This document shows, in pieces, positions 1 through 64,000 of a stretch of DNA of 64,000 bases; the first letter of the stretch is position 1, and every line of letters starts with the position of its first letter. Where the stretch lies: assembly GCA_902593675.1 (NCBI GenBank), contig CACJJI010000001.1:124001-188000 (forward strand), given 5' to 3'. The position numbers and the translations under genes were made by a program. The stretch comes from an uncultured SAR86 cluster bacterium. GTDB lineage: Bacteria > Pseudomonadota > Gammaproteobacteria > Magnimaribacterales > D2472. The notes beneath the pieces were generated by a model. The model made no database searches, had not been told where the DNA came from, and was given only the letters and a program-made list of their open reading frames with translations.

Positions 1-2
1 TC

Positions 3-98
3 TTTGTTAGCGGCGAGTTAATAGGAGGCTGCGACATTGTGACTGAGATGCATGAAGCAGGAGAACTTAAGTCTATTATTAAAGATGCTGTGTCCTAG
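3..98 (+). CDS. grxD: Monothiol glutaredoxin, GrxD type (3' end only)
   Basis: Only the last 31 codons and the stop are in the window; the gene begins upstream. The visible peptide contains GELIGGCDIVTEM followed by a GELKSIIKDA tail. This is the conserved C-terminal glutathione/Fe-S-binding end of monothiol glutaredoxins (Grx4/GrxD), which carry and deliver [2Fe-2S] clusters in the cytoplasm. The catalytic CGFS site lies outside the window, so the monothiol class is inferred from the GGCDI segment. It converges on the bacterioferritin-like gene with only 3 bases between the stops. Two iron-related genes therefore lie side by side. Confidence 0.75.
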   Translation, partial: FVSGELIGGCDIVTEMHEAGELKSIIKDAVS

Positions 99-101
99 CT
101 G

Positions 102-542
102 TTAGACAAAATCTTTTAACATAGCTTTCAACTCTAGAGTGTGCTGCTCTTCCTCTCCAATCATACTTCTAGCGTACTCTTCTAAATATACTGATGCATC
201 TGCAACGCTAGTCAATAATTTTTTATATAAACTCAGTGCATGTAACTCATGCTCAAGGCCTTCTTCTAATATATCTTTTATTGAATGCCTGTGGGTTTCT
301 TCAATTTTTGCAACCTTAAGACTAGGATGTCCATCAAGTCCTACTAGCAATTCACCAGCTTGCTGAGCATGGAGCATAGATTCAGCGGCTTGTTCTTTCA
401 AAAATGTCACTATGGGTAATCTATATGGCCCAGATACCATTAATGAGGAGTGTGTATACCTAACAACGCCTGCTAGTTCATATTCCATTATTTCATTCAA
501 TATATCGCATACTTCATTTGTATTGATTTCTTTCATTTCCAT
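102..542 (-). CDS. Bacterioferritin-like ferritin-family protein
   Basis: A 146-residue, almost entirely helical protein of the bacterioferritin/Dps superfamily, expected to oxidise and store iron or protect against iron-driven oxidative damage. The four-helix pattern shows the usual acidic and histidine ligands: E22 in helix A (MEYELAGVVRY), E54/H58 in helix B (AESMLHAQ), a Glu/His pair in helix C (GLEHELHALSLY) and EEEQH in helix D. It is slightly shorter than classical bacterioferritin (about 155-160 residues), and the helix B ligands are spaced ExxxH rather than ExxH, so it may be a sister family. The divergent intergenic region upstream carries a Fur-box match, so iron regulation is likely. 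Confidence 0.75.
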   Translation of the reverse strand: MEMKEINTNEVCDILNEIMEYELAGVVRYTHSSLMVSGPYRLPIVTFLKEQAAESMLHAQQAGELLVGLDGHPSLKVAKIEETHRHSIKDILEEGLEHELHALSLYKKLLTSVADASVYLEEYARSMIGEEEQHTLELKAMLKDFV

Positions 543-616
543 ATAAATTCCTGGTTTAATTTTTTTTACTTTAATATTGTTTATTAAATATGTAAAGCAC
601 TGATTTAAGGTATTTT

Positions 617-635
617 TTTAATGATAATCATTATC
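617..635. promoter_or_regulatory. Candidate Fur box
   Basis: The 19 bases match the consensus Fur site GATAATGATAATCATTATC at 17 of 19 positions; only the first two bases differ. The site lies 75 bp upstream of the bacterioferritin-like start on the minus strand and 38 bp upstream of the metallo-beta-lactamase-fold gene on the plus strand. It could therefore control both divergent genes. That Fur binds this motif is established in gammaproteobacteria; binding here is inferred. Confidence 0.75.
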
Positions 636-673
636 AGTTTGGTATTTATTCTCATTTATGAAATTATACATAT

Positions 674-1399
674 ATGCAAATTATTAGAGGCGATGATTAC
701 CAATCATGGGTTTATTCAAATGATGATGATTTGATAGTTGTTGATCCATGGCTAACAAAACGGCAGGTTTTCCCAAAAATGAATTGGTTGTTGAATCGTG
801 AATCAACAGAGGAAGCCTATCTATTAAAAAATAAGCTTCTTAATAAAGTTACTCATATTATCATCACTGCTCATTTTTCAGATCATCTTGATTTAGACTC
901 ATTGAAGTTATTCAATAAAAATATCCCTATTTTTACAACTCATGAAGCATCTAAGGTATTAATTAAAGCCGGATTTTCAAGTGTTGTTGTGGTTAATATT
1001 AACAATGAATATGAGCTTAATTCCTTTAAGTTAGATATTCACAAAGCAGGCAAACCTTATAATACTACAACCTTTGCATATTCATTAAGCAGCTCAAGAG
1101 CTAAGGTTTTTCACGAACCTCATATGTTTAATAGAAATTTGGCAATTGATAATGTTGATGCATGCATCATTACTGTTGATATGGTTAAAGTCTTAGGATT
1201 AGTTCAAGTTTCCATGGGTCTTAATCAAGCAAAAATAGCTAAATCTAAATTAAATGCTAAATATTTTATTGCAACAGGTATAGCTCCAAAACGAACCAGC
1301 GGTTTGATTAGTTACCTGTTGTCCATTAAAGAGTCCTATCAGGGAATTAATTTGATGCCTGCAAGCTGTCAACAAGTTGGTGATTCACTAAGTTTATAA
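674..1399 (+). CDS. Metallo-beta-lactamase-fold hydrolase family protein
   Basis: A 241-residue protein with the layout of the UlaG/NAPE-PLD-like branch of the metallo-beta-lactamase fold. It starts with beta-strands ending in VVDPWLT, then has ITAHFSDHLD at about residues 75-84, matching the HxxxDH metal motif with the first histidine of HxHxDH replaced by Phe-Ser spacing (HFSDH). Further conserved-looking segments are HEPHMFN and ITVDMVK. No substrate can be assigned. It has no signal peptide and is probably cytoplasmic. The start is 38 bp downstream of the Fur-box match, so expression may respond to iron. The gene converges on rnt with a 4-bp gap. Confidence 0.6.
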   Translation: MQIIRGDDYQSWVYSNDDDLIVVDPWLTKRQVFPKMNWLLNRESTEEAYLLKNKLLNKVTHIIITAHFSDHLDLDSLKLFNKNIPIFTTHEASKVLIKAGFSSVVVVNINNEYELNSFKLDIHKAGKPYNTTTFAYSLSSSRAKVFHEPHMFNRNLAIDNVDACIITVDMVKVLGLVQVSMGLNQAKIAKSKLNAKYFIATGIAPKRTSGLISYLLSIKESYQGINLMPASCQQVGDSLSL

Positions 1400-1403
1400 A
1401 GAT

Positions 1404-1991
1404 TTAGTTTAAATCAAAATCATTGATGATTTTGCAAAATACTTGAGCAGTAACCATCGCATCATAGGAGGCGCTATGGGCTTCATCGTTGTCATAAGAG
1501 ATATCTAATTCTTTACATACTCTAGCTAAAACAGTTTGTTTGGTTGCAAGAACGCCTAAACTTACTGTATCAATTAGAGAGAAGGGATGGAAAGGCGATT
1601 TTTTAATCTTATTTCTAATGCATGCTTCAAGAAGAAAACTATGATCAAAAAATGCATTATGACCAACCAGAATTGCTCTTGAGCACTCATACTTACTTCT
1701 ATGCTTATTGATTATTTTAAAGATTTCAGTCAATGCAAATTTTTCATCAACAGCCAACCGCAGTGGATGGTTTAAGTCCAATCTAAGGAATTCTAATGAA
1801 TCTTTTTCAATCTCCAGGCCCGCAAATGGTTTTATATGATATCTGTGAGATTCACCTAAATCTAGCTTTGAGTCATTCTCCTCAATCAGCTGAATAGCAA
1901 TTTCTAAAATAGCATTTTTTTTAGAATCAAACCCTCCAGTTTCTAGATCCACAACAACTGGTAGAAATTTTCTAAATCTATCTTTTAACAT
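1404..1991 (-). CDS. rnt: Ribonuclease T
   Basis: A 195-residue DEDDh 3'-5' exonuclease that trims tRNA and other stable RNA 3' ends. The N-terminus RFRKFLPVVVDLETGGF carries the first catalytic pair (D15, E17). AILVGHNAFFDHSFL carries the ExoII aspartate, and EAHSASYDAMVTA carries the catalytic His and last Asp. The segments FHPFSLIDT and QTVLARVCK also match RNase T closely, which separates it from the DNA polymerase III epsilon proofreading subunit. Length fits the family (about 200-215 residues). It is divergent from the leucine-dehydrogenase-like gene with a 50-bp gap, and no Shine-Dalgarno decides the start. Confidence 0.9.
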   Translation of the reverse strand: MLKDRFRKFLPVVVDLETGGFDSKKNAILEIAIQLIEENDSKLDLGESHRYHIKPFAGLEIEKDSLEFLRLDLNHPLRLAVDEKFALTEIFKIINKHRSKYECSRAILVGHNAFFDHSFLLEACIRNKIKKSPFHPFSLIDTVSLGVLATKQTVLARVCKELDISYDNDEAHSASYDAMVTAQVFCKIINDFDLN

Positions 1992-2041
1992 TTTAGCCCT
2001 TTAATATGCACGTATAATATAAACGAAAAATTCACACAATT

Positions 2042-3061
2042 ATGATTTTTAAGGACATAACAGATATAAATTTTAATGGGATTGATATTTCATCTCATCA
2101 TGAGTTTTGCCATGAGAAAGTTTACTACTATGAAGATCAAAATGTAGGGTTAAAATCTTTGATTGCGATTCATAATTCAGTTAAAGGTCCCGCTATTGGT
2201 GGCTGTAGGTTTAAGGAATATGACTCATTTGATGCTGGTCTAACAGATGTTTTGCGTTTATCAAAGGGCATGACAGATAAAAATAATGCTGCACAAATTC
2301 CTTTTGGTGGAGGTAAAGCTGTAATCTTCAAGCATGGAGATAAATCCCAATCTTTGCTTAAATCATTTGCCGCTTTCCTGAATAATTTAAAGGGTTCATA
2401 TATATCTGCTGAAGATATAGGCATTACTCTTGAAGATATTAAGTTTGTTAAAAAGTATAGTGATTATGTGTTTGATAATGTCGATCCAGGACCCTATACA
2501 GCCAAAGGCTTATTTTATTCAATTGAACAGGCAATAAATATATATTTTTCTGAAGATCTTCAGAATAAAAAAATTGCAATACAGGGCGCTGGAAGCGTTG
2601 GTAAAAAACTTGCTGAACATTTAGCAAACTCAGGTGCTCAAGTTTATATTTCTGATATTGATCGATCAAAATTAGACTCAATCGAACATAACAATATCAC
2701 GCCTATTGATGATGCATTATCATTTGAATGTGATTTATTTTCACCTTGTGCTGTAGGAGCAATATTTACTAAATCTTCTATCAACAATCTTAAGTGTAAA
2801 ATTATTGCTGGGGGTGCTAATAATCAATTGCTAGATGCCTCAATTGCAAAAGATTTGCATGATATAGGAATAGTCTTCATACCCGACATCTTGATTAATT
2901 CAGGCGGTGTAATAGGTTTAACAAAAGATTTATTACATAGAGATGAAGCTCAGACAGAAATGGCTCTAAAAGATATAGCAAAAAGAGTTAAAGGTCTGAT
3001 GATTTCTTCAAAAGAAAACTCAATTTCTATTTTAGAAGCGCTAAATAAGCAAACTTTATAA
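2042..3061 (+). CDS. Leucine dehydrogenase-type amino acid dehydrogenase (Glu/Leu/Phe/Val family)
   Basis: A 339-residue NAD-dependent oxidative deaminase of the Glu/Leu/Phe/Val dehydrogenase family, which converts branched-chain or related amino acids reversibly to 2-oxoacids and ammonia. The N-terminal half has the substrate domain with PAIGGCRF, then the catalytic lysine region QIPFGGGKAVI (about residues 85-95). The C-terminal half has the Rossmann motif IQGAGSVGKKLAEHL and the conserved AGGANNQL and PDILINSGGVI segments. Length fits leucine dehydrogenases (about 340-365) rather than glutamate dehydrogenases. Substrate preference among Leu, Val and Phe is not decidable. The last 6 bp overlap the convergent RnfB-like gene. 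Confidence 0.8.
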   Translation: MIFKDITDINFNGIDISSHHEFCHEKVYYYEDQNVGLKSLIAIHNSVKGPAIGGCRFKEYDSFDAGLTDVLRLSKGMTDKNNAAQIPFGGGKAVIFKHGDKSQSLLKSFAAFLNNLKGSYISAEDIGITLEDIKFVKKYSDYVFDNVDPGPYTAKGLFYSIEQAINIYFSEDLQNKKIAIQGAGSVGKKLAEHLANSGAQVYISDIDRSKLDSIEHNNITPIDDALSFECDLFSPCAVGAIFTKSSINNLKCKIIAGGANNQLLDASIAKDLHDIGIVFIPDILINSGGVIGLTKDLLHRDEAQTEMALKDIAKRVKGLMISSKENSISILEALNKQTL

Positions 3062-3727
3062 TTGTTTTTTTAATACCTCTAAATCTGAGGATTTTATATG
3101 CTTCTCATTTTTTTGAGATTCCAGCATTTCTATTTGTAGGTTTCTTAACGATGCTTCTTTATCAATATTTCTATTTTTCAATTTCTGATTTATTGAATCA
3201 GCAATATCAAGATTTTCAGCAATATTTTTGTTCATTTTAGATTTTTTCTTTTTTCGGTTGTGTAATTCAATTTTAAGATTAAAGAAATATTCGGAATGAT
3301 TCCTAACTTTTAATGATTGATCTTTTTCTACTTCAATTAATTCTATGCAATCAACTGGACAAGGCTCAATGCATAACTCACACCCAGTGCACAAATCATT
3401 TATAACATTGTGCATAAGATTAGCTGAACCAGTTATAGCATCTACTGGGCAAGCATCAATACATTTTTTGCAACCAATGCAGTCTTCTTCAATAATATGT
3501 GCTACTTGCGGTTTTAATTCTGGGCCATAGTCTTCGTCCAGTAATATAGAATCTTTACCTAAAATATTAGAAATTTTATTTAATGTATCTTGGCCTCCAG
3601 GAACACATCTATTATGAGGAGACCCCTTTGCAATTTCTTCTGCGTAAGGTCTGCATCCAGGTGTGTCACATCGTCCGCACTGGAATTGAGGTAATTCAGC
3701 ATTGATTAGCTCAATTAAATTATTCAT
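3056..3727 (-). CDS. RnfB-like Fe-S ferredoxin without membrane anchor
   Basis: A 223-residue iron-sulfur protein. An N-terminal RnfB-type cluster motif (CGRCDTPGCRPYAEEI followed by a Cys) is followed by two bacterial 4Fe-4S ferredoxin motifs (CIGCKKCIDACPVDA and CTGCELCIEPCPVDC), the order found in RnfB. The hydrophobic N-terminal helix of classical RnfB is missing, and no other rnf gene is present here. A lysine-rich, coiled-coil-prone C-terminal extension of about 80 residues follows. It lies 6 bp downstream of a ferredoxin-NADP reductase gene and after metG on the same strand. A soluble electron carrier reduced by that reductase is a reasonable inference, perhaps for Fe-S assembly or an oxygenase. 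Confidence 0.75.
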   Translation of the reverse strand: MNNLIELINAELPQFQCGRCDTPGCRPYAEEIAKGSPHNRCVPGGQDTLNKISNILGKDSILLDEDYGPELKPQVAHIIEEDCIGCKKCIDACPVDAITGSANLMHNVINDLCTGCELCIEPCPVDCIELIEVEKDQSLKVRNHSEYFFNLKIELHNRKKKKSKMNKNIAENLDIADSINQKLKNRNIDKEASLRNLQIEMLESQKNEKHIKSSDLEVLKKQL

Positions 3728-3733
3728 TTAGGA

Positions 3734-4777
3734 TTAATCCACAACCCCAAGCTTCCTTTGAAGTTTTGTATTTGATGTTGTATATCCAAAGGGAACTCTT
3801 TCTCCAGGAAAATTTCTTTGATAAGCTTTTTGCACTGCAAGAGTTGTTTCATGAAAACCGCATAAAATTAAGTCAAGTTTACCAGGGTAGTCATTGATAT
3901 CTCCAACTGCAAAAATACCATCCCGATTGGTTTGAAAGTCCTCAGTGTTAACTGAAATCTTTTTAGAGTCGAGCTCTAGCTCCCACTCAAGAATTGGACC
4001 TAATTTTTTATTAAGACCAAATAGAAATAACAACTCATCAGCATCATGGGTGAAAGATTCTTTTGTATCGAAGTTTTTTAACTTTACCCCTGAAACCTTT
4101 TCGTCACCAAGAATTTCTTCAATTTGGAAGGGCGTTAGTAAATTAACATCACCAGCTTTTACTAAATCTCTCATTTGCGCTTCGGTGTGTTGGGCACCTC
4201 TGAATTGATCTCTTCGATGAATCAAATTTACTGATTTAGCTATTTTTGCCAACTCAACTGTCCAATCTAAGGCAGAGTCACCCCCACCAAAAATAAATAA
4301 ATTTTTATCTTTGTAGAGATCTTTGGATTTGACTGCATAACTAACACCTTTATTTAAGTATTTATCAGGATCTTCTATGTTTGGAGGTCTTCGAGGCTCA
4401 AATGAACCAGCACCTGCTGCTATAAAAATATTTTTGGTTATGCACTCAAGGCCTTCATTGGTTTTAATTAACCAAGTTGTGATGTTATCAGTGACAGAAT
4501 GAGCTTCTATTGATTCAACCCTTTGTGAAAGATGAAGATCGTATTCAAATGGTTTGATTTGCTCCATAAGCGCATCCACATGCTCTTGAGCTGTTTGGCT
4601 TGGTACACCAGGAATATCATAAATTGGTTTTTCAGGATAGAGTTCAGAGCATTGACCGCCTACTTTATCGAGGTTATCAATTAATGTGCATTTTAAGCCC
4701 AATAACCCAGCTTCAAATACTGTAAACAATCCAACTGGACCCGCACCAATTACCAATATGTCTGTTTCAATTTTCAT
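3734..4777 (-). CDS. Ferredoxin/flavodoxin-NADP+ reductase, thioredoxin-reductase-like type
   Basis: A 347-residue FAD- and NAD(P)H-binding flavoprotein. The FAD dinucleotide-binding motif [16 protein letters not shown] is at residues 8-23, [18 protein letters not shown] follows at about 40-57, a second NADPH motif [11 protein letters not shown] lies near 162-172, and the FAD-binding [12 protein letters not shown] lies near the C-terminus. The redox CxxC of thioredoxin reductases is absent, which fits the YumC-type ferredoxin-NADP reductase family. The 4-bp overlap with the metG 3' end, and the RnfB-like ferredoxin just downstream, suggest an operon metG-FNR-ferredoxin and a reductase-ferredoxin pair. 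Confidence 0.85.
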
Positions 4778-6738
4778 TTAATCCTTTGTCCTGGTTGAGC
4801 GCCTGAATCGGGCGACAATACAAAGATACCACCTTCGGAATCACTTGCAGCTAAAATCATGCCCTCAGATAATCCAAATTTCATTTTTCTAGGAGCTAAG
4901 TTGTAAACCATTACAACTAATTTCCCTTTTAAATCAGAAGGTTCATATGCTGATTTTATTCCAGCAAATACATTTTTTGTACCAAGCTCACCTAGGTTTA
5001 ATTTAATGGCAAGGAGTTTATCTGCACCTTCAACATGAGAGGCCTCCTCAACCTGCGCAACTCTTAGATCAACTTTCATAAAATCATCTATTTGAATAAC
5101 ATTATCTTCATCTTTCATTTCTTCTTCCTTTTTATAAAAATCTTTAATATTTAAGGGTTTAACTCTTGAGAGGATTGGCTGAAAATCACCTATTTTAGTA
5201 TCAACTAATTCATTTTCAAGATTTTCTATTTTGAGGTTATTAATATCTAACATTGACAACATTTGTTTGCAGAAATGTGGGATTACAGGTGAAAGTAACA
5301 CACATAAGTTTTTAAAAACGTTAAGAGCGGTTGTCGCAATTATTAATGCATCGGCTTGATCAAGTTTCCAAGGAGTATGTTCATTAATATATTTATTAGT
5401 ATCATCAGCTATTTCCATAATTAATTTAATAGCTTTTGAAAATTCTTTATTCTCATAGTTTTGTAATATCTCTTCTATATTTTTATTAGATTTCGTTAAA
5501 TGGTCTCGATGAATTTCTTTGCTTAAATAGTTATTATTTTTTGATATAAAAGGAGCCGATCTACTAAAAATGTTAGAAAATTTTCCAACTAAGTCAGAGT
5601 TAATTTTTTGCGCTAAGTCCTCAAGATTTAAATCTAAATCTTCGATCTTTGAATTCAATTTGCTTGCAAAGTAATATCGGAGTAATTCTGGATCGCAAAC
5701 ATCAGCAAATTGATCCGCAGTTATGAATGTGCCTTTTGACTTTGACATTTTTTCACCGTTTATTGTTACAAATCCGTGCACGTGAATAGCATCAGGAAGC
5801 TTATATTTAGATTCCATTAACAAGGCAGGCCAAAATAACCCATGAAAATAAGTGATATCTTTACCAATAAAATGGTGAATTTCGTAATCTGAATCTTTGC
5901 CCCACAAGTTCTCTATTGATTGAGAATTCTGATTTGCCCAATTAGCTGCCGATGCTATATATCCAACAGGAGCATCAACCCAAACATAGAAATATTTCTC
6001 TGTTTCATCTGGTATCTTAAATCCAAAATATGGCGCATCTCTTGATATATCCCAGCTTTTTAAATCTCCATCAAGCCATTCAGATAACTTAGCAAGGATT
6101 GGTTTTTGAATTGAAGATTTTTCTAGAAATCCAATAAGTTTATTTTTTGCTTTTTCAAGATCAAAAAATATATGTTCGGAAAATTTAATTATGGGTGCAG
6201 TTTCAGACAATGATGATATTGGGTTAATGAGCTCTGTAGCTGAATACGTTGCTCCGCATTCTTCACACCCGTCTCCATACTGATTTTTAGCAGAACATTT
6301 TGGGCATTCACCAATAATATATCTATCAGCTAAGAACATTTGTTTTTCTTCATCAAAACATTGCTCAATCTCTTTTTTATAAATATATCCAGTCGACATT
6401 GCATCTAGATAGATTTCTGAAACCAAGGACTCATTTTCTTTGGAATGAGTTGAATGATAGTTTGTGTACTCAATACCAAACTTAGCTAATGATTTTTGGT
6501 GGTCATCTTTCACTTCATCGATGAATTCCGAGGGTTTGATGCCTAACTCATCTGCTTTCATCATAATTGGTGCCCCATGAGCGTCATCAGCACAAAAAGT
6601 CAGCACTTCATTATTGGTCAAACTCATAAATCGAGACCAAATATTTGTTTGTATATGCTCCAAAATATGACCCAAATGAATCTCACCATTTGCATATGGA
6701 AGGGCGTTAGTAACGATTATTTTTCTTGATTTGTTAAT
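4774..6738 (-). CDS. metG: Methionine-tRNA ligase
   Basis: Charges tRNA-Met in the cytoplasm. Motifs in order: [19 protein letters not shown] (the HIGH signature as HLGH), the zinc knuckle [17 protein letters not shown], the WVDAPVGYI segment, KMSKSKGT, and a C-terminal EMAP/Trbp111 tRNA-binding domain from about [14 protein letters not shown] to the end. Length is near E. coli MetG (677). The start is unusual: the frame is open back to a stop at 6760-6762 but holds no ATG, GTG or TTG before the essential HLGH motif. The first TTG (6673-6675) would cut off the active site. ATT at 6736-6738, with GGG 8 bp upstream, gives 654 residues; ATA at 6718-6720 is an alternative. Confidence 0.9.
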
Positions 6739-6793
6739 TTCAGAGACCCAATTTAAGTATTAATCGAGTATTATAAGTCAAAAAATTATATCA

Positions 6794-7513
6794 ATGGGCA
6801 TCAAACAAATAATTGCTATAGCTTCAGCAAAGGGTGGGGTTGGTAAATCAACTATTTGCGCGCACTTAGCCTCCCTTTTTTCAAAAAACTATAAAGTTGG
6901 CATTCTAGATGCGGATATCTATGGACCTAACCAACACTTACTTTTCGATGTGCTAAATCAGAAACCAGAAGTTCAAATTGTTGACGGCACTAAATCGTTT
7001 ATACCTATACAAGTTAATAATATTGCCTTAAACAGTATGGGCTTTATTCTTGATAATGATAAGGCTGCAATGTGGAGGGGTCCCATGCTAAGTGGTGCAA
7101 TTAAACAGCTAAAAAACTTAACTCAATGGGGAGATTTAGATTATTTATTTATAGATATGCCTCCTGGAACAGGTGACGCATATTTAACTGTAGCAGCTGA
7201 AATCAAGCCAGATCATGTGTTGCTAGTTACTTCTCAAAGCAATCTAGCTGTACAAGATACTATTAAATCAAAGGCTATGTTTGATAGGTTAAAAATACCA
7301 ATGATTGGAATAATTGATAATATGTCTTATTCATTTTCACCAAATTCTGATAAGAAAATAGATGAATTTACTCCAATCAACCTTGAGAATGAGATTGGTC
7401 TCAAAGTTCTTGGTTCTGTACCTAGAACAAGAGAGATAGGTAATTTTAATCTAGAAAAATCATCAATTTTGTTTGAGCCAATCTATAATGAAATTCTTAA
7501 GATAATACAATGA
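6794..7513 (+). CDS. mrp: Mrp/ApbC-family P-loop ATPase lacking the CxxC motif
   Basis: A 239-residue Mrp/NBP35-family ATPase, proteins that carry Fe-S clusters to target apoproteins. The deviant Walker A SAKGGVGKST is at residues 11-20, DADIYGPNQH at 40-47, MWRGPM at 93-98 and IDMPPGTGD at 120-128. The bridging CxxC pair, normally just after the NMS segment, is missing: residues 174-186 read IDNMSYSFSPNSD, and the only cysteine in the protein is C22. The N-terminal DUF59 domain of many Mrp proteins is also absent. It is divergent from metG and overlaps mlaA by 4 bp. The family is clear; Fe-S carriage is doubtful. Confidence 0.8.
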   Translation: MGIKQIIAIASAKGGVGKSTICAHLASLFSKNYKVGILDADIYGPNQHLLFDVLNQKPEVQIVDGTKSFIPIQVNNIALNSMGFILDNDKAAMWRGPMLSGAIKQLKNLTQWGDLDYLFIDMPPGTGDAYLTVAAEIKPDHVLLVTSQSNLAVQDTIKSKAMFDRLKIPMIGIIDNMSYSFSPNSDKKIDEFTPINLENEIGLKVLGSVPRTREIGNFNLEKSSILFEPIYNEILKIIQ

Positions 7514-8214
7514 ACTCTAGACGATTTACCTCAATTGCTTTGCTGCTCTTATCAAGTAATTTCATACTTGCTAATGACGATCCTTTTGAAGAATATAATC
7601 GAAAAGTATGGGCTTTTAATGAATTTCTTGATGATAATTTTGCAAAACCAACTGCTGAAGTTTATACATCCATAACTCCTGATTTTATTGAGGTTGGGAT
7701 TACTAATTTTTTTAGAAACTTAAATGAGCTTGATAATACTGCTAACCAGTTATTGCAAGGAAGGCCTTTGCTGGCAATAAATGATTTTTCTCGATTTATA
7801 ATCAATTCAACGATAGGACTCGGAGGCTTTATTGATGTCGGATCTAAATTTGGCCTTGAAAGACATGACGAAGATTTTGGGCAAACTTTAGGAGCTTGGG
7901 GTGTTGGTTCAGGCCCATTTTTAATGATCCCAATATATGGACCTTCTTCGCCAAGAGGCTTGGCTGGAAGAAGCGTAAGTTCTGTCTTGAGCGGAACATT
8001 CGCAATTGAAGAAACTGATGTAAGAATTGGGTTAACAGCTCTGGATGCCTTAGAAACGCGAGCAAGATACTTAGAGGTTGAAACGCTCATTATTGGAGAT
8101 AGATACTCCTTTATTAGAGACTCATATATGCAATATCAAGCTTTTGAATCAAGTAATGGCGAAGATCAGCCTGACGATTTCGTCGATGATATGGATGATT
8201 TTTTGCTTGATTAA
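7510..8214 (+). CDS. mlaA: MlaA/VacJ-family outer-membrane lipid asymmetry protein (no lipobox)
   Basis: A 234-residue MlaA (VacJ) homologue, the outer-membrane component that removes phospholipids from the outer leaflet. Conserved segments are DPFEEYNRKVWAFNEFLD, NELDNTANQLLQGR, FIINSTIGLGGFIDVGSKFGL, DFGQTLGAWGVGSGPFLMIP and GPSSPR. The N-terminal 21 residues form a signal peptide ending around SNFILA. MlaA is normally a lipoprotein, but no cysteine is present near the cleavage site, so the mature protein should be processed by signal peptidase I. An acidic tail (DDFVDDMDDF) ends the protein. It overlaps mrp by 4 bp, and no other mla gene is in the window. Confidence 0.85.
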   Translation: MNSRRFTSIALLLLSSNFILANDDPFEEYNRKVWAFNEFLDDNFAKPTAEVYTSITPDFIEVGITNFFRNLNELDNTANQLLQGRPLLAINDFSRFIINSTIGLGGFIDVGSKFGLERHDEDFGQTLGAWGVGSGPFLMIPIYGPSSPRGLAGRSVSSVLSGTFAIEETDVRIGLTALDALETRARYLEVETLIIGDRYSFIRDSYMQYQAFESSNGEDQPDDFVDDMDDFLLD

Positions 8215-8221
8215 CCCAGAG

Positions 8222-9184
8222 TCAAACCATAGATATTAAATCTTCCTGAGTTACTTCTAAATTATTCTTTTGGATTGTTTCAAGAATTAGTTTTCTGAAG
8301 GACTTGGCATTTTTTAAACCACGATTTAAGCCAAATACATGCTTCAGCGTTCTTGAAAGAGGGTGACCTTGATCTGTTTGATGTAAACAATATTGCAAAT
8401 AGTCCCTTAAAACAGTTTGTCTGTTGTTACCAAGATCAACCTGATTAAAAATTTTTGAATCAACATTACTAACAATCATAGGATTATCATAGGCGCTGCG
8501 TCCCAGCATAACCCCGTCAACTTGATTTAAATGCTCGAGTGATTCATCAACATCTTTAATTCCTCCATTGATAACAACCTCTAATTCAGGAAATTCACGT
8601 TTTAGTTGGTATACATTTTCATATTTCAGGGGTGGGATTTGTCTATTTTGTCTAGGAGTAAGACCTTTCAGAATAGCCACTCTTGCATGAACTATAATTG
8701 TTTTTAAATTTGGATTTAAAATTTTAGCTACAAATTCATTTAAAAAATTTATATCGTCTCTGTCATTGACACCTATCCTGCATTTAATCGTGATAGGTAT
8801 GGAGGTAACTTCTTGCATGGCTAAAATACAATCTTTCACGAGTTCGGGATTTTGCATAAGGCATGCACCAAAGGAGCCTTTTTGCACTCTTTCAGATGGG
8901 CAGCCAACATTTAAATTAATTTCATCATAACCAAGTGAAGAACAAATCCTTGAGCATTTAGCAAGATCAGCAGGATCTGATCCCCCAAGTTGAACCGCAA
9001 CAGGATGTTCTATTTCTCTATTAAAATTTAGCTGTTCTATGCATTTACCATGAATTATTGCTCCTGTTGTAACCATTTCTGTATATAAAAAGGCTTTCTT
9101 GGAAATGAGGCGAAACAAGAATCGATCGTGAATATCTGTGCACTGCATCATTGGAGCAATGCAGAATCTATGACTTATAGACAT
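8222..9184 (-). CDS. dusA: tRNA-dihydrouridine(20/20a) synthase DusA
   Basis: A 320-residue FMN-dependent enzyme that reduces uridines 20/20a in the tRNA D-loop. The N-terminal FMN-binding start RFCIAPMMQCTD is typical of DusA, which often has CVAPMMDWTD. VQLGGSDPADLA, EINLNVGCPSERVQKGSFGACLM (with the catalytic Cys) and IKCRIGVND follow. IIVHARVAILKGLTPRQNR is the segment that marks DusA rather than DusB or DusC. Length is close to E. coli DusA (about 330). It lies 5 bp downstream of nhaB on the same strand and converges on mlaA with a 7-bp gap. Confidence 0.9.
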   Translation of the reverse strand: MSISHRFCIAPMMQCTDIHDRFLFRLISKKAFLYTEMVTTGAIIHGKCIEQLNFNREIEHPVAVQLGGSDPADLAKCSRICSSLGYDEINLNVGCPSERVQKGSFGACLMQNPELVKDCILAMQEVTSIPITIKCRIGVNDRDDINFLNEFVAKILNPNLKTIIVHARVAILKGLTPRQNRQIPPLKYENVYQLKREFPELEVVINGGIKDVDESLEHLNQVDGVMLGRSAYDNPMIVSNVDSKIFNQVDLGNNRQTVLRDYLQYCLHQTDQGHPLSRTLKHVFGLNRGLKNAKSFRKLILETIQKNNLEVTQEDLISMV

Positions 9185-9188
9185 TTAG

Positions 9189-10700
9189 CTATAAGTTGAT
9201 GACCACTGCAATAAATCCAACGATACTTAAAATTATTGTGTAGGGAAGAGCCATCACAACCATTCTCATATAAGACAGATTTATAAGTGGTGCCAAGGAG
9301 GACGTTAACAAGAATAAAAATGCTGCTTGTCCATTGGGGGTAGCTATACTCGGAATATTTGTACCCGTGTTAATAGCTATTGCAAGCTTATCAAATTGTT
9401 CTCTGGAGATAATATTCATATCTAGAGCATCTTTTATTTCATTTATATAAATAGTTGCAACAAATACATTATCGCTAATGGCAGATAAGACACCATTGGC
9501 TACAAAGAATATTGGAGCTTGATTGCTGGCTTCTTGCGCGAGCACATAAGAAATAATAGGAGTAAATAGTTGTTGATCTGCTATGACACTTACAACTCCA
9601 AAGAATACAACTAACAATGCTGTAAATGGGAGCGCTTCTTTGAAAGCATCACCTAAGTCATGCTCATGGGTTATGCCTTTAAATGAGGTTAAAAGAATAA
9701 TGACTCCTAGACCAATTATCCCAACAGCTGCTAGGTGAAGCGCCAAAGCAATGATAAGAAAAATACCAACAAGCATTTCAATATAAAGCTCTAATTTACT
9801 TTCATCAGTTCTTTGAGATATTTCATATGTATTGTACTCATGGAATATATTTTTAATTCTAGGGGGTAGTTGATTTCCAAAGCCGCAAATATGTAATTGT
9901 TCAATTGCAAAGCAGGTAATCATTCCTGCAATAAAAACTGGCACGGTGATAGGAGCCATTTTGATCATGAACTCAATAAATTCCCAGCCAGCAACATTTG
10001 CTATAAGCAAGTTTTGAGGTTCTCCAACAATTGTGCAAACGCCTCCTAGCGCTGTTCCAACAACACCATGCATAATTAAATCTCTAAGAAAAGCTTTAAA
10101 GCTCTCTAAATCTTCAATACCCGCATCTGAAAGTGAGTTGTCATTGAGATAATCATGACTTGTTTCTGAAAATGCCATACCAGAATTGGCTAAATGAAAA
10201 ATTCTATAAAAACCTACCGCAACAGCTATCAAAACAGCTGTAACGGTTAATGCATCTAGAAAAGCTGATAAAAAAGCTGATACAAAACAAAACATCAGTG
10301 ATAATTTTGTTTTTGATTGAACAGTAAGAAGTAATTTAGTGAAAATTGTTAACATCAAATTCTTCATAAAATAAATGCCAGCAACCATAAATACTAATAA
10401 CAAAATAACTTCAAGGTTATGTTCTATTTCATGAAGAAGAGAGTAGGGGTTGGTTAATCCAAGAAATAATGCTTGAATTGCAATTAATCCACCTGGTTGA
10501 AGAGGGTAGCACTTTAGTGCGAGGGCAAGGGTGAATATAAATTCTAGTAAAATCACCCAGCCAACAATAAAGCCCCCATTTAAGTTCATTGAATTTAAAA
10601 GCAATAAAATAATAGGATTAATAATTAAAAACGCTATGATGGTATTTTTGTACCATTCAGGCGAATCACCTAGAAACATTTTGTATAAGTTTTTCATCAT
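9189..10700 (-). CDS. nhaB: Na+/H+ antiporter NhaB
   Basis: A 503-residue polytopic inner-membrane protein with about 11-12 hydrophobic segments, resembling NhaB, which exports Na+ in exchange for protons. Diagnostic segments are [20 protein letters not shown] at the start, [53 protein letters not shown] and [26 protein letters not shown]. Length matches E. coli NhaB (513). This fits a marine cell living with high sodium. Tandem ATG codons begin the ORF, and either could be used. It is divergent from nudC with an 18-bp gap, so the two promoters must overlap the coding regions or be very compact. Confidence 0.9.
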
Positions 10701-10718
10701 ATTTAAACCATAATTTAC

Positions 10719-11546
10719 ATGAAATTAATAAGAGAACTCCATGAGTCGTTCAAAGAAGATTCTAAGTTAATTATATTTTGCGATAATAAGATTTTATACG
10801 ATCAAAGCGAAAATTCTTATACTTTTGCTCCAAAAGATTTAAATCTAACAAATCAAACAAAACCATTTTTATCAATAGCTTTAATAGATAATTGCTATTT
10901 CTATGTACTGAATGTCAATAAAGATGAGAATATTCTAGGTCTATTTTTGAATCCCAAATCTACAAATTTTGTTGATTTAAGACAAATATTAGGCTTTCTT
11001 GATCAATCAAGCTTCTTGTTAGCCTCACGCGCATCCATACTTCAAACATGGATTAGCAGTAATGGCTTTTGTAGTATTTGTGGAAAAAACAATTTCTACA
11101 ATGAAAATGAGGGTGCATTTGAGTGCAAGTGTAATTCTAGCCCAAAATACCCTGCCATATCTCCGTGCATTATCACTTTAATACATGACGAGGAGCGCAT
11201 ATTGTTAGGAAGAAGTAAATTTTTTCCATCAAATATGTATAGCACCCTTGCTGGCTTTATTGAAGCTGGTGAAAATGCTGAAGAAGCATTAATTCGTGAA
11301 GTAAAAGAGGAGGTGAATGTTGATGTTACAGATATTAAATATTACTCGTCACAGTCATGGCCATTTCCAGCTCAATTAATGCTGGGTTACTTTTGCAAAT
11401 ACAAAGGTGGAAAAATAATGTTAAACGATAATGAGCTTGAAGATGCTAGGTGGTTTAATATAGATGAGTTACCAATTATTCCACCTGATGCATCAATTTC
11501 TGGTCAGCTTATTCGTTCTTATATCGAGGGTCGTTTAAAGCTCTAG
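10719..11546 (+). CDS. nudC: NAD+ pyrophosphatase / RNA NAD-decapping hydrolase NudC
   Basis: A 275-residue Nudix hydrolase that cleaves NAD(H) and removes NAD caps from RNA 5' ends. A middle zinc-ribbon segment CSICGKNNF...CKCN (residues about 110-132) is followed by the Nudix box [21 protein letters not shown] (about 175-195). The signature [14 protein letters not shown], which matches the NudC-specific SQPWPFPxS motif, comes next. Length is near E. coli NudC (257). Its last 38 bp overlap the 3' end of the convergent rne gene in antisense. The two RNA-turnover genes therefore share a 3' region. Confidence 0.88.
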
Positions 11547-13551
11547 TAGGTTTAGGGGCTGGTGTAGGCGCAGGAGTTGGTGCTGGCGTAGGCGCAGGAG
11601 TTGGTGCTGGCGAGGTAGATGCTGAAACCTCAATATTTGATTTATTACCATCTTTATCTGTGCTAGCAGTGTTAGCTTTATTTGTTTTAGCTACTTTTTT
11701 ATCTGCCTGTATATTTTTTTTTGGAGGTATTACAACTGGCTTTGAAGATTTTTTTGGTTGATTCCTTTTTGAATTATTGTCTTGAGTTTTGCTATTATGT
11801 CTTCTCCCTCGATTATTTTGGTTTTTATCGTTTCTAGCATTTCTATTGGCCCTAGGTCTACCTTTTTTGTAATTTCTTGACCTTTTATTTTTGGATGTTT
11901 TTTTCTTTTTAGATTTAAAAATAGAAAGAGTTAAAATAGATTTGATAAATGCAAAGAAGCCGTTTTTCTTTTTTTTCTTTGGCATTCTTGGTGGGACCGA
12001 AACTTTAACTAAAGGCTTCAATGGTTTTTTATTTGAATTCACATCACGCCAATCCATAGATGGTTCGGGGCTGTTTGGAGTCATATCATATGAAAATGGT
12101 TTTTTTCCGGCAGCAGCTTTAACTCTTGCAACTTTATAATATGGTCTTGACTTGTATGGATCAGCTATCACTAAAACATTTACTTGATAGCTATTCTCTA
12201 TAGCAATGATGTCTCTTCTTTTTTCATTCAAAAGATAACTTGATACATCTGCTGGAACATATACATGAATTTCGCCCGTATTTTCCTTAGCTGCATCTTC
12301 ACTAATTATTCTTAAAATTGATTGACCTAAAGAACGAGCGCCACGAACCTGGACATGTTGTATGTCATAAGTTTCATCTAAAGAAGGCCTAAGACGTTGT
12401 CTTGATAGCTCTAGTAACCCAAATCTAGATATTCCAGCAATCTGTATTCTAGCTCTATCAGATTGAACGGCAGATCTAAAGGTATTTTCAACTTTTTGCT
12501 GATGTTTTTCATCTTGCATGTCAATAAAATCAATAACAATGAGACCACCCAAATCTCGCAATCTAAGTTGTCGAGCAACTTCTTTAGCTGCCTCCATGTT
12601 TGTAGCAAAAGCTGTTGACTCTATATCTTTTCCTTTGGTTGAGCGTGCAGAATTAACATCTATTGAAACCATTGCTTCAGTAGGGTCTATTACAATAGAT
12701 CCACCGGAAGGTAATGAAATTTCTCTCTGAAAGGCTAATTCAATTTGGCTTTCTATTTGATACCTATTAAATAATGGAATATCTTCATTATAGTAAATAA
12801 CTTTATCTGCATGATCTGGTATCACCGATCTTGCAAAATCCAATGCTTCTGAATGCACAGCTTCGTCATCAATCAGAATCTCTTCAATGTCGTCTCTAAA
12901 ATAATCCCTAAATACTCTTAAAATTAATTTATCATCTTTATAAATTAAACTAGGGCTTTGCGCCTCAGCGACAGTTGATTTAATTTGACTCCACAGATTC
13001 ATTAAATAATCTAAATCCCATTTTAATTCCTCAGTAGATCTTCCCAGGCCTGCAGTTCTAACAATTACACTCATGCCCTCTGGAATTTCTAGTGCATTTA
13101 AAGCATTTTTGATTTCATCTCTTTCATCTCCTGATATTCTTCTTGATACACCACCAGATTTTTCAGAATTTGGAATTAAAACTATAAATCGTCCTGCAAG
13201 CGAGATTTGATTTGATAGGGCAGCACCTTTAGTTCCTCGCTCTTCTTTTAAAACTTGAATGAGGATTTCATCACCTTCCTTCAGTGAACATTTCTTTTTC
13301 CCATCTGCATCCTTGGTAAAGTATTCATTGGATAATTCTTTTAATGGCAAAAAACCATGTCTTTCACTTCCAAAATTAACAAAAGCTGCATCTAAACTTG
13401 TCTCAACTCTTGAAACAGTTGCTTTAAATATACTTCCTTTTAATAGGGATTGCGCATTAAACTCATTGTCTAAGTCGAATAGCTTAGCGCCGTCGACCAG
13501 AGCTACACGAAGCTCATCTGAATATGAGCAATTTATTAGAATTCTTTTCAT
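11509..13551 (-). CDS. rne: Ribonuclease E lacking the CPxCxG zinc-link
   Basis: The major endoribonuclease of RNA decay and processing. From the ATG at 13551 the protein has 680 residues and begins MKRILINCSYSDELRVAL, as RNase E does; GGAG lies 6 bp upstream. The S1 domain (about 35-120), 5'-sensor and DNase I-like catalytic domain (VSIDVNSARSTKG; IVIDFIDM) are intact. The zinc-link CPxCxG, expected near residue 395-405, is replaced by a shorter DIQHVQVRGAR; only C8 and C88 occur. A basic, disordered C-terminal arm (about 520-620) ends in APTP repeats and RALNDPR, a tail seen in RNase E of other gammaproteobacteria. The arm is much shorter than in E. coli (1061 residues). Confidence 0.92.
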   Translation of the reverse strand: MKRILINCSYSDELRVALVDGAKLFDLDNEFNAQSLLKGSIFKATVSRVETSLDAAFVNFGSERHGFLPLKELSNEYFTKDADGKKKCSLKEGDEILIQVLKEERGTKGAALSNQISLAGRFIVLIPNSEKSGGVSRRISGDERDEIKNALNALEIPEGMSVIVRTAGLGRSTEELKWDLDYLMNLWSQIKSTVAEAQSPSLIYKDDKLILRVFRDYFRDDIEEILIDDEAVHSEALDFARSVIPDHADKVIYYNEDIPLFNRYQIESQIELAFQREISLPSGGSIVIDPTEAMVSIDVNSARSTKGKDIESTAFATNMEAAKEVARQLRLRDLGGLIVIDFIDMQDEKHQQKVENTFRSAVQSDRARIQIAGISRFGLLELSRQRLRPSLDETYDIQHVQVRGARSLGQSILRIISEDAAKENTGEIHVYVPADVSSYLLNEKRRDIIAIENSYQVNVLVIADPYKSRPYYKVARVKAAAGKKPFSYDMTPNSPEPSMDWRDVNSNKKPLKPLVKVSVPPRMPKKKKKNGFFAFIKSILTLSIFKSKKKKTSKNKRSRNYKKGRPRANRNARNDKNQNNRGRRHNSKTQDNNSKRNQPKKSSKPVVIPPKKNIQADKKVAKTNKANTASTDKDGNKSNIEVSASTSPAPTPAPTPAPTPAPTPAPKPTRALNDPRYKNE
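11561..11608. repeat. Tandem 24-bp repeat (two copies) in rne
   Basis: Two adjacent 24-bp units (11561-11584 and 11585-11608) differ at one base. On the coding strand they encode the alternating Ala-Pro-Thr-Pro repeat near the C-terminus of RNase E. Such in-frame repeats commonly change copy number by slippage; whether this one does is not known. Confidence 0.8.
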
Positions 13552-13740
13552 TTTTTTCTCCGGTACAGAGAAAGTGAATAGCACTCGTGCTTTTAGAGTT
13601 AATAGAGTCTTATCCTTAGGAGCTCTTTTAACTTACCCCATTATTCCATATGGAGCTTTTAAAACTTGTTTTATTCTTTTAGCACCTTTGTGCTTTGTTA
13701 ACTTTCTCTCATCATGCTGCTCATCAGCATTCTTATATTA
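13552..13740 (-). promoter_or_regulatory. Candidate structured rne 5' leader
   Basis: The roughly 270-bp gap between rne and rluC holds no credible gene. On the rne side several short hairpins can be drawn: AGCAC-TC-GTGCT at 13580-13591, AGCAC-CTTT-GTGCT at 13681-13694 and ATGCTG-CTCAT-CAGCAT at 13714-13730. In E. coli the rne 5' untranslated region is long, forms hairpins and mediates autoregulation by RNase E. A similar function here is inferred from position and structure, not sequence identity. The remaining 13741-13821 presumably contains divergent promoters, but I cannot place them with confidence. Confidence 0.4.
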
Positions 13741-13821
13741 GTGCTTATGACATATCGCAATAAGCTTTTTATACTTGTAGCTTTTAATTTATAAACTATC
13801 AATTTCGAGTATTCTACCTTA

Positions 13822-14763
13822 ATGAGTCGCAAAAACCTAAAAATAGATGAGGATAACGCAGGAAGGCGTATTGATAATTATTTATTTAATATTTATAGAT
13901 CACTTCCTAAGTCAAAAATTTATAGCATGATCCGCAAGGGCGAGATTAGGATTAACTCTGGTCGAATAAAGCCAACCCACAAATTACAGCTTAATGACGA
14001 AATAAGAATCCCACCATATTTAATTGATTTTAAAAATGATGGATCTGATTTAAAAATTCCGCATTCAAGAGTTAAGGAATTCAATATATCAATTATTGAT
14101 CAAAATGATGACTATATTATTGTTAATAAAGATCCCGAATTAAGCGTTCATTCTGGAACAAATAATCAATTTGGTTTAATTGATATTGCCAGGGCTTCCT
14201 TTCCCATGCTAGAAATTGATCTTTGCCATCGTATAGATAAATCTACCTCTGGCTGTCTATTGATTTCAAAAAATAAAAAATTTTTAAGACACTTTCATAA
14301 TCAACTTAAAACCGACAAAGTTACAAAGATTTATGAAGCAATTTTAGTAGGTGTTATGAAAAAAGACATTGAAATTAAAACAAACATTGACGTTTCAACA
14401 AAAGAACATCATCACAAAGTACAAGAATCATTGGATGGAAAAAAAGCTGTTTCAAATTTTAAAATCCTAAAAAAATTTAACTCATTTACACACGCTGAGA
14501 TTCTAATAAGCACAGGTAGAATGCATCAAATTAGAGTTCAGAGTGCAAATCTTAATCATCCAATAGTGAATGATAGAAAATATGGATTATTTAATTTAAA
14601 TAAATATATTGCAAAAGAAACAACAATCAATCGACTTGCATTACATGCAGCATCTATCTCTTTTTGTGATCTTGAAGGTAAAACCGTAAGGTATAAAGCT
14701 AAAAAAAATAATGAATTTGATATACTCCTGACAGAGCTAGAGAATTTAACTATTAAATCTTAA
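13822..14763 (+). CDS. rluC: 23S rRNA pseudouridine synthase RluC
   Basis: A 313-residue RluA-family pseudouridine synthase; RluC modifies 23S rRNA positions 955, 2504 and 2580. An N-terminal S4 RNA-binding domain (residues about 8-70: GRRIDNYLFNIYRSLPKSKIY) precedes the catalytic domain with CHRIDKSTSGCLLISKN, whose Asp is catalytic. The GRMHQIRVQSANLNHPIVND motif follows. RluC rather than RluD is indicated by the position divergent from rne and upstream of rpmF-fab genes, as in other gammaproteobacteria. Length matches E. coli RluC (319). Confidence 0.9.
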   Translation: MSRKNLKIDEDNAGRRIDNYLFNIYRSLPKSKIYSMIRKGEIRINSGRIKPTHKLQLNDEIRIPPYLIDFKNDGSDLKIPHSRVKEFNISIIDQNDDYIIVNKDPELSVHSGTNNQFGLIDIARASFPMLEIDLCHRIDKSTSGCLLISKNKKFLRHFHNQLKTDKVTKIYEAILVGVMKKDIEIKTNIDVSTKEHHHKVQESLDGKKAVSNFKILKKFNSFTHAEILISTGRMHQIRVQSANLNHPIVNDRKYGLFNLNKYIAKETTINRLALHAASISFCDLEGKTVRYKAKKNNEFDILLTELENLTIKS

Positions 14764-14798
14764 TTTAATCTGATAGTATGCATTTTTTTTAAAATATT

Positions 14799-15011
14799 AT
14801 GGCAGTACAAAAAAGTAAAAAAACTAGATCAAAACGTGGAATGATCAGGTCTCATGATCATCTATCTGATCTTACACTATCCACCGATCCTGTATCTGGA
14901 GAAAGACATCTCCGTCATCAAATGACCGCTGATGGTTTTTACAAAGGACGTTTAATAAAAGATCTTAGAAAACCAATAAAAGAAGTAGAGGATAGCGAAG
15001 CTCAAGACTAA
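14799..15011 (+). CDS. rpmF: 50S ribosomal protein bL32
   Basis: A 70-residue basic ribosomal protein of the large subunit. [22 protein letters not shown] is the usual bL32 start, and [16 protein letters not shown] the usual middle. The zinc-binding cysteines of some bL32 proteins are absent, as in many gammaproteobacteria. Length is slightly above E. coli (57) because of an acidic tail ([10 protein letters not shown]). The gene that often precedes it, yceD (DUF177), is not present here. It lies 2 bp upstream of fabD, so it is probably cotranscribed with fatty-acid-synthesis genes. Confidence 0.9.
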
Positions 15012-15013
15012 CC

Positions 15014-15952
15014 ATGTCTTTTTCTGCTTTTTTAGCATTTCCAGGCCAAGGTTCACAACACCTTTCCATGCTCTCTAGTGGAGGGATTGCAGAAATAGCA
15101 CTTTCAAAAGAATTTTCATATGCTCTTGAATGCTGTAGTGATTTAATATCTCATGATGCTTTTAAGTTGATTGAGGAGGGGCCTGAAGAATTAATAAATC
15201 AAACCTCAATAACACAACCTCTTTTAGTCCTTTGTTCTTATCTGCATTTTAATAAACTAATTAATTCAACTAATGTGACCCCTACTTATTTAGCCGGCCA
15301 TTCGTTGGGTGAATATTCAGCTCTAGTTGCTGCTAATTCAATCACAATAATTGAAGCTTTAAAGTTAGTTAGAAAACGAGGTGAGTTGATGCAGTTAGCT
15401 CCAAGTGGTTCTATGTCAGCAATTTTGGGTTTAGAGCAAGATGTTATTGCTGAGATTTGTACTAGTGTCTCCCATGGACCTGATTCACATGTTCAATGTG
15501 CAAATTTAAATTCTCCTAATCAAACTGTTATTTCAGGTCATGATGATGCTGTTGATAGAGCGCAAGAGTTATGTGTTTCTAAAGGTGCAAAAAGGTCAAT
15601 TAAGCTCAAAGTTAGCATTGCTTCGCATAGTATGCTTATGCAGGAAGCAGCTAATGAATTCCAAAAAAGCTTGAATGAAATTCAGTTTAAAATGCCAGAT
15701 ATTAAAATTATTCATAACGTATCTGTAACATCAGTATCAACATCTAAAGATATTGCACCTCTTCTTGTTTCGCAATTGCACTCACCTGTTAGATGGGTAG
15801 AGACATGCAACTTTATTTCAACATTAAATTTGCCAATAATTGAATGCGGTCCAGGGAATGTTTTATCAGGTTTATTCAAAGCAAATAAACTTGAAAAGTA
15901 TCTTTCCTCTTCTGACGTTGAATTTTATGAGAAGATAAATAATTATGGATAA
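15014..15952 (+). CDS. fabD: Malonyl CoA-acyl carrier protein transacylase
   Basis: A 312-residue enzyme that moves malonyl from CoA to ACP, supplying chain-extension units. The N-terminal FPGQGSQHLSML is at about residues 9-20, the nucleophile elbow GHSLGEYSAL carries the catalytic serine near residue 96, and SIASHSMLM carries the catalytic His (about residue 205). QLHSPVRWVE and ECGPGNVLSGL follow. Length matches FabD (309). It starts 2 bp after rpmF, and its end overlaps fabG by 8 bp. fabH and plsX, which usually lie between rpmF and fabD, are not in the window. Confidence 0.93.
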   Translation: MSFSAFLAFPGQGSQHLSMLSSGGIAEIALSKEFSYALECCSDLISHDAFKLIEEGPEELINQTSITQPLLVLCSYLHFNKLINSTNVTPTYLAGHSLGEYSALVAANSITIIEALKLVRKRGELMQLAPSGSMSAILGLEQDVIAEICTSVSHGPDSHVQCANLNSPNQTVISGHDDAVDRAQELCVSKGAKRSIKLKVSIASHSMLMQEAANEFQKSLNEIQFKMPDIKIIHNVSVTSVSTSKDIAPLLVSQLHSPVRWVETCNFISTLNLPIIECGPGNVLSGLFKANKLEKYLSSSDVEFYEKINNYG

Positions 15953-16667
15953 AAAAATAGTCTTTATTACTGGGGTTTCAAGAGGCATTGGGTTAGAGAT
16001 TGCTAAATGCTTCCTAAACGATGGTTATTTTGTTATTGGAACTTCTAGATCAGAGTTTAATCTTCACGAACAGTTAGGCTCTGAAAACTGTCTACACATT
16101 CCACTAGATGTGACGAATAGAGATCAAGCTTCATCATGTATGGAAAAATTAAAAGAAAAAGATATAGTTCCAAACGTTCTAATTAATAATGCTGGAATAA
16201 CAAAAGACCAGCTATTTTTAAGGATGAAGAATGAAGATTGGGATGACGTTATAGAATCAAATCTTACAAGCGTTTTCAATATGACTAAATTATTTATTAA
16301 ATCCATGGTTAAAGGTCGTTCTGGTAAAATTATCAACATATCTAGTGTTGCCGGATTAATGGGAAATCCAGGTCAGGTAAATTATTCGGCGAGCAAAGCC
16401 GGTTTAGGTGGTTTTACAAGAGCATTAGCAAAAGAGGTAGCAGCAAGAAACATAACAGTTAATTGTATTGCGCCTGGGTTTATAGAAACAGATATGACTA
16501 ATCATTTTAAAGATGAAGAATTAAAAAACATTTTGAATCAAATTCCAGCTAATAAAATGGGTAGCCCTAAACATATAGCTGATTTAGCTTTATTTTTGGC
16601 TTCATCAAAAGGTGATTATATTACTGGTCAAACCATATCTGTTGATGGTGGCTTATACATGAATTGA
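15945..16667 (+). CDS. fabG: 3-oxoacyl-ACP reductase FabG
   Basis: A 240-residue short-chain dehydrogenase that reduces 3-oxoacyl-ACP with NADPH in fatty-acid elongation. The cofactor motif TGVSRGIGLEIAKCF is near residue 9, then NNAGITKDQLFLRMKNEDWDDV, active-site SSVAGLMGNPGQVNYSASKAG (Ser, Tyr and Lys) and NCIAPGFIETDMT. The C-terminus ends SVDGGLYMN. Position between fabD and acpP and length equal to E. coli FabG (244) make FabG, rather than a general SDR, very likely. It overlaps fabD by 8 bp. Confidence 0.93.
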   Translation: MDKKIVFITGVSRGIGLEIAKCFLNDGYFVIGTSRSEFNLHEQLGSENCLHIPLDVTNRDQASSCMEKLKEKDIVPNVLINNAGITKDQLFLRMKNEDWDDVIESNLTSVFNMTKLFIKSMVKGRSGKIINISSVAGLMGNPGQVNYSASKAGLGGFTRALAKEVAARNITVNCIAPGFIETDMTNHFKDEELKNILNQIPANKMGSPKHIADLALFLASSKGDYITGQTISVDGGLYMN

Positions 16668-16728
16668 TGTTTTTATTGTTTTTGTTGGAAATGTTGTAGA
16701 ATAGATTTTTTTAAACGGAGGATGCCTT

Positions 16729-16959
16729 GTGAGTATCGAAGAAAGAGTAAGAAAAATTGTTTGTGAGCAACTTGGTGTTGGCGATGATGAGGTGAAAAAT
16801 GACTCTTCATTTGTTGATGACCTAGGCGCAGATTCACTTGATACAGTAGAATTAGTTATGGCTCTTGAAGAAGAGTTTGAGCTTGAAATTGCTGATGAAG
16901 AAGCTGAAAAAATTTCAACCGTCCAAGAAGCTGTTAATTACATAAATTCAAACAGCTAA
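16729..16959 (+). CDS. acpP: Acyl carrier protein
   Basis: A 76-residue acidic four-helix carrier that holds the growing acyl chain on 4'-phosphopantetheine. The attachment serine is in [21 protein letters not shown] (DSL). Length equals E. coli AcpP (78). The start is GTG at 16729, preceded by a strong ACGGAGG Shine-Dalgarno 7 bp upstream, suited to a very abundant protein. It lies 61 bp after fabG and 10 bp before fabF, so it may have its own promoter in the gap, as in other bacteria. Confidence 0.95.
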
Positions 16960-16969
16960 AACCCCCTAA

Positions 16970-18202
16970 ATGAAGCAACTACACAGAAGAGTTGTAGTTA
17001 CTGGTTTGGGAATCCTATCACCAATTGGTAATACTGTTGAAGATGCATGGCTTTCATGTATTGAGGGCAAATCAGGCATTACAACCGTTGATATAGGGTT
17101 AGAAAACAACCCAGTGACAATTGGCGGTCGTTTAAAAAATTTCGATTCAAGTGACTTTCTTGACTCTAAAGAAGTCAGGCGAATTGATCCATTTATTCAG
17201 TATGGAATAATTGCTGCAAATCAATCCATTGAAAATTCAGGAATACTTGAATCTAATCTAGATTTAACAAAAGTTGGTGTTAATTTCGGTGCCGGCATTG
17301 GCGGTATTGATACTATTGAAAAAAATAAAACTTTATTAGAAGACAGAGGATATAAAAAGGTTTCTCCATTTTTTGTTCCTGGATCAATTGTTAATATGAT
17401 CTCTGGGCTTGTATCTATTAAACATGGTTTTATGGGACCAAATACTTCTGTAGTAACAGCTTGCTCTACCGGCAATCACTGTATAGGAACTGCTGCTAGA
17501 TCTATAGCTTGTGGAGAAGCAGATGTAATGGTGGCTGGAGGTGCAGAAATGGCTTCTACACCTCTTTCAATTGCAGGTTTTATATCCGCTAGAGCCCTTT
17601 CTACTAATACGGATCCTCAAGCTGCTAGCAGGCCTTGGGATAGAGATAGAGATGGATTTGTTCTCTCAGATGGCGCTGGTTCTTTAGTTCTTGAAGAGTA
17701 TGATCATGCCAAGTCACGTGGAGCAATAATCCATGCTGAAATTATTGGGTTTGGAACTAGCTCAGATGCTTATCATATGACAGCCCCTCCTGAAGATGGA
17801 AGAGGCGCAGCATTAGCTATGACGAATGCAATTGATGATGCTGAAATCAATATCTCTGAGGTTGATTACATTAATGCTCATGGAACATCTACGCCGCTTG
17901 GAGATATCGCAGAGACAATTGCTTTAAAAAGTGTATTTGGTAACTCTGTTCCTCAAATTAGCTCAACTAAATCAATGACTGGTCATACGCTTGGAGCAGC
18001 TGGTGCGATTGAATCTATTTTTTGTATCAAGGCAATCAAAGAAGGTATTATACCTCCAACAATTAACTTAGATAATCCTGATCCACTTTGTGATTTAAAT
18101 TACACACCCTTGGTTTCAAATGAAAAAAAAGTATCTGTTGCCATGAATAACTCTTTTGGGTTTGGAGGAACTAACTCTACGCTTGTCTTCAAAAATATCT
18201 AA
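16970..18202 (+). CDS. fabF: 3-oxoacyl-ACP synthase II
   Basis: A 410-residue condensing enzyme that elongates acyl-ACP. The catalytic Cys is in SVVTACSTGNHCIGTAARSI (about residue 165). The two histidines are in NAHGTSTPLGD and KSMTGHTLGAAGAIE, and the glycine-rich end is NNSFGFGGTNSTL. These are the Cys-His-His triad of KAS II. Length equals E. coli FabF (413). With fabH absent nearby, initiation of chains must depend on a gene elsewhere. The 3' end overlaps the likely mltG start. Confidence 0.94.
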   Translation: MKQLHRRVVVTGLGILSPIGNTVEDAWLSCIEGKSGITTVDIGLENNPVTIGGRLKNFDSSDFLDSKEVRRIDPFIQYGIIAANQSIENSGILESNLDLTKVGVNFGAGIGGIDTIEKNKTLLEDRGYKKVSPFFVPGSIVNMISGLVSIKHGFMGPNTSVVTACSTGNHCIGTAARSIACGEADVMVAGGAEMASTPLSIAGFISARALSTNTDPQAASRPWDRDRDGFVLSDGAGSLVLEEYDHAKSRGAIIHAEIIGFGTSSDAYHMTAPPEDGRGAALAMTNAIDDAEINISEVDYINAHGTSTPLGDIAETIALKSVFGNSVPQISSTKSMTGHTLGAAGAIESIFCIKAIKEGIIPPTINLDNPDPLCDLNYTPLVSNEKKVSVAMNNSFGFGGTNSTLVFKNI

Positions 18203-19148
18203 TATCTCTTTATTAATTCTTTCTATAGCTATACCTATAATTGTTTTAATAGGTACATCTGAATCATATTCTCACTCCAGAGTTACTGATGACCTTAAAT
18301 TTTACAGTGTTAAAAAGGGAGCATCCTTTTATTCAATTTTGGAAGATTTTCCATTACATCCCGTTCAAAAATTTTTATTAAAGGTTCATCTAAGAGTTAA
18401 TGATATAAACTTGGCTCAAGCTGGTCACTATCATCTAAAAAATAAATCGTGGAAAAAATTTATACTCTCTGTAAATGAAGGTGATGTGGTTATATTTAAG
18501 TTAGAAATTCCTGCAGGAAAAAACCTATTTGAAATTAAAAAAATTCTTTCAGAATCAAATTTAAAAAATGATTGTAATAACTTTAAATGTTTAGATGGGC
18601 GATATAATTTTTTAGAAGGGACATTAAAACCAGATACTTATTTTTATAAATACTCTGATTCATTATCTGAAATTTTACAACGTTCACAAGATGAATTTTT
18701 TAAATTTTCACTCAATTTATGGAAAAAGAAAGAACCTAAATTACCATTAGCAACCTTGTCTGATGCTTTGATTTTAGCCTCTATAGTAGAGAAAGAAGCA
18801 GGCAATGAGAATGAAAAATCTATTATAGCTGGAGTCTTTTTGCATAGATTGTCTATAGGTATGAAGTTACAGGCAGATCCAACAATTATCTATGGGTTAA
18901 TGCCGGATTTTAATGGTGATATTACAAAAGCAAATCTAAGAGATAAGGATAACCCATACAATACCTACCAAATTTCAGCACTACCACCGACCCCAATATC
19001 TACGATTAGCCAATCATCTTTGGAAGCAGTAATATTGGGTATGAAAAATGATTATTTATATTTTGTAGCTAAAGGCGATGGAACTCATCAATTTTCAAAA
19101 ACTTACAAACAACATCTCGAAGCTGTAAAAAAATATCAGCTTAATTAG
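18183..19148 (+). CDS. mltG: Endolytic murein transglycosylase MltG
   Basis: Inner-membrane lytic transglycosylase that cuts nascent peptidoglycan and helps set glycan length. An N-terminal membrane segment (SNISLLILSIAIPIIVLIG) precedes a LysM-like part, and the YceG domain contains ASIVEKEAGNENEKSIIAGVF, whose Glu is catalytic. RLSIGMKLQADPTIIYG and PYNTYQISALPPTPIS then follow. No ATG precedes the membrane segment; TTG at 18156, 18162 or 18183 are the candidates. I chose 18183 because it gives the smallest fabF overlap (20 bp), although GGAGG lies 14 bp upstream. pabC, commonly between fabF and mltG, is absent. Confidence 0.85.
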   Translation: MSSKISNISLLILSIAIPIIVLIGTSESYSHSRVTDDLKFYSVKKGASFYSILEDFPLHPVQKFLLKVHLRVNDINLAQAGHYHLKNKSWKKFILSVNEGDVVIFKLEIPAGKNLFEIKKILSESNLKNDCNNFKCLDGRYNFLEGTLKPDTYFYKYSDSLSEILQRSQDEFFKFSLNLWKKKEPKLPLATLSDALILASIVEKEAGNENEKSIIAGVFLHRLSIGMKLQADPTIIYGLMPDFNGDITKANLRDKDNPYNTYQISALPPTPISTISQSSLEAVILGMKNDYLYFVAKGDGTHQFSKTYKQHLEAVKKYQLN

Positions 19149-19151
19149 ACT

Positions 19152-19745
19152 ATGAAACTGATAACGTTTGAAGGAATAGAGGGGGTAGGTAAATCAACTC
19201 AAATTAACTTAGTCTTGGATTGGCTAAAAACTAAAGGCTTTTCTACTAAACTTCTTAGAGAACCTGGATCCACTATTTTTGGTGAAAAAATTAGAGAATT
19301 ACTTTTATCTAAGGATTCCAACATATCTGCTCATACAGAATTATTGCTAATGTTTGCAGCAAGATCCGAGATGATTAAAGAGCATTTAATGGATTCTAGA
19401 GAAGACTTTATTTTGTGTGATAGATATTTTCATGCTTCTATTGCATACCAGGGCTACGGCCGAAAGCTTTCACTTGATTTAATTAATCTTTTGATAAATA
19501 GTGTTAACTGCCCAATTCCTGATTTAACAATAATATATGACTTGGATGTCAAAGCTGGCTTTAAAAGAAAAACTAACGATGTAATAGATAGAATTGAGTC
19601 TTCTGGAATTAACTTTTTTGAAGATGTTCGAAAGGGTTATCAACAATTAGCTAAAGAGAGGAGTGAAGTTGAAATAGTGGATGCATCTGAGTCTATTGAA
19701 TGCATTAGCCAACAAACTAAACTTTTAGTAGAACGTTTAATTTAG
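19152..19745 (+). CDS. tmk: Thymidylate kinase
   Basis: A 197-residue P-loop kinase that phosphorylates dTMP to dTDP for DNA synthesis. The P-loop FEGIEGVGKSTQ is at residues 5-16, the substrate-binding LREPGST at about 37-43, and the DRY motif of LCDRYFHASIAYQGYGR near 92-108. Length is slightly short of E. coli Tmk (213). It starts 3 bp after mltG and ends 1 bp before holB, so the three are probably cotranscribed with the fab operon. Confidence 0.92.
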   Translation: MKLITFEGIEGVGKSTQINLVLDWLKTKGFSTKLLREPGSTIFGEKIRELLLSKDSNISAHTELLLMFAARSEMIKEHLMDSREDFILCDRYFHASIAYQGYGRKLSLDLINLLINSVNCPIPDLTIIYDLDVKAGFKRKTNDVIDRIESSGINFFEDVRKGYQQLAKERSEVEIVDASESIECISQQTKLLVERLI

Positions 19746-19746
19746 C

Positions 19747-20739
19747 ATGAGTGTTGAAAGATTTCCTTGGCTTAATGATGCTATAAGAGCTCATCAAAAG
19801 ATTGCATTTCCATCTTCAACAATTATTGAAGGAGAGGCAGGCTTAGCAAAAACACAACTTGCTAAATATTTTGCTCAAAAATTATTATGTTCTGATGACT
19901 CTGCACCTTGTGGCGTATGTAATTCCTGCAATTATTTTTTAGCTGGATCGCATCCTGATTACTGTTTTTTGAACCAAGACTCATGCTCTAGCGTGCTACA
20001 TACATATTCTAAAGCGAAGAAAGATGCCTTAACTTCTAAAAAAATTGAAGGGGTAAGAGCATTGAATGAATTTATCGCCATGACTAATTCAGTATCTGAA
20101 AAAAGAATTGGGGTAGTTTTTGATGCTCACTCTATGAACATTAACGCTCAAAACGCACTTTTAAAAACTTTGGAGGAATTGCCGGAAAATAAACATATAT
20201 TTATCGTTTCAAATCAACGAAAATATTTCTTACCTACGATCTACAGTCGATCTAGTTTAATTTCAATCAAAAATCCAGATACTGTTGATATTGATGAATG
20301 GATTTTAGAGCAGGGCTACATTGATTTTTCAACATTAAATTTTGCCCCTGACTCAACACCTTTAGAAATTGAGTATCTCATTAAGAATGATTTGGCAGGC
20401 CAATATTTGGATATCTCTCAAAATCTGAATTCATTTTGTCTTGGGGTTACTACTACGCCTGATTTAATGAAATTTTATAAAGAAATAAACATTTCATTTG
20501 ATGAAAAAATTAATTCAATAATTCTTTTTTTAAAGACATGTATAGGCATCAATCAAGATTTTTATAAACCTCACCCAATTATTACATCCCTTGAAAATAT
20601 TGAGTTTGATGTTGCTCAAGCATCAGATTTAATTGAAGAATTGGTTGACTACAAATATCAGCTTAATAAAGTGCCTTCATTAAATGAGCAGATCGGTTTG
20701 AATAATTTCTTTTACAAAATTAAAAATCTCTTTAGCTAA
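19747..20739 (+). CDS. holB: DNA polymerase III subunit delta'
   Basis: A 330-residue clamp-loader subunit. The AAA+ N-terminal domain shows a degenerate P-loop GEAGLAKTQLAKYF and the zinc module CGVCNSCNYFLAGSHPDYC (residues about 56-74). NINAQNALLKTLEELPENKHIFIVSNQ, the sensor/SRC-like region, follows; its serine-arginine part appears as YSRSS. Length equals E. coli HolB (334). The position after tmk is the usual gammaproteobacterial one. Its last 4 bp overlap the convergent SDR gene. Confidence 0.88.
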   Translation: MSVERFPWLNDAIRAHQKIAFPSSTIIEGEAGLAKTQLAKYFAQKLLCSDDSAPCGVCNSCNYFLAGSHPDYCFLNQDSCSSVLHTYSKAKKDALTSKKIEGVRALNEFIAMTNSVSEKRIGVVFDAHSMNINAQNALLKTLEELPENKHIFIVSNQRKYFLPTIYSRSSLISIKNPDTVDIDEWILEQGYIDFSTLNFAPDSTPLEIEYLIKNDLAGQYLDISQNLNSFCLGVTTTPDLMKFYKEINISFDEKINSIILFLKTCIGINQDFYKPHPIITSLENIEFDVAQASDLIEELVDYKYQLNKVPSLNEQIGLNNFFYKIKNLFS

Positions 20740-21500
20740 GCAGTTGCTCCACCATCAACGATAATGGTTTGACCATTAATATATTTTCCTGCATCTGAGG
20801 CTAGCATTATTGCAGCACCAGCAACTTCATCAGGCTCACCAATTCTTTTCATTGGATGTGTGCTTGTATATTGCTCAAGAATAGCTGGGTTTTCCCATAA
20901 ACCTTTAGCAAAATCAGTTCTAATAAGTCCCGGAGCAATGCTATTAGCTCTTATGTTGTGGCGCCCATATCCCACAGCAATATTTTTAACCATTTGAATA
21001 TCTGCAGCTTTGCTTAGGTTGTATGTGCCAATAAGATTATTGCCTCTGGTGCCTCCAACACTTGAAATAATAATAATCACGCCATCTTTACGCTCAATCA
21101 TTTGAGGGGTAACTAAATTGGTCAATATGTGATTTGCCTTAATATTATTATTCATCACTTTGTCAAAAGCATCTGATGGAATATCGGCCATGGATCCCAT
21201 AAATGGATTTGTTGCAGCATTACAAATTAATACATCGATCTTGCCTAACAGCTTATTTGTCTCATCTACAAGGTTTATAAGCTCTGATTCGTGCGCAATG
21301 TTGCCTGCAATAGGAAAAGCTACTTCTGATCCAATCAGCTCATTTATCTCATCCGCTGTTTCTTTACATGCATCAATTTTTCTACTGGAAATAATTACTT
21401 TAGCCCCATGAGATGCTGCATGATATGCAATTGATTTGCCAATGCCTTTAGAGGAACCCGTTATCAAAAATGATTTATTTTTTAAATTAAATAATGACAT
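20736..21500 (-). CDS. SDR family oxidoreductase
   Basis: A 254-residue classical short-chain dehydrogenase. The cofactor motif TGSSKGIGKSIAYHAASHGA is at residues 14-33, NAATNPF near 90, and the active site includes IISSVGG and YNLSKAA (Tyr and Lys). The C-terminus ends INGQTIIVDGGATA. The layout resembles DHRS4-type or beta-oxidation-associated SDRs, but substrate cannot be told from sequence. It is a single gene between convergent holB and divergent grxC, with only 15 bp before grxC. Confidence 0.8.
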   Translation of the reverse strand: MSLFNLKNKSFLITGSSKGIGKSIAYHAASHGAKVIISSRKIDACKETADEINELIGSEVAFPIAGNIAHESELINLVDETNKLLGKIDVLICNAATNPFMGSMADIPSDAFDKVMNNNIKANHILTNLVTPQMIERKDGVIIIISSVGGTRGNNLIGTYNLSKAADIQMVKNIAVGYGRHNIRANSIAPGLIRTDFAKGLWENPAILEQYTSTHPMKRIGEPDEVAGAAIMLASDAGKYINGQTIIVDGGATA

Positions 21501-21515
21501 TTAGCTTATAATCCT

Positions 21516-21749
21516 ATGATGTTAAAAAATGTAGAAATCTATTCTAAATCAAATTGTGTCTTTTGTGATAAAGCTAAGCACTACTTTACACAAAATAACA
21601 TTACTTACGTTGAGCATAACGTTGAGATTCCTGAAGTTTTTGAAGCATTGATGAATAGGAATCCCAATGCTAGAACCATGCCTCAAATTTTTGTCGATGA
21701 TGAGTTGATTGGTGGATATACAGATTTAATGGAATGGGTTGAAAAATAA
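21516..21749 (+). CDS. grxC: Glutaredoxin 3 (dithiol type)
   Basis: A 77-residue glutaredoxin that reduces disulfides and mixed glutathione disulfides. The active site is CVFC (residues 14-17) in KSNCVFCDKAKHYF, where most bacterial Grx3 proteins have CPYC. The glutathione-binding TMPQIFVDDELIGGYTDL is complete. The Pro-to-Val and Tyr-to-Phe changes in the active site may alter redox potential. It lies 9 bp upstream of the alanine/glycine symporter gene. Confidence 0.85.
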   Translation: MMLKNVEIYSKSNCVFCDKAKHYFTQNNITYVEHNVEIPEVFEALMNRNPNARTMPQIFVDDELIGGYTDLMEWVEK

Positions 21750-21758
21750 GGAAAATTT

Positions 21759-23423
21759 ATGGTCGCATTTAATGATTTTTTATTACTCTTAGATGGATAT
21801 CTCAGTGGCTCATGGTGGTTTCCTGCTTTTCTCATTGGATCTGGTATTTTTTTTACAATATATCTAGGCTTCCCTCAATTTAAATTTTTTAGTCATGGCT
21901 GGAGAATTGTTACTGGTAAATATTCCAAAGATAACGCTGAAGGAGATACATCTCCATTTGAAGCATTAACTACTGCTATGTCAGGTGCTGTCGGAACAGG
22001 CAATATTGGAGGCGTTGCTTTAGCAATTTGGATTGGAGGGCCTGCTGCGATTTTTTGGATGTGGATCACTGCAATTTTTGGTATGACTACTAAATTTGTT
22101 GAAGTTACGATGGCTCATAAATACAGAACAAAGTTATCAGATGGTTCAATTTCTGGTGGACCAATGTATTACATTGAAAAAAGTTTCAAGATGAGGTGGG
22201 CTGGAGTTATATGGGCAGCCTTGATGATGATATGCGCAATTGGCTCAGGCAATATGCCTCAAATCAACAATATTGCGCTTGTTCTTGATTCAACCTTTAG
22301 CGTCCCCAAGCTTGCTACTGGTTTAATTTTAGGATTTATGTTGTGGCTTATAATCTCCGGTGGAATTAAGAGGATTGCTAAAATTGCTAGTAAATTAGTT
22401 CCATTCATGGCTGTCATCTATTTTGGCGGAGCATTAGTCGTTGTATTGGAGAATTATCAAAACATAATTCCATCTTTTCATTCAATTTTTACACAAGTTT
22501 TTTCTGGTTCAGCTGCTGTTGGTGGTTTTTTGGGCGCTAGTTTCGCAATGAGTCTAAAACTTGGTGTTGCTAGGGGTTTATATTCCAACGAAGCTGGACA
22601 AGGCTCCTCACCAATTGCTCATGCTTCAGCTAAGACAGAACATTCTGTAGAGCAAGGCATGGTATCAATCCTCGAACCATTCATAGATACAATTGTTGTA
22701 TGTAGTGTTACCGCACTTGTAATTTTATCTAGTGGAGCTTGGATTCAAAAATATGAAAATACCTTTGAGAGATCATCCATGGCCATTTTTGCTGGAGAAT
22801 ACTCTGAGTTAAATTCACAGGATGTAGAGGAGCTTGGAAAATATATTCTTGATGCTAGAAAATTCACTAGCAATACAACTGCAGTAAAAAACTTTTCTGG
22901 GAATTTACCTGTTGTCAACGGTGTTATTCAGCAGGGTGATATAACGGTTTTTCACAATAATTCCATTGCTGAAGATGTTACTTTTCATAAAAATGGAGAA
23001 TTGTTTGATGGATCTTTAGCGGTTGAAGATGGCTCGCTAACAGATTCATCTGTTACGGTAAAAGGTAAATCCTTAATTCATTCAGCTGAACTTACATCGA
23101 AGGCATTTGGATCAGGCGTCCTTGGGAACTATGGTGAGTACATTGTTGCAATAGGATTATTATTGTTTGCTTTTTCTACTGCTATTGCTTGGTCTTATTA
23201 TGGAGATAGATCTACAGCTTATGTTTTTGGTGAAAATGCTGTTCCTTGGTATCGAATGATTTATGTTATTTGTTTTATTGCAGCAGCCGTTATTGACACA
23301 ACAGTTGTATGGAATATTGCTTATGTTGTTGTAGCTCTTGTAACAATACCAAATTTATTTGCTTTATTTATTCTACGCAAAGAGATGAAAGATCAAGTAA
23401 CTAATTATGTTATTGAGAAATAA
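21759..23423 (+). CDS. Alanine/glycine:cation symporter (AGCS) with inserted extracytoplasmic domain
   Basis: A 554-residue inner-membrane Na+- or H+-coupled amino-acid transporter of the AGCS family (SSF/AgcS). Diagnostic segments are ALTTAMSGAVGTGNIGGVALAIWIGGPAAIFWMWI (about 69-103) and SNEAGQGSSPIAHASAKT (276-293), with IVAIGLLLFAFSTAIAWSYYGDR near 462-484. About 110 residues (330-440), rich in Gly, Val, Ser and Thr with repeated hydrophilic strands, separate two membrane segments that are usually joined by a short loop. This accounts for the extra length over typical members (about 450-480). Substrate is probably alanine or glycine by family. Confidence 0.85.
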   Translation: MVAFNDFLLLLDGYLSGSWWFPAFLIGSGIFFTIYLGFPQFKFFSHGWRIVTGKYSKDNAEGDTSPFEALTTAMSGAVGTGNIGGVALAIWIGGPAAIFWMWITAIFGMTTKFVEVTMAHKYRTKLSDGSISGGPMYYIEKSFKMRWAGVIWAALMMICAIGSGNMPQINNIALVLDSTFSVPKLATGLILGFMLWLIISGGIKRIAKIASKLVPFMAVIYFGGALVVVLENYQNIIPSFHSIFTQVFSGSAAVGGFLGASFAMSLKLGVARGLYSNEAGQGSSPIAHASAKTEHSVEQGMVSILEPFIDTIVVCSVTALVILSSGAWIQKYENTFERSSMAIFAGEYSELNSQDVEELGKYILDARKFTSNTTAVKNFSGNLPVVNGVIQQGDITVFHNNSIAEDVTFHKNGELFDGSLAVEDGSLTDSSVTVKGKSLIHSAELTSKAFGSGVLGNYGEYIVAIGLLLFAFSTAIAWSYYGDRSTAYVFGENAVPWYRMIYVICFIAAAVIDTTVVWNIAYVVVALVTIPNLFALFILRKEMKDQVTNYVIEK

Positions 23424-23424
23424 T

Positions 23425-24021
23425 TTATCTAGATCTGTTTTTTAATTCTTGAACCACATCAGAGTAATTAAGATTTAATTTTCTAAGCATTACCAATAAG
23501 TGATACATCAAATCAGCTGATTCGTTAATCACTCTTCCATCGTTTGTGACTGCTGAGATTGACACTTCACCCGCTTCTTCAGTTATTTTTTTGGCAATTT
23601 CCTTCACACCATCTTTATAGAGTTGATAGGTATATGAAGCAACATTTGCTTCCTTGAATCTCTTATCTATTATTTGCTCTAAATCATCTACAAAATTTCT
23701 AGAGGAGGGCGCATCAATAAAGCAAGAATTATTGTCTAGATGGCAGGTGGGACCGTTGTTTTTAGCAAGAATTAATAATGTATCTTTATCGCAATCATGA
23801 AGAATTTTTTTAATGGCTAATTTATTTCCAGATGTTTCACCCTTGGTCCATAATTTTTTTCTTGTTCTGCTAAAAAAGGTTGCAAAACCAGATGATTGCG
23901 AGAGCTTTAGCGCTTCTTTGTTCATGTACCCCAACATCAAAATTTCCAATGTTTCATGGTCTTGAACAATAGCCGGTATCAACCCATTAACTTTATCCCA
24001 GTCTAGATTTATCTTTTTCAT
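23425..24021 (-). CDS. hisI: Phosphoribosyl-AMP cyclohydrolase / phosphoribosyl-ATP pyrophosphatase
   Basis: A 198-residue bifunctional enzyme (HisIE) for the second and third histidine steps. The N-terminal HisI half has VQDHETLEILMLGYMNKEALKLS and FFSRTRKKLWTKGETSGN. CDKDTLLILAKNNGPTCHLD carries the Zn and Mg ligands. The C-terminal HisE half has KKITEEAGEVSISAVTND and SADLMYHLLVMLRKLNL, a MazG-like helical unit. The last gene of the his operon, its start overlaps hisF by 4 bp. It converges on the AGCS symporter with 1 bp between stops. Confidence 0.92.
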   Translation of the reverse strand: MKKINLDWDKVNGLIPAIVQDHETLEILMLGYMNKEALKLSQSSGFATFFSRTRKKLWTKGETSGNKLAIKKILHDCDKDTLLILAKNNGPTCHLDNNSCFIDAPSSRNFVDDLEQIIDKRFKEANVASYTYQLYKDGVKEIAKKITEEAGEVSISAVTNDGRVINESADLMYHLLVMLRKLNLNYSDVVQELKNRSR

Positions 24022-24785
24022 AATCTTACATTTACATTATTGGCTCTTAAAGCCTCTTTAATTTGCCCTACAGAAAATTCATTTCTATGGAATATGCTTG
24101 CCGCAAGAGCACCGTCTACTTGTGTTTTCTTAAAAACATCGATGAAATCGTCTGGTCCTCCAGCTCCACCAGAAGCAATAATAGGTATGGAGCATTTGCG
24201 CTCAAGTGATCTTAATAATTCAAGATCGTATCCAGTCTTAACGCCATCTTGTCCCATTGCATTAATTACAACTTCTCCAGCTCCAAGATCTTGAACCTGA
24301 AGTAACCAATCTATTGCTTTTTTGTTAGTACAATATGCAGTTTTTTCATTTCCTGTTTTAGCAAAGAGATATGCTTCAGCATCTTTAAATTTAATATCCA
24401 TACCTATCACAACACACTGAGAGCCAAATTCGTTACTTAGTTGGCTGATTAAGTTTGGATTAATTAATGCAGGGGTATTAATGGAAATTTTATCAGCTCC
24501 TAGGTTGAGTATTTGCCTGGCATCCTCCAATGTTTTTATACCACCTGCAACACAAAAGGGGATATCTATAACATCAGCTACTTTAGATACCCAATTTTTG
24601 TTTACGATTGATCCTTCTGTGCTTGCAGAAATGTCATAGAAAACTAGTTCATCAGCTCCATCATTTGAATACTTTTTAGCTAAATTCATAATCGATCCAA
24701 CGATTTGATGATTTTTAAATTGAATACCTTTTACAACTTTATTATTTTTAACATCAAGGCATGGAATTATTCTCTTAGTAATCAT
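24018..24785 (-). CDS. hisF: Imidazole glycerol phosphate synthase cyclase subunit
   Basis: A (beta-alpha)8-barrel that, fed with ammonia by HisH, makes imidazole glycerol phosphate and AICAR. The ATG at 24785 gives 255 residues starting MITKRIIPCLDVKNNKVVKG, as HisF does, with GAGG about 9 bp upstream; an earlier in-frame ATG would add 11 residues. D11-type Asp is in CLDV, and the second catalytic Asp is in VVIGMDIKF. The phosphate loops are IASGGAGGPDDF and GALAASIFH. The start overlaps hisA by 11 bp. Confidence 0.93.
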   Translation of the reverse strand: MITKRIIPCLDVKNNKVVKGIQFKNHQIVGSIMNLAKKYSNDGADELVFYDISASTEGSIVNKNWVSKVADVIDIPFCVAGGIKTLEDARQILNLGADKISINTPALINPNLISQLSNEFGSQCVVIGMDIKFKDAEAYLFAKTGNEKTAYCTNKKAIDWLLQVQDLGAGEVVINAMGQDGVKTGYDLELLRSLERKCSIPIIASGGAGGPDDFIDVFKKTQVDGALAASIFHRNEFSVGQIKEALRANNVNVRL

Positions 24786-25494
24786 TATTAAGATCCTCAA
24801 GAGATATATTTTTTTCATAAATTGCTTTTCCTATGATGGCTTCTTTAATTTTCAAAGTTTTTAAACTATCTAGATCTTCAAGAGATCTAATGCCTCCAGA
24901 GGCAATAAGATTAACTAAGGGAAATGTATTTAAAATATGTTCATAAATATCAAAACTAGGACCTTGCATTGCTCCATCTAGAGATATATCTGTCGCAAGA
25001 ATATTTAAAAAGAATGATTGGTCAGATAGAAACTCGTGTAATGAAATATCAGTTGTATTTTGCCATCCATGTGTATAAATTTTTGGAGTCTCATTTATAA
25101 CCTTAAAATCTAACGCCAGCACTATCTGATTAGAATCAAAATTCTTTTTAATATCCTCAATAAAACCATCTTGAAATAAAGCTGTCCCAAGAATAATTCT
25201 GGAAGCTCCCATTTCAATCATTGTTTCAATTGTTTTAATGGATCTAATTCCTCCACCAACTTGTATAGAAATATCTGGGATTTTTAAAATTTCTTTAATT
25301 ACATCTAAGTTAGATTGATTACCAGTCTCAGCCCCATCAAGATCTACAATATGAAGATAATTTAGCTGATTCGATTTAAAGATTTCTACTTGAGCCAATG
25401 GATTGAAATTGTATTCAGTGATATTGGCAAAATCACCTTTAAGCAACCGAACACAATTTCCATTTTTAAGATCAATGGCAGGTAATATTTTCAT
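24775..25494 (-). CDS. hisA: ProFAR isomerase
   Basis: A 239-residue (beta-alpha)8-barrel isomerase of the fourth histidine step. MKILPAIDLKNGNCVRLLKGDF carries the catalytic Asp, and IQVGGGIRSIKTIETMIEMGASRIILGTALF gives the first phosphate loop. Later segments are LATDISLDGAMQGPSFDIYEHI and ASGGIRSLEDLDSLK. Length is near E. coli HisA (245). Gene order hisH-hisA-hisF-hisI matches E. coli. Confidence 0.93.
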   Translation of the reverse strand: MKILPAIDLKNGNCVRLLKGDFANITEYNFNPLAQVEIFKSNQLNYLHIVDLDGAETGNQSNLDVIKEILKIPDISIQVGGGIRSIKTIETMIEMGASRIILGTALFQDGFIEDIKKNFDSNQIVLALDFKVINETPKIYTHGWQNTTDISLHEFLSDQSFFLNILATDISLDGAMQGPSFDIYEHILNTFPLVNLIASGGIRSLEDLDSLKTLKIKEAIIGKAIYEKNISLEDLNNDY

Positions 25495-26072
25495 ATTTCA
25501 TTAAAAAAATAATTTAAAAATCTTTTGCCAGCATGCGAAGATTTTTCTGGGTGGAATTGACAACCTAGAAAGTTATTTTTTTGAATTGTGGCCGTAAAAG
25601 GTTGGCCATATTCAGCTGTAGCTAATGTGTGGTTATAAATTTGAGAATAGTAACTATTAGCAAAATAATAATAATCATCGAGTTTTTTTACTTGCTCTTG
25701 AAGGAAGGTCACCTTATTCCAACCCATCTGAGGTACCTTAATGTTTAATTCGGGATTAAATTTTTTAATATTTCCTGAAATTATACCCATACACTCAGTA
25801 TTATTTTCTTCCGATTGATCAAACAAAACATGCATGCCTATGCAGATACCAAGAACAGGTGAAGTTAAATATTTAACAGTCTCTAATAGATTATTTGATT
25901 TCAGGCTCTGCATAACACTGTTAGCCGATCCTACTCCAGGTAAAATAACATATGATGCAGATGACACTTTGGCTTTATCATTTGTAATGATTGATTTCAT
26001 GTTTTGCAGTTCAACCGCTCTTTGAACTGAACGTAGGTTTGCTCCACCGCAGTCAACAATGGCAACAGTCAC
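25491..26072 (-). CDS. hisH: Imidazole glycerol phosphate synthase glutaminase subunit
   Basis: A 193-residue class I glutamine amidotransferase that supplies ammonia to HisF. MTVAIVDCGGANLRSVQRA is the usual start. The nucleophile Cys is in VLGICIGMHVLFDQSEE, and the His-Glu pair in FLGCQFHPEKSSHAG. It overlaps the hisDB stop by 4 bp and the hisA start by 4 bp, so translation is likely coupled through the operon. Confidence 0.93.
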   Translation of the reverse strand: MTVAIVDCGGANLRSVQRAVELQNMKSIITNDKAKVSSASYVILPGVGSANSVMQSLKSNNLLETVKYLTSPVLGICIGMHVLFDQSEENNTECMGIISGNIKKFNPELNIKVPQMGWNKVTFLQEQVKKLDDYYYFANSYYSQIYNHTLATAEYGQPFTATIQKNNFLGCQFHPEKSSHAGKRFLNYFFNEI

Positions 26073-27940
26073 AATAATCCTTTTGTAGATGAGGATTTAA
26101 TAGATTCAACAACAATTGCAGATTTTAGGCATCTTGCAAAAGTTTTAAATGTTGCTTCAAGTAGGTGATGTGAGTTTTTACCACTTGTTTCAATGTGACA
26201 TGTCATAGCTGCGGCATTAATCAATGATACAAAAAAATGTTCAAACATTTCAGTAGGAAAATCTCCAACATAGTCTCTTAATTCGGAGCATTTGAAATCA
26301 AGATAACGTCTTGAACTTAAATCTATACTGACATTACTTTTAACCTCATCCATTACCAAAATTTCACTAGAAGCATATCTACTGATACCAACTCTATCCC
26401 CAAGGGCGCTATTAATTGCAGTTCCTAATGCAATAGCTATGTCTTCAATAGTGTGATGCTCATCAATCTCTAAATCGCCTAAGCAAGATAAATTTAAGTC
26501 GATTGATCCGTGTTTAGAGAATTGCTCAAGTAAATGATCTAAATAATTTAGACCAGTCTTTATATTGTAGTTACCTGTTCCATCTAAATTCAGATTTATA
26601 TAAATACTCGTTTCATTTGTTTTTCTTATCTCTGTAAACATTCTTGATGATTCCAGATGAGAAGCTAAATTTTCACGTATTTTTACAGCATTTTCATGCG
26701 CATCTAATGTTTCTGCTTGAGCCATTTTCATCACGGTATCTTTTAAATTATTAAAGCCCTCTGGTGATGCTGTTTGCACACTAATTTGTTTTCCAAAATC
26801 AATTACACCAAGACCTGAATGAACCTTTGATTGTCCATTTGTTGGTAACACATGATTTGTTCCGGATGAGTAATCACCGAATGATTCTGGGCTTAATGAG
26901 CCACAAAAAATCGATCCAGCATTATTAATGTTAATAAGATATTTTGAATAATCTTCATCTAATAGAATTAAATGCTCAGGTGCACATTCATTAATTAGAG
27001 CAACTGCATCTTTAAAAGATTTTGATTTAATAAGTAACATGTTTTCTATGCTTTTATTTAAAATAGCCTGCCTAGAAAGTTTTTGAATCTGTTTTTTGAG
27101 TTCTACTTTAATCTTGTTAAGAATAGCTAGATTATTTGAGATAATAAAAGCTCTCGAATCTGGATCATGTTCTAGCTGCGATAGCGCATCTGCAGCTGCA
27201 ATGGAAATATTTTTTATGCTGTTGGTTACGATCATTACCTCACTTGGACCCGCGGGTAGATCTATTGCAACATCATTAGAGATAAGTTTTTTTGCCGTAT
27301 TCACATAAGCATTTCCTGGACCAAATATTTTGTTGACCTTTGGAATAATTGTTGTTCCATATGCCATACCAAATATAGCTTGAGCGCCGCCAACTTTATA
27401 GATGCTTGATATGCCATACAATTTTGCTATCCATAATAATTCAGGCGCTATTTGGCCATCCGGATTTGGTGGAGTACAGACAACTATTTTTTTACATCCC
27501 GCAACTTTAGCAGGGATAAGTTGCATTAATAATGATGAAATTAAAGGAGCAGTGCCTCCAGGAACATATATTCCTACCGAATCAATGGGTCTAAACTCCT
27601 TCCATACTTTAATACCCTTAGTTGTTTCAATAGGCATCACTGTTAAACTTCTTTTCTCATTTTCACAAATAGTTTTTATATTTGCTGCTGAATTAAGAAT
27701 TGACTCCTTCAAAACATCTGAAACCATCATCTCAGATTTCATAATTTCTGATATTTTGACTTTATAAGAACGTGGAGATATTAAATTTAACTCTTGATTA
27801 ATTTCATCAAAAGCTTTGGAGCCTTTAGTCAAGACTAAATTTTTAATACGTAAAACTGTTTTCTCTAGATCTTTTTCTAAAGAACTATTAGCTAACCATT
27901 GAATTTCTTTATTTGAATTCGAGCGATTTAAAATCTTCAT
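26069..27940 (-). CDS. Histidinol dehydrogenase-imidazoleglycerol-phosphate dehydratase fusion (HisD-HisB)
   Basis: A single 623-residue reading frame with two complete histidine enzymes. Residues 1 to about 428 are histidinol dehydrogenase: VGIYVPGGTAPL (122-133), FGPGNAYVNTAKK (206-218), DLPAGPSEV, the zinc/catalytic CAPEHL (319-324) and TNHVLPT (361-367). Residues about 434-623 are imidazoleglycerol-phosphate dehydratase: GLNYLDHLLEQFSKHG (463-478), DEHHTIED (493-500) and GKNSHHLLEATFKTF (587-601), the metal-binding histidines. In E. coli hisC lies between hisD and hisB; here it is gone and the two are joined by a short linker. The phosphatase half of E. coli HisB is absent too. Both domains look intact. 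Confidence 0.92.
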   Translation of the reverse strand: MKILNRSNSNKEIQWLANSSLEKDLEKTVLRIKNLVLTKGSKAFDEINQELNLISPRSYKVKISEIMKSEMMVSDVLKESILNSAANIKTICENEKRSLTVMPIETTKGIKVWKEFRPIDSVGIYVPGGTAPLISSLLMQLIPAKVAGCKKIVVCTPPNPDGQIAPELLWIAKLYGISSIYKVGGAQAIFGMAYGTTIIPKVNKIFGPGNAYVNTAKKLISNDVAIDLPAGPSEVMIVTNSIKNISIAAADALSQLEHDPDSRAFIISNNLAILNKIKVELKKQIQKLSRQAILNKSIENMLLIKSKSFKDAVALINECAPEHLILLDEDYSKYLININNAGSIFCGSLSPESFGDYSSGTNHVLPTNGQSKVHSGLGVIDFGKQISVQTASPEGFNNLKDTVMKMAQAETLDAHENAVKIRENLASHLESSRMFTEIRKTNETSIYINLNLDGTGNYNIKTGLNYLDHLLEQFSKHGSIDLNLSCLGDLEIDEHHTIEDIAIALGTAINSALGDRVGISRYASSEILVMDEVKSNVSIDLSSRRYLDFKCSELRDYVGDFPTEMFEHFFVSLINAAAMTCHIETSGKNSHHLLEATFKTFARCLKSAIVVESIKSSSTKGLL

Positions 27941-28806
27941 TAATTTAATATTTTTTCAACGGGTAAAACTAAAATTGAAGAAGCCCCATTTAATTTTAAT
28001 TTTTCCATTGTTTCCCAAAATACTGGTTCTTTACACAAGGCGTGTATTGCAACTTTATTATCCTTTTGCAAAGGAATAATTGTCGGTGAATCTGCTCCAG
28101 GTAATAATTTGCATATTTTTTCAGTTGAATTTCGATCAACATTTAACATTACATATTTGCTTTCTTTCGCATTAATCACACCCTCAAACCTTTTAATTAA
28201 ATTTATGATATTTGTTTGGGTGATTTTTTTTGATTCAACCGGAGATATTAAAACAGCCTCCGATTCCATAAGCGATTTAAATTCAATTAAATTATTTGCC
28301 TCTAGCGTTGCGCCAGATGATACAAGATCACAAATACAATCTGCTATACCTATGTATGGAGTCAATTCAACGGAACCATTAATTTTTATCACCTCGGCAT
28401 TTATTTCATTGTTCTTTAAATATTTTTTAACTAGAGCAGGATAAGATGTTGCTATTGTCTTATTTTTTAGAGATCTCAGTTTTGAATTTAAAGGTTTTGC
28501 AAATGCAAGTTTGCATCTAGAGAAACCTAAATTTAGAACAGTTTTAGCAGTAATTTTTTTGTTTGTTGCAACTTGTTCGGCCAAAACGTTTTGGCCTACA
28601 ATCCCTAGATTCGCAACTCCCTTAGATACCAGTGACGGAATATCATCATCCCTTACTAACAGTATGTCTATGTCTAAATTAGATGATCTAGCTAGTAACT
28701 TTTCTCCTGATGTTGAAAAGTTAACTCCTGATCTTATTAAAAGATTTTTACTGTCATCAAAAAGTCTACCTTTTCGCTGAATTGCAATTACTATCTTCGA
28801 TGACAT
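27940..28806 (-). CDS. hisG: ATP phosphoribosyltransferase (long form)
   Basis: A 288-residue enzyme for the first histidine step, the long HisG form with a C-terminal regulatory domain that responds to histidine. IAIQRKGRLFDDSKNLL starts the catalytic part, then VRDDDIPSLVSKGVANLGIVG and IADCICDLVSSGATLEANNL (the PRPP loop). The C-terminal ACT-like domain (about 220-288) contains LLPGADSPTIIPLQ. Feedback inhibition is therefore expected, as in E. coli. Its stop codon overlaps hisDB by 1 bp, and it lies 3 bp after the yerC-like gene. Confidence 0.93.
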   Translation of the reverse strand: MSSKIVIAIQRKGRLFDDSKNLLIRSGVNFSTSGEKLLARSSNLDIDILLVRDDDIPSLVSKGVANLGIVGQNVLAEQVATNKKITAKTVLNLGFSRCKLAFAKPLNSKLRSLKNKTIATSYPALVKKYLKNNEINAEVIKINGSVELTPYIGIADCICDLVSSGATLEANNLIEFKSLMESEAVLISPVESKKITQTNIINLIKRFEGVINAKESKYVMLNVDRNSTEKICKLLPGADSPTIIPLQKDNKVAIHALCKEPVFWETMEKLKLNGASSILVLPVEKILN

Positions 28807-28809
28807 CTT

Positions 28810-29067
28810 TTAACCTTTTTTTAGCGCTTTTAGATAGCCTTGATTAGATTCTTTATATAAGAATCTTGCAACACGTGTAACTGTTGCTGTTGATGTTTTC
28901 AATTGTGATGCTATATCTCTATATGTTGATCCGCCTTTATAAAGAAGTTTGGCAACTTCCCAGCGTTCTTCCATTGCCTCAATTTCAGATGGCGTGCATA
29001 AATCTTTTAAAAAATCATCTATGTCTTTGGATGAATTTATGTTTTTGAGTACTGTTGATAATTTCAT
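28810..29067 (-). CDS. YerC/YecD (TrpR superfamily) transcriptional regulator
   Basis: An 85-residue protein of the YerC/YecD-TrpR family. LCTPSEIEAMEERWEVAKLLYKGG (about 26-49) and the helix-turn-helix STYRDIASQLKTSTATVTRVARFL (about 47-70) are typical. As the first gene of the his operon, 3 bp before hisG, it is probably a local repressor of histidine synthesis. Whether it senses histidine, tryptophan or something else is not shown. A perfect inverted repeat 15 bp upstream of its start could be its own operator. Confidence 0.85.
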   Translation of the reverse strand: MKLSTVLKNINSSKDIDDFLKDLCTPSEIEAMEERWEVAKLLYKGGSTYRDIASQLKTSTATVTRVARFLYKESNQGYLKALKKG

Positions 29068-29081
29068 GGGATGATTCTATA

Positions 29082-29101
29082 TGTTTTAATATGTTAAAAC
29101 A
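29082..29101. promoter_or_regulatory. Candidate operator: perfect inverted repeat upstream of the yerC-like/his operon
   Basis: TGTTTTAA-TATG-TTAAAACA, two perfect 8-base arms around a 4-base spacer, lies 15 bp upstream of the yerC-like start and 68 bp upstream of the divergent peroxiredoxin start. TrpR-family proteins bind palindromes of about this size near their promoters. It could be the site for self-regulation of the his operon. Because the region is AT-rich, chance or an unrelated function cannot be excluded. Confidence 0.5.
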
Positions 29102-29168
29102 ACAATACAAATCAATTTATATAAAAAATTTTTAAATAGGTTAAAATTAACTATAAAAGGAGCGCTTT

Positions 29169-29645
29169 ATGACTATTTCAATAAATGATAATTTTCCAAC
29201 TCATGATCTAAGAGTATTAATAGATGGTGATATACAAAATATTAACTCAGATGAATACTTATCTAATAAAAAAATAGTTTTAGTAGGTGTCCCGGGTGCT
29301 TTTACACCAACATGCCATTTATCACATTTGCCAGGATATATAGAAAATTTACAAAACTTCAAAGACAAAGGATACTCAGTAACATTCTTAGCTGTAAATG
29401 ATCCATTTGTAATGAAATCTTGGTCAGAATCTTCAAATGCTGAAGGGATTGATATGTTGTCAGATGGTAATTGTGATTTAACCAATGAGCTTGGTCTAAC
29501 CATGGATGGATCAGGTTTTGGAATGGGTAATAGATGTAAAAGATTTGCAATGATTATTGATAATGGTGTTGTCCAATCTATTGATATCGAGGAGCCTGGA
29601 GCGATGGACGTATCATCTGCCGAATCACAGCTTGCCAAGATCTAG
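29169..29645 (+). CDS. Peroxiredoxin (Prx5/AhpC-TSA type)
   Basis: A 158-residue thiol peroxidase that removes hydrogen peroxide and alkyl hydroperoxides. The peroxidatic Cys is in VPGAFTPTCHLSHLPGY (TPTC, about residue 46). LAVNDPFVMKSWSES and the later GLTMDGSGFGMGNRCKRFAMIIDNGVV match the Prx5 class, which often works with glutaredoxin or glutathione. A resolving Cys may be the one in NRCKRF. It lies alone at the divergent his promoter with AGGAG 8 bp upstream of the ATG, and overlaps the next gene by 14 bp. Confidence 0.88.
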   Translation: MTISINDNFPTHDLRVLIDGDIQNINSDEYLSNKKIVLVGVPGAFTPTCHLSHLPGYIENLQNFKDKGYSVTFLAVNDPFVMKSWSESSNAEGIDMLSDGNCDLTNELGLTMDGSGFGMGNRCKRFAMIIDNGVVQSIDIEEPGAMDVSSAESQLAKI

Positions 29646-30516
29646 TAAAAAGTACTTATTTGTAGGCCTTGGTACCATGGGGTATCCAATGGCTGGACAT
29701 CTTTCAAAAAGAAATGACCTTGATCTTTTTGTTTATAACAGAACAAAGAAAGTCACTGATAGCTGGTTAAATCAATATAAAGGATCCATTTTTGATTTAA
29801 ATAACTTCCCAAACTTCAAATTTGATGGATTAATAATGTGCCTCAAAGATGATAATTCGGTATTTGATGTTTTAATTCGAAAAAAACTATTTCAATGTCT
29901 TAAAAAAAATTCTTTTATTGTTGATCATTCAACTACTTCACTTGAGCTAGTAAATTTAATCATTTCAAATAAAGAAATAGTAAACCAAAAAATTGCTTTT
30001 TTTGATTCACCAGTTAGTGGAGGAGAGGTCGGAGCTGTAAATGGTTCATTATCAATAATGATTGGAGGTCCAACTAATAAATACTTTCTTATCAAGAAAT
30101 TAATGAAATCCTATTCAAGCACTATCGTAAAAATTGGACCTAATGGCCATGGCCAATTGACCAAGATGATCAATCAGCTATGTATTGCTGCCCTAATTCA
30201 GGGCTTATCCGAAGCTATAGCTTTAGGAAAAAAATCTAACTTAGATATGAATAAAGTATTTGCTGCTATCTCTAATGGCGCGGCTCAGTCTTGGCAAATG
30301 GATAATCGTTTTCACACTATGATTGCTAATAAATTTGATTTTGGATTTGCTGTAGATTTAATGATAAAAGATTTAAACATAGCTCTTGAGCATGCAAAAT
30401 TAAATAATTTAAATTTAAGCATTTCTAAAAATGTATTAAAAAACTATAAAACACTCTCTAAAAATAATTTAGGGAATTTAGATACATCAAGTTTAGTAAA
30501 GTTATTTAATGTATAA
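29632..30516 (+). CDS. 3-hydroxyisobutyrate dehydrogenase-family NAD(P)-dependent oxidoreductase
   Basis: A beta-hydroxyacid dehydrogenase of about 294 residues. The Rossmann motif FVGLGTMGYPMAGHL is near the N-terminus. FFDSPVSGGEVGAVNGSLSIMIGG is the substrate-binding segment, and the catalytic Lys is in GHGQLTKMINQL. Members oxidise 3-hydroxyisobutyrate, glycerate, tartronate semialdehyde and similar acids; the substrate here is not clear. The N-terminal start is weak: TTG at 29632 is the best fit to the family, an upstream ATG at 29557 would add 25 unrelated residues, and no good Shine-Dalgarno is visible. Overlap with the peroxiredoxin gene suggests cotranscription. Confidence 0.75.
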   Translation: MPRSSKKYLFVGLGTMGYPMAGHLSKRNDLDLFVYNRTKKVTDSWLNQYKGSIFDLNNFPNFKFDGLIMCLKDDNSVFDVLIRKKLFQCLKKNSFIVDHSTTSLELVNLIISNKEIVNQKIAFFDSPVSGGEVGAVNGSLSIMIGGPTNKYFLIKKLMKSYSSTIVKIGPNGHGQLTKMINQLCIAALIQGLSEAIALGKKSNLDMNKVFAAISNGAAQSWQMDNRFHTMIANKFDFGFAVDLMIKDLNIALEHAKLNNLNLSISKNVLKNYKTLSKNNLGNLDTSSLVKLFNV

Positions 30517-30563
30517 AAGAAATACACTATATTTAACAAACAAATAAATTAATTTGGAGAAAT

Positions 30564-31241
30564 ATGAAAATAATTCAATCTTTAACTGCTTTCATGCTAA
30601 TAATATCTTTCAATGTTTTTGCTGTTCCCGATGGTGCTTTTACAACTCTTCACGTTAAAGCGAAGGATGTTGATAAATATATTGAGCTGATGAAAAAAAA
30701 TACCACGCCATTTGAAGCTATTGGCTCAGATCTTGCGGGGGTTTGCGTTACAAAAACAGGGCACCAGTATCCAGGCGAAATGTTCGTTTGGAATGCATTT
30801 CCCAATGTTGAAAAAGCTTTTGCCGCCGCAGATCTTTATGATCCAATGAAAGCAACAGGACAATATAAGAGTATGCGTAAAGTAAAATACTCGTCTACAT
30901 TTAAACCACTCAAAGAATTTAAATTACAACCTGCATATGAACGCCTTTGGAGACTAAATCTTAATAATCCTATGGCCTATACTCAAAAAATGACTGAACT
31001 TGAAGAAGCAATAAGAAGCGCTGGTCATGATATGAATATAGGTGTGTTCCAACCTTTGGGGGGAGGAACAGAAGTATTTCATGTTAGAGCTGTAAGTCAA
31101 TCAGCCAGTGAGCTAGGTAAGGTTGTTGACGAATACTTTGCAGGTGCTTCCTGGGCTAAGATTTGGGATGATTCAGCAAAATATGTCGATGAAATTGTTA
31201 GTGACACCATCGAACACTGTCAAATTATCTATACAAGATAG
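30564..31241 (+). CDS. Secreted protein of unknown function
   Basis: A 225-residue protein with a clear signal peptide (MKIIQSLTAFMLIISFNVFA, cleaved near residue 20) and no lipobox. No known family is recognised. The mature part seems to hold two similar alpha-beta units: GAFTTLHVKAKDVDKYIELMKK at about 24-45 and YERLWRLNLNNPMAYTQKMTEL at about 124-145. Each resembles the ferredoxin-like dimeric alpha-beta barrel seen in antibiotic-biosynthesis monooxygenase or NIPSNAP-type proteins, but this is weak. TTGGAG lies before the ATG, and a strong terminator follows, so it may be a single-gene transcript. Confidence 0.65.
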   Translation: MKIIQSLTAFMLIISFNVFAVPDGAFTTLHVKAKDVDKYIELMKKNTTPFEAIGSDLAGVCVTKTGHQYPGEMFVWNAFPNVEKAFAAADLYDPMKATGQYKSMRKVKYSSTFKPLKEFKLQPAYERLWRLNLNNPMAYTQKMTELEEAIRSAGHDMNIGVFQPLGGGTEVFHVRAVSQSASELGKVVDEYFAGASWAKIWDDSAKYVDEIVSDTIEHCQIIYTR

Positions 31242-31252
31242 AAAATTGATTT

Positions 31253-31281
31253 AAAAAGCCTGCTGATGCAGGCTTTTTTTT
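31253..31281 (+). terminator. Rho-independent terminator
   Basis: AAAAAGCCTGC, loop TGAT, GCAGGCTTTTT forms a perfect 11-bp stem followed by more T residues. It ends the secreted-protein transcript at 31241 and lies just before the convergent membrane-protein gene. The A-rich left side makes it work in both directions. Confidence 0.85.
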
Positions 31282-31296
31282 GTTTAATAAAGTTTA

Positions 31297-31698
31297 TTAG
31301 TCAGATGAATTGAACCAGAGTGGGGCTAACGCAATCAATAGACCAGTTACTCCAACTAACATCATTACAGGGTTAGGCATTCCTGTCATTTCTGTCCCAA
31401 AATATTCGATATAGCCGGTGGCCATAGGTGATAACTCAACACCAGTTTCTCCTAACATTTCAAATGCTTTAGCAAAGCCACTGTATGAATTCATTACCGT
31501 AGATCCTACTGTCCAATTACCCATAAATACGCCTATTGCAAACAATGAACAGATAATTTTACCAACCATATTTATTCCTTTCTCAGCTGCTACTGATGAA
31601 AATCTAGCTGCTATCCATATTGATACCATCATCGATATAAAAAATACTGCATTTGCTATCCTAGCAGTATGCAATGTTGACCAAATTTCTCCTTCCAT
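31297..31698 (-). CDS. Small membrane protein of unknown function
   Basis: A 133-residue hydrophobic protein that I do not recognise. Membrane segments are visible at ANAVFFISMMVSIWIAARF, GKIICSLFAIGVFMGNWTVG and PVMMLVGVTGLLIALAPLWF, so at least three helices in the inner membrane are expected. The ATG at 31698 has TTGGAGG 6 bp upstream and is preferred over an upstream TTG that adds four residues. It lies between the terminator and a Zn-ribbon gene on the same strand. Nothing shows what it does. Confidence 0.65.
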   Translation of the reverse strand: MEGEIWSTLHTARIANAVFFISMMVSIWIAARFSSVAAEKGINMVGKIICSLFAIGVFMGNWTVGSTVMNSYSGFAKAFEMLGETGVELSPMATGYIEYFGTEMTGMPNPVMMLVGVTGLLIALAPLWFNSSD

Positions 31699-31783
31699 AA
31701 TTACCTCCAAAATTAATACCTCAAAAATAAGATACGTATAAATAATACACTATAAATAAAATTACTTGGATTTAATGAATAAG

Positions 31784-32212
31784 TTAAGTCGTTAACGGTT
31801 CAAAAAAATAGCTCACATAAGAATTGCCATCTTTATCTTTTCTACCTAAAGCATCTTGAAATACCAACTTGACCTTCATATCAAAAGGAATATTTTTAGG
31901 ATTAGGATCAATATTTATTAAATTACCTTTAATTGTTCCTCCGTTATCTAGATCAACTATTGCTGAAATATATGGAACCTCAATGCCAGGAAATGATCTA
32001 TGAACAATGGAGTATGAATATAGGCTTCCTGTATCTGACAATCTTATAGTTAAAAAATTATTTAGTTCAAAGCATCTAGAACAACTTATCCGATTGTCTA
32101 GAAATATTGCATCACATGCATTGCATTGTTGAGCAGATAGGTAGAAATTCTGATCTTCATCTTTTTTGATAAAAGATGCAGCTGCATAAAAGTCAGTATC
32201 TTGATTGGACAT
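31784..32212 (-). CDS. Zn-ribbon/OB-fold acyl-CoA-associated protein (DUF35 family)
   Basis: A 142-residue protein with a rubredoxin-like zinc ribbon CNACDAIFLDNRISCSRC (residues about 31-48) followed by an OB-fold (about 50-140). Proteins of this family act with thiolases, MaoC hydratases or HMG-CoA synthases, binding acyl-CoA. Here it is the only member not next to a thiolase, and it lies next to the divergent DUF1330/ligase operon, so it may work with a protein encoded elsewhere in the island. A second member, at 38054, is adjacent to a thiolase. Confidence 0.75.
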   Translation of the reverse strand: MSNQDTDFYAAASFIKKDEDQNFYLSAQQCNACDAIFLDNRISCSRCFELNNFLTIRLSDTGSLYSYSIVHRSFPGIEVPYISAIVDLDNGGTIKGNLINIDPNPKNIPFDMKVKLVFQDALGRKDKDGNSYVSYFFEPLTT

Positions 32213-32281
32213 ATTTGTTTTTATGAATAAAAATTAAATATTAGTTAAATTCATCATAACTAATAATATAGGGGGCAACAA

Positions 32282-32572
32282 ATGAAAGCTTATGTTTTAG
32301 GTTTGCTATACATGGAAAGTTGGGATTGGTATGAAAAATATTTTCCTGAAACGGCAAAATTGATTTCCGATCATGGTGGCAAATATCTAGCTTCAGGTGT
32401 TAAGCCAGATATGAGAGAGGGGAAAGAGCAACCCTCAGCCTATGTGCTGTTGGAATTCCCAGATCTTTCATCTGCTCAAAATTGGTATGAAGATCCAAAA
32501 TATAAACCGTTAATTGACTTAAGAAATTCTGGCGGAAGATCAGAAATTTTTATAATTCCTGGGGATTTATAA
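32282..32572 (+). CDS. DUF1330 family protein
   Basis: A 96-residue protein of the DUF1330 dimeric alpha-beta-barrel family, small cytoplasmic proteins of unknown role. MKAYVLGLLYMESWDWYEKYF, GGKYLASGVKPD and VLLEFPDLSSAQNWYEDPKYKPL match the family pattern well. AGGGGG lies 5 bp upstream. It lies 5 bp before the acyl-CoA ligase gene and probably begins the first catabolic operon. Confidence 0.8.
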   Translation: MKAYVLGLLYMESWDWYEKYFPETAKLISDHGGKYLASGVKPDMREGKEQPSAYVLLEFPDLSSAQNWYEDPKYKPLIDLRNSGGRSEIFIIPGDL

Positions 32573-32577
32573 CTTTC

Positions 32578-34191
32578 ATGGCTAAACCAGATAAAAATTT
32601 ATCAGAATGGATAGATGAATTAGATGATTCAGAATTAATGGCTATAACTCTCGGCGAGCTTATAGAGACAAGAGCTGCAGAGTCACCTAATACAGAAGCA
32701 TTAGTATATTCTAACCAACCCGGTGTGGATGATATAAGGTGGACATATAAAGATTTAAATGAAATGTCTACCAATCTTGCTAAAGCTTTTTTAGATGTAG
32801 GATTTAAACCAGGAGATACAGTGGGTGTTTGGGGTCCCAATCATCCTGAATGGATTCTATCTGAGTATGCATTAGCTAAGGCAGGTTTAAAAATTGTTAC
32901 CTTAAATCCATTATATAAAGATCAAGAGTTAATTTTTGCCTTAAATACAGTATCAGCTGTTGCAATACTTCACGCTGAGGCAATTGGCGAAATCAAATGC
33001 TTAAATGTAATTAATAAAATTAAAAACGAAATTCCATCCCTTAAACATAACTATTCATTTGATGATGGTTTAAAAAACCTTATCAATGAAGGAAGATGCT
33101 CTAACTCATTGCTGCCATCAGTAGATCCAAATGATATTTTTATGATCCAATATACATCTGGCACAACTGGAGTTCCAAAGGCTGCTCAGATGACTCATCA
33201 ATCATTAATTACATCATCAAAAAATAGCCATGTTCGTTGGAATATAACCGTAAATCAGAGAGTTTGTCATGGTTTTCCACTTTTTCACATTGGTGGCTCT
33301 GCTTGTATGACTCTTGGTGCTGCAGCAACAGGAGCAGTTTCTTTGCCTTTATATATTTTTAAACCAGATGTAACGCTAGATATCCTGCAAAATGAAAAAT
33401 GCTCTGTCTTTATTGGAGCTCCTGTTTTATTAACGGCTATGCTGGAAGTGCCTAATTTTAAAGAATATGATCTAAGCGCCTTAAAATGCTTAATAGTTGG
33501 TGGATCAAATCCACCGCTTGAGCTTTTAAAAAAATTTTCTGATGAGTTCGATGCAGATGTAATCAACGGTTATGGTATGACAGAAACATGTGGACTAACT
33601 TCTACTGCGCTTCCCAATGATCCCCCAGAATTAAAGGCTATTGCTGGACTTGCACTACCTGGCGTGTCCTTAAGAGTTGTAAATAAAAATAATGAAGTGG
33701 TTAAAAATGATACGCCTGGGGAATTGCTCTATAAAGGTCCTGGGCTTATGAAGGGTTATGGTAATTTACCTGATGGAAGCTCAGGAATAAATCCCGATGG
33801 CTGGTTTCCAACTGGAGATCTTGCGACCATGAATGAAGATGGATATATAAATATTGTTGGAAGAGCCAAAGAGATGATAATTAGGGGCGGTGAAAATCTT
33901 TATCCTATTGAAATTGAAAATTACTTGCTTGAACATCCTGGAGTCCTCGAGGTTGCTGTATTTGGTCTACCTGATAAAAAATATGATGAAGAATGTTGTG
34001 CAGTTGCAAGGGTAGATTTAACAATAATAAATAACCCAGATGAATTAAGAGATTGGTGTAAAGAAAGGATTTCAAGATGGAAAGTTCCAAGATACATTTT
34101 CTTTATTGATTCTTTTCCAGTCACTCCATCTGGAAAGATTCAAAAATACAAATTACAAGAGCAATATATTCAAGATTTAAATCTTAATTAG
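32578..34191 (+). CDS. AMP-dependent acyl-CoA ligase
   Basis: A 537-residue ANL-superfamily enzyme that activates a carboxylic acid to its CoA thioester with ATP. The ATP-binding IQYTSGTTGVPKAAQMTHQ is at about residues 192-210, NGYGMTETCG near 322-331, GWFPTGDLATMNEDGYINIVGRAKEMIIRGGENLYP near 400-436, and the catalytic Lys in TPSGKIQKYKL near 517-527. The substrate is not predictable. Next to enoyl-CoA hydratase and dehydrogenase genes, it probably starts the route by CoA activation of a fatty, aromatic or ring-derived acid. Confidence 0.88.
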   Translation: MAKPDKNLSEWIDELDDSELMAITLGELIETRAAESPNTEALVYSNQPGVDDIRWTYKDLNEMSTNLAKAFLDVGFKPGDTVGVWGPNHPEWILSEYALAKAGLKIVTLNPLYKDQELIFALNTVSAVAILHAEAIGEIKCLNVINKIKNEIPSLKHNYSFDDGLKNLINEGRCSNSLLPSVDPNDIFMIQYTSGTTGVPKAAQMTHQSLITSSKNSHVRWNITVNQRVCHGFPLFHIGGSACMTLGAAATGAVSLPLYIFKPDVTLDILQNEKCSVFIGAPVLLTAMLEVPNFKEYDLSALKCLIVGGSNPPLELLKKFSDEFDADVINGYGMTETCGLTSTALPNDPPELKAIAGLALPGVSLRVVNKNNEVVKNDTPGELLYKGPGLMKGYGNLPDGSSGINPDGWFPTGDLATMNEDGYINIVGRAKEMIIRGGENLYPIEIENYLLEHPGVLEVAVFGLPDKKYDEECCAVARVDLTIINNPDELRDWCKERISRWKVPRYIFFIDSFPVTPSGKIQKYKLQEQYIQDLNLN

Positions 34192-34222
34192 TAATTTTTA
34201 ACAAGCTGTTTATAATAATTTT

Positions 34223-35017
34223 ATGGATTACTCAAAATATAAAGAACTTAAAATAACTACAAAGGATAGGATATTAACTATTACCATTAATCGCCCTGAC
34301 GATATGAATGCTGTAAATGAACAGTTGCATGCCGATTTTTCTACTATCTTTCTTGATGCTGAATATGATGATGAGATCGATATTGTCATTCTCACAGGTG
34401 CAGGCAAATCATTTTGTGCCGGTGGAGACCTCAAATGGTTGTTAGGAGTTCATGGTGACCCTGTAGCAACTGCGTATCACATTAATCATGACAGAAAGAT
34501 TCAAAATGCAATGCTGGATATGGAAAAACCCATAATTGCTAAAGTTAATGGACCTGCTGTTGGTTTAGGTTGTTCTTTGGCACTTTTTTGTGATTTTGTA
34601 TACGCAACTCCAAGATCAAAATTTGCAGATCCTCATGTTTCTGTTGGGCTTGTTGCTGGTGATGGTGGCTGTGTAATTTGGCCACAGCTCATAGGTTATG
34701 CTAGAGCCAAAAAGTATCTTTTAACAGGTGAGATGATAAAAGCTGAAGAAGCACTCGATATGGGTCTTATAGCAGAGGTTTTTGCCGAAGATGAAATTGA
34801 TAACGAAGTTCAGGCATTAGCTGAAAAATTACGTGATGGGGCAAAATATTCTATTCGATGGACTAAGACTTCTATAAATGCTGGCCTAAAAGTTATGGCT
34901 AATTCGATAATTGATAGGGCCGCAGCCTTTGAAAATGTTACCCAGCTAATGGAAGATCATAAAATTGCATTAGAAGCCTTTGCAAAGAAAGAAACTCCTA
35001 AATTTAAACAGAAGTAA
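34223..35017 (+). CDS. Crotonase-fold protein without the two classical catalytic glutamates
   Basis: A 264-residue enoyl-CoA hydratase/isomerase-family protein. The oxyanion-hole motifs are present: FCAGGDLKWLL (about 68-78) and KVNGPAVGLGCSLALFCDF (108-126). The positions that hold the two catalytic Glu of rat hydratase (GGGCE and QPE) read GCS and DPH. It therefore probably does not hydrate enoyl-CoA by the usual route and may be a hydrolase, isomerase or ring-opening enzyme acting on a CoA ester. It lies 31 bp after the ligase, so it is part of that operon. Confidence 0.8.
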   Translation: MDYSKYKELKITTKDRILTITINRPDDMNAVNEQLHADFSTIFLDAEYDDEIDIVILTGAGKSFCAGGDLKWLLGVHGDPVATAYHINHDRKIQNAMLDMEKPIIAKVNGPAVGLGCSLALFCDFVYATPRSKFADPHVSVGLVAGDGGCVIWPQLIGYARAKKYLLTGEMIKAEEALDMGLIAEVFAEDEIDNEVQALAEKLRDGAKYSIRWTKTSINAGLKVMANSIIDRAAAFENVTQLMEDHKIALEAFAKKETPKFKQK

Positions 35018-35030
35018 ACAAGGTGATTTC

Positions 35031-35735
35031 TTGAAGAAGTTTCTTATTATTACTGGTGGCAGCAGTGGAATAGGATTTGCTACAGCAAAACTTTTTCAAG
35101 AAAATAATTATTCAATTATCAATCTTTCTAGATCTAAAATAGACTTAGATAATGCAATACATATCGATATCGATTTATCTACCCCCAATTGGCAAGAGTC
35201 ATTAGAATCAAATTTTAAAGATTTACTATCTTCTTCTGATCAAATTTGTCTAATCCACAATGCAAGTAAGATGCAAAGTGACACAGTCGAATCATTCAAC
35301 GATGATAACTTAAGAGAGGTAATAGAGGTTAACTTAGTAGGACCCTCAATTTTAAATAAAATTACTATTCCATTCATGAAAAAAGGATCATCGATTCTCT
35401 ATGTTGGCTCAACCTTATCTGAAAAAGCAGTTCCACATATGTCCTCATACGTAATGACAAAGCATGGAATGATTGGTCTGATGAGAAGCACTTGCCAGGA
35501 CTTATTTGGAAGATTTATTCATACAGCTTGTATATGTCCGGGAGCTACTGAAACAGAAATGTTGGTTGAATATGTCCAAGGCAATCAAGAAGCCTTAAAA
35601 ATCATGGCTTCTACTTTAAGTGAAAATAGATTAATTACTTCTGAGGAAATAGCTAAGACATTATTTTTCTGCGCAAATAATTCTGTTGTGAATGGTTCAG
35701 TAATTCATGCAAATCTAGGTATTCAAGAAACATGA
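35031..35735 (+). CDS. SDR family oxidoreductase
   Basis: A 234-residue short-chain dehydrogenase with TGGSSGIGFATAKLFQENNYS at the N-terminus, HNAS, LYVGSTLS, active-site SYVMTKHG (Tyr-x-x-x-Lys) and ICPGATETEML. The start is TTG at 35031, with AAGGTGA 5 bp upstream and exact Rossmann-fold alignment. An upstream in-frame start at 34980 would place 17 unrelated residues over the previous gene. It overlaps the following dehydrogenase by 4 bp, which fits a hydroxyacyl-CoA dehydrogenase role in the operon. Confidence 0.8.
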   Translation: MKKFLIITGGSSGIGFATAKLFQENNYSIINLSRSKIDLDNAIHIDIDLSTPNWQESLESNFKDLLSSSDQICLIHNASKMQSDTVESFNDDNLREVIEVNLVGPSILNKITIPFMKKGSSILYVGSTLSEKAVPHMSSYVMTKHGMIGLMRSTCQDLFGRFIHTACICPGATETEMLVEYVQGNQEALKIMASTLSENRLITSEEIAKTLFFCANNSVVNGSVIHANLGIQET

Positions 35736-36898
35736 ATGCATTCCAAGAGCCAGAACATATCTCTATGTTAAGAAATACTCTTCGACAATTTATTGAAAAG
35801 GAAATGCCTAGAGAGAAGGTCAATCAATGGGATAAGGATGATTATTTTCCAAGAGAGGTTTTTGATAAATTGTGTGAATTAGGGGTTACCTCCTTAACGG
35901 TTCCTTCAGAATATGGTGGGTCAGGAAGAGACGTAATGGCAACGATAGCTACAATTGAGGAACTATGCACTAGAAGCCTTGGTATTGCTTCAGGCTATAT
36001 TTTTTGTGCATGTTATGCAGGACTTAACATTTCTGAAGTTGCCAGTGAAGAGCAAAAACAAAAATTTCTCCCTGAAGTTGCAAAAGGTAATCTGCTATTT
36101 TCGTATGGAATAAGTGAACCCGATGTTGGAGCAGATGTGGCTAGTGTTAAAACTAAAGCTGTTAGAGATGGTGATCAAGTCGTGATCAATGGAACCAAAC
36201 GTTGGTGCTCTGGACCAAATGTTACAGACTATATTTATACAATCGTTAAATCTGGACCAGAAGAAGATAGATACAGAAACCTTTCTTTGGTATTAATACC
36301 CCCAAAATCTGATGGAATCATAATAGAACCTCAACAAACTCTTGGACAAAAGGGGGTTGGAGGTACCTGTGATGTAACTTTCAATGATGTAAAAATACCT
36401 TTTGAAAATGTAATAGGGGGAGAAGAGGGGTGGAATAATGGATGGAGCAAGATTGTAAGCACAGGGTTAGATGTAGAAAAAATTGAAGTCTCAGCAATGG
36501 CTTTAGGAATCGCAAGAGCCGCCGTTGATGATGCGTGGCAATATTCTCAAGAAAGAATTCAATTTGGCAAGCCTATATGTCACAACCAGTCTGTAAGACA
36601 TATGCTCGCTGAAGTTAAAACAAAACTTGAAGCATGTAGATTAATGACATATCAAGGAGCATGGCTTGCTGATCTAAATGTTACAGCTACAGTTGAAATG
36701 TCAATGTCAAAACTCTTTGTAACTGAAACAGCTCTAGAAATAGTTTTAACCTGTCAAAGAATCTTAGGCGCTTATGGATATGTTAGAGACTTTGATATGG
36801 AGAGATATGTTCGCGATATGTTAGCTATGCCAATTTTAGGTGGCTCATCTGCAATTCAAAAAAATAATATTGCCAATAGATTAAATTTACCTAAATAG
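35732..36898 (+). CDS. Acyl-CoA dehydrogenase
   Basis: A 388-residue FAD-dependent acyl-CoA dehydrogenase. It has SYGISEPDVGADVASVKTKA (about 125-144), the signature TKRWCSGPNVTDYIYT and the QRILGAYGYVRDFDMERYVRDM segment. Near the end, the YEGTSQIQ position that carries the usual catalytic Glu reads LGGSSAIQ. The base is therefore not in the usual place; some family members have it in another helix. Substrate unknown. It lies between an SDR and a thiolase gene, as in beta-oxidation operons. Confidence 0.85.
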   Translation: MNAFQEPEHISMLRNTLRQFIEKEMPREKVNQWDKDDYFPREVFDKLCELGVTSLTVPSEYGGSGRDVMATIATIEELCTRSLGIASGYIFCACYAGLNISEVASEEQKQKFLPEVAKGNLLFSYGISEPDVGADVASVKTKAVRDGDQVVINGTKRWCSGPNVTDYIYTIVKSGPEEDRYRNLSLVLIPPKSDGIIIEPQQTLGQKGVGGTCDVTFNDVKIPFENVIGGEEGWNNGWSKIVSTGLDVEKIEVSAMALGIARAAVDDAWQYSQERIQFGKPICHNQSVRHMLAEVKTKLEACRLMTYQGAWLADLNVTATVEMSMSKLFVTETALEIVLTCQRILGAYGYVRDFDMERYVRDMLAMPILGGSSAIQKNNIANRLNLPK

Positions 36899-36904
36899 TT
36901 ATTT

Positions 36905-38053
36905 ATGCTGAAAGATCAAACAGCAATAGTAGGAATTGGGGAAACCGAATTCTCAAAATCAATTGATTCAACAGAACTAAACCTTGCTTGTAAAGCAATT
37001 AAAATAGCCTTGGATGATGCTGGCATTAATCCTGACCAAGTTGATGCTTTAGGTAGTTTTACCTATGAAGAGACACCTGAATTTGAAATTGCAAGAAATT
37101 TAGGTTTTGGAAATTTAACCTATTGGAGTCAAGCTCCATATGGTGGTGGAGCAAGTTGTGCCGCTATTGGTCAAGTTGCTATGGCAATTGCTTCAGGGAT
37201 AGCTAATGTAGGAGTGGTTTGGAGATCACGCAAAAGAGGTGATCCTAGTTCTAGAATGTGGTCTCATACAAATGAACATATCTTTGATCATTGGAAATGG
37301 TCTAGACCATCGGGTTTAGTGAGGCCAGTTGATGAATCTTCTATGCTTATGAGAAGGTATATGTATCAATATAATTATGATAGAAAAGATCTTGCAAGTG
37401 TTTCTATTGCTTTAAGAAAGTACGCCAATTGCAACGAACGCGCTCTTATGCATCACAAATCTCTTACTTTAGAAGACTATATGAATGCTCGAATGATTTC
37501 GGATCCTCTTTGTTTATTTGATAATTGTTTAGAGAGTGATGGTGCAATAGCGATTGTAATTACACGCCTAAAAATGGCCGAAGGTTTAAATAATACACCA
37601 GCTATCATTCACTCATATTCACAAGGAATGAGTAAAGAGCATCAGTTGATGACTCACTATCATAGCGACGATCCCCTTGAAAGCTCTTCATATGTAACAG
37701 CCTCTAATTTATGGAGCTTGTCTGACTATTCTCCTAAAGATGTAGATGTTGCTCAAATATATGATGCATTTTCTCCAATGATTCCATTTTCTCTGGAAGC
37801 TTATGATTTTTGCCCCAAGGGTGAGTCATTGAAGTTAATTAATGAAGGTTTGATTGATGTTGATGGTGACCTTCCTGTGAATACTTCAGGAGGAAGTCTC
37901 TCAGAGGTTTATCTTCATGGAATGAATTTAGTTACTGAGGGAGTTAAACAAATTCGTGGCTTGGCTAATGCACAAATTAGAAATGCTAAATTGGCTTTGG
38001 TAACAACTTGCGATGCAACACCAAATGCAGCAATATTATTGAAAGGCGAATAA
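36905..38053 (+). CDS. SCP-x/lipid-transfer-type thiolase
   Basis: A 382-residue thiolase-fold enzyme with GIGETEFSKSIDSTELNL at the start and YGGGASCAAIGQVAMAIASG, containing a Cys in the nucleophile region. The later STSGGSLSEVYLHGMN-like region (TSGGSLSEVYLHG) supplies the conserved His position. The usual thiolase GHPxGxxG is replaced by VYLHGMN. Such proteins, with DUF35 partners, act as retro-aldolases or thiolases on sterol and branched side chains (Ltp2-type). The adjoining DUF35 gene at 38054 follows immediately, supporting a complex of the two. Confidence 0.8.
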   Translation: MLKDQTAIVGIGETEFSKSIDSTELNLACKAIKIALDDAGINPDQVDALGSFTYEETPEFEIARNLGFGNLTYWSQAPYGGGASCAAIGQVAMAIASGIANVGVVWRSRKRGDPSSRMWSHTNEHIFDHWKWSRPSGLVRPVDESSMLMRRYMYQYNYDRKDLASVSIALRKYANCNERALMHHKSLTLEDYMNARMISDPLCLFDNCLESDGAIAIVITRLKMAEGLNNTPAIIHSYSQGMSKEHQLMTHYHSDDPLESSSYVTASNLWSLSDYSPKDVDVAQIYDAFSPMIPFSLEAYDFCPKGESLKLINEGLIDVDGDLPVNTSGGSLSEVYLHGMNLVTEGVKQIRGLANAQIRNAKLALVTTCDATPNAAILLKGE

Positions 38054-38467
38054 ATGATTAAATCTATTCCAATTCCCGGTATTGAAGATTTTGATAAACC
38101 CTATTGGGAAAATTGTTCAAAACAGAAATTAAGCATTCAACATTGTGCTGATTGCAAAGCACCAAGATTTCCTCCTAGACATATGTGCCCTAAATGTCAG
38201 TCTCTTAACCATGAGTGGAATATTGTTTCGGGTGATGCAATTCTTTGGTCATTTGTAGTTCCTAGACCACCACTTCTACCGGTATTTGAAAATCAATCTC
38301 CATATGTAGTTGGTTTGGTTGAATTAATTGAATATAAAAATATAAGAATTATTGGAGAAATCAAATCTAAATCAGATATAGATTCCATTAAGATAGGTGA
38401 TACATTAAGTGTTAGATTTAAAAAAATCAACAATGAAATATCTTTACCTTATTGGGTAAGAGAATAA
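38054..38467 (+). CDS. Zn-ribbon/OB-fold partner of thiolase (DUF35 family)
   Basis: A 137-residue protein with an N-terminal helix (DFDKPYWENCSKQKLSIQHC) and zinc ribbon CADCKAPRFPPRHMCPKC (Cys pairs at about 32-35 and 47-50). An OB-fold with LWSFVVPRPPLLPVFENQSPYVVGLVEL follows. It starts immediately after the thiolase stop, and in characterised systems this domain binds and activates the adjacent thiolase or aldolase. A stable complex with the 36905 gene product is therefore likely. Confidence 0.82.
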   Translation: MIKSIPIPGIEDFDKPYWENCSKQKLSIQHCADCKAPRFPPRHMCPKCQSLNHEWNIVSGDAILWSFVVPRPPLLPVFENQSPYVVGLVELIEYKNIRIIGEIKSKSDIDSIKIGDTLSVRFKKINNEISLPYWVRE

Positions 38468-38500
38468 TTAATATTTAATTACATCAAGGGGAGTGATGAT

Positions 38501-39694
38501 ATGAAAATTAATTACAATCCATATTCAAAAGATTTTTGGGATGATTCTTGGAATATCTACAAAGATCTTAGAGATAATGATCCTGTTCACTGTATGGAAG
38601 ATTTTGGTGGGGCATGGGCACTAAGTCGATTTGAAGACATATGGAATGCTCACTTAGGATCATACAAAGACTACACATCTATTGAGGGAACTTCTCCGCC
38701 TCCATTACTATTGGGGGATGATTCTGGGCCTGGTCATATCTCAATTCCGACAAATGATGGTGCAGACCACAGAGATTACAGAAATACCATTGCTGATAGA
38801 TATACTCAATCTTCAGTTTCAGAGCTAGAGGATAAAATTAGACAGCTGACAGTAAAAGAACTTGAACCAGGCTTAAAAAATGGTGAGATTGATGTTCATG
38901 AAATTGCAAGAAAAGTCTCATTATTCACCATTACCGACATGATAGGTTTGGAAAGAGATATAGCCTTAAAAGCAAGAGAATTGATTGATATTTTTTATGA
39001 GAGAGATCCTGATGTCATGGGTGTTACACCAAGAGGCCAAGAAGCATTTGGCCAGTGCATGGGTCTAATGTTGCAGCTAGCATCTGAATGGAGAAAAGAT
39101 ACACCTCCTTCTCCCACTCATATAAATTCATGGATCACTAAACAAGTAAGAGAGGGTTTATGGATGTCAGACGAGCAAATCATGGGAAACACAAGCATGC
39201 TTATAATTACTGGAGCAGATACAGTTCCATATACAGTCGCGAACCTTTTCTACTATTTGGATAAAAATCCTGATCAATTAAAAATTTTAAAAAACGATCT
39301 GTCTTTAATACCTTCTGCATTTGAAGAAACAGTAAGATATGATCATCCAACCAATATTCTTGGTAGAAAGTTAACTAGAGATATTGAATTGCATGGGAAA
39401 AAAATGAAAAAAGGTGATTCAGTTATTTATTTATATCAATCTGCTGGGAGAGATGAACGTGAATTTGAAAATCCAGATAAATTTGATATTACTAGGCCGG
39501 CACCAAAACGCAGTATCAGTTTTGGCCATGGTCCACATAAATGCTTAGGACAGCACTTAGCTAGATTAGAAGGAAGGGTTATATTAGAAGAAATTTTCAA
39601 AGCTATACCAGAATACTCACTTCAACATGAAAAGATGGTAAGGACATTTGGTGAATTTTTACAAGGCTATAGAAACATGCCAATTAAATTTTAA
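38501..39694 (+). CDS. Cytochrome P450
   Basis: A 397-residue bacterial class I P450. The I-helix oxygen motif TGADTVPYTVANL is near residues 230-242, the ExxR in FEETVRYDHP near 275-284, and the haem Cys in SFGHGPHKCLGQHLARLEGR near 344-363. It has no membrane anchor and needs external ferredoxin and reductase, neither encoded nearby except possibly the RnfB-like/FNR pair at 3-4.8 kb. The substrate is unknown. GGGGAG lies before the ATG. Its location among CoA-ester genes suggests hydroxylation of a hydrophobic substrate. Confidence 0.92.
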   Translation: MKINYNPYSKDFWDDSWNIYKDLRDNDPVHCMEDFGGAWALSRFEDIWNAHLGSYKDYTSIEGTSPPPLLLGDDSGPGHISIPTNDGADHRDYRNTIADRYTQSSVSELEDKIRQLTVKELEPGLKNGEIDVHEIARKVSLFTITDMIGLERDIALKARELIDIFYERDPDVMGVTPRGQEAFGQCMGLMLQLASEWRKDTPPSPTHINSWITKQVREGLWMSDEQIMGNTSMLIITGADTVPYTVANLFYYLDKNPDQLKILKNDLSLIPSAFEETVRYDHPTNILGRKLTRDIELHGKKMKKGDSVIYLYQSAGRDEREFENPDKFDITRPAPKRSISFGHGPHKCLGQHLARLEGRVILEEIFKAIPEYSLQHEKMVRTFGEFLQGYRNMPIKF

Positions 39695-40041
39695 TCTACC
39701 CGATACATTATTGTCTTTTTACTATCAAGGAAATTTTCTTCATCTTCTCGAATAATTTTTACTATCTCTTCTTTTGAAGAAATTTCAAAAAACCGATTTA
39801 GTCCATCTTCGTCATCAAATGACAATTCAGTAATTACGTTATAGCTCGAATAATGTTTTTGTGGTTCTAATGAAAACTCACCATGCAGTAAATTAGATTC
39901 AAGTAGATAGTTTCTTGTGTACCCCTTTAGTGAAGGAAAAATTTTTATAATTAATGGAGCATGAATATTTTCATAGTATTCTTTAAATTCTTTTTCAGAT
40001 ACATTATTTTTCTTCCTAATAAGCGCAATTAACTTAATCAT
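39691..40041 (-). CDS. EthD-domain protein
   Basis: A 116-residue dimeric alpha-beta-barrel protein of the EthD family: MIKLIALIRKKNNVSEKEFKEYYENIHAP and IIKIFPSLKGYTRNYL match the family's start. EthD proteins are needed for P450-mediated ether degradation in Rhodococcus, and other members accompany oxygenase or polyketide cyclase genes. It converges on the P450 gene with a 4-bp overlap, so a joint role is plausible but unproven. Role and substrate are unknown. Confidence 0.75.
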   Translation of the reverse strand: MIKLIALIRKKNNVSEKEFKEYYENIHAPLIIKIFPSLKGYTRNYLLESNLLHGEFSLEPQKHYSSYNVITELSFDDEDGLNRFFEISSKEEIVKIIREDEENFLDSKKTIMYRVD

Positions 40042-40046
40042 TTTAA

Positions 40047-40514
40047 TTAGCTATTTTTAATATAAGAGATCCATGTGTCTGTATCTATCTTCCATGGTGA
40101 GTTTGATTTGGTGTTGTTTAAGCTAATTCCAGCAACCACATTTGCAGAAGCATAAGTTTCATCTGAAACCTTAACCTCTACTTTAATTTTAAGGATTGAT
40201 ATCTCGTTAGAAACTTTATTTTCTTTGATGATCGAACCATGAAATTCTAAATTTTTATCTGGAGTAATAGGTTTATTTATCTTGAATTTCACTTTACCAA
40301 TCCTCGTTGATTCATTATAAATATCTGTAACATACTTAATAACCAATCCATTTAGGGTGTAATTATTCATTATGATATTTGGTAGCTTGCCTTTATTAAT
40401 TGCCCAATCTTGATTTGAATGAAGGGGGGCCCAGTCTCGGCTAAAAATAGCTCCAGCTTGTATATTTTTGACTGTTGTAAAATACTTTGTAGTTGGCAAA
40501 ATTTTAGAATTCAT
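40047..40514 (-). CDS. MaoC-like dehydratase-domain protein
   Basis: A 155-residue hot-dog-fold protein of the MaoC-like hydratase type. SRDWAPLHSNQDWAI (about 25-39) contains the D-x-x-P-x-H-x-x-x-D pattern of the catalytic Asp and His, followed by GKLPNIIMNNYTLNGLV. Its gene overlaps that of the FAS1-like partner by 4 bp, so a heterodimer of two single hot-dog proteins is likely, as known for ChsH1-ChsH2 in cholesterol side-chain degradation. Substrate not predictable. Confidence 0.72.
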   Translation of the reverse strand: MNSKILPTTKYFTTVKNIQAGAIFSRDWAPLHSNQDWAINKGKLPNIIMNNYTLNGLVIKYVTDIYNESTRIGKVKFKINKPITPDKNLEFHGSIIKENKVSNEISILKIKVEVKVSDETYASANVVAGISLNNTKSNSPWKIDTDTWISYIKNS

Positions 40515-41014
40515 TTTTTGTATCCTAAAAAGTGGATATTTTGTTTTCCAACAAGAATTTCTAACTGATTAAAATATTTCACTTCTATAACCCAATATCT
40601 TCCTTCTCCAAGTTTTGTTTTCACTAATTCTGAAACACTTAATAAAGTCTGGTTTGCACTAATTGCATCTCCATCCTTGATCGGAAGATAATATTCAATA
40701 TCAACTTCTGTAACTATCCCAAGTGGCAAATTTAAAATATTTTTAAGATGAAAATGCAGTTCCATAGGTTGGACTTTTTTTCTTTGAGGATGCCATTCAA
40801 AATCATGAACCCATGATGGCAACATTGCTGGGTGAGCTATGAGATCCTCAGTATGACATTCTGCAACCCTCTCATCCCAATAAATTTTATTCCCATCTTC
40901 TATGGAAGAGCAGAAGTTTTGCCATAGACCTTTCTGAATCATGATTGGTGATTGATCAGTAAAAGAATTTTTACCAATTAATTTATTTACTTCTTCTGGT
41001 AAATCATTTTGCAT
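40511..41014 (-). CDS. MaoC/FAS1-like dehydratase N-terminal-type hot-dog protein
   Basis: A 167-residue hot-dog-fold protein resembling the N-terminal half of MaoC/FAS1-like hydratases: LIGKNSFTDQSPIMIQKGLWQNFCSSI, followed by DERVAECHTEDLIAHPAMLPSW and ELHFHLKNILNLPLGIVTEVDIEY. It lacks the catalytic Asp-His pair, which fits the non-catalytic partner of a heterodimeric hydratase. Neighbours are the MaoC partner on one side and an acyl-CoA dehydrogenase on the other (4-bp gap). Confidence 0.65.
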   Translation of the reverse strand: MQNDLPEEVNKLIGKNSFTDQSPIMIQKGLWQNFCSSIEDGNKIYWDERVAECHTEDLIAHPAMLPSWVHDFEWHPQRKKVQPMELHFHLKNILNLPLGIVTEVDIEYYLPIKDGDAISANQTLLSVSELVKTKLGEGRYWVIEVKYFNQLEILVGKQNIHFLGYKK

Positions 41015-41018
41015 AAAT

Positions 41019-42206
41019 TTATAAAGGAAGTTTTAAAGATTTTTTTGCAATTGTATTTTTCTGAATTTCTGTAGTTCCAGCTCCAATAGTATCAACTAAA
41101 GTACTTCGATATGACCATTCCCACTTACCGTTTGCATGTGAGCTTTCATATTCCTTTCTAAATAATCCTTCTCGACCCAATATATCCATAGCCTCATTTG
41201 CTAATTTTTGATGTAATTTAGTACTAAATAGTTTAAATACCGCTGCTTCTGATTGAGGAACTTCATCTTGAATGGCTACTGATAAAACTTTTCGCTGTAG
41301 GACTCTAGCTTTTTGGACATCGGCATATAAATAAATAATCTTCTTTCTAATTTCTGGAATTTCATTTAATGGAACACCATCTCTTGATAGTGTATTAATT
41401 AGTTCAGTTAATTCTTTGAATTTTTGTTCAAGCGGAGCAATAGTATAAAAAGTAAACCTTTCATAATTTAAGGCTTCACAAATATATACCCATCCTTTAT
41501 TTATTTCACCAATTACGTAATCATCAGGAATAAATACATCTGTTAAAAAGACGCTATTTGTTGCATGCTCGCCAACTGTCTCTATTGGGTGAACTTCTAT
41601 ACCGGGATTATCCATCTTGACTAAAAAAACACTAATTCCTTGATGTTTTGGAGCTTCTGTATCAGTGCGAGCTGCTAACCAATACCAATCTGCAACGTGG
41701 GCTGATGAGGTCCAAATTTTTTGACCATTAATCAACCAGCCCCCATCTTTCTTTTCAGCTTTTAATTGTAACGATGCTAAATCTGATCCGGCGCCGGGCT
41801 CACTGTATCCTAAAGCAAAATCTATCTCACCTGCTAGTATTTGAGGTAGAAATTCTTTTTTAATTTTTTCTGATCCATGATGAATTATTGTTTGACCAAT
41901 TGAACCTACCCCTTTGCCTGGAGAAGGGGCGCCAACTCTACATAATTCTTCATTAAGAATATAATCATAAATTCCGGGTTTTTCTTGACCGCCATACTCT
42001 TTCGGCCAGGACATTCCTAAGTATCCCTTAGAAGACAATGTTTTCATAAACTCTCTTCTTGCTGGGCTATCTATTTTTGTTTGCGCATCAGCCTCTCTAT
42101 TTGGAGCAAACACATCATGCGCATTGGGTTTCTCCTTTTCTAGGGAAATAAAATCCTTAACTTCATCAATAAATTTTTTTTCATTCTTCGTAAAATCAAA
42201 ATTCAT
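41019..42206 (-). CDS. Acyl-CoA dehydrogenase (FadE-like)
   Basis: A 395-residue acyl-CoA dehydrogenase: MSWPKEYGGQEKPGIYDYILNEEL, FALGYSEPGAGSDLASLQLKA, INGQKIWTSSAHVADWYWLAART and the C-terminal DTIGAGTTEIQKNTIAKKSL. The Glu of the family EGTSxIQ motif is Ala (IGAGTTEIQ), as in several members of heterotetrameric dehydrogenases of cholesterol side-chain degradation. It may pair with the divergent shorter dehydrogenase at 42730. Flanked by the MaoC pair and a SnoaL-like gene on the same strand. Confidence 0.85.
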   Translation of the reverse strand: MNFDFTKNEKKFIDEVKDFISLEKEKPNAHDVFAPNREADAQTKIDSPARREFMKTLSSKGYLGMSWPKEYGGQEKPGIYDYILNEELCRVGAPSPGKGVGSIGQTIIHHGSEKIKKEFLPQILAGEIDFALGYSEPGAGSDLASLQLKAEKKDGGWLINGQKIWTSSAHVADWYWLAARTDTEAPKHQGISVFLVKMDNPGIEVHPIETVGEHATNSVFLTDVFIPDDYVIGEINKGWVYICEALNYERFTFYTIAPLEQKFKELTELINTLSRDGVPLNEIPEIRKKIIYLYADVQKARVLQRKVLSVAIQDEVPQSEAAVFKLFSTKLHQKLANEAMDILGREGLFRKEYESSHANGKWEWSYRSTLVDTIGAGTTEIQKNTIAKKSLKLPL

Positions 42207-42212
42207 AATTAT

Positions 42213-42653
42213 TTATGGAGCTAAAACTTTATCTCTATTTCCTCTTTCATAATTTACAATTAGTTTTCTTTGCATGATAAACCAAGAATTATTTATTTTT
42301 CTCCAATTATCTTTGTATTCACCAAACATTTCATAGAATTCATTTTGGTTTGGTTCTTTGCCAACATGATATACCCTGACATAACAGCTACTTTCAGCAG
42401 TATCATTTTTAAACTTGATATCAAAATTACCCAACAGGTGTTGCGTAAAACCACAACCATTAAGGTTTGACATGCACATCTCTATGATTTCATCTCTTGA
42501 ATTTGATAGAAACTTCAAGCCAATGGAGTCATTGCCATACTCTGCGGTTGCGCTTTGATCAAATATATTCTCTAAATTTGACCAATTTCGCTCATCCAAA
42601 GACTTTGCATAATCAATTAGCTTGTTCTTAATAACGTTTTTATCGGACTCCAT
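42213..42653 (-). CDS. SnoaL/NTF2-like protein
   Basis: A 146-residue alpha+beta-barrel protein of the SnoaL-like/NTF2 family, seen in ring hydroxylating dioxygenase beta-subunits, scytalone dehydratase and polyketide cyclases. LIDYAKSLDERNWSNLENIFDQSATAEY and GCGFTQHLLGNFDIKF fit this fold; YCRVYHV-like SCYVRVYHVGK follows. Role not predictable; a small isomerase, dehydratase or cyclase acting on an aromatic or steroid-like intermediate is one idea. It begins the minus-strand operon, 7 bp before an acyl-CoA dehydrogenase gene. Confidence 0.65.
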   Translation of the reverse strand: MESDKNVIKNKLIDYAKSLDERNWSNLENIFDQSATAEYGNDSIGLKFLSNSRDEIIEMCMSNLNGCGFTQHLLGNFDIKFKNDTAESSCYVRVYHVGKEPNQNEFYEMFGEYKDNWRKINNSWFIMQRKLIVNYERGNRDKVLAP

Positions 42654-42729
42654 AATTTATGTTTTATTGCCTAACATATACCCAAAGTTTAATATAAATG
42701 TAATAAATATAGATAAAAATTAAATATAA

Positions 42730-43842
42730 GTGGAACTTCAATTTTCAGAAGAGCAAGTATTACTCAGAAATACTATTGAAAAAATGTGCGTTGATCATTC
42801 TGATTTATCAACACTGAGAAATATTGAAGATTCAAATGTTGGTTATTCAGAGGATTTTTGGAATCAAATTATAAATCTTGGCTTAACTGGAATTAATATT
42901 CCAAAAGATTTTGGTGGCAGTGATATGGGTCTTTTAGATCAAGTTATTTTATATGAAGAATTTGGTAGAGCTTTATCTCTATCTCCTCACATGACTAGTT
43001 CAATCATTTGCTCATCACTAATTAATAAACTTGGAACAACTGAACAAAAAAAAGAAATTCTAGAAGAAATTGTATCTGGGAAGTTGGTGATGACATTAGC
43101 TTGGCTTGAAGAAGGATCATCATTTTACAAGCACGGAATTAGTTTTGAATTAATAAAAAGAAATGGGGATATCTATGCAAATGGAAAAAAGCATATGGTT
43201 CCTTATGCTTCAACCGCTAATAAAATGTTACTTCTCTTTAAGGAAAGTGATCAAATAGGAATAGCTATAGTAAATACTGATCAATCTGGTATTAGCCTCA
43301 ATTATCAACATAATCATGCGAAAACAAGTTTATATGAAGTTTCCTTTGATGATGTTTTGATCGAAAAGAGCAATATTATTAACTCAAAAAAGTTTTGGGA
43401 AATTTGGCTTGAAATTGCATCAATTGCGCAAGTTTTAATTGCTGCTGAAGCGTCTGGTGGTGCTGAAAGATCGTTATTTATTGGAAGAGATTATTCACTT
43501 GAAAGAGAAGCATTTGGCCAAAAAATTGGTTCATTTCAATCAATTGCGCATTATTTAGCAGATGGATTTGTTGAAGTTGAAGCCAATAAATTAATGACTT
43601 ACGAGGCAGCTTGGTCATATGATAAAAATTTAGATATTTCTTCATTATCTGCATTGGCAAAGTTGCAAGCATGTAGGTCATTTAGAGAAATATCTGCAAC
43701 GACTATACAAATTTATGGGGGTATGGGCTTTACTACTGAGGCTGATCCTCAATTATTTTTCAAAAGGGCAAAGCATTTACAAAATTATATGTGGGATGAG
43801 CCTTATCTTGAAAATCAAATAGAAAAAAATTTTTTTAACTAG
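42730..43842 (+). CDS. Acyl-CoA dehydrogenase-family protein (short, possible heteromer partner)
   Basis: A 370-residue dehydrogenase-fold protein. MELQFSEEQVLLRNTIEKM starts it from a GTG codon, then INIPKDFGGSDMGLLDQVILYEEFGR, and GGAERSLFIGRDYSLEREAFGQKIGSFQSI. FTTEADPQLFFKRAKHLQNYM occupies the C-terminal position where the catalytic Glu motif would lie. The absence of EGTSxIQ and the short, divergent cofactor region fit the partner subunit of an alpha2beta2 acyl-CoA dehydrogenase. It heads the plus-strand operon 42730-57861, 76 bp from the divergent operon. Confidence 0.78.
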   Translation: MELQFSEEQVLLRNTIEKMCVDHSDLSTLRNIEDSNVGYSEDFWNQIINLGLTGINIPKDFGGSDMGLLDQVILYEEFGRALSLSPHMTSSIICSSLINKLGTTEQKKEILEEIVSGKLVMTLAWLEEGSSFYKHGISFELIKRNGDIYANGKKHMVPYASTANKMLLLFKESDQIGIAIVNTDQSGISLNYQHNHAKTSLYEVSFDDVLIEKSNIINSKKFWEIWLEIASIAQVLIAAEASGGAERSLFIGRDYSLEREAFGQKIGSFQSIAHYLADGFVEVEANKLMTYEAAWSYDKNLDISSLSALAKLQACRSFREISATTIQIYGGMGFTTEADPQLFFKRAKHLQNYMWDEPYLENQIEKNFFN

Positions 43843-43856
43843 CTCAGAGGTGACAT

Positions 43857-44651
43857 TTGAAATTTTCAACGATTGATTATGAGGTAAAAGATGGTATAGC
43901 AACCATCTTATTAAACAGACCAGATAACTTAAATTCAGTAAATTCGACCATGTCAAAAGAATTACCCAAAGCCTGGAAACTTTTCAATGAGGATAATTCT
44001 GCAATCGTTGCGATTTTGTCTAATCATGGGACTAAGTCATTTTGTACCGGTGCTGATTTAGATGATTTGCCTGATATGGACGGTGATCTTGGAAAGGCAA
44101 CAATTGAATCAATTAAATGGACTTCATTGCAAAATAAAATTTGGAAACCGGTAATCTGCGCAGTAAGCGGAATAGCATGTGGTGGAGGTCTGCATTTTAT
44201 AGCGGATAGTGATATTGTGATTGCCACAGATAAATCAACCTTTTTTGATACTCATGTAAAAGTTGGAATGGTTGCTGGCTTAGAGCCCGTGAGTCTTAGC
44301 AGGAAGATTCCATTGGAGAGAGTTTTAAGAATGTCTCTAATGGGAGGGTCTGAGAGAGTTGATGCAATTGAAGCGAAAAATATAGGTTTGATAAGTGAAA
44401 TAGTCAAAGAAAGTAACTTAATGAATAGGGCGATTGAAATAGCGAATAAAATTAAGATTCATTCACCATCAGCATTAGCCAAAACTAAAAAAGCTATTTG
44501 GGATTCTACTGAAACTGGTCTTACACAAGCTCTGCATAATGCATGGGACTTAATCACAGAACAGCAAACTCACGCAGACTTTAAAGAAGGAACAAACTCT
44601 TTTATTGAAAAAAGATCTCCTAATTGGGCACCTTATAAAAATAATGAATAA
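43857..44651 (+). CDS. Crotonase-fold protein without the two classical catalytic glutamates
   Basis: A 264-residue enoyl-CoA hydratase/isomerase-family protein starting at TTG 43857 with GAGGTGAC upstream. ILLNRPDNLNSVNSTMSKELPKAWK and SFCTGADLDDLPDM are normal, but the hydratase Glu positions read GGGLH and DTH. Both catalytic Glu are therefore replaced by His. It has a C-terminal helical region like other crotonases. It may be an isomerase or a hydrolase for a CoA ester of this pathway. It is followed by another crotonase with an 8-bp overlap. Confidence 0.78.
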   Translation: MKFSTIDYEVKDGIATILLNRPDNLNSVNSTMSKELPKAWKLFNEDNSAIVAILSNHGTKSFCTGADLDDLPDMDGDLGKATIESIKWTSLQNKIWKPVICAVSGIACGGGLHFIADSDIVIATDKSTFFDTHVKVGMVAGLEPVSLSRKIPLERVLRMSLMGGSERVDAIEAKNIGLISEIVKESNLMNRAIEIANKIKIHSPSALAKTKKAIWDSTETGLTQALHNAWDLITEQQTHADFKEGTNSFIEKRSPNWAPYKNNE

Positions 44652-45372
44652 TTACGAGAATATTAAATTAATAATTGAAAATTCTTTAGCAAAGATTTAT
44701 CTGGATAGGCCAGAGAAACTTAATGCTTATACGCCTGATATGGGTGATGAAATAATCCATGCATTCAGAAAAGTAAATGCTGATAACGCTATCAAAGTTA
44801 TCAGTATTTTTGGTAACGGTAAATCTTTTTGCGCCGGAGCTGATAAAGAATATTTAATTGGAAATAAGCTCAGCAAAACTGGTTTAAAAATCGGCGAGGA
44901 TGAGTTTATAAAATCTTTTGTATTAGAACTGTCGCAATCTAAAAAAGTATTAATAGCCGGGCTTCACGGTTCATGTGTAGGTATAGGAATAACTATGGTT
45001 CTGCCTTTCGATATCAGGGTTGCCACAATTAACTCATCTATATCATTTCCATTTATCAAGCTTGGTATTTTGCCTGGTTTAGCTAGCACTTATTATTTAC
45101 CTTTACTAGTAGGTAAAAATAAAGCTAAAGAAATAATATTAACTAACGCTAAATTATCTGCTGCTGAAGCAAAGGAAATTGGATTAGTTAACCAAGTTGT
45201 TAAAAATGATTTATTGGAAGAAACCGTATCTAATATTTCTGCTTCTTTTGATGAGACTAAAATAAATGCTTTAATTGCAGCAAAAACAGCATTTCAGCCT
45301 AATTTGGAAGAAGAAGTACAAAATGCTATAAATAATGAAAGAAATTTATTAAAAACATTAAAAAAAACATAA
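44644..45372 (+). CDS. Crotonase-fold protein without the two classical catalytic glutamates
   Basis: A 242-residue enoyl-CoA hydratase-family protein from ATG 44644, chosen because an earlier frame start only adds residues overlapping the previous gene. KIYLDRPEKLNAYTPDMGDEI, SFCAGADKEYLIGNK and AGLHGSCVGIGITMVLPFDIRV identify it. The catalytic Glu positions read GIT and FPF, so neither is present. The product is thus the third non-canonical crotonase in 11 kb. It overlaps the gene before by 8 bp and lies 19 bp before the dioxygenase gene. Confidence 0.75.
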   Translation: MNNYENIKLIIENSLAKIYLDRPEKLNAYTPDMGDEIIHAFRKVNADNAIKVISIFGNGKSFCAGADKEYLIGNKLSKTGLKIGEDEFIKSFVLELSQSKKVLIAGLHGSCVGIGITMVLPFDIRVATINSSISFPFIKLGILPGLASTYYLPLLVGKNKAKEIILTNAKLSAAEAKEIGLVNQVVKNDLLEETVSNISASFDETKINALIAAKTAFQPNLEEEVQNAINNERNLLKTLKKT

Positions 45373-45391
45373 ATTTTTTGGGAGTTACATC

Positions 45392-46384
45392 ATGGAAATT
45401 AAATCATTAGGCTATATTGGCTTTGGTGCAAAAAATCCACTAGAGTGGTTGAAATTTGGAACGGAAATTTTAGGAATGATGCCTGCAAGAGCTGTACCAG
45501 GAGAAAGTTGGGGATTTCCGCAAGATCCTAATTTCAAAATAGCTAGTGGTGGCAAGGGCATATCTGAAGATGGTTCAGTCTATTTAAAGCTTGACGATTA
45601 TCAATGGAGACTTGGAATTCATCAAGATGATGAAAATCATGGAATATTGTACATAGGTTTTGAGGTTGATAACGTTTCTAAACTTGAAGAAGCAAAAAAA
45701 CACTTACTTGAAAATAAGATCGATGTGCTTGACGGCTCTGAAGATGATGCAAAAGCTAGAGGAGTGGGTGGATTAATTAAATTAAGTGATCCATCAGGAA
45801 ATCCAGTTGAAATATATTATGAGCCAACTTTAGACTATAAATTTCAATCGCCTATTCCAAACCAAACCTTCGTTGCTGGTCATCTAGGCTTAGGTCACTT
45901 AATGATTCTTGCTGCTAACAGGGAGCAAACATATGATTTTTATACAAAAATACTGGGCTTCAAACTAACAGATTACATAAGCTTTGAAGGTGGTGATGGT
46001 GCCTGGTTTATGCGTTGCAATCCAAGACATCACAGTATGGCTTTATCAAAATTTGGTGAAGCAAATGGAATGCATCACATAATGTTTCAGGTAGATTCTA
46101 TTGATAGTGTTGGAAAGGCTTTAGATAGAATAAACGCTGCAAACATACCAATAAGTTCAACTTTAGGAAAACACATAAATGATTTAACAACTAGCGTCTA
46201 TATCAAAGGGCCTAATGGTTGGGATATAGAGATCGGTGCAGACACCTTAAATATTCATGATGACGATCAATGGATACCCAAACAATTTGTCGAAGGGGAT
46301 ATTTGGGGACATCATGGAATCATGGATTCGATAGCTGAAGTTAGCGCTGAAATTGAAGAGAAAGCAGACGATGGGAAAAATTAA
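45392..46384 (+). CDS. Extradiol ring-cleavage dioxygenase (type I, BphC/HsaC class)
   Basis: A 330-residue two-domain vicinal oxygen chelate enzyme that cleaves a catechol meta to the hydroxyls. The iron ligands of the family are present: H169 (GLGHL), H229 (MHHIMFQV) and E280 (GWDIEIG). So are the catalytic histidine NPRHHSMAL (about 211-219) and Y270 in NDLTTSVY. The N-terminal domain (1-145) is the decayed-site copy. The complete active site indicates a working enzyme, and therefore a catecholic intermediate in this pathway. BphC, HsaC and TesB subfamilies cannot be told apart by eye. Confidence 0.85.
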   Translation: MEIKSLGYIGFGAKNPLEWLKFGTEILGMMPARAVPGESWGFPQDPNFKIASGGKGISEDGSVYLKLDDYQWRLGIHQDDENHGILYIGFEVDNVSKLEEAKKHLLENKIDVLDGSEDDAKARGVGGLIKLSDPSGNPVEIYYEPTLDYKFQSPIPNQTFVAGHLGLGHLMILAANREQTYDFYTKILGFKLTDYISFEGGDGAWFMRCNPRHHSMALSKFGEANGMHHIMFQVDSIDSVGKALDRINAANIPISSTLGKHINDLTTSVYIKGPNGWDIEIGADTLNIHDDDQWIPKQFVEGDIWGHHGIMDSIAEVSAEIEEKADDGKN

Positions 46385-46778
46385 ATTTACATCAAAGACT
46401 ATCGATATTGGATTAGTAACTACCAATAGAGACCTTATGCTTAATTTTTATGAAAATATTTTAGGATTTGAAAAGGAGATTGAAATTCCATTTCCAGGTC
46501 TTGGGACAGTTAATAAATTAAATTATGGATCTGGATATATAAAAATTCTTGTTCTTGAAAATGAGCCTGATAATGAAAATCCAGTTGGTGATTTTTCAAC
46601 TTCAAATGGAATTAGATATATAACTATAAATTTAAGTAATTTAGATGAAGTAATTAATGAGTGCTCTAAAAGCAATATTAATATAATAAATTCTGGTACT
46701 TCTATACGTCCAGGAGTTGTAATAGGTTTGATTGAAGACCCAGATGGAAATTTAATTGAATTAATGCAGGCTGATTGA
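46371..46778 (+). CDS. VOC-superfamily (glyoxalase-like) protein
   Basis: A 135-residue single-unit vicinal oxygen chelate protein: TSKTIDIGLVTTNRDLMLNFYENILGFEKE and the C-terminal EDPDGNLIELMQ (Glu ligand). The first metal His position seems to be replaced (DIGLV), so a metal site may be incomplete. The ATG at 46371 is preferred over an earlier in-frame start. It overlaps the dioxygenase end by 14 bp, so it is coupled to it. It may act on a ring-cleavage or methylglyoxal-like product; this is a guess. Confidence 0.72.
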   Translation: MGKIKFTSKTIDIGLVTTNRDLMLNFYENILGFEKEIEIPFPGLGTVNKLNYGSGYIKILVLENEPDNENPVGDFSTSNGIRYITINLSNLDEVINECSKSNINIINSGTSIRPGVVIGLIEDPDGNLIELMQAD

Positions 46779-49700
46779 TGTCTGAGATAGATTATAAATA
46801 CTCGCTAGATGATAAATATCTCATTGAAGAAGGAAGAGTATTTCTGTCTGGTACACAGGCATTAGTAAAACTCCCGTTACTACAAAGAAAAATTGATCAG
46901 AATAATAGTATCAATACTGCTGGATTTATCTCTGGTTACCCTGGCTCTCCATTGGGAGGTTATGATCATGCTCTTCATCAAGCAGCTAGCTTTTTAAATG
47001 ACAATCATATTGTTTTTCAACCAGGACTTAATGAGGATCTAGCTGCAACTGCACTTCATGGGTCTCAACAGACAACATTGGTTGAAAAACCTAAATATGA
47101 TGGTGTATTTGGCATATGGTTCGGTAAAGGTCCTGGAGTTGATAGATCCGGTGACGCCTTAAAACATGGTAATTATGCTGGTACATCTAAATTTGGTGGT
47201 GTTCTTGCTTTGGCTGGAGATGATCATGGCGCCAAATCTTCAACAACAGCTCATCAAAGCGATCATGCTTTTATTCATTTCGGTATGCCAATTTTGAATC
47301 CTTCAACTGTTCAGGATTATATTGATTTTGGACTAAAAGGTATTGCAATGTCTAGATACTCAGGTTGTTGGGTTGGCATGAAGTGTGTTACTGATACGGT
47401 TGAGAGTGCGGCATCTGTTGATATTAGTCTTGAAAGATTTAAACCCAATCTTCCACCTGCTTCTGATAATCTTGAAGAGGTTCATTTGCAATGGGGCTTT
47501 ATTCCAGCAGCCTCTGAAACCAGGCTCTTTCAAAGAAAGCTTCCTGCTGCCAAGGAATTTGCAAAACATAATTCAATTGATAGGGTAATCTTTCAGGGCA
47601 AAAAAAAGCTAGCAATTATTACTAGTGGAAAAGCATATCTAGATGTCAGACAAGCTCTAGATGAACTTGGACTGACTGAAAAAAAATGTAAAGAAATAGG
47701 AATTTCTCTATATAAGGTTGGTATGGTTTGGCCATTAGAACCAGACAACATCTTGGATTTTGTTGATGGGCATAGTGAAGTACTGGTAATTGAAGAAAAA
47801 AGACCCATCATTGAAGATCAGTTAATAAAATATCTTTTTAACAAAGCAAACAGACCAATTATTATTGGAAAAAATGATGAAAATGGTGATGACTTAATTC
47901 CTTCCGATGGTGAACTGTCACCAAGCTTTTTATCACTTGTAATTGCTAAACGAATTCAAAATTTATCAATTGAAATAGATTTAACTTCTCGAATTAAAGA
48001 TATAGAAGAACTTATATCAAATATCCAAAATTCTCCTGGCTCAGACTTATTCAGACTTCCTAGCTTCTGTGCTGGATGCCCTCATAATACTTCAACGAAT
48101 ATTCCTGAAGACAGTTTTGCTTTCGGTGGAATAGGCTGTCATGGCATGGCCACATTCATGCCAGAAAGAAAAACATACAATCTTGGTCAGATGGGTGGCG
48201 AGGGAGTGATGTGGACTGGTATAGCTCCTTTTACAGAGACTAATCATATATTTCAAAATATAGGTGATGGCACTTATTATCATTCAGGGATATTAGCAAT
48301 TCGTTCAGCTATTGCCTCAAAAGCTAATATTACTTTTAAAATCTTAGTAAATGATGCTATTGCAATGACTGGTGGACAAGAAATTAGTGGAAAAGTACAA
48401 GTTGATAGTCTTAGTTGGCAAGTTCATGCAGAGGGGGCCGCAAAAGTGGTGGTTATGTCTGACTATCCTGAAAAGTATCCTAAAGAAGCATCATTTGCGC
48501 CAGGAGTTAAAATTTATCATCGGGATGAATTAGATAGAATTCAACGAGAGTTAAGAGAAATTAAAGGTGTAACAGTAATAATATATGATCAGTTTTGTGC
48601 GACCGAATTACGCAGAAGAAGAAAAAGAGGACTAGCGGAGGAGCCTGATAAGAAAATATTTATTAACCCATTAGTCTGTGAGGGTTGTGGTGACTGTGGC
48701 AATCAATCTAATTGCATAGCCATAGAACCCTTAGAAACCTCTTTTGGTAGAAAAAGACAAATTAATCAATCTGCATGCAATAAAGATTTTTCTTGTAAAA
48801 AAGGATATTGTCCAAGCTTCGTTACTGTCACAGGCGGTACATTAAAGAAGAAAGGTAAGTCTGATTATGCGCAAAATTTAGAAATTCATAAAAACCAATC
48901 ATTGCCTAAACCAGCAACTCTAAAAATTGAAAAACCATACAATATTTTAATCACAGGTATTGGTGGTTCTGGCGTAATTACACTTGGGGCTATATTGGGA
49001 ACAGCAGCTCATCTTGAAGGAAAAGGGTCTTCAACTCTTGATGTTGCTGGGCTTGCTCAAAGAAATGGTCCAGTCACTAGTCACCTAAGGATATCTAATT
49101 CGCCCTCAGAGCTTCATGCAACAAGAATTGCCTCAGGTACAGCTGATCTAATACTGGGATGTGACATAGTTGTTACGACAGGAATAGAGCCTTTATCCAA
49201 AATTAATTCACAAACAACAAATATTATTGTGAACAGTCACGTTGCTCCAACAAGTGCTTTTGCTACAAATCCAAATTTAGATTTATCATCTGCAAGAATG
49301 ATTAAAGCGCTTAAAAAATCAACAAATAAAAATTTATTTAATGCTATAAACGCAACCGGATTAGCTACGGCTTTAATGGGTAACTCTATAGCAGTTAATT
49401 TCTTTCTAGTAGGCTACGCCATACAAAAAGGACTATTTCCATTGTCTTTAGAGGCTATTGAAAGAGCAATTGAACTGAATGGTGTATCCATTGAGATGAA
49501 TAAGGAAAGTCTTTATTGGGGTAGATATGCAGCAACTGATCAAAAGTTTGTTGAATCTGTTGCATATGATGATAAAACAATAATAGCTCAGCCTGATTCA
49601 TTAGAATCTATATTTAATGAGAGATTTGCTTTTCTGGAAGATTATCAAAATAAAAAATATGCAAATAAATATAAATCTCTGATTGATAAGGTGAAAATGA

Positions 49701-50284
49701 TTGATCAAGAGCATCCAGCTAAAAATTCAGCATTATCCTTAGCTGTAGCTAAATATTACTTTAAATTAATGGCGTATAAAGACGAATTTGAGGTTGCTCG
49801 TCTTCATACCTCAAAATATTTCAAAGAATATCTAAATGAAAGACTTGAGGGCGACTACAAAATTGAATATTCTCTAGCGCCTCCTATTTTTGGTGGCAAA
49901 GATGAACGTACAGGAAGATATCCAAAAATTAACCTTCCTTCATTTTTTTATTATTTCTTTTTTCTTTTAAAACAGTTTAAATTTCTCAGGGGTACATTTT
50001 TAAATATTTTTGGCTTCTCAGCTCACAGAAAATTAGAAAGACAGTTAATTGAAGATTATGAAAGTACAATTTTATATTTAATAAAAAATCTAAAAGATAA
50101 TAATTATCAATCTGCTGTTGAGATCGCTTCAATTCCCGAATTAATCAGAGGATATGACATTGTTAAAGAGGAATCCGTAGAAAAAGCAAAAAAATTACAA
50201 ATTCAACATATGAATGATTTTAATAATGGCAAAATTGAAGCCGTAAAAACATATGAACCTAATGAAGCAATAGGTGGTAAATAA
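46778..50284 (+). CDS. Fused indolepyruvate/2-oxoacid:ferredoxin oxidoreductase
   Basis: A 1168-residue IorA-IorB-type fusion that oxidises aryl- or branched 2-oxoacids to acyl-CoA with ferredoxin as acceptor. The N-terminal pyrimidine-binding part has AGFISGYPGSPLGGYDHAL; the TPP-binding part has FCAGCPHNTST and GGIGCHGMATFMPERKT. A cysteine cluster (CEGCGDCGNQSNC; CNKDFSCKKGYCP) follows at about 625-680, and the gamma-type domain starts ITGIGGSGVITLGAILG. The C-terminal 250 residues are unlike these parts. ATG at 46778 shares one base with the previous stop. It may use 2-oxoacids made by the class IV aminotransferase at 53026. Confidence 0.85.
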   Translation: MSEIDYKYSLDDKYLIEEGRVFLSGTQALVKLPLLQRKIDQNNSINTAGFISGYPGSPLGGYDHALHQAASFLNDNHIVFQPGLNEDLAATALHGSQQTTLVEKPKYDGVFGIWFGKGPGVDRSGDALKHGNYAGTSKFGGVLALAGDDHGAKSSTTAHQSDHAFIHFGMPILNPSTVQDYIDFGLKGIAMSRYSGCWVGMKCVTDTVESAASVDISLERFKPNLPPASDNLEEVHLQWGFIPAASETRLFQRKLPAAKEFAKHNSIDRVIFQGKKKLAIITSGKAYLDVRQALDELGLTEKKCKEIGISLYKVGMVWPLEPDNILDFVDGHSEVLVIEEKRPIIEDQLIKYLFNKANRPIIIGKNDENGDDLIPSDGELSPSFLSLVIAKRIQNLSIEIDLTSRIKDIEELISNIQNSPGSDLFRLPSFCAGCPHNTSTNIPEDSFAFGGIGCHGMATFMPERKTYNLGQMGGEGVMWTGIAPFTETNHIFQNIGDGTYYHSGILAIRSAIASKANITFKILVNDAIAMTGGQEISGKVQVDSLSWQVHAEGAAKVVVMSDYPEKYPKEASFAPGVKIYHRDELDRIQRELREIKGVTVIIYDQFCATELRRRRKRGLAEEPDKKIFINPLVCEGCGDCGNQSNCIAIEPLETSFGRKRQINQSACNKDFSCKKGYCPSFVTVTGGTLKKKGKSDYAQNLEIHKNQSLPKPATLKIEKPYNILITGIGGSGVITLGAILGTAAHLEGKGSSTLDVAGLAQRNGPVTSHLRISNSPSELHATRIASGTADLILGCDIVVTTGIEPLSKINSQTTNIIVNSHVAPTSAFATNPNLDLSSARMIKALKKSTNKNLFNAINATGLATALMGNSIAVNFFLVGYAIQKGLFPLSLEAIERAIELNGVSIEMNKESLYWGRYAATDQKFVESVAYDDKTIIAQPDSLESIFNERFAFLEDYQNKKYANKYKSLIDKVKMIDQEHPAKNSALSLAVAKYYFKLMAYKDEFEVARLHTSKYFKEYLNERLEGDYKIEYSLAPPIFGGKDERTGRYPKINLPSFFYYFFFLLKQFKFLRGTFLNIFGFSAHRKLERQLIEDYESTILYLIKNLKDNNYQSAVEIASIPELIRGYDIVKEESVEKAKKLQIQHMNDFNNGKIEAVKTYEPNEAIGGK

Positions 50285-51432
50285 TGAGTAATGATGTATA
50301 TATCATCGGTATAGATATGATCAAATTTGGTAGATTTCCAAATAAGACGGTTCCTGAGCTGGCTGCTGAATCTATTCTTTTAGCTCTTGATGATGCAAAT
50401 CTTTCAATGGCTGATATGCAAGCCTTTTTCTGTGGAAATATTAAAGAAGTGAATAGAATGGTTGGACAGAAAACACTTCAATTAGTTGGCCAAACTGGTA
50501 TACCAATTGTTAATTGCACAAATGCATGCGCAACTGGTGCAACTGCATTTAGAGAAGGCTGGATGTCTATAAAAGCTGGTTTGTATGACACGGTACTAGT
50601 TTCAGGTGTTGAAAAAATGGGAACGGGTTTATTGGGTGGTGAATCATTAGATGCTGGTATTCCAATCGAGGGATTGCTTGGTTCCTTGACTATGCCTGCT
50701 GTTTTTGCCGAAGCAGGCATGGAGCATGCAAGATTATATGGAACAACTTTTGAGCAATTTGCAAAAATATCAGTAAAAAATCATCATCACTCAACCATGA
50801 ATCCAAAATCCCGATATCAAATAGAGACCCCATTAGAAGAGGTGATGGAGTCAGAAATGATAGCTTATCCAAATACAAAATTAATGTGTTCAGCTAACGT
50901 TGATGGCTCAGCTGCTGCAATATTAGTTTCAGAAAAAAAAGCCAAAGAATTAGGCATGCAAAGAGCTATTAAGGTTAGAGCATCCGCATTAACAAGTGAT
51001 CCATATGATGAACGAAATTTAGTAATGCCAAACGTTAACACTTTAACTAGAAATGCGGTAAAAGATGCATATGATATGGCTGAGTTAGGGCCTGAAGATT
51101 TAGACCTTGTTGAATTGCATGATTGTTTCGCATCAGCTGAAATGCTCCATTATGGTAACTTAGGATTATGTAAAGATGAAGATGCTGGACAGTTGGTTGA
51201 CGAAGGGTATTTTGAAATTAATGGAAAAATGCCTGTCAATCTATCTGGAGGTCTTTTAGCTAAAGGACATCCGACGGGTGCAACCGGTGTTGCAAATTTA
51301 TATGAAATTTGTACTCAATTAAGAGGGGAGGCTGGTCAAAGACAGATCAAAAACCCTAAAATTGGACTTGCACATGTTATTGGTCTTGGAAGTGCTTGCG
51401 GAATTCATATCCTAGAAAAATCTACATCTTAG
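50284..51432 (+). CDS. Thiolase-family acyltransferase
   Basis: A 382-residue thiolase. The nucleophile Cys is in NCTNACATGATAFREG (about residue 80-95), the His in GGLLAKGHPTGATG (about 319-332) and the last Cys in GLGSACGIH. The layout is close to acetyl-CoA acetyltransferase or SCP-x thiolases, but no DUF35 gene is adjacent. It begins on the last base of the oxidoreductase stop codon, so the two are translationally coupled. Substrate chain cannot be predicted. Confidence 0.85.
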   Translation: MSNDVYIIGIDMIKFGRFPNKTVPELAAESILLALDDANLSMADMQAFFCGNIKEVNRMVGQKTLQLVGQTGIPIVNCTNACATGATAFREGWMSIKAGLYDTVLVSGVEKMGTGLLGGESLDAGIPIEGLLGSLTMPAVFAEAGMEHARLYGTTFEQFAKISVKNHHHSTMNPKSRYQIETPLEEVMESEMIAYPNTKLMCSANVDGSAAAILVSEKKAKELGMQRAIKVRASALTSDPYDERNLVMPNVNTLTRNAVKDAYDMAELGPEDLDLVELHDCFASAEMLHYGNLGLCKDEDAGQLVDEGYFEINGKMPVNLSGGLLAKGHPTGATGVANLYEICTQLRGEAGQRQIKNPKIGLAHVIGLGSACGIHILEKSTS

Positions 51433-51439
51433 TCACTTG

Positions 51440-53029
51440 ATGACAAAAAATAATAAATTTTTATTTCTTACGCTTATATTTATATTTTCATGTTCTAACC
51501 ATGAGTTCGATATTTTAATTGTTAATGGCACAATTGTTGATGGCTCTGGATTAACTCCCTACAAGGCTGACATAGGTATTATTGACGATCGAATTACTCA
51601 AATAGGTAATCTATCTAATTCTTCGGGAAAACATACAATTGATGCTTTAAATTTAACAGTATCTCCTGGTTTTATTGATTCTCATACACATGCTGTAAGA
51701 GGTATCTTTGATGTACCAACTGCAGAAAGTTCTATTTTACAAGGCGTTACTACATTAACAGAAGGCAATGATGGTACTTCTCCATATCCAATTGATGAGC
51801 ATTATAAGGCAATCAAGGATGCTCAAATAACACCAAACTGGTCAGTGTTTGTTGGCCAAGGGACTATTCGAAGAAAAGTTATGGGCATGGAGAATCGTAA
51901 CCCTACTAAAGATGAGTTAGCTTTAATGAGAAGTATGGTAAGACAAGCCATGGAAGATGGCGCTTTAGGCATTTCTACTGGCTTATTTTATGTCCCAGGA
52001 AGTTTTTCTACTACCAAAGAAGTCATTGAATTATCGAAAGAAGCTGCAGACTATGGAGGTATTTATATTTCTCACATGCGAGAAGAGGCATCTGAGATAA
52101 TCAAATCAGTTAATGAAACAATTAATATTGGAATTAAAGCAAATATTCCTGTTCAAATAACACATCATAAGATAATTGGTAAAAATAATTGGGGGCTATC
52201 ATCTGAAACTTTAAAATTAGTAGATGCGTCCATAGAAAAAGGTCTAAAAGTTACCATTGATCAATATCCATACACAGCCTCTCAAACTTCTATAAGAGCT
52301 TTAATTCCTCAATGGGCTCAAGCTGGTGGAAGAAAAGATTTATTAAAAAGAATTGAAGATCCAAAAACACGGCAGCTTTTAATTGATGGTATTGTGCAAA
52401 GAATTTTATTTGACAGAGGAGGCGGGCATCCTAAAAATATTTTTATATCAAAAAACACTTGGGATACTTCAATGGAAGGCAAAAATCTTGCTGATTTATG
52501 CTTAGAAAGAGGCCTAGAGGTAACTCCAACTAATGCAGCATTAATTGTTTTTGAGATAATTAAGGGTGGAGGTGCGTCAGCTGTATATCATGCTATCAAT
52601 TCAAATGATGTTGATGAAATTATGCAGCATCCTATGACTTCTATAGCTTCTGACGGCCCTTTAACAGTATTTAATGAAGGAGCCCCTCATCCACGAACTT
52701 ATGGAACTTTTGCACGAGTGTTAGGTCGTTATGTGAGAGAAAGGAATATTTTAACTTTAGAGGAAGCTATCAGAAAGATGACAAGTTTACCTGCTTCAGT
52801 TCTATCAATTAAAAAAAGAGGGTTAATTAAAGAAGGTTATTTTGCAGATATTACAGTCTTTGATTCAAACCGCATAATTGATAAAGCAACATTTGAAAAT
52901 CCGCATCAATATGCAATAGGTGTTAATTTTGTATTGGTTAATGGAATAATTGTTGTTGAGAATGGTATTCATAATGGAAAAAGACCTGGAAGGATTCTGT
53001 ATGGTCCAGGATATAGAGGAAATAAATGA
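51440..53029 (+). CDS. D-aminoacylase-like amidohydrolase (lipoprotein)
   Basis: A 529-residue N-acyl-D-amino-acid deacylase/amidohydrolase. A lipoprotein signal is visible: a basic N-terminus, hydrophobic LFLTLIFIF and lipobox FSCS near residue 18. VNGTIVDGSG and SPGFIDSHTHAVRGIF (metal HxH) begin the amidohydrolase domain, and PITHHKIIG-like QITHHKII and SIASDGPLTVF carry further metal and catalytic residues. Periplasm-facing lipoprotein release of D-amino acids or related acyl groups is a plausible role. It overlaps the aminotransferase gene by 4 bp. Confidence 0.8.
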   Translation: MTKNNKFLFLTLIFIFSCSNHEFDILIVNGTIVDGSGLTPYKADIGIIDDRITQIGNLSNSSGKHTIDALNLTVSPGFIDSHTHAVRGIFDVPTAESSILQGVTTLTEGNDGTSPYPIDEHYKAIKDAQITPNWSVFVGQGTIRRKVMGMENRNPTKDELALMRSMVRQAMEDGALGISTGLFYVPGSFSTTKEVIELSKEAADYGGIYISHMREEASEIIKSVNETINIGIKANIPVQITHHKIIGKNNWGLSSETLKLVDASIEKGLKVTIDQYPYTASQTSIRALIPQWAQAGGRKDLLKRIEDPKTRQLLIDGIVQRILFDRGGGHPKNIFISKNTWDTSMEGKNLADLCLERGLEVTPTNAALIVFEIIKGGGASAVYHAINSNDVDEIMQHPMTSIASDGPLTVFNEGAPHPRTYGTFARVLGRYVRERNILTLEEAIRKMTSLPASVLSIKKRGLIKEGYFADITVFDSNRIIDKATFENPHQYAIGVNFVLVNGIIVVENGIHNGKRPGRILYGPGYRGNK

Positions 53030-53919
53030 CTAAAGATTTAAAGAAACACATTAAAAAAAATGCAGATGTAATGATTTATGTCGATGGTGAATTATTCCAT
53101 AGAAATGAAGCCAAAATTTCTGTTTTTGATAGTGGGTTCATGATGGGTGATGGGGTGTGGGAAGGTCTTAGACTTGTTAAAAATAACTGGCTGTTTTTAG
53201 ACGAGCATTTAGAGAGGCTGTCTGAAGCTGCTAAAGCTATTGATTTAGATATTGGATTATCGATTGATGAATTGAAGGATGCTTTAGATGAAACTAAATC
53301 TGCAAACAATATGACTGACCAAGCTCATGCTCGTTTAATGGTAACAAGAGGCCCAAAGGTGAAGCCTTTTCAAAAACCATCTTATTCAATGGATGGTTCA
53401 ACCGTAGTTATTATTATGGAGCATTCTGATGAATCGGCTAATATAGAGCCTATTACCCTTGCTACTGTTCCACAAATTCGAGGAACACCCATGATGCAAG
53501 ATCCTAAACTGAATAGTCACTCAAAATTAAATTGCATTTTAGCTTGTATACAAGCTGAAAAGGCAGGAGCAGATGAGGCATTAATGTTAGATCCTTTAGG
53601 CTTTGTAAATACCACAAACTCATGTAATTTTTTTATAGTTAAAAACGGTGAGGTATGGACAAGCACAGGAGATTACTGCATGAATGGAATTACAAGAAAG
53701 AAAGTTATTTTTCTATGCGAAGAAAATAATATTCCTATTTTTAAAAAAAACTTCTCTCTTGTTGATGTGTATTCTGCTGATGAAGCATTTGTAACAGGGA
53801 CATTAGGCTCGATAAGGCCAGTTAATGTAATAGATGGCAGGAAGATTGAAGATCAATGCAATCATAAGATTACTGACAAACTTCAAAGTTTATATCTTCA
53901 ATTAGTAACAAATGGCTAA
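53026..53919 (+). CDS. Class IV aminotransferase (D-amino acid/branched-chain type)
   Basis: A 297-residue PLP enzyme of fold type IV. VDGELFHRNEAKISVFDSGFMMGDGVWEGLRLVKN is the N-terminal family motif, the PLP lysine is in NSHSKLNCILACIQA (about residue 167), and GFVNTTNSCNFFIVK and TGTLGSIRPV give the phosphate-binding end. Substrate may be branched-chain or D-amino acids, or aminodeoxychorismate lyase chemistry; the neighbouring deacylase favours D-amino acids. Overlaps deacylase by 4 bp and the next gene by 8 bp. Confidence 0.82.
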   Translation: MTKDLKKHIKKNADVMIYVDGELFHRNEAKISVFDSGFMMGDGVWEGLRLVKNNWLFLDEHLERLSEAAKAIDLDIGLSIDELKDALDETKSANNMTDQAHARLMVTRGPKVKPFQKPSYSMDGSTVVIIMEHSDESANIEPITLATVPQIRGTPMMQDPKLNSHSKLNCILACIQAEKAGADEALMLDPLGFVNTTNSCNFFIVKNGEVWTSTGDYCMNGITRKKVIFLCEENNIPIFKKNFSLVDVYSADEAFVTGTLGSIRPVNVIDGRKIEDQCNHKITDKLQSLYLQLVTNG

Positions 53920-54634
53920 CAGACTCAATCTCGCTATGTGGTCCGGTCCACGCAATCTTTCAACAGCTCTTATGAGAAGTTTTGGTAATAGAGAAGATAT
54001 TATTGAAGTTATTGATGAGCCATTTTATGCAGCGTATTTAAAAGAATCTAAAAAAAAACACCCCATGTATAAGGAAGTTTTAGCAAGCCAAGAAACTAAT
54101 TGGAAGAAAGTTGTGGAAAATTGTATAAAAAAAGATGGTATAGGTTTATGTTATCAAAAACACATGGTTCAACATATTCTCCCTAGTTTTGATAAAAATT
54201 GGATTCTAAAATGTGTAAATTGTTTTCTAATTAGAGAGCCAAAGGAAGTTATATCAAGTTTTTTAAAAAAATGGCCTAAGGCTGATTTTGAAGATTTTGG
54301 TTTTGCAGATCAAATTAACCTATTTCATTACATCAAAAATGAAACAAGAATAACTCCAGTAGTTATTGATGCAGCGGACTTACGAGATAGTCCAGAGACT
54401 TATTTACCAAGATTGTGCTCTAAATTAAATATATCTTGGGATCCCAAAATGTTGCAATGGGATGCAGGTCTTAAACCATACGATGGAATTTGGGCCTCAC
54501 ACTGGTACCCATCAGTGAAGACATCAACAAGTTTTGTAAATAAAATACAAAATGAAGAATTCTCTAATACAGTATTAAACTTTGCAGCGATGGCTGAAGA
54601 TTCATACCATGAATTACTTACCTATAAAATATAG
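53912..54634 (+). CDS. P-loop sulfotransferase-like protein
   Basis: A 240-residue sulfotransferase-fold protein. MWSGPRNLSTALMRSFGNR (about 9-27) is the PAPS-binding P-loop of this family, followed by DEPFYAAYLKESKKKHP, IREPKEVISSFLKKWP and a C-terminal helical region. Genes of this kind are often found next to class IV aminotransferases. Whether it transfers sulfate is unclear. It overlaps the aminotransferase gene by 8 bp. Confidence 0.7.
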   Translation: MANRLNLAMWSGPRNLSTALMRSFGNREDIIEVIDEPFYAAYLKESKKKHPMYKEVLASQETNWKKVVENCIKKDGIGLCYQKHMVQHILPSFDKNWILKCVNCFLIREPKEVISSFLKKWPKADFEDFGFADQINLFHYIKNETRITPVVIDAADLRDSPETYLPRLCSKLNISWDPKMLQWDAGLKPYDGIWASHWYPSVKTSTSFVNKIQNEEFSNTVLNFAAMAEDSYHELLTYKI

Positions 54635-54637
54635 CAA

Positions 54638-54892
54638 ATGAAACAAAATTATTGGCGTTCCAACTTAAAAATTCTTTCAATCCTTTTAAGTATTTGGTTC
54701 ATTGTGTCATTTGGATTCGGTATTATTTTTTCAGATTTTCTTGATCAGTTTCAAATTGGCGGATTTAAACTTGGATTTTGGTTTGCTCAGCAAGGCAGTA
54801 TTTATCTCTTCGTATTATTAATTTTTATTTATATTCATTTAATGAATAAATTGGATAAAAAATATAAGAATAAATCTGAAAAGGATTCTTAA
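54638..54892 (+). CDS. DUF4212 small subunit of sodium:solute symporter
   Basis: An 84-residue protein with two membrane segments: ILSILLSIWFIVSFGFGIIF and FWFAQQGSIYLFVLLIFIYIH, plus a charged C-terminal end. It matches the DUF4212 family, which is nearly always encoded just before a large sodium:solute symporter, as here (5-bp gap). It is a likely accessory subunit of that transporter. The function is otherwise unknown. Confidence 0.85.
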   Translation: MKQNYWRSNLKILSILLSIWFIVSFGFGIIFSDFLDQFQIGGFKLGFWFAQQGSIYLFVLLIFIYIHLMNKLDKKYKNKSEKDS

Positions 54893-54897
54893 TCTTT

Positions 54898-56646
54898 ATG
54901 GACACTCAACTTCTCACTTATATTTTTGTAGGCCTTTCTTTTGCATTGTATATAGGTATTGCTATTTGGTCCCGCGCCTCATCAACAAATGAATTTTATA
55001 TAGCTGGAAAAGGTGTTCATCCAATTGCAAATGGTATGGCAACTGCTGCTGATTGGATGTCAGCTGCTTCATTTATTTCAATGGCAGGTCTTATAGCCTT
55101 CCTTGGAAAAGATGGTTCAGTGTATTTGATGGGATGGACGGGTGGATATGTTCTCCTAGCATTATTGTTAGCTCCTTATTTAAGAAAGTTTGGTCAATAC
55201 ACAGTGCCAGATTTTATTGGAGCTAGATACTATTCAAATGCAGCAAGATTAGTTGCTGTTGTATGTCTAATATTTGTTTCATTTACTTACGTAGCTGGTC
55301 AAATGCGAGGCGTTGGTATTGTTTTCTCAAGATTTCTAGAGGTTGATATTAACTTAGGAGTAATTATTGGAATGTGCATAGTATTCTTTTACGCAGTCTT
55401 GGGAGGCATGAAAGGTATTACATATACCCAAGTAGCACAATATTGTGTCTTGATTTTTGCTTATTTGGTTCCTGCTATATTTATTTCTATTCTCATGACA
55501 GGCAATCCAATTCCTCAATTAGGTTTTGGAGATACGCTGGTTAATAGTGATAACTATTTATTAGATAAATTAGACAAAGTCACGACTGAGCTGGGATTTA
55601 ATGCTTATACTGAAAATACTAAATCTAAGATTGATATTTTTTGTATAACAGCAGCCTTAATGTTTGGAACAGCTGGTTTACCACATGTAATTGTTAGATT
55701 TTTTACTGTCCCAAAAGTTAGTGATGCAAGAAAATCAGCTGGATATGCCTTAATATTCATTGCCATTTTATATTCAACTGCTCCGGCAGTTTCTGCGTTC
55801 GCTAGAATGAATTTCATTGATTCTGTGCAGGAGGTTCAATACAAAGAAGCGCCAAGCTGGTTTAAGAATTGGGAGAATATAGGCTTGATTGCTTGGAAGG
55901 ATAAAAATAATGATGAGCATATTCAATATTCATCTGGTAATGCATTGGAAGGAGTAAAACCTAATTTTGATAATGGAAGAGGGCGTTCTGGTGAAAGATT
56001 GGTAAATAACAATCCGGATTTATCGAACTCTAATGAGGTGTATATTGATAGGGATATAATGGTTTTAGCTAATCCTGAAATTGCTCAATTACCTGGCTGG
56101 GTTGTTGCATTGGTTGCAGCAGGAGCTTTGGCTGCAGCATTATCAACTGCAGCTGGTTTATTATTAGTCATATCTGCTTCAATCTCACATGATCTTTTAA
56201 AGAAAACTTTCATGCCACAGATCACTGAAAAACAAGAACTATTTTATGCACGCTGCTCAGCAGCTGTTGCAATATTTATAGCTGGGCTTTTTGGCATATA
56301 TCCACCCGGATTTGTAGCCCAAGTAGTAGCATTTGCATTTGGTCTAGCTGCAGCAACAATATTTCCTGCATTATTAATGGGAATATTTTATAAGAGGTTA
56401 AATAAAGAAGGAGCGATAGCTGGAATGATTGCTGGTTTAGTTATTACCGCTGCCTACATAATTTACTTCAAGTTTATTAATATTAATTTGAACTCAGCTG
56501 ATAATTGGTTCTTTGGAATATCTCCAGAGGGATTTGGCTTTATTGGTATGATCATTAATTTTGTTGTTGCTCTTATTATTTCCTTTTTCTTTGGCAAACC
56601 ACCAGCTAATATTTATAATATGGTTGATAAAATTCGACAACCTTAA
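54898..56646 (+). CDS. Sodium:solute symporter (DUF4212-paired type)
   Basis: A 582-residue inner-membrane Na+/solute symporter with about 13 hydrophobic segments. Segments include NEFYIAGKGVHPIANGMATAADWMSAASFISMAGLIAFLG and AGALAAALSTAAGLLLVISASISHDLLKK, the SSS signatures. Extra hydrophilic stretches at about 200-240 and 310-385 are typical of the DUF4212-paired group (VC_2705 type), some members of which carry acetate or short carboxylates. Here the substrate may be an amino acid or organic acid of the island. It shares the operon with the D-amino-acid-like genes. Confidence 0.88.
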   Translation: MDTQLLTYIFVGLSFALYIGIAIWSRASSTNEFYIAGKGVHPIANGMATAADWMSAASFISMAGLIAFLGKDGSVYLMGWTGGYVLLALLLAPYLRKFGQYTVPDFIGARYYSNAARLVAVVCLIFVSFTYVAGQMRGVGIVFSRFLEVDINLGVIIGMCIVFFYAVLGGMKGITYTQVAQYCVLIFAYLVPAIFISILMTGNPIPQLGFGDTLVNSDNYLLDKLDKVTTELGFNAYTENTKSKIDIFCITAALMFGTAGLPHVIVRFFTVPKVSDARKSAGYALIFIAILYSTAPAVSAFARMNFIDSVQEVQYKEAPSWFKNWENIGLIAWKDKNNDEHIQYSSGNALEGVKPNFDNGRGRSGERLVNNNPDLSNSNEVYIDRDIMVLANPEIAQLPGWVVALVAAGALAAALSTAAGLLLVISASISHDLLKKTFMPQITEKQELFYARCSAAVAIFIAGLFGIYPPGFVAQVVAFAFGLAAATIFPALLMGIFYKRLNKEGAIAGMIAGLVITAAYIIYFKFININLNSADNWFFGISPEGFGFIGMIINFVVALIISFFFGKPPANIYNMVDKIRQP

Positions 56647-56691
56647 TAAATAAAAAAGATATACTGTAAAAACAATAAATAGGGATCTTTT

Positions 56692-57861
56692 ATGATAGAT
56701 GCATCACGTTCGATAAAAGCATGCGCAGCATACTATGGAGAAAATGCTGATGCTATGGAATCTTATCTTTTAGAGGGTGAGAAAAAAGCCTTAGAATTGG
56801 GAAATAGAGGTCCAATTAAATTTGATGAAAATGGTAATCTCTGTCCTGAGATTCGCAAATCTTATTCTGATAATGGTTTTTATATATTTGAAAATGTTAT
56901 TAACCCTGATGAATTAAAAGATATTAGAGAAGATTTAGAAAAATTAAGAACTAATTTTCCAACTGGACCTGAATCAAATATCGATATAAATGGTAATCCT
57001 GCTTTTAATGCAGAATCTAAAGCTCTTACTCTAGTATGGTCAAAGCCACTGGGTGATCCACTTGGTGGTACTGAGCTAGCTAATGGAAGACATCAAATAA
57101 AATTATTTGAGCCAGAAGCAAATTCTGATGCTCCTCAGGCCGTACCTGTTATTCTTCTTGGTTCCCTTCAATTTTCTGATGCCTGCTTACGAACTTATGC
57201 ACATCCTGAGCTTTTAAAAGTTGCTGAAGCAATAAATGGAGAAGATTTTGCTCCGTTTAACGAAGCATTGTTCATAAAAGAGCCTGGAGTAGGGGCAGCG
57301 GTATCCTGGCATCAAGATGGAGTTACGCATTGGGATAGTGAAGATTTTAATGAAGATATTCATGGTTTTAATTTTATGGTTCAAGTTTATGGAAGCACTG
57401 CAGTCAATGGAGTCTGGGTAATGCCTGGAACCCATAAAGCTGGAAAAATTGATATTAAAAAACTTGTTACTGAGTCAGGCAGTGAACGTTTAAAGGGCGC
57501 TATTCCTATAGTATGTAATCCAGGTGATGCTGTTATCTGCAATCGTCAATTGCTTCATGGTTCATTTCCAAATTGTGGTTATGAAAAAAGAATTACAGTA
57601 AATTTTGGTTTTCATAAGCGATCATCTGTTTTGGGTGTAAGTGGTGGAGGCGTTCATAGTGAGGCTCAGGTTTTTGATGAGAAGATAATAGAAAACAGAT
57701 CAAAGTCTATTGGTTATGCTATTGAAGCCCGAAAAGCTAAATACACAAACGAAGTGCCATTCGTATATAAACCATTTTTACATTCAACCAATTCTTATGA
57801 ATGGAATGATGTAGCTCGAATGGACCTTAAGGACTACAATTTAGAAGATCTCAGTATTTAG
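56692..57861 (+). CDS. Phytanoyl-CoA dioxygenase (PhyH) family protein
   Basis: A 389-residue non-haem Fe(II)/2-oxoglutarate dioxygenase-type protein. The iron ligands are in SWHQDGVTHWDS (HxD, about 205-216) and LLHGSFPNCG (distal His, about 287). A 2-oxoglutarate-binding Arg is in EKRITVNFGFH. PhyH proteins hydroxylate phytanoyl-CoA, ectoine or other substrates; the substrate here is unknown. TAGGGAT precedes the ATG. It lies 45 bp after the symporter gene, so it may have its own promoter. Confidence 0.85.
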   Translation: MIDASRSIKACAAYYGENADAMESYLLEGEKKALELGNRGPIKFDENGNLCPEIRKSYSDNGFYIFENVINPDELKDIREDLEKLRTNFPTGPESNIDINGNPAFNAESKALTLVWSKPLGDPLGGTELANGRHQIKLFEPEANSDAPQAVPVILLGSLQFSDACLRTYAHPELLKVAEAINGEDFAPFNEALFIKEPGVGAAVSWHQDGVTHWDSEDFNEDIHGFNFMVQVYGSTAVNGVWVMPGTHKAGKIDIKKLVTESGSERLKGAIPIVCNPGDAVICNRQLLHGSFPNCGYEKRITVNFGFHKRSSVLGVSGGGVHSEAQVFDEKIIENRSKSIGYAIEARKAKYTNEVPFVYKPFLHSTNSYEWNDVARMDLKDYNLEDLSI

Positions 57862-57941
57862 AATCCAGAAATAATTTTCTTGATCAAATAAATTCCTTAA
57901 AAGTATTGACATATAATATGACAATATATTATTTTAGAAAA

Positions 57942-59060
57942 ATGAAAAAAATTATTTCATTTTTAGGAATTGTTCTAATAATTCTAGTGGGTATCTTCGT
58001 GTATTCACGTAACTTAGAGCCTGAGATAAATTATGAAAGTTTTAATGTTGTAGCTCCTGGAGTTTTAAGAACCCCTGATGAACGTTTTAAAAATCTATTG
58101 GATTATCCGTTTGAACCAAACTATCTAACAATTGGTGATACTAGAATACATTATTTGGATGTAGGGCCCAAAGATGGAAAGGTAATATATCTTCTGCACG
58201 GTCAACCTGCCTGGAGTTATTTATTTAGAAAAATGATACCCACTTTAGCCCAAGCAGGGTACAGAGTTATAGCTCCAGATATGGTTGGATTTGGAAAATC
58301 TGATAAATACCTTTCAATTGAAGATTATTCACATCAAATGCATGTTAATAAAATGACTCAATTAATTAGAGAACTCGACCTTCAGGATGTAACAGCGCAC
58401 CTTCATGATTGGGGTGGATTAGTAGGATTTAGAGTTATTGCTGAAGAGCCAGATAGGTTTTCTAGCATAATTGCATCAAATACTAGCTTAATAGCTCCTG
58501 GACGCGGTTTTTTTAGAGATTTAATGACTAATATTAGTTATCCACTATTTAAATTAGGTATTTGGTTTCAAGGCCCAGCAACATGGGAGGAATTTATTGG
58601 TGGTGGAAGTTTTACAGGGTGGATTAGATATTCAAGATATACAGATAACATAGATGTTGGAGCGGTCATGCAAACCTTAGGAAATGTTACTAATAATGAA
58701 AGAGTAGGTTATGAAGCGCCTTATCCTAATGCTACTTATAAAGCTGGTGCTCAAATTTTTCCATATTTAATTCCTAGCGAACTTAAAAAAAATGAAAGGG
58801 CCTATAGAGATATATTAGAGAAATGGGATAAACCTTTTTTAATTGCAAACAGTGATAATGATCCGGTTACTGGTAATAACCCTAGAATGGTAGAAATGTT
58901 AAAGAGAATTCCTTCTGCCCAAGAAATTATTATTGAAGGGCCGGGACATTTTATTCAGGAAGAGGCTGGCCCTGAATATGCTCAACTAATAATTGATTTT
59001 ATAAATGGAAATCCAAAGCCATTTAAAAAAGATAGAGTAGTGCCTGATATTAACCTTTAA
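57942..59060 (+). CDS. Haloalkane dehalogenase-like alpha/beta hydrolase, membrane-anchored
   Basis: A 372-residue alpha/beta-hydrolase from ATG 57942. An N-terminal hydrophobic segment (IISFLGIVLIILVGIFVYSR) suggests an anchor or uncleaved signal. YLLHGQPAWSYLFRKMIPTL and the nucleophile HLHDWGGLVGFR, where Asp is flanked by His and Trp as in haloalkane dehalogenases, follow. NSDNDPVTGN and GPGHFIQEE (the catalytic His) complete the triad. An in-frame ATG at 57918 would add 8 residues. Dehalogenation itself is not certain; related enzymes are general hydrolases. It is the last gene of the island. Confidence 0.8.
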   Translation: MKKIISFLGIVLIILVGIFVYSRNLEPEINYESFNVVAPGVLRTPDERFKNLLDYPFEPNYLTIGDTRIHYLDVGPKDGKVIYLLHGQPAWSYLFRKMIPTLAQAGYRVIAPDMVGFGKSDKYLSIEDYSHQMHVNKMTQLIRELDLQDVTAHLHDWGGLVGFRVIAEEPDRFSSIIASNTSLIAPGRGFFRDLMTNISYPLFKLGIWFQGPATWEEFIGGGSFTGWIRYSRYTDNIDVGAVMQTLGNVTNNERVGYEAPYPNATYKAGAQIFPYLIPSELKKNERAYRDILEKWDKPFLIANSDNDPVTGNNPRMVEMLKRIPSAQEIIIEGPGHFIQEEAGPEYAQLIIDFINGNPKPFKKDRVVPDINL

Positions 59061-59075
59061 TATTCTATTACTTCG

Positions 59076-59091
59076 CATAATATATATTATG
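59076..59091. repeat. Perfect 16-bp palindrome CATAATATATATTATG
   Basis: A perfect AT-rich 16-bp palindrome lies between the hydrolase gene and infA, 71 bp before the infA start. It could form part of a weak hairpin or operator. AT-rich surroundings make a chance palindrome possible. A TATAAT hexamer at 59121-59126 could be the infA -10 box, but no convincing -35 is seen. Confidence 0.3.
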
Positions 59092-59161
59092 TTAAATAAT
59101 AGATATTCAATAAATCGCCCTATAATGCTTAATATAGTTATATATAGGTTAAAATAGAGAT

Positions 59162-59380
59162 ATGGCAAAAGAAGACAATTTAGAATTTGAAGGCGAAGTA
59201 ATTGAAACTCTTCCTAACACTACCTTTAAGGTTAAATTAGAGAACGATCATATTATTGAGGCTCATATATCAGGCAAAATGAGAAAGCATTACATTAGGA
59301 TTCTAACTGGAGACAAGGTCAAGGTTGAAATGACTCCATACGATTTAACAAAAGGAAGAATTACGTTTAGAGGTCGTTAA
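59162..59380 (+). CDS. infA: Translation initiation factor IF-1
   Basis: A 72-residue S1/OB-fold factor that binds the 30S A site during initiation. [28 protein letters not shown] and [30 protein letters not shown] match IF-1 over the whole length, which is the same as in E. coli. It lies next to clpA as in many gammaproteobacteria and overlaps the clpA stop by 4 bp in convergent orientation. Confidence 0.96.
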
Positions 59381-61632
59381 GCTTTAGATTTAATAACTTT
59401 TTTTTTGGCGCTAAATTTAACTTCATTAGCAGCTAAATCTACTTTTATTTGCCCGCCTTTACTCAATTCACCAAATAGCACCTTATCAACCAAAGGTTTC
59501 TTAATTTTATTAGTTATAAATCTCTCCATTGGACGAGCGCCCATTTCTTTGTTGTAGCCGTTTTCTGCAATCCAATTTAAAACTTTTTTTGAATATATAA
59601 GTTCTACATTTCTTGCATCCAATTGAGCTTGAAGCTTAGTAAGAAATTTATCAACAATAGATAAAATAACTTTCAATGGTAAATAGTTGAACTGAATGAT
59701 CTCATCAAGCCTATTTCTAAACTCTGGAGAAAATAGTTTCTTTAATGAAAGCAAAGCATCTGACTCATTTGACTGGTCGCTAAAACCTATACTTTTCTTT
59801 TCGAGTAAGTCAGCTCCTGCGTTAGTAGTCATAACAAGAATTACGTTTCTAAAGTCTGCTTTTCGTCCATTGTTATCAGTTAAGACTCCTGAGTCCATGA
59901 TTTGAAGCAATAAATTGAAAATGTCAGGATGAGCTTTCTCAATTTCATCAAGCAAAAGGACACAATGCGGATTCTGAACAACAGCCTCTGTTAGTAGACC
60001 TCCCTGATCAAATCCAACATATCCAGGAGGAGCCCCTATAAGTCTCGATACTGTATGTCTCTCCATGTACTCAGACATATCGAATCTTACAAGCTCGATT
60101 CCCATAATATTTGCCAATTGGGTAGTAATTTCTGTCTTACCTACTCCTGTAGGACCAGCAAATAAGAATGATCCTATTGTTTTATTATCATCTCTAAGCC
60201 CTGCTCTAGATAATTTAATTGCATTAACTAAGCTTTTGATAGCTGCATCTTGACCAAAAATAACGGTTTTGAGGTCAGATTCTAATTTCTGTAAATTAAT
60301 TGATTCTTGATTTGATATGGTTTGTTCGGGAATTTTAGAAATTTTAGAGATAGTTTTTTCTATATCTACCTGTTTTACGGTAATTTTCTTTGAATTTTTT
60401 CTGGAGATATTTAGCAAGGCCCCTGTTTCATCTATCAAATCAATGGCTTTATCAGGTAAAAATCTATCATTTAGAAAACGTTTGGATAAATTAACAGCAG
60501 AATTTATGGATTCGCCTGAATATTTTACATTGTGATGAGACTCATAGTTTGCCTTCAGACCATCAAGTATTTGTATGCACTCATCTACTGATGGTTCCAA
60601 CACATCAATTTTTTGGAATCTTCGAGACAAGGCCTGATTTTGGTTAAAAACTCCCCTATATTCTTGGAAAGTTGTTGATCCAATGCATCTAAGCTTTCCC
60701 TTACCCAAAGCTGGTTTCAATAAATTAGACACATCTAAGCTGCCTCCTGAGGCTGACCCTGCTCCAATAATTGTATGAATCTCATCAATAAAAAGTATTG
60801 GGTTATTTTGCTCATCTAGAAATTTCAAGACTGACTTTAATCTTTTCTCAAAATCACCTCTATATTTAGTGCCGGCGATTAGTGCTCCTATATCCAATGA
60901 ATAGAGGTTTGATTCATGTAAAAATTCTGGAATATCCTTAGAATTTATTAAGTGGGCTAAACCTTCTGCGATTGCTGTTTTCCCAACACCTGACTCTCCG
61001 ACAAGCAATGGATTATTTTTAGTCCGTCTTGCTAAAATTTGTATGATTCTTTCAATCTCATTTTTTCGCCCTATCAATTGATCTACCTTATTAGTTTCAG
61101 CCAAGTAGTTTAAATCAATTAAAAATTCCAATTCATTATTTGCTGTTGCCGTCTCACGCTCACCATCTGTATCGGATGATACTGAATCAGCTTCAGTTTG
61201 AATATTCTCAGGTTTGCCATGTGATATATATGAAACAATATCTAATCTGCCTATACCTTGCTTTGAAAGAAGGAATACAGAATGAGATTCTTTTTCAGAA
61301 AAGATCGCAACCAATAAATTTATAGGCTTTACAACACCCTTACCTGAGGATTGGACATGAAATACAGCTCTTTGAAGAACTCTTTGAAACCCTAGCGTAG
61401 GCTGAACAGGTTTTTTTGAGTCAATTTTTGTAGGCGTGTTATCTCTTACATGCTCTTCAAGATTTTCCCTTAAAGTTGCTAAATTAACATCATTAGTTTC
61501 AAGTGCTTGCCGTACTTCAAAATCTGAGATCAGCATTAAAAGAAGATGCTCAATTGTAAGATACTCTAGATTCTGATCCTGGGCTTGATCAAATAAATTT
61601 GCTATTGACTGTTCTAATTCTTTGCTAAACAT
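59377..61632 (-). CDS. clpA: ATP-dependent Clp protease ATP-binding subunit ClpA
   Basis: A 751-residue Hsp100 unfoldase that feeds substrates to ClpP. The N-domain (1-140) is followed by AAA+ module 1 with [13 protein letters not shown] (about 213) and [15 protein letters not shown]. Module 2 has [15 protein letters not shown] (about 492) and [24 protein letters not shown], an IGF-loop-like IGFSDQ and ARPMERFI follow. Length matches E. coli ClpA (758). clpS lies immediately upstream, sharing one base. Confidence 0.95.
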
Positions 61633-61982
61633 TAATCTGTTAAAGGTTCTATCTCGCTTATAAGTGGATGCTCATGAGATTTTGCCATTTCATTAATTTC
61701 ATGAGATTTCATTTCAGCTATCTCTTTTGGAAATATACCACATACACCCTTTCCTTTTGTATGAACAGCAAGCATTATTTGCGTAGATCTCTCGTGATCA
61801 TATCCAAAAATTGATTGCAGGATGTAAACAACAAATTCCATAGGAGTGAAATCATCATTCAGTAGAACAACTTGATACATTGGGGGTTCTTTTAAGTCTG
61901 GCTTATCCTCCAGAACAACTGTACCAGTATCACCTAAACCATTTGAATCGTTTGACGATTCTGAAGACATAGAAATACTCAC
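61632..61982 (-). CDS. clpS: ClpA adaptor protein ClpS
   Basis: A 116-residue adaptor that recognises N-degron substrates and hands them to Clp[30 protein letters not shown] and [23 protein letters not shown] match ClpS. The N-terminal 30 residues are the flexible extension used in ClpA loading. Length is near E. coli ClpS (106). It overlaps clpA by one base and icd by 4 bp, so the three may be cotranscribed. Confidence 0.95.
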
Positions 61983-63232
61983 ATTCTTTTAATCATTTCC
62001 TTGGCAAAGCCAGAGCAAGAAACTAGATTTGCACCATCCATTAACCTTTCAAAGTCATAGGTCACCATCTTATCTGTTATCGCTGCTTCCATTGAAGAAA
62101 TTATAAGATCTGCTGCTTCAACCCAACCCATGTGTCTTAACATCATTTCTGCTGACAAAATTAAAGAACCTGGGTTAACTTTATCCTGACCTGCATATTT
62201 AGGCGCAGTTCCATGTGTTGCTTCAAATAATGCTGAATCATCTCCAATGTTTGCTCCTGGGGCAATACCAATACCTCCAACACAAGCAGCCAAAGCATCA
62301 GAAATATAATCACCATTAAGATTCATGGTTGCAATAACATCATATTCTTTAGGTCTGGTTAGTATTTGCTGAAGAAAGGCATCACAAATAACGTCTTTTA
62401 CAATAATATTTTTTCCAGTATTTGGATTTTTAATAGTGACCCATGGACCCCCATCTAATAACTCTCCGTTATAAGAATTCATACTGAGTTCATAACCCCA
62501 ATCCCTGAATGCCCCTTCTGTAAATTTCATGATGTTGCCTTTATGAACAAGTGTGACGGATGATCTATCATTTTTAATAGCATAATCAACAGCTTGTTTA
62601 ACAAGTCTTTCTGTACCTTGTTTAGATATTGGCTTAACGCCAAGACCAACTTCTGATGGAAACCTTATTTGAGTTACGCCAAACTGCTCTTGCAGGACCT
62701 TTACCATAGCGTCAGATTCTGGCGATCCAGCTTCAAATTCCACACCCGCATATATATCTTCAGAATTTTCTCTAAAGATCACCATATCAACATGAGAGGG
62801 ATTCTTGACTGGGCTTGGGACACCTGAAAAATATCTAATTGGTCGCAGGCAAACATAGAGGTCAAGAATTTGACGAAGAGAGACATTTAAGGATCTAATT
62901 CCTCCGCCAACAGGCGTAGTCAAAGGTCCTTTTATGCTGACAATATATTCTTTTAATGCTTCGATTGTTTCATCCGGCAACCATGTATCAGCATCATAAA
63001 CTTGAGTAGATTTTTCACCACAATAGACTTCCATCCATGATATTTTTTTTTCTCCTTGGTATGCCGACTCAACAGCATTATCTACAACATCAATCATTGC
63101 AGGCGTAATATCAATTCCAATGCCATCACCTTCTATGTATGGGATAATTGGATTATCAGGGACGTTTAGCACACCGTCATCTAATGTAATTTTTGAGCCT
63201 TCATCTGGAATCTTTATATGTTTATAACCCAT
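61979..63232 (-). CDS. icd: NADP-dependent isocitrate dehydrogenase
   Basis: A 417-residue TCA-cycle enzyme that oxidises isocitrate to 2-oxoglutarate. [44 protein letters not shown], and [18 protein letters not shown] are closely like E. coli Icd. The regulatory-serine region RSLNVSLRQ is present, so AceK phosphorylation is possible. The ATG at 63232 is chosen because GAGG lies 5 bp before it; the earlier TTG adds five residues. Length equals E. coli Icd (416). It is divergent from mnmA. Confidence 0.95.
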
Positions 63233-63321
63233 GCTATCCTCTTTCAAACGAATATATATTGTAAAATTTGGATGAATTATACTCTAAAAAAACCTTTAAA
63301 ATTAAGGTTTATAGATAAAAT

Positions 63322-64000
63322 ATGACAAATATAAATAAAACAGTTGTTGTGGGAATGTCAGGAGGAGTTGATTCATCTGTAGCCGCCTATTTATTGCAAA
63401 AACAAGGTTACAAGGTTCAAGGACTGTTCATGCAAAATTGGCAAAATGAGCCGGGTGAAGTCTGCACATCCGAAATTGATTTTAAAGATGCATCAAAGGT
63501 TTGCGATCAATTAGATATACCATTGCACAAGGCAAATTTTAGTGATGAGTATTGGGATAGGGTTTTTAAGGAGTTTCTTTCGGAGCATGAAAAAGGGAGA
63601 ACACCTAATCCAGATATTTTATGTAATCGAGAAATCAAATTTAAATCTTTTCTCGACTATGCACTTAAGATTGGGGCTGATCATATAGCTACTGGTCATT
63701 ATGCAAAAATAAAGCATCAAGGCGATCATACCCTATTGATGAGAGCAAAAGATCTTAATAAAGATCAAACATATTTTCTTCATGAAGTTAGTGGAAAAGA
63801 ATTTGCAAAATGTATTTTCCCCTTAGAAGGATTAAATAAAAATGAAGTTCGAGAAATAGCTAAAAAAAATAATTTTATTAACCACAACAAGAAAGATTCT
63901 GTTGGAATTTGTTTTGTTGGTGAACGAAATTTAAAAGATTTTCTTAAAAGATTCATTAAATTTGAGAATGGTAATATTAAAGATTCTGAGGGTAATATTG
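63322..64000 (+). CDS. mnmA: tRNA-specific 2-thiouridylase MnmA (5' part)
   Basis: The first 226 codons of a gene that continues beyond the window. The enzyme makes 2-thiouridine at the wobble position of Lys, Glu and Gln tRNAs. The PP-loop VVVGMSGGVDSSVAAYLL is at residues 8-25, GLFMQNW near 33-39, the catalytic Cys in TPNPDILCNREIKF near 95-108, and the second Cys in DSVGICFVGER near 193-203. DQTYFLHEV also fits. E. coli MnmA has 368 residues, so about 60 percent is seen. It is divergent from icd, as is common. Confidence 0.95.
   Translation, partial: MTNINKTVVVGMSGGVDSSVAAYLLQKQGYKVQGLFMQNWQNEPGEVCTSEIDFKDASKVCDQLDIPLHKANFSDEYWDRVFKEFLSEHEKGRTPNPDILCNREIKFKSFLDYALKIGADHIATGHYAKIKHQGDHTLLMRAKDLNKDQTYFLHEVSGKEFAKCIFPLEGLNKNEVREIAKKNNFINHNKKDSVGICFVGERNLKDFLKRFIKFENGNIKDSEGNI

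Follow-up and report, generated by a model that had tools for sequence, protein, structure and literature searches.

The his cluster of this SAR86 bacterium raises the question of how histidinol dehydrogenase (HisD) and imidazoleglycerol-phosphate dehydratase (IGPD, HisB), as a rule two distinct proteins, came to be encoded in a single frame, and of whether the product acts as one enzyme. In the 64,000-nucleotide stretch of DNA analyzed here (the window), the whole cluster lies on the minus strand and is tightly packed, with a TrpR/YerC-like regulator, hisG, hisD::hisB, hisH, hisA, hisF and hisIE. The order G-D::B-H-A-F-IE is retained, with C and N absent from the operon. We consider it highly probable that the gene encodes a bifunctional HisD-IGPD chain, likely a 24-mer, which arose in a compact operon of a SAR86 family by the loss of hisC and a deletion covering hisN and the hisD stop. 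The features are the following:

29082–29101, no strand assigned: palindrome TGTTTTAACATATTAAAACA (minus-strand letters), candidate HisR operator from position and conservation
28810–29067, minus: regulator of the TrpR family (YerC/HisR-like), at the head of the cluster (TIGR02531, PF01371)
27940–28806, minus: long-form hisG with a HisG_C domain; base 27940 is common to its stop and the start of hisD::hisB
26069–27940, minus: hisD::hisB fusion gene, 623 aa (ORF and profile matches)
26675–27940, minus: HisD part, residues 1–422 (TIGR00069 at 31–422, PF00815 at 22–422; alignment to 1k75)
26627–26674, minus: junction/linker, residues 423–438 (structure model, junction sequences)
26072–26626, minus: IGPD (HisB) part, residues 439–623, HisNB type without the HisN half (profiles, IGPD tree)
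25491–26072, minus: hisH, overlapping the stop of the fusion gene by 4 bases if its GTG start is correct
24775–25494, minus: hisA (profile match)
24018–24818, minus: hisF (TIGR00735, 321 bits)
23425–24021, minus: hisIE, bifunctional (NF002747, 248 bits)

The ORF scan gives one ATG-started frame of 623 codons from 27940 down to 26069, confirming the uninterrupted HisD-HisB frame of the initial annotation and adding the strand, which it had not given; the plus-strand translation of 26069–27940 contains many stops. The NCBIfam model TIGR00069 (hisD) is matched at near full length (443.9 bits, cut-off 243.8), PF00815 scores 461.5 bits (cut-off 27), and HisB models take over from about residue 432 to 623, with PF00475 (IGPD) covered as a whole (176.6 bits, cut-off 27). 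The domain borders first proposed were correct to within a few residues. Among the NCBIfam HisB models, only NF002114 exceeds its own cut-off on the IGPD part (190.3 against 189), the other 12 staying below theirs, and the HisNB model has the top score among HisB models for this half. From that model (NF003937), only profile positions 154–355 are matched on the fusion (237.5 bits, cut-off 443), and no HisN phosphatase domain was matched in the fused ORF by profile search, in agreement with the phosphatase half of HisB having been described as missing.

In the alignment with E. coli HisD (1k75), Q255, H258, E322, H323, D356, H363 and H415 of the fusion correspond to Q259, H262, E326, H327, D360, H367 and H419, which we take to be the zinc ligands and the catalytic Glu/His pair. 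The IGPD part contains DEHHTIED (493–500) and NSHHLLE (589–595), keeping both HHxxE motifs (HHTIE 495–499 and HHLLE 591–595), which are the metal motifs of IGPD. The motif residues of both active sites, claimed to be intact, are present. It is very unlikely that one half is catalytically dead and has only a scaffold role, since these residues are kept on both sides and the dN/dS values are low, being 0.09–0.16 for HisD in 5 pairs (dS of 1.2–2.2, near saturation) and 0.08 for IGPD in the sole unsaturated pair of 5. The same is suggested by the search of the source genome (a draft of 20 contigs totalling 1.51 Mb, 81% complete), where the only match was to the whole fusion and neither hisD nor hisB turned up a second time. 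Judging from its sequence, the protein is most likely a working bifunctional enzyme, in which the N-terminal histidinol dehydrogenase would perform the last two steps of the pathway and the C-terminal IGP dehydratase step 6.

The draft state of that assembly (20 contigs, 81% complete) could raise the suspicion of a misassembly or sequencing error, which is hardly conceivable given how the junction recurs. Within the 107 genomes of the window's SAR86 family, 55 match the fusion and in 54 of them, counted by hand, a single open frame runs across the junction, the single-contig genomes G026 and G032 included. In the 55th (G145), the locus (L287) begins at a contig end. In two genomes (G105 and G009), the gene is broken up into more than one frame, with the breaks lying elsewhere than at the junction. 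The fusion is present in 9 of the 10 genera; none of the 10 genomes of genus g7 has it, nor do they have hisF. The 52 family genomes with no fusion match include 49 that also lack hisF over the cut-off (43 with no hisF match at all, 6 with one below it), so absence of the fusion accompanies absence of the operon. As for the other three, G013 has a hisH2-hisF2-like pair outside any his operon, and the operons of G035 and G115 are cut by contig ends. Close relatives with separate hisD, hisC and hisB at this place were named in the initial annotation as the case against the fusion; no genome having hisD and hisB apart was seen in the search of the 107 genomes.

The search of the order comprised 203 genomes, 124 of them with a match. 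In the 5 genomes examined from other SAR86 families, hisD adjoins a short hisG and hisB-hisH-hisA are at a separate place, and the HisD and HisB proteins fall in different parts of the trees from the fusion halves. The operon of this family may be foreign to the rest of the order or may have been retained there alone. The closest named fusion loci, among the best 80 of 581 matches, belong to MAGs and SAGs of SAR86 (L031–L034), a clade within the Gammaproteobacteria.

The initial annotation proposed that hisC was deleted from between hisD and hisB. The position is well supported, as hisC lies between hisD and hisNB in all the compact operons tabulated (16 of 16 gammaproteobacterial, 14 of 14 from Bacteroidota) and also in L089, and it is gone from the junction. 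It is still in the genome, though: loss of hisC from the genome is rejected by a gene at G000:C5:35952-37010 (339.2 bits, cut-off 276.55). In the window's genome, as in G008 and G033 (L111, L119, L124), this gene is part of a serC-pheA-hisC-tyrA-aroA cluster, the neighbors presumably being what these names say, given the resemblance of their translations. Five genomes of genus g5 have hisC immediately behind hisIE (L116, L120/L225, L121, L290, L293), and in G027 (L223) it is at the same place in convergent orientation. Of the 107 family genomes, 56 have a hisC match that exceeds the cut-off. An operon that lacks hisC need not signal loss of the pathway.

Profile searches yielded no assignable histidinol phosphatase among the IMPase-like and HAD-type candidates. 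Three genes of the window's genome match TIGR02067 (IMPase-like phosphatase), all below its cut-off, which was not exceeded in any of the 13 genomes tried. One IMPase-like gene, beside trmJ- and secDF-like genes, we take to be SuhB by context. Another, the closest of the IMPase-like candidates, has a match at an E-value of 0.001 in all 107 family genomes, paralogues included; its close relatives are also found in genomes without his genes (e.g., G029 and G031) and none was found in the his-bearing G027 and G028, so it does not track the pathway. TIGR01656 (HAD type, HisN/GmhB-like) is over its cut-off in 4 of 15 genomes, namely 3 of the 11 his-bearing ones, including the window's, and 1 of the 4 lacking his genes.

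It had also been claimed that loss of hisC together with the hisD stop would be sufficient to produce the fusion. In the IGPD tree, rooted at midpoint, the SAR86 fusion IGPDs form one clade (100/99) within the HisNB-type part, at a distance from the stand-alone HisB that other SAR86 families have, and their sister (100/96) is L038, a locus with unfused hisD and hisNB. By its sequence, the IGPD half is of the HisNB-type lineage, so hisN would have been lost too, and loss of hisC and the hisD stop alone is insufficient to give this protein. L038 is the locus nearest to the SAR86 fusions in both the HisD and IGPD trees and has hisC, hisD and hisNB in separate frames, with hisC upstream of hisD and not between the two. 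Its only source is one AT-rich MAG with the label Gracilibacteria, and compositional attraction may have influenced its placement.

Other intermediate orders are found in Rhodothermales. Five loci (L243–L247) have hisD-hisNB with no hisC between them, while in L241 and L242 the frame after hisD encodes IGPD preceded by a leader of ~130 residues, which does not match HisN and may be a decayed HisN. The orders D-C-NB, D-NB, D-B (with a non-HisN leader) and D::B coexist in living bacteria. These intermediate loci do not branch consistently below the fusions in the HisD and IGPD trees, and they are not proven to be ancestors of the fusions: L243 and L245 cluster with gammaproteobacterial operons, and L241/L242 are placed with Bacteroidota by the IGPD tree but with the majority of the Rhodothermales fusions by the HisD tree (85). 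The loci of the trees were chosen by hand (17 SAR86 and 18 Rhodothermales fusion loci, plus others; L192, L195, L210, L035, L254 and L259 are among those omitted), and domains covering less than 80% of the seed profile were dropped.

The simplest reading is a loss of hisC followed by an in-frame deletion of hisN and the hisD stop. The ancestor of this one SAR86 family would have had a compact hisR-hisG-hisD-hisC-hisNB-hisH-hisA-hisF-hisIE operon. From it, hisC would have been lost from the gap between hisD and hisNB, with the aminotransferase provided by a hisC elsewhere, now in the serC-pheA-hisC-tyrA-aroA cluster. The in-frame deletion, probably the later event, would have removed the hisN half and the hisD stop together, leaving HisD in the place of HisN, ahead of IGPD.

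The fusion is neither unique nor recent, being found in 9 of 10 genera of the family and also in Rhodothermales. Two non-SAR86 fusions, L035 (Rhodothermales MAG) and L036 (Bacteroidota MAG), were present among 31 mapped loci in a contig scan of the best 80 of 581 matches (of L001–L110, gene maps were made for L001–L060 and L085). In Rhodothermales, 110 of 114 genomes have matches and 23 carry a fusion across the junction, among them the genome of L036 (G569). Of these fusions, 21 are near full length and 2 are cut by contig ends, and they are 40–49% identical to the window protein. From 369 gammaproteobacterial genomes (309 with matches), the matches listed contain a single one-frame fusion, that of the window's genome, and from 395 genomes of the phylum of Rhodothermales (334 with matches), 12 fusions are among the matches listed, all within the 23 already mentioned. 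No fusion outside SAR86 and Rhodothermales is therefore among the matches listed for these 369 and 395 genomes. L142/L143 were rejected as fusions, being adjacent separate hisD and hisB frames, as were the other matches of both samples that run past the junction, which have internal stops. A hisD::hisC frame in the gammaproteobacterial locus L259 was not counted because of unresolved residues, one of them at the junction. At the threshold used, no TrpR-like gene adjoins hisG in the 18 tabulated Rhodothermales fusion loci.

The presence of the fusion in two distant groups could result from one event common to SAR86 and Rhodothermales, spread by horizontal transfer. The domain order is identical and the linker is short in both groups, which are both largely marine, and the HisD tree alone is compatible with a single clade of all fusions (p-AU 0.35). 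The IGPD tree rejects this clade (p-AU 0.006), and so does a HisG-HisD-IGPD-HisH concatenate of 67 loci (7e-6), from which six loci missing one of the four proteins were dropped. Joining SAR86 to the 14 main fusions of Rhodothermales is likewise rejected by the concatenate (4e-10), which does not reject the 16 Rhodothermales fusions as one clade (p 0.51). A grouping of SAR86 with L193/L194 alone is rejected for IGPD (p 0.0006) and not for HisD (p 0.38). The Rhodothermales fusions require two label changes in the IGPD tree and three in the HisD tree. Both the HisD tree and the concatenate are quick trees, and the amino-acid make-up of many rows deviates in a way that the model does not accommodate. 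On the whole, a single event is unlikely, and the sequence comparisons favor separate origins in SAR86 and Rhodothermales, with the fusion appearing as convergent in two phyla.

A gene fused in DNA could still give two proteins, either by proteolysis of the linker or by an internal translation start for IGPD. The linker is the part of the protein under the weakest constraint, with dN/dS of 0.16–0.67 over 23 codons in 5 pairs, and its sequence differs between loci, as does its length when judged by eye (14–18 residues in L223, L001 and L022). There is also an ATG at codon 434 of the window fusion. However, this ATG is not conserved among the SAR86 loci scanned, and in 16 of the 17 loci taken (the pattern did not pick up L224; L227 has unresolved bases) neither a conserved internal start nor a Shine-Dalgarno-like site at any candidate start was found. 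The frame stays open despite the variation of the linker. In the monomer model (mean pLDDT 84.3, pTM 0.77), the HisD helix at 412–428 ends a few residues before the first IGPD strand at 433–439 (numbering without the initial Met; add 1). Two separate products are accordingly quite unlikely, and one continuous chain is the preferred reading.

The IGPD part of this model has Foldseek matches with TMt up to 0.95 among those listed. The HisD part, with pLDDT below 50 at model residues 363–378, superposes poorly on the majority of solved HisD chains (rmsd of about 18 Å, TMt 0.72–0.78), the best match being 6an0 (TMt 0.76, rmsd 18.5), and 4gic gives 4.8–5.5 Å. The poor superposition of the whole HisD may reflect domain swapping in the HisD dimer.

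According to PMC10978614, the IGPD of the plant Medicago is a 24-mer with the N-terminal beta-sheet on its external surface, and this assembly is reported there as conserved between kingdoms. Since that sheet lies outside and HisNB tolerates an N-terminal partner, HisD can face outward, and the chain probably assembles on the IGPD 24-mer with HisD outside. Taking 24 chains of ~69 kDa, the calculated mass is about 1.6 MDa. We suggest only tentatively a more specific picture, in which SAR86 and Rhodothermales acquired the fusion independently (two origins or more), the junction having lost hisC and hisN in each case, and in which 24 chains build a particle of ~1.6 MDa, its core made of IGPD and its outer layer of as many as 12 HisD dimers in the place of HisN. 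If so, a single particle would carry both the dehydratase of step 6 and the NAD-dependent final part of the pathway, in fixed 1:1 stoichiometry. Since steps 6 and 9-10 are not consecutive, direct channelling is unlikely, and compaction and fixed stoichiometry are the more likely gain. That the joined steps are non-consecutive also speaks against explaining gene fusions in general by channelling.

Fusion of his genes is a standard case for the assembly of metabolic pathways. The prokaryotic fusions named in the portions of the literature consulted are HisNB, HisIE, HisHF and the archaeal HisA/F-HisIE (PMC8305728, PMC1963479, PMC11237513), with no HisD-HisB among them. A survey of his genes in 91 Bacteroidota-Rhodothermota genomes reports hisNB and hisIE fusions and, in the portion consulted, treats its Rhodothermota HisB as the IGPD region and makes no mention of a HisD-HisB fusion (PMC8305728). 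In the portion consulted of PMC3828012, hisD-hisB is no more than a segment of a list of genes. We found no description of such a fusion in the open-licence literature searched, in agreement with the initial annotation, which knew of none; automatic database annotations may exist.

Among known systems, E. coli-type HisNB is similar in having a C-terminal IGPD with another pathway enzyme at its N-terminus, and the IGPD half of the fusion groups with HisNB-type IGPDs, but the N-terminal partner here is HisD instead of the DDDD phosphatase HisN. In fungal HIS4 (HisI-HisE-HisD), HisD is likewise fused to other his enzymes, as described in PMC1963479, but it is C-terminal, joined to HisIE, and there is no IGPD. 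The seven-function his protein of Acanthamoeba also includes HisD in a multi-enzyme fusion, although it is eukaryotic and, as far as PMC6029752 describes it, IGPD is separate there. The Rhodothermales hisD::hisB has the same domain order, a short linker and a junction without hisC and hisN, but is probably of independent origin.

The first gene of the cluster suggests how the operon could be regulated, since YerC, a member of the TrpR family, is described as the histidine repressor HisR (PMC9413887). A perfect palindrome is found at 29082–29101, 14 nt before the ATG of the regulator. The loose palindrome pattern is not rare in the AT-rich window, with 10 matches (up to 2 mismatches) against 5.1 expected, a count reached in 4 of 100 shuffles, so the evidence for an operator is position and conservation. 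We examined 21 loci, with three genomes entered twice (L021/L228, L027/L230, L031/L229). No palindrome was found before the regulator in L027/L230, those upstream of it in L031/L229 and L225 are partial, and the one in L003 has one outer base changed. In 15 of the 21 loci, TGTWTTA...TAAWACA palindromes start 26–37 nt before the first ATG of the regulator frame, which makes the palindrome at 29082–29101 a candidate HisR operator.

Within the family of the window's genome, where the fused hisD::hisB gene is found, the position of hisC is not constant. Five genomes of genus g5 (loci L116, L120/L225, L121, L290 and L293) carry hisC directly after hisIE, and in genome G027 (L223) it lies at the same place next to hisIE, in convergent orientation. 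This differs from the window's genome, in which hisC is part of the cluster serC-pheA-hisC-tyrA-aroA. The SAR86 genus g7 appears to have lost the histidine operon, since neither the fusion nor hisF was matched in any of its 10 genomes (G031, G092-G100).

In loci from other SAR86 families (L231-L240), hisD adjoins a short hisG, hisB-hisH-hisA is found at a separate place, and HisD and HisB belong to a lineage distinct from that of the window's family. This arrangement, together with the differing lineage, indicates that the SAR86 order contains two distinct his gene sets.

The gammaproteobacterial family f147 (L142, L143 and L268) is a further lineage without hisC between hisD and hisB, these being unfused in the order hisG-hisD-hisB-hisH-hisA. 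The following frames were also found elsewhere:

L241, 2716-3687: Rhodothermales frame for the HisB dehydratase half with a leader, adjoining hisD
L242, 676-1692: the same arrangement, Rhodothermales
L259, 4747-7113: apparent hisD::hisC frame of 789 aa, gammaproteobacterium

The leaders of the Rhodothermales frames (about 130 residues) gave no match to HisN, the phosphatase half of HisNB, and are possibly decayed HisN. The L259 frame contains unresolved residues, one of them at the junction.

Two features mark the head of the window's his cluster:

28810-29067: TrpR-family (HisR-like) gene, first in the cluster
29082-29101: perfect 20-bp palindrome before this gene

Similar palindromes occupy the equivalent position in 15 of the 21 SAR86 loci examined (three genomes being counted twice), and the SAR86 palindromes resemble the proteobacterial HisR motif published in PMC9413887.
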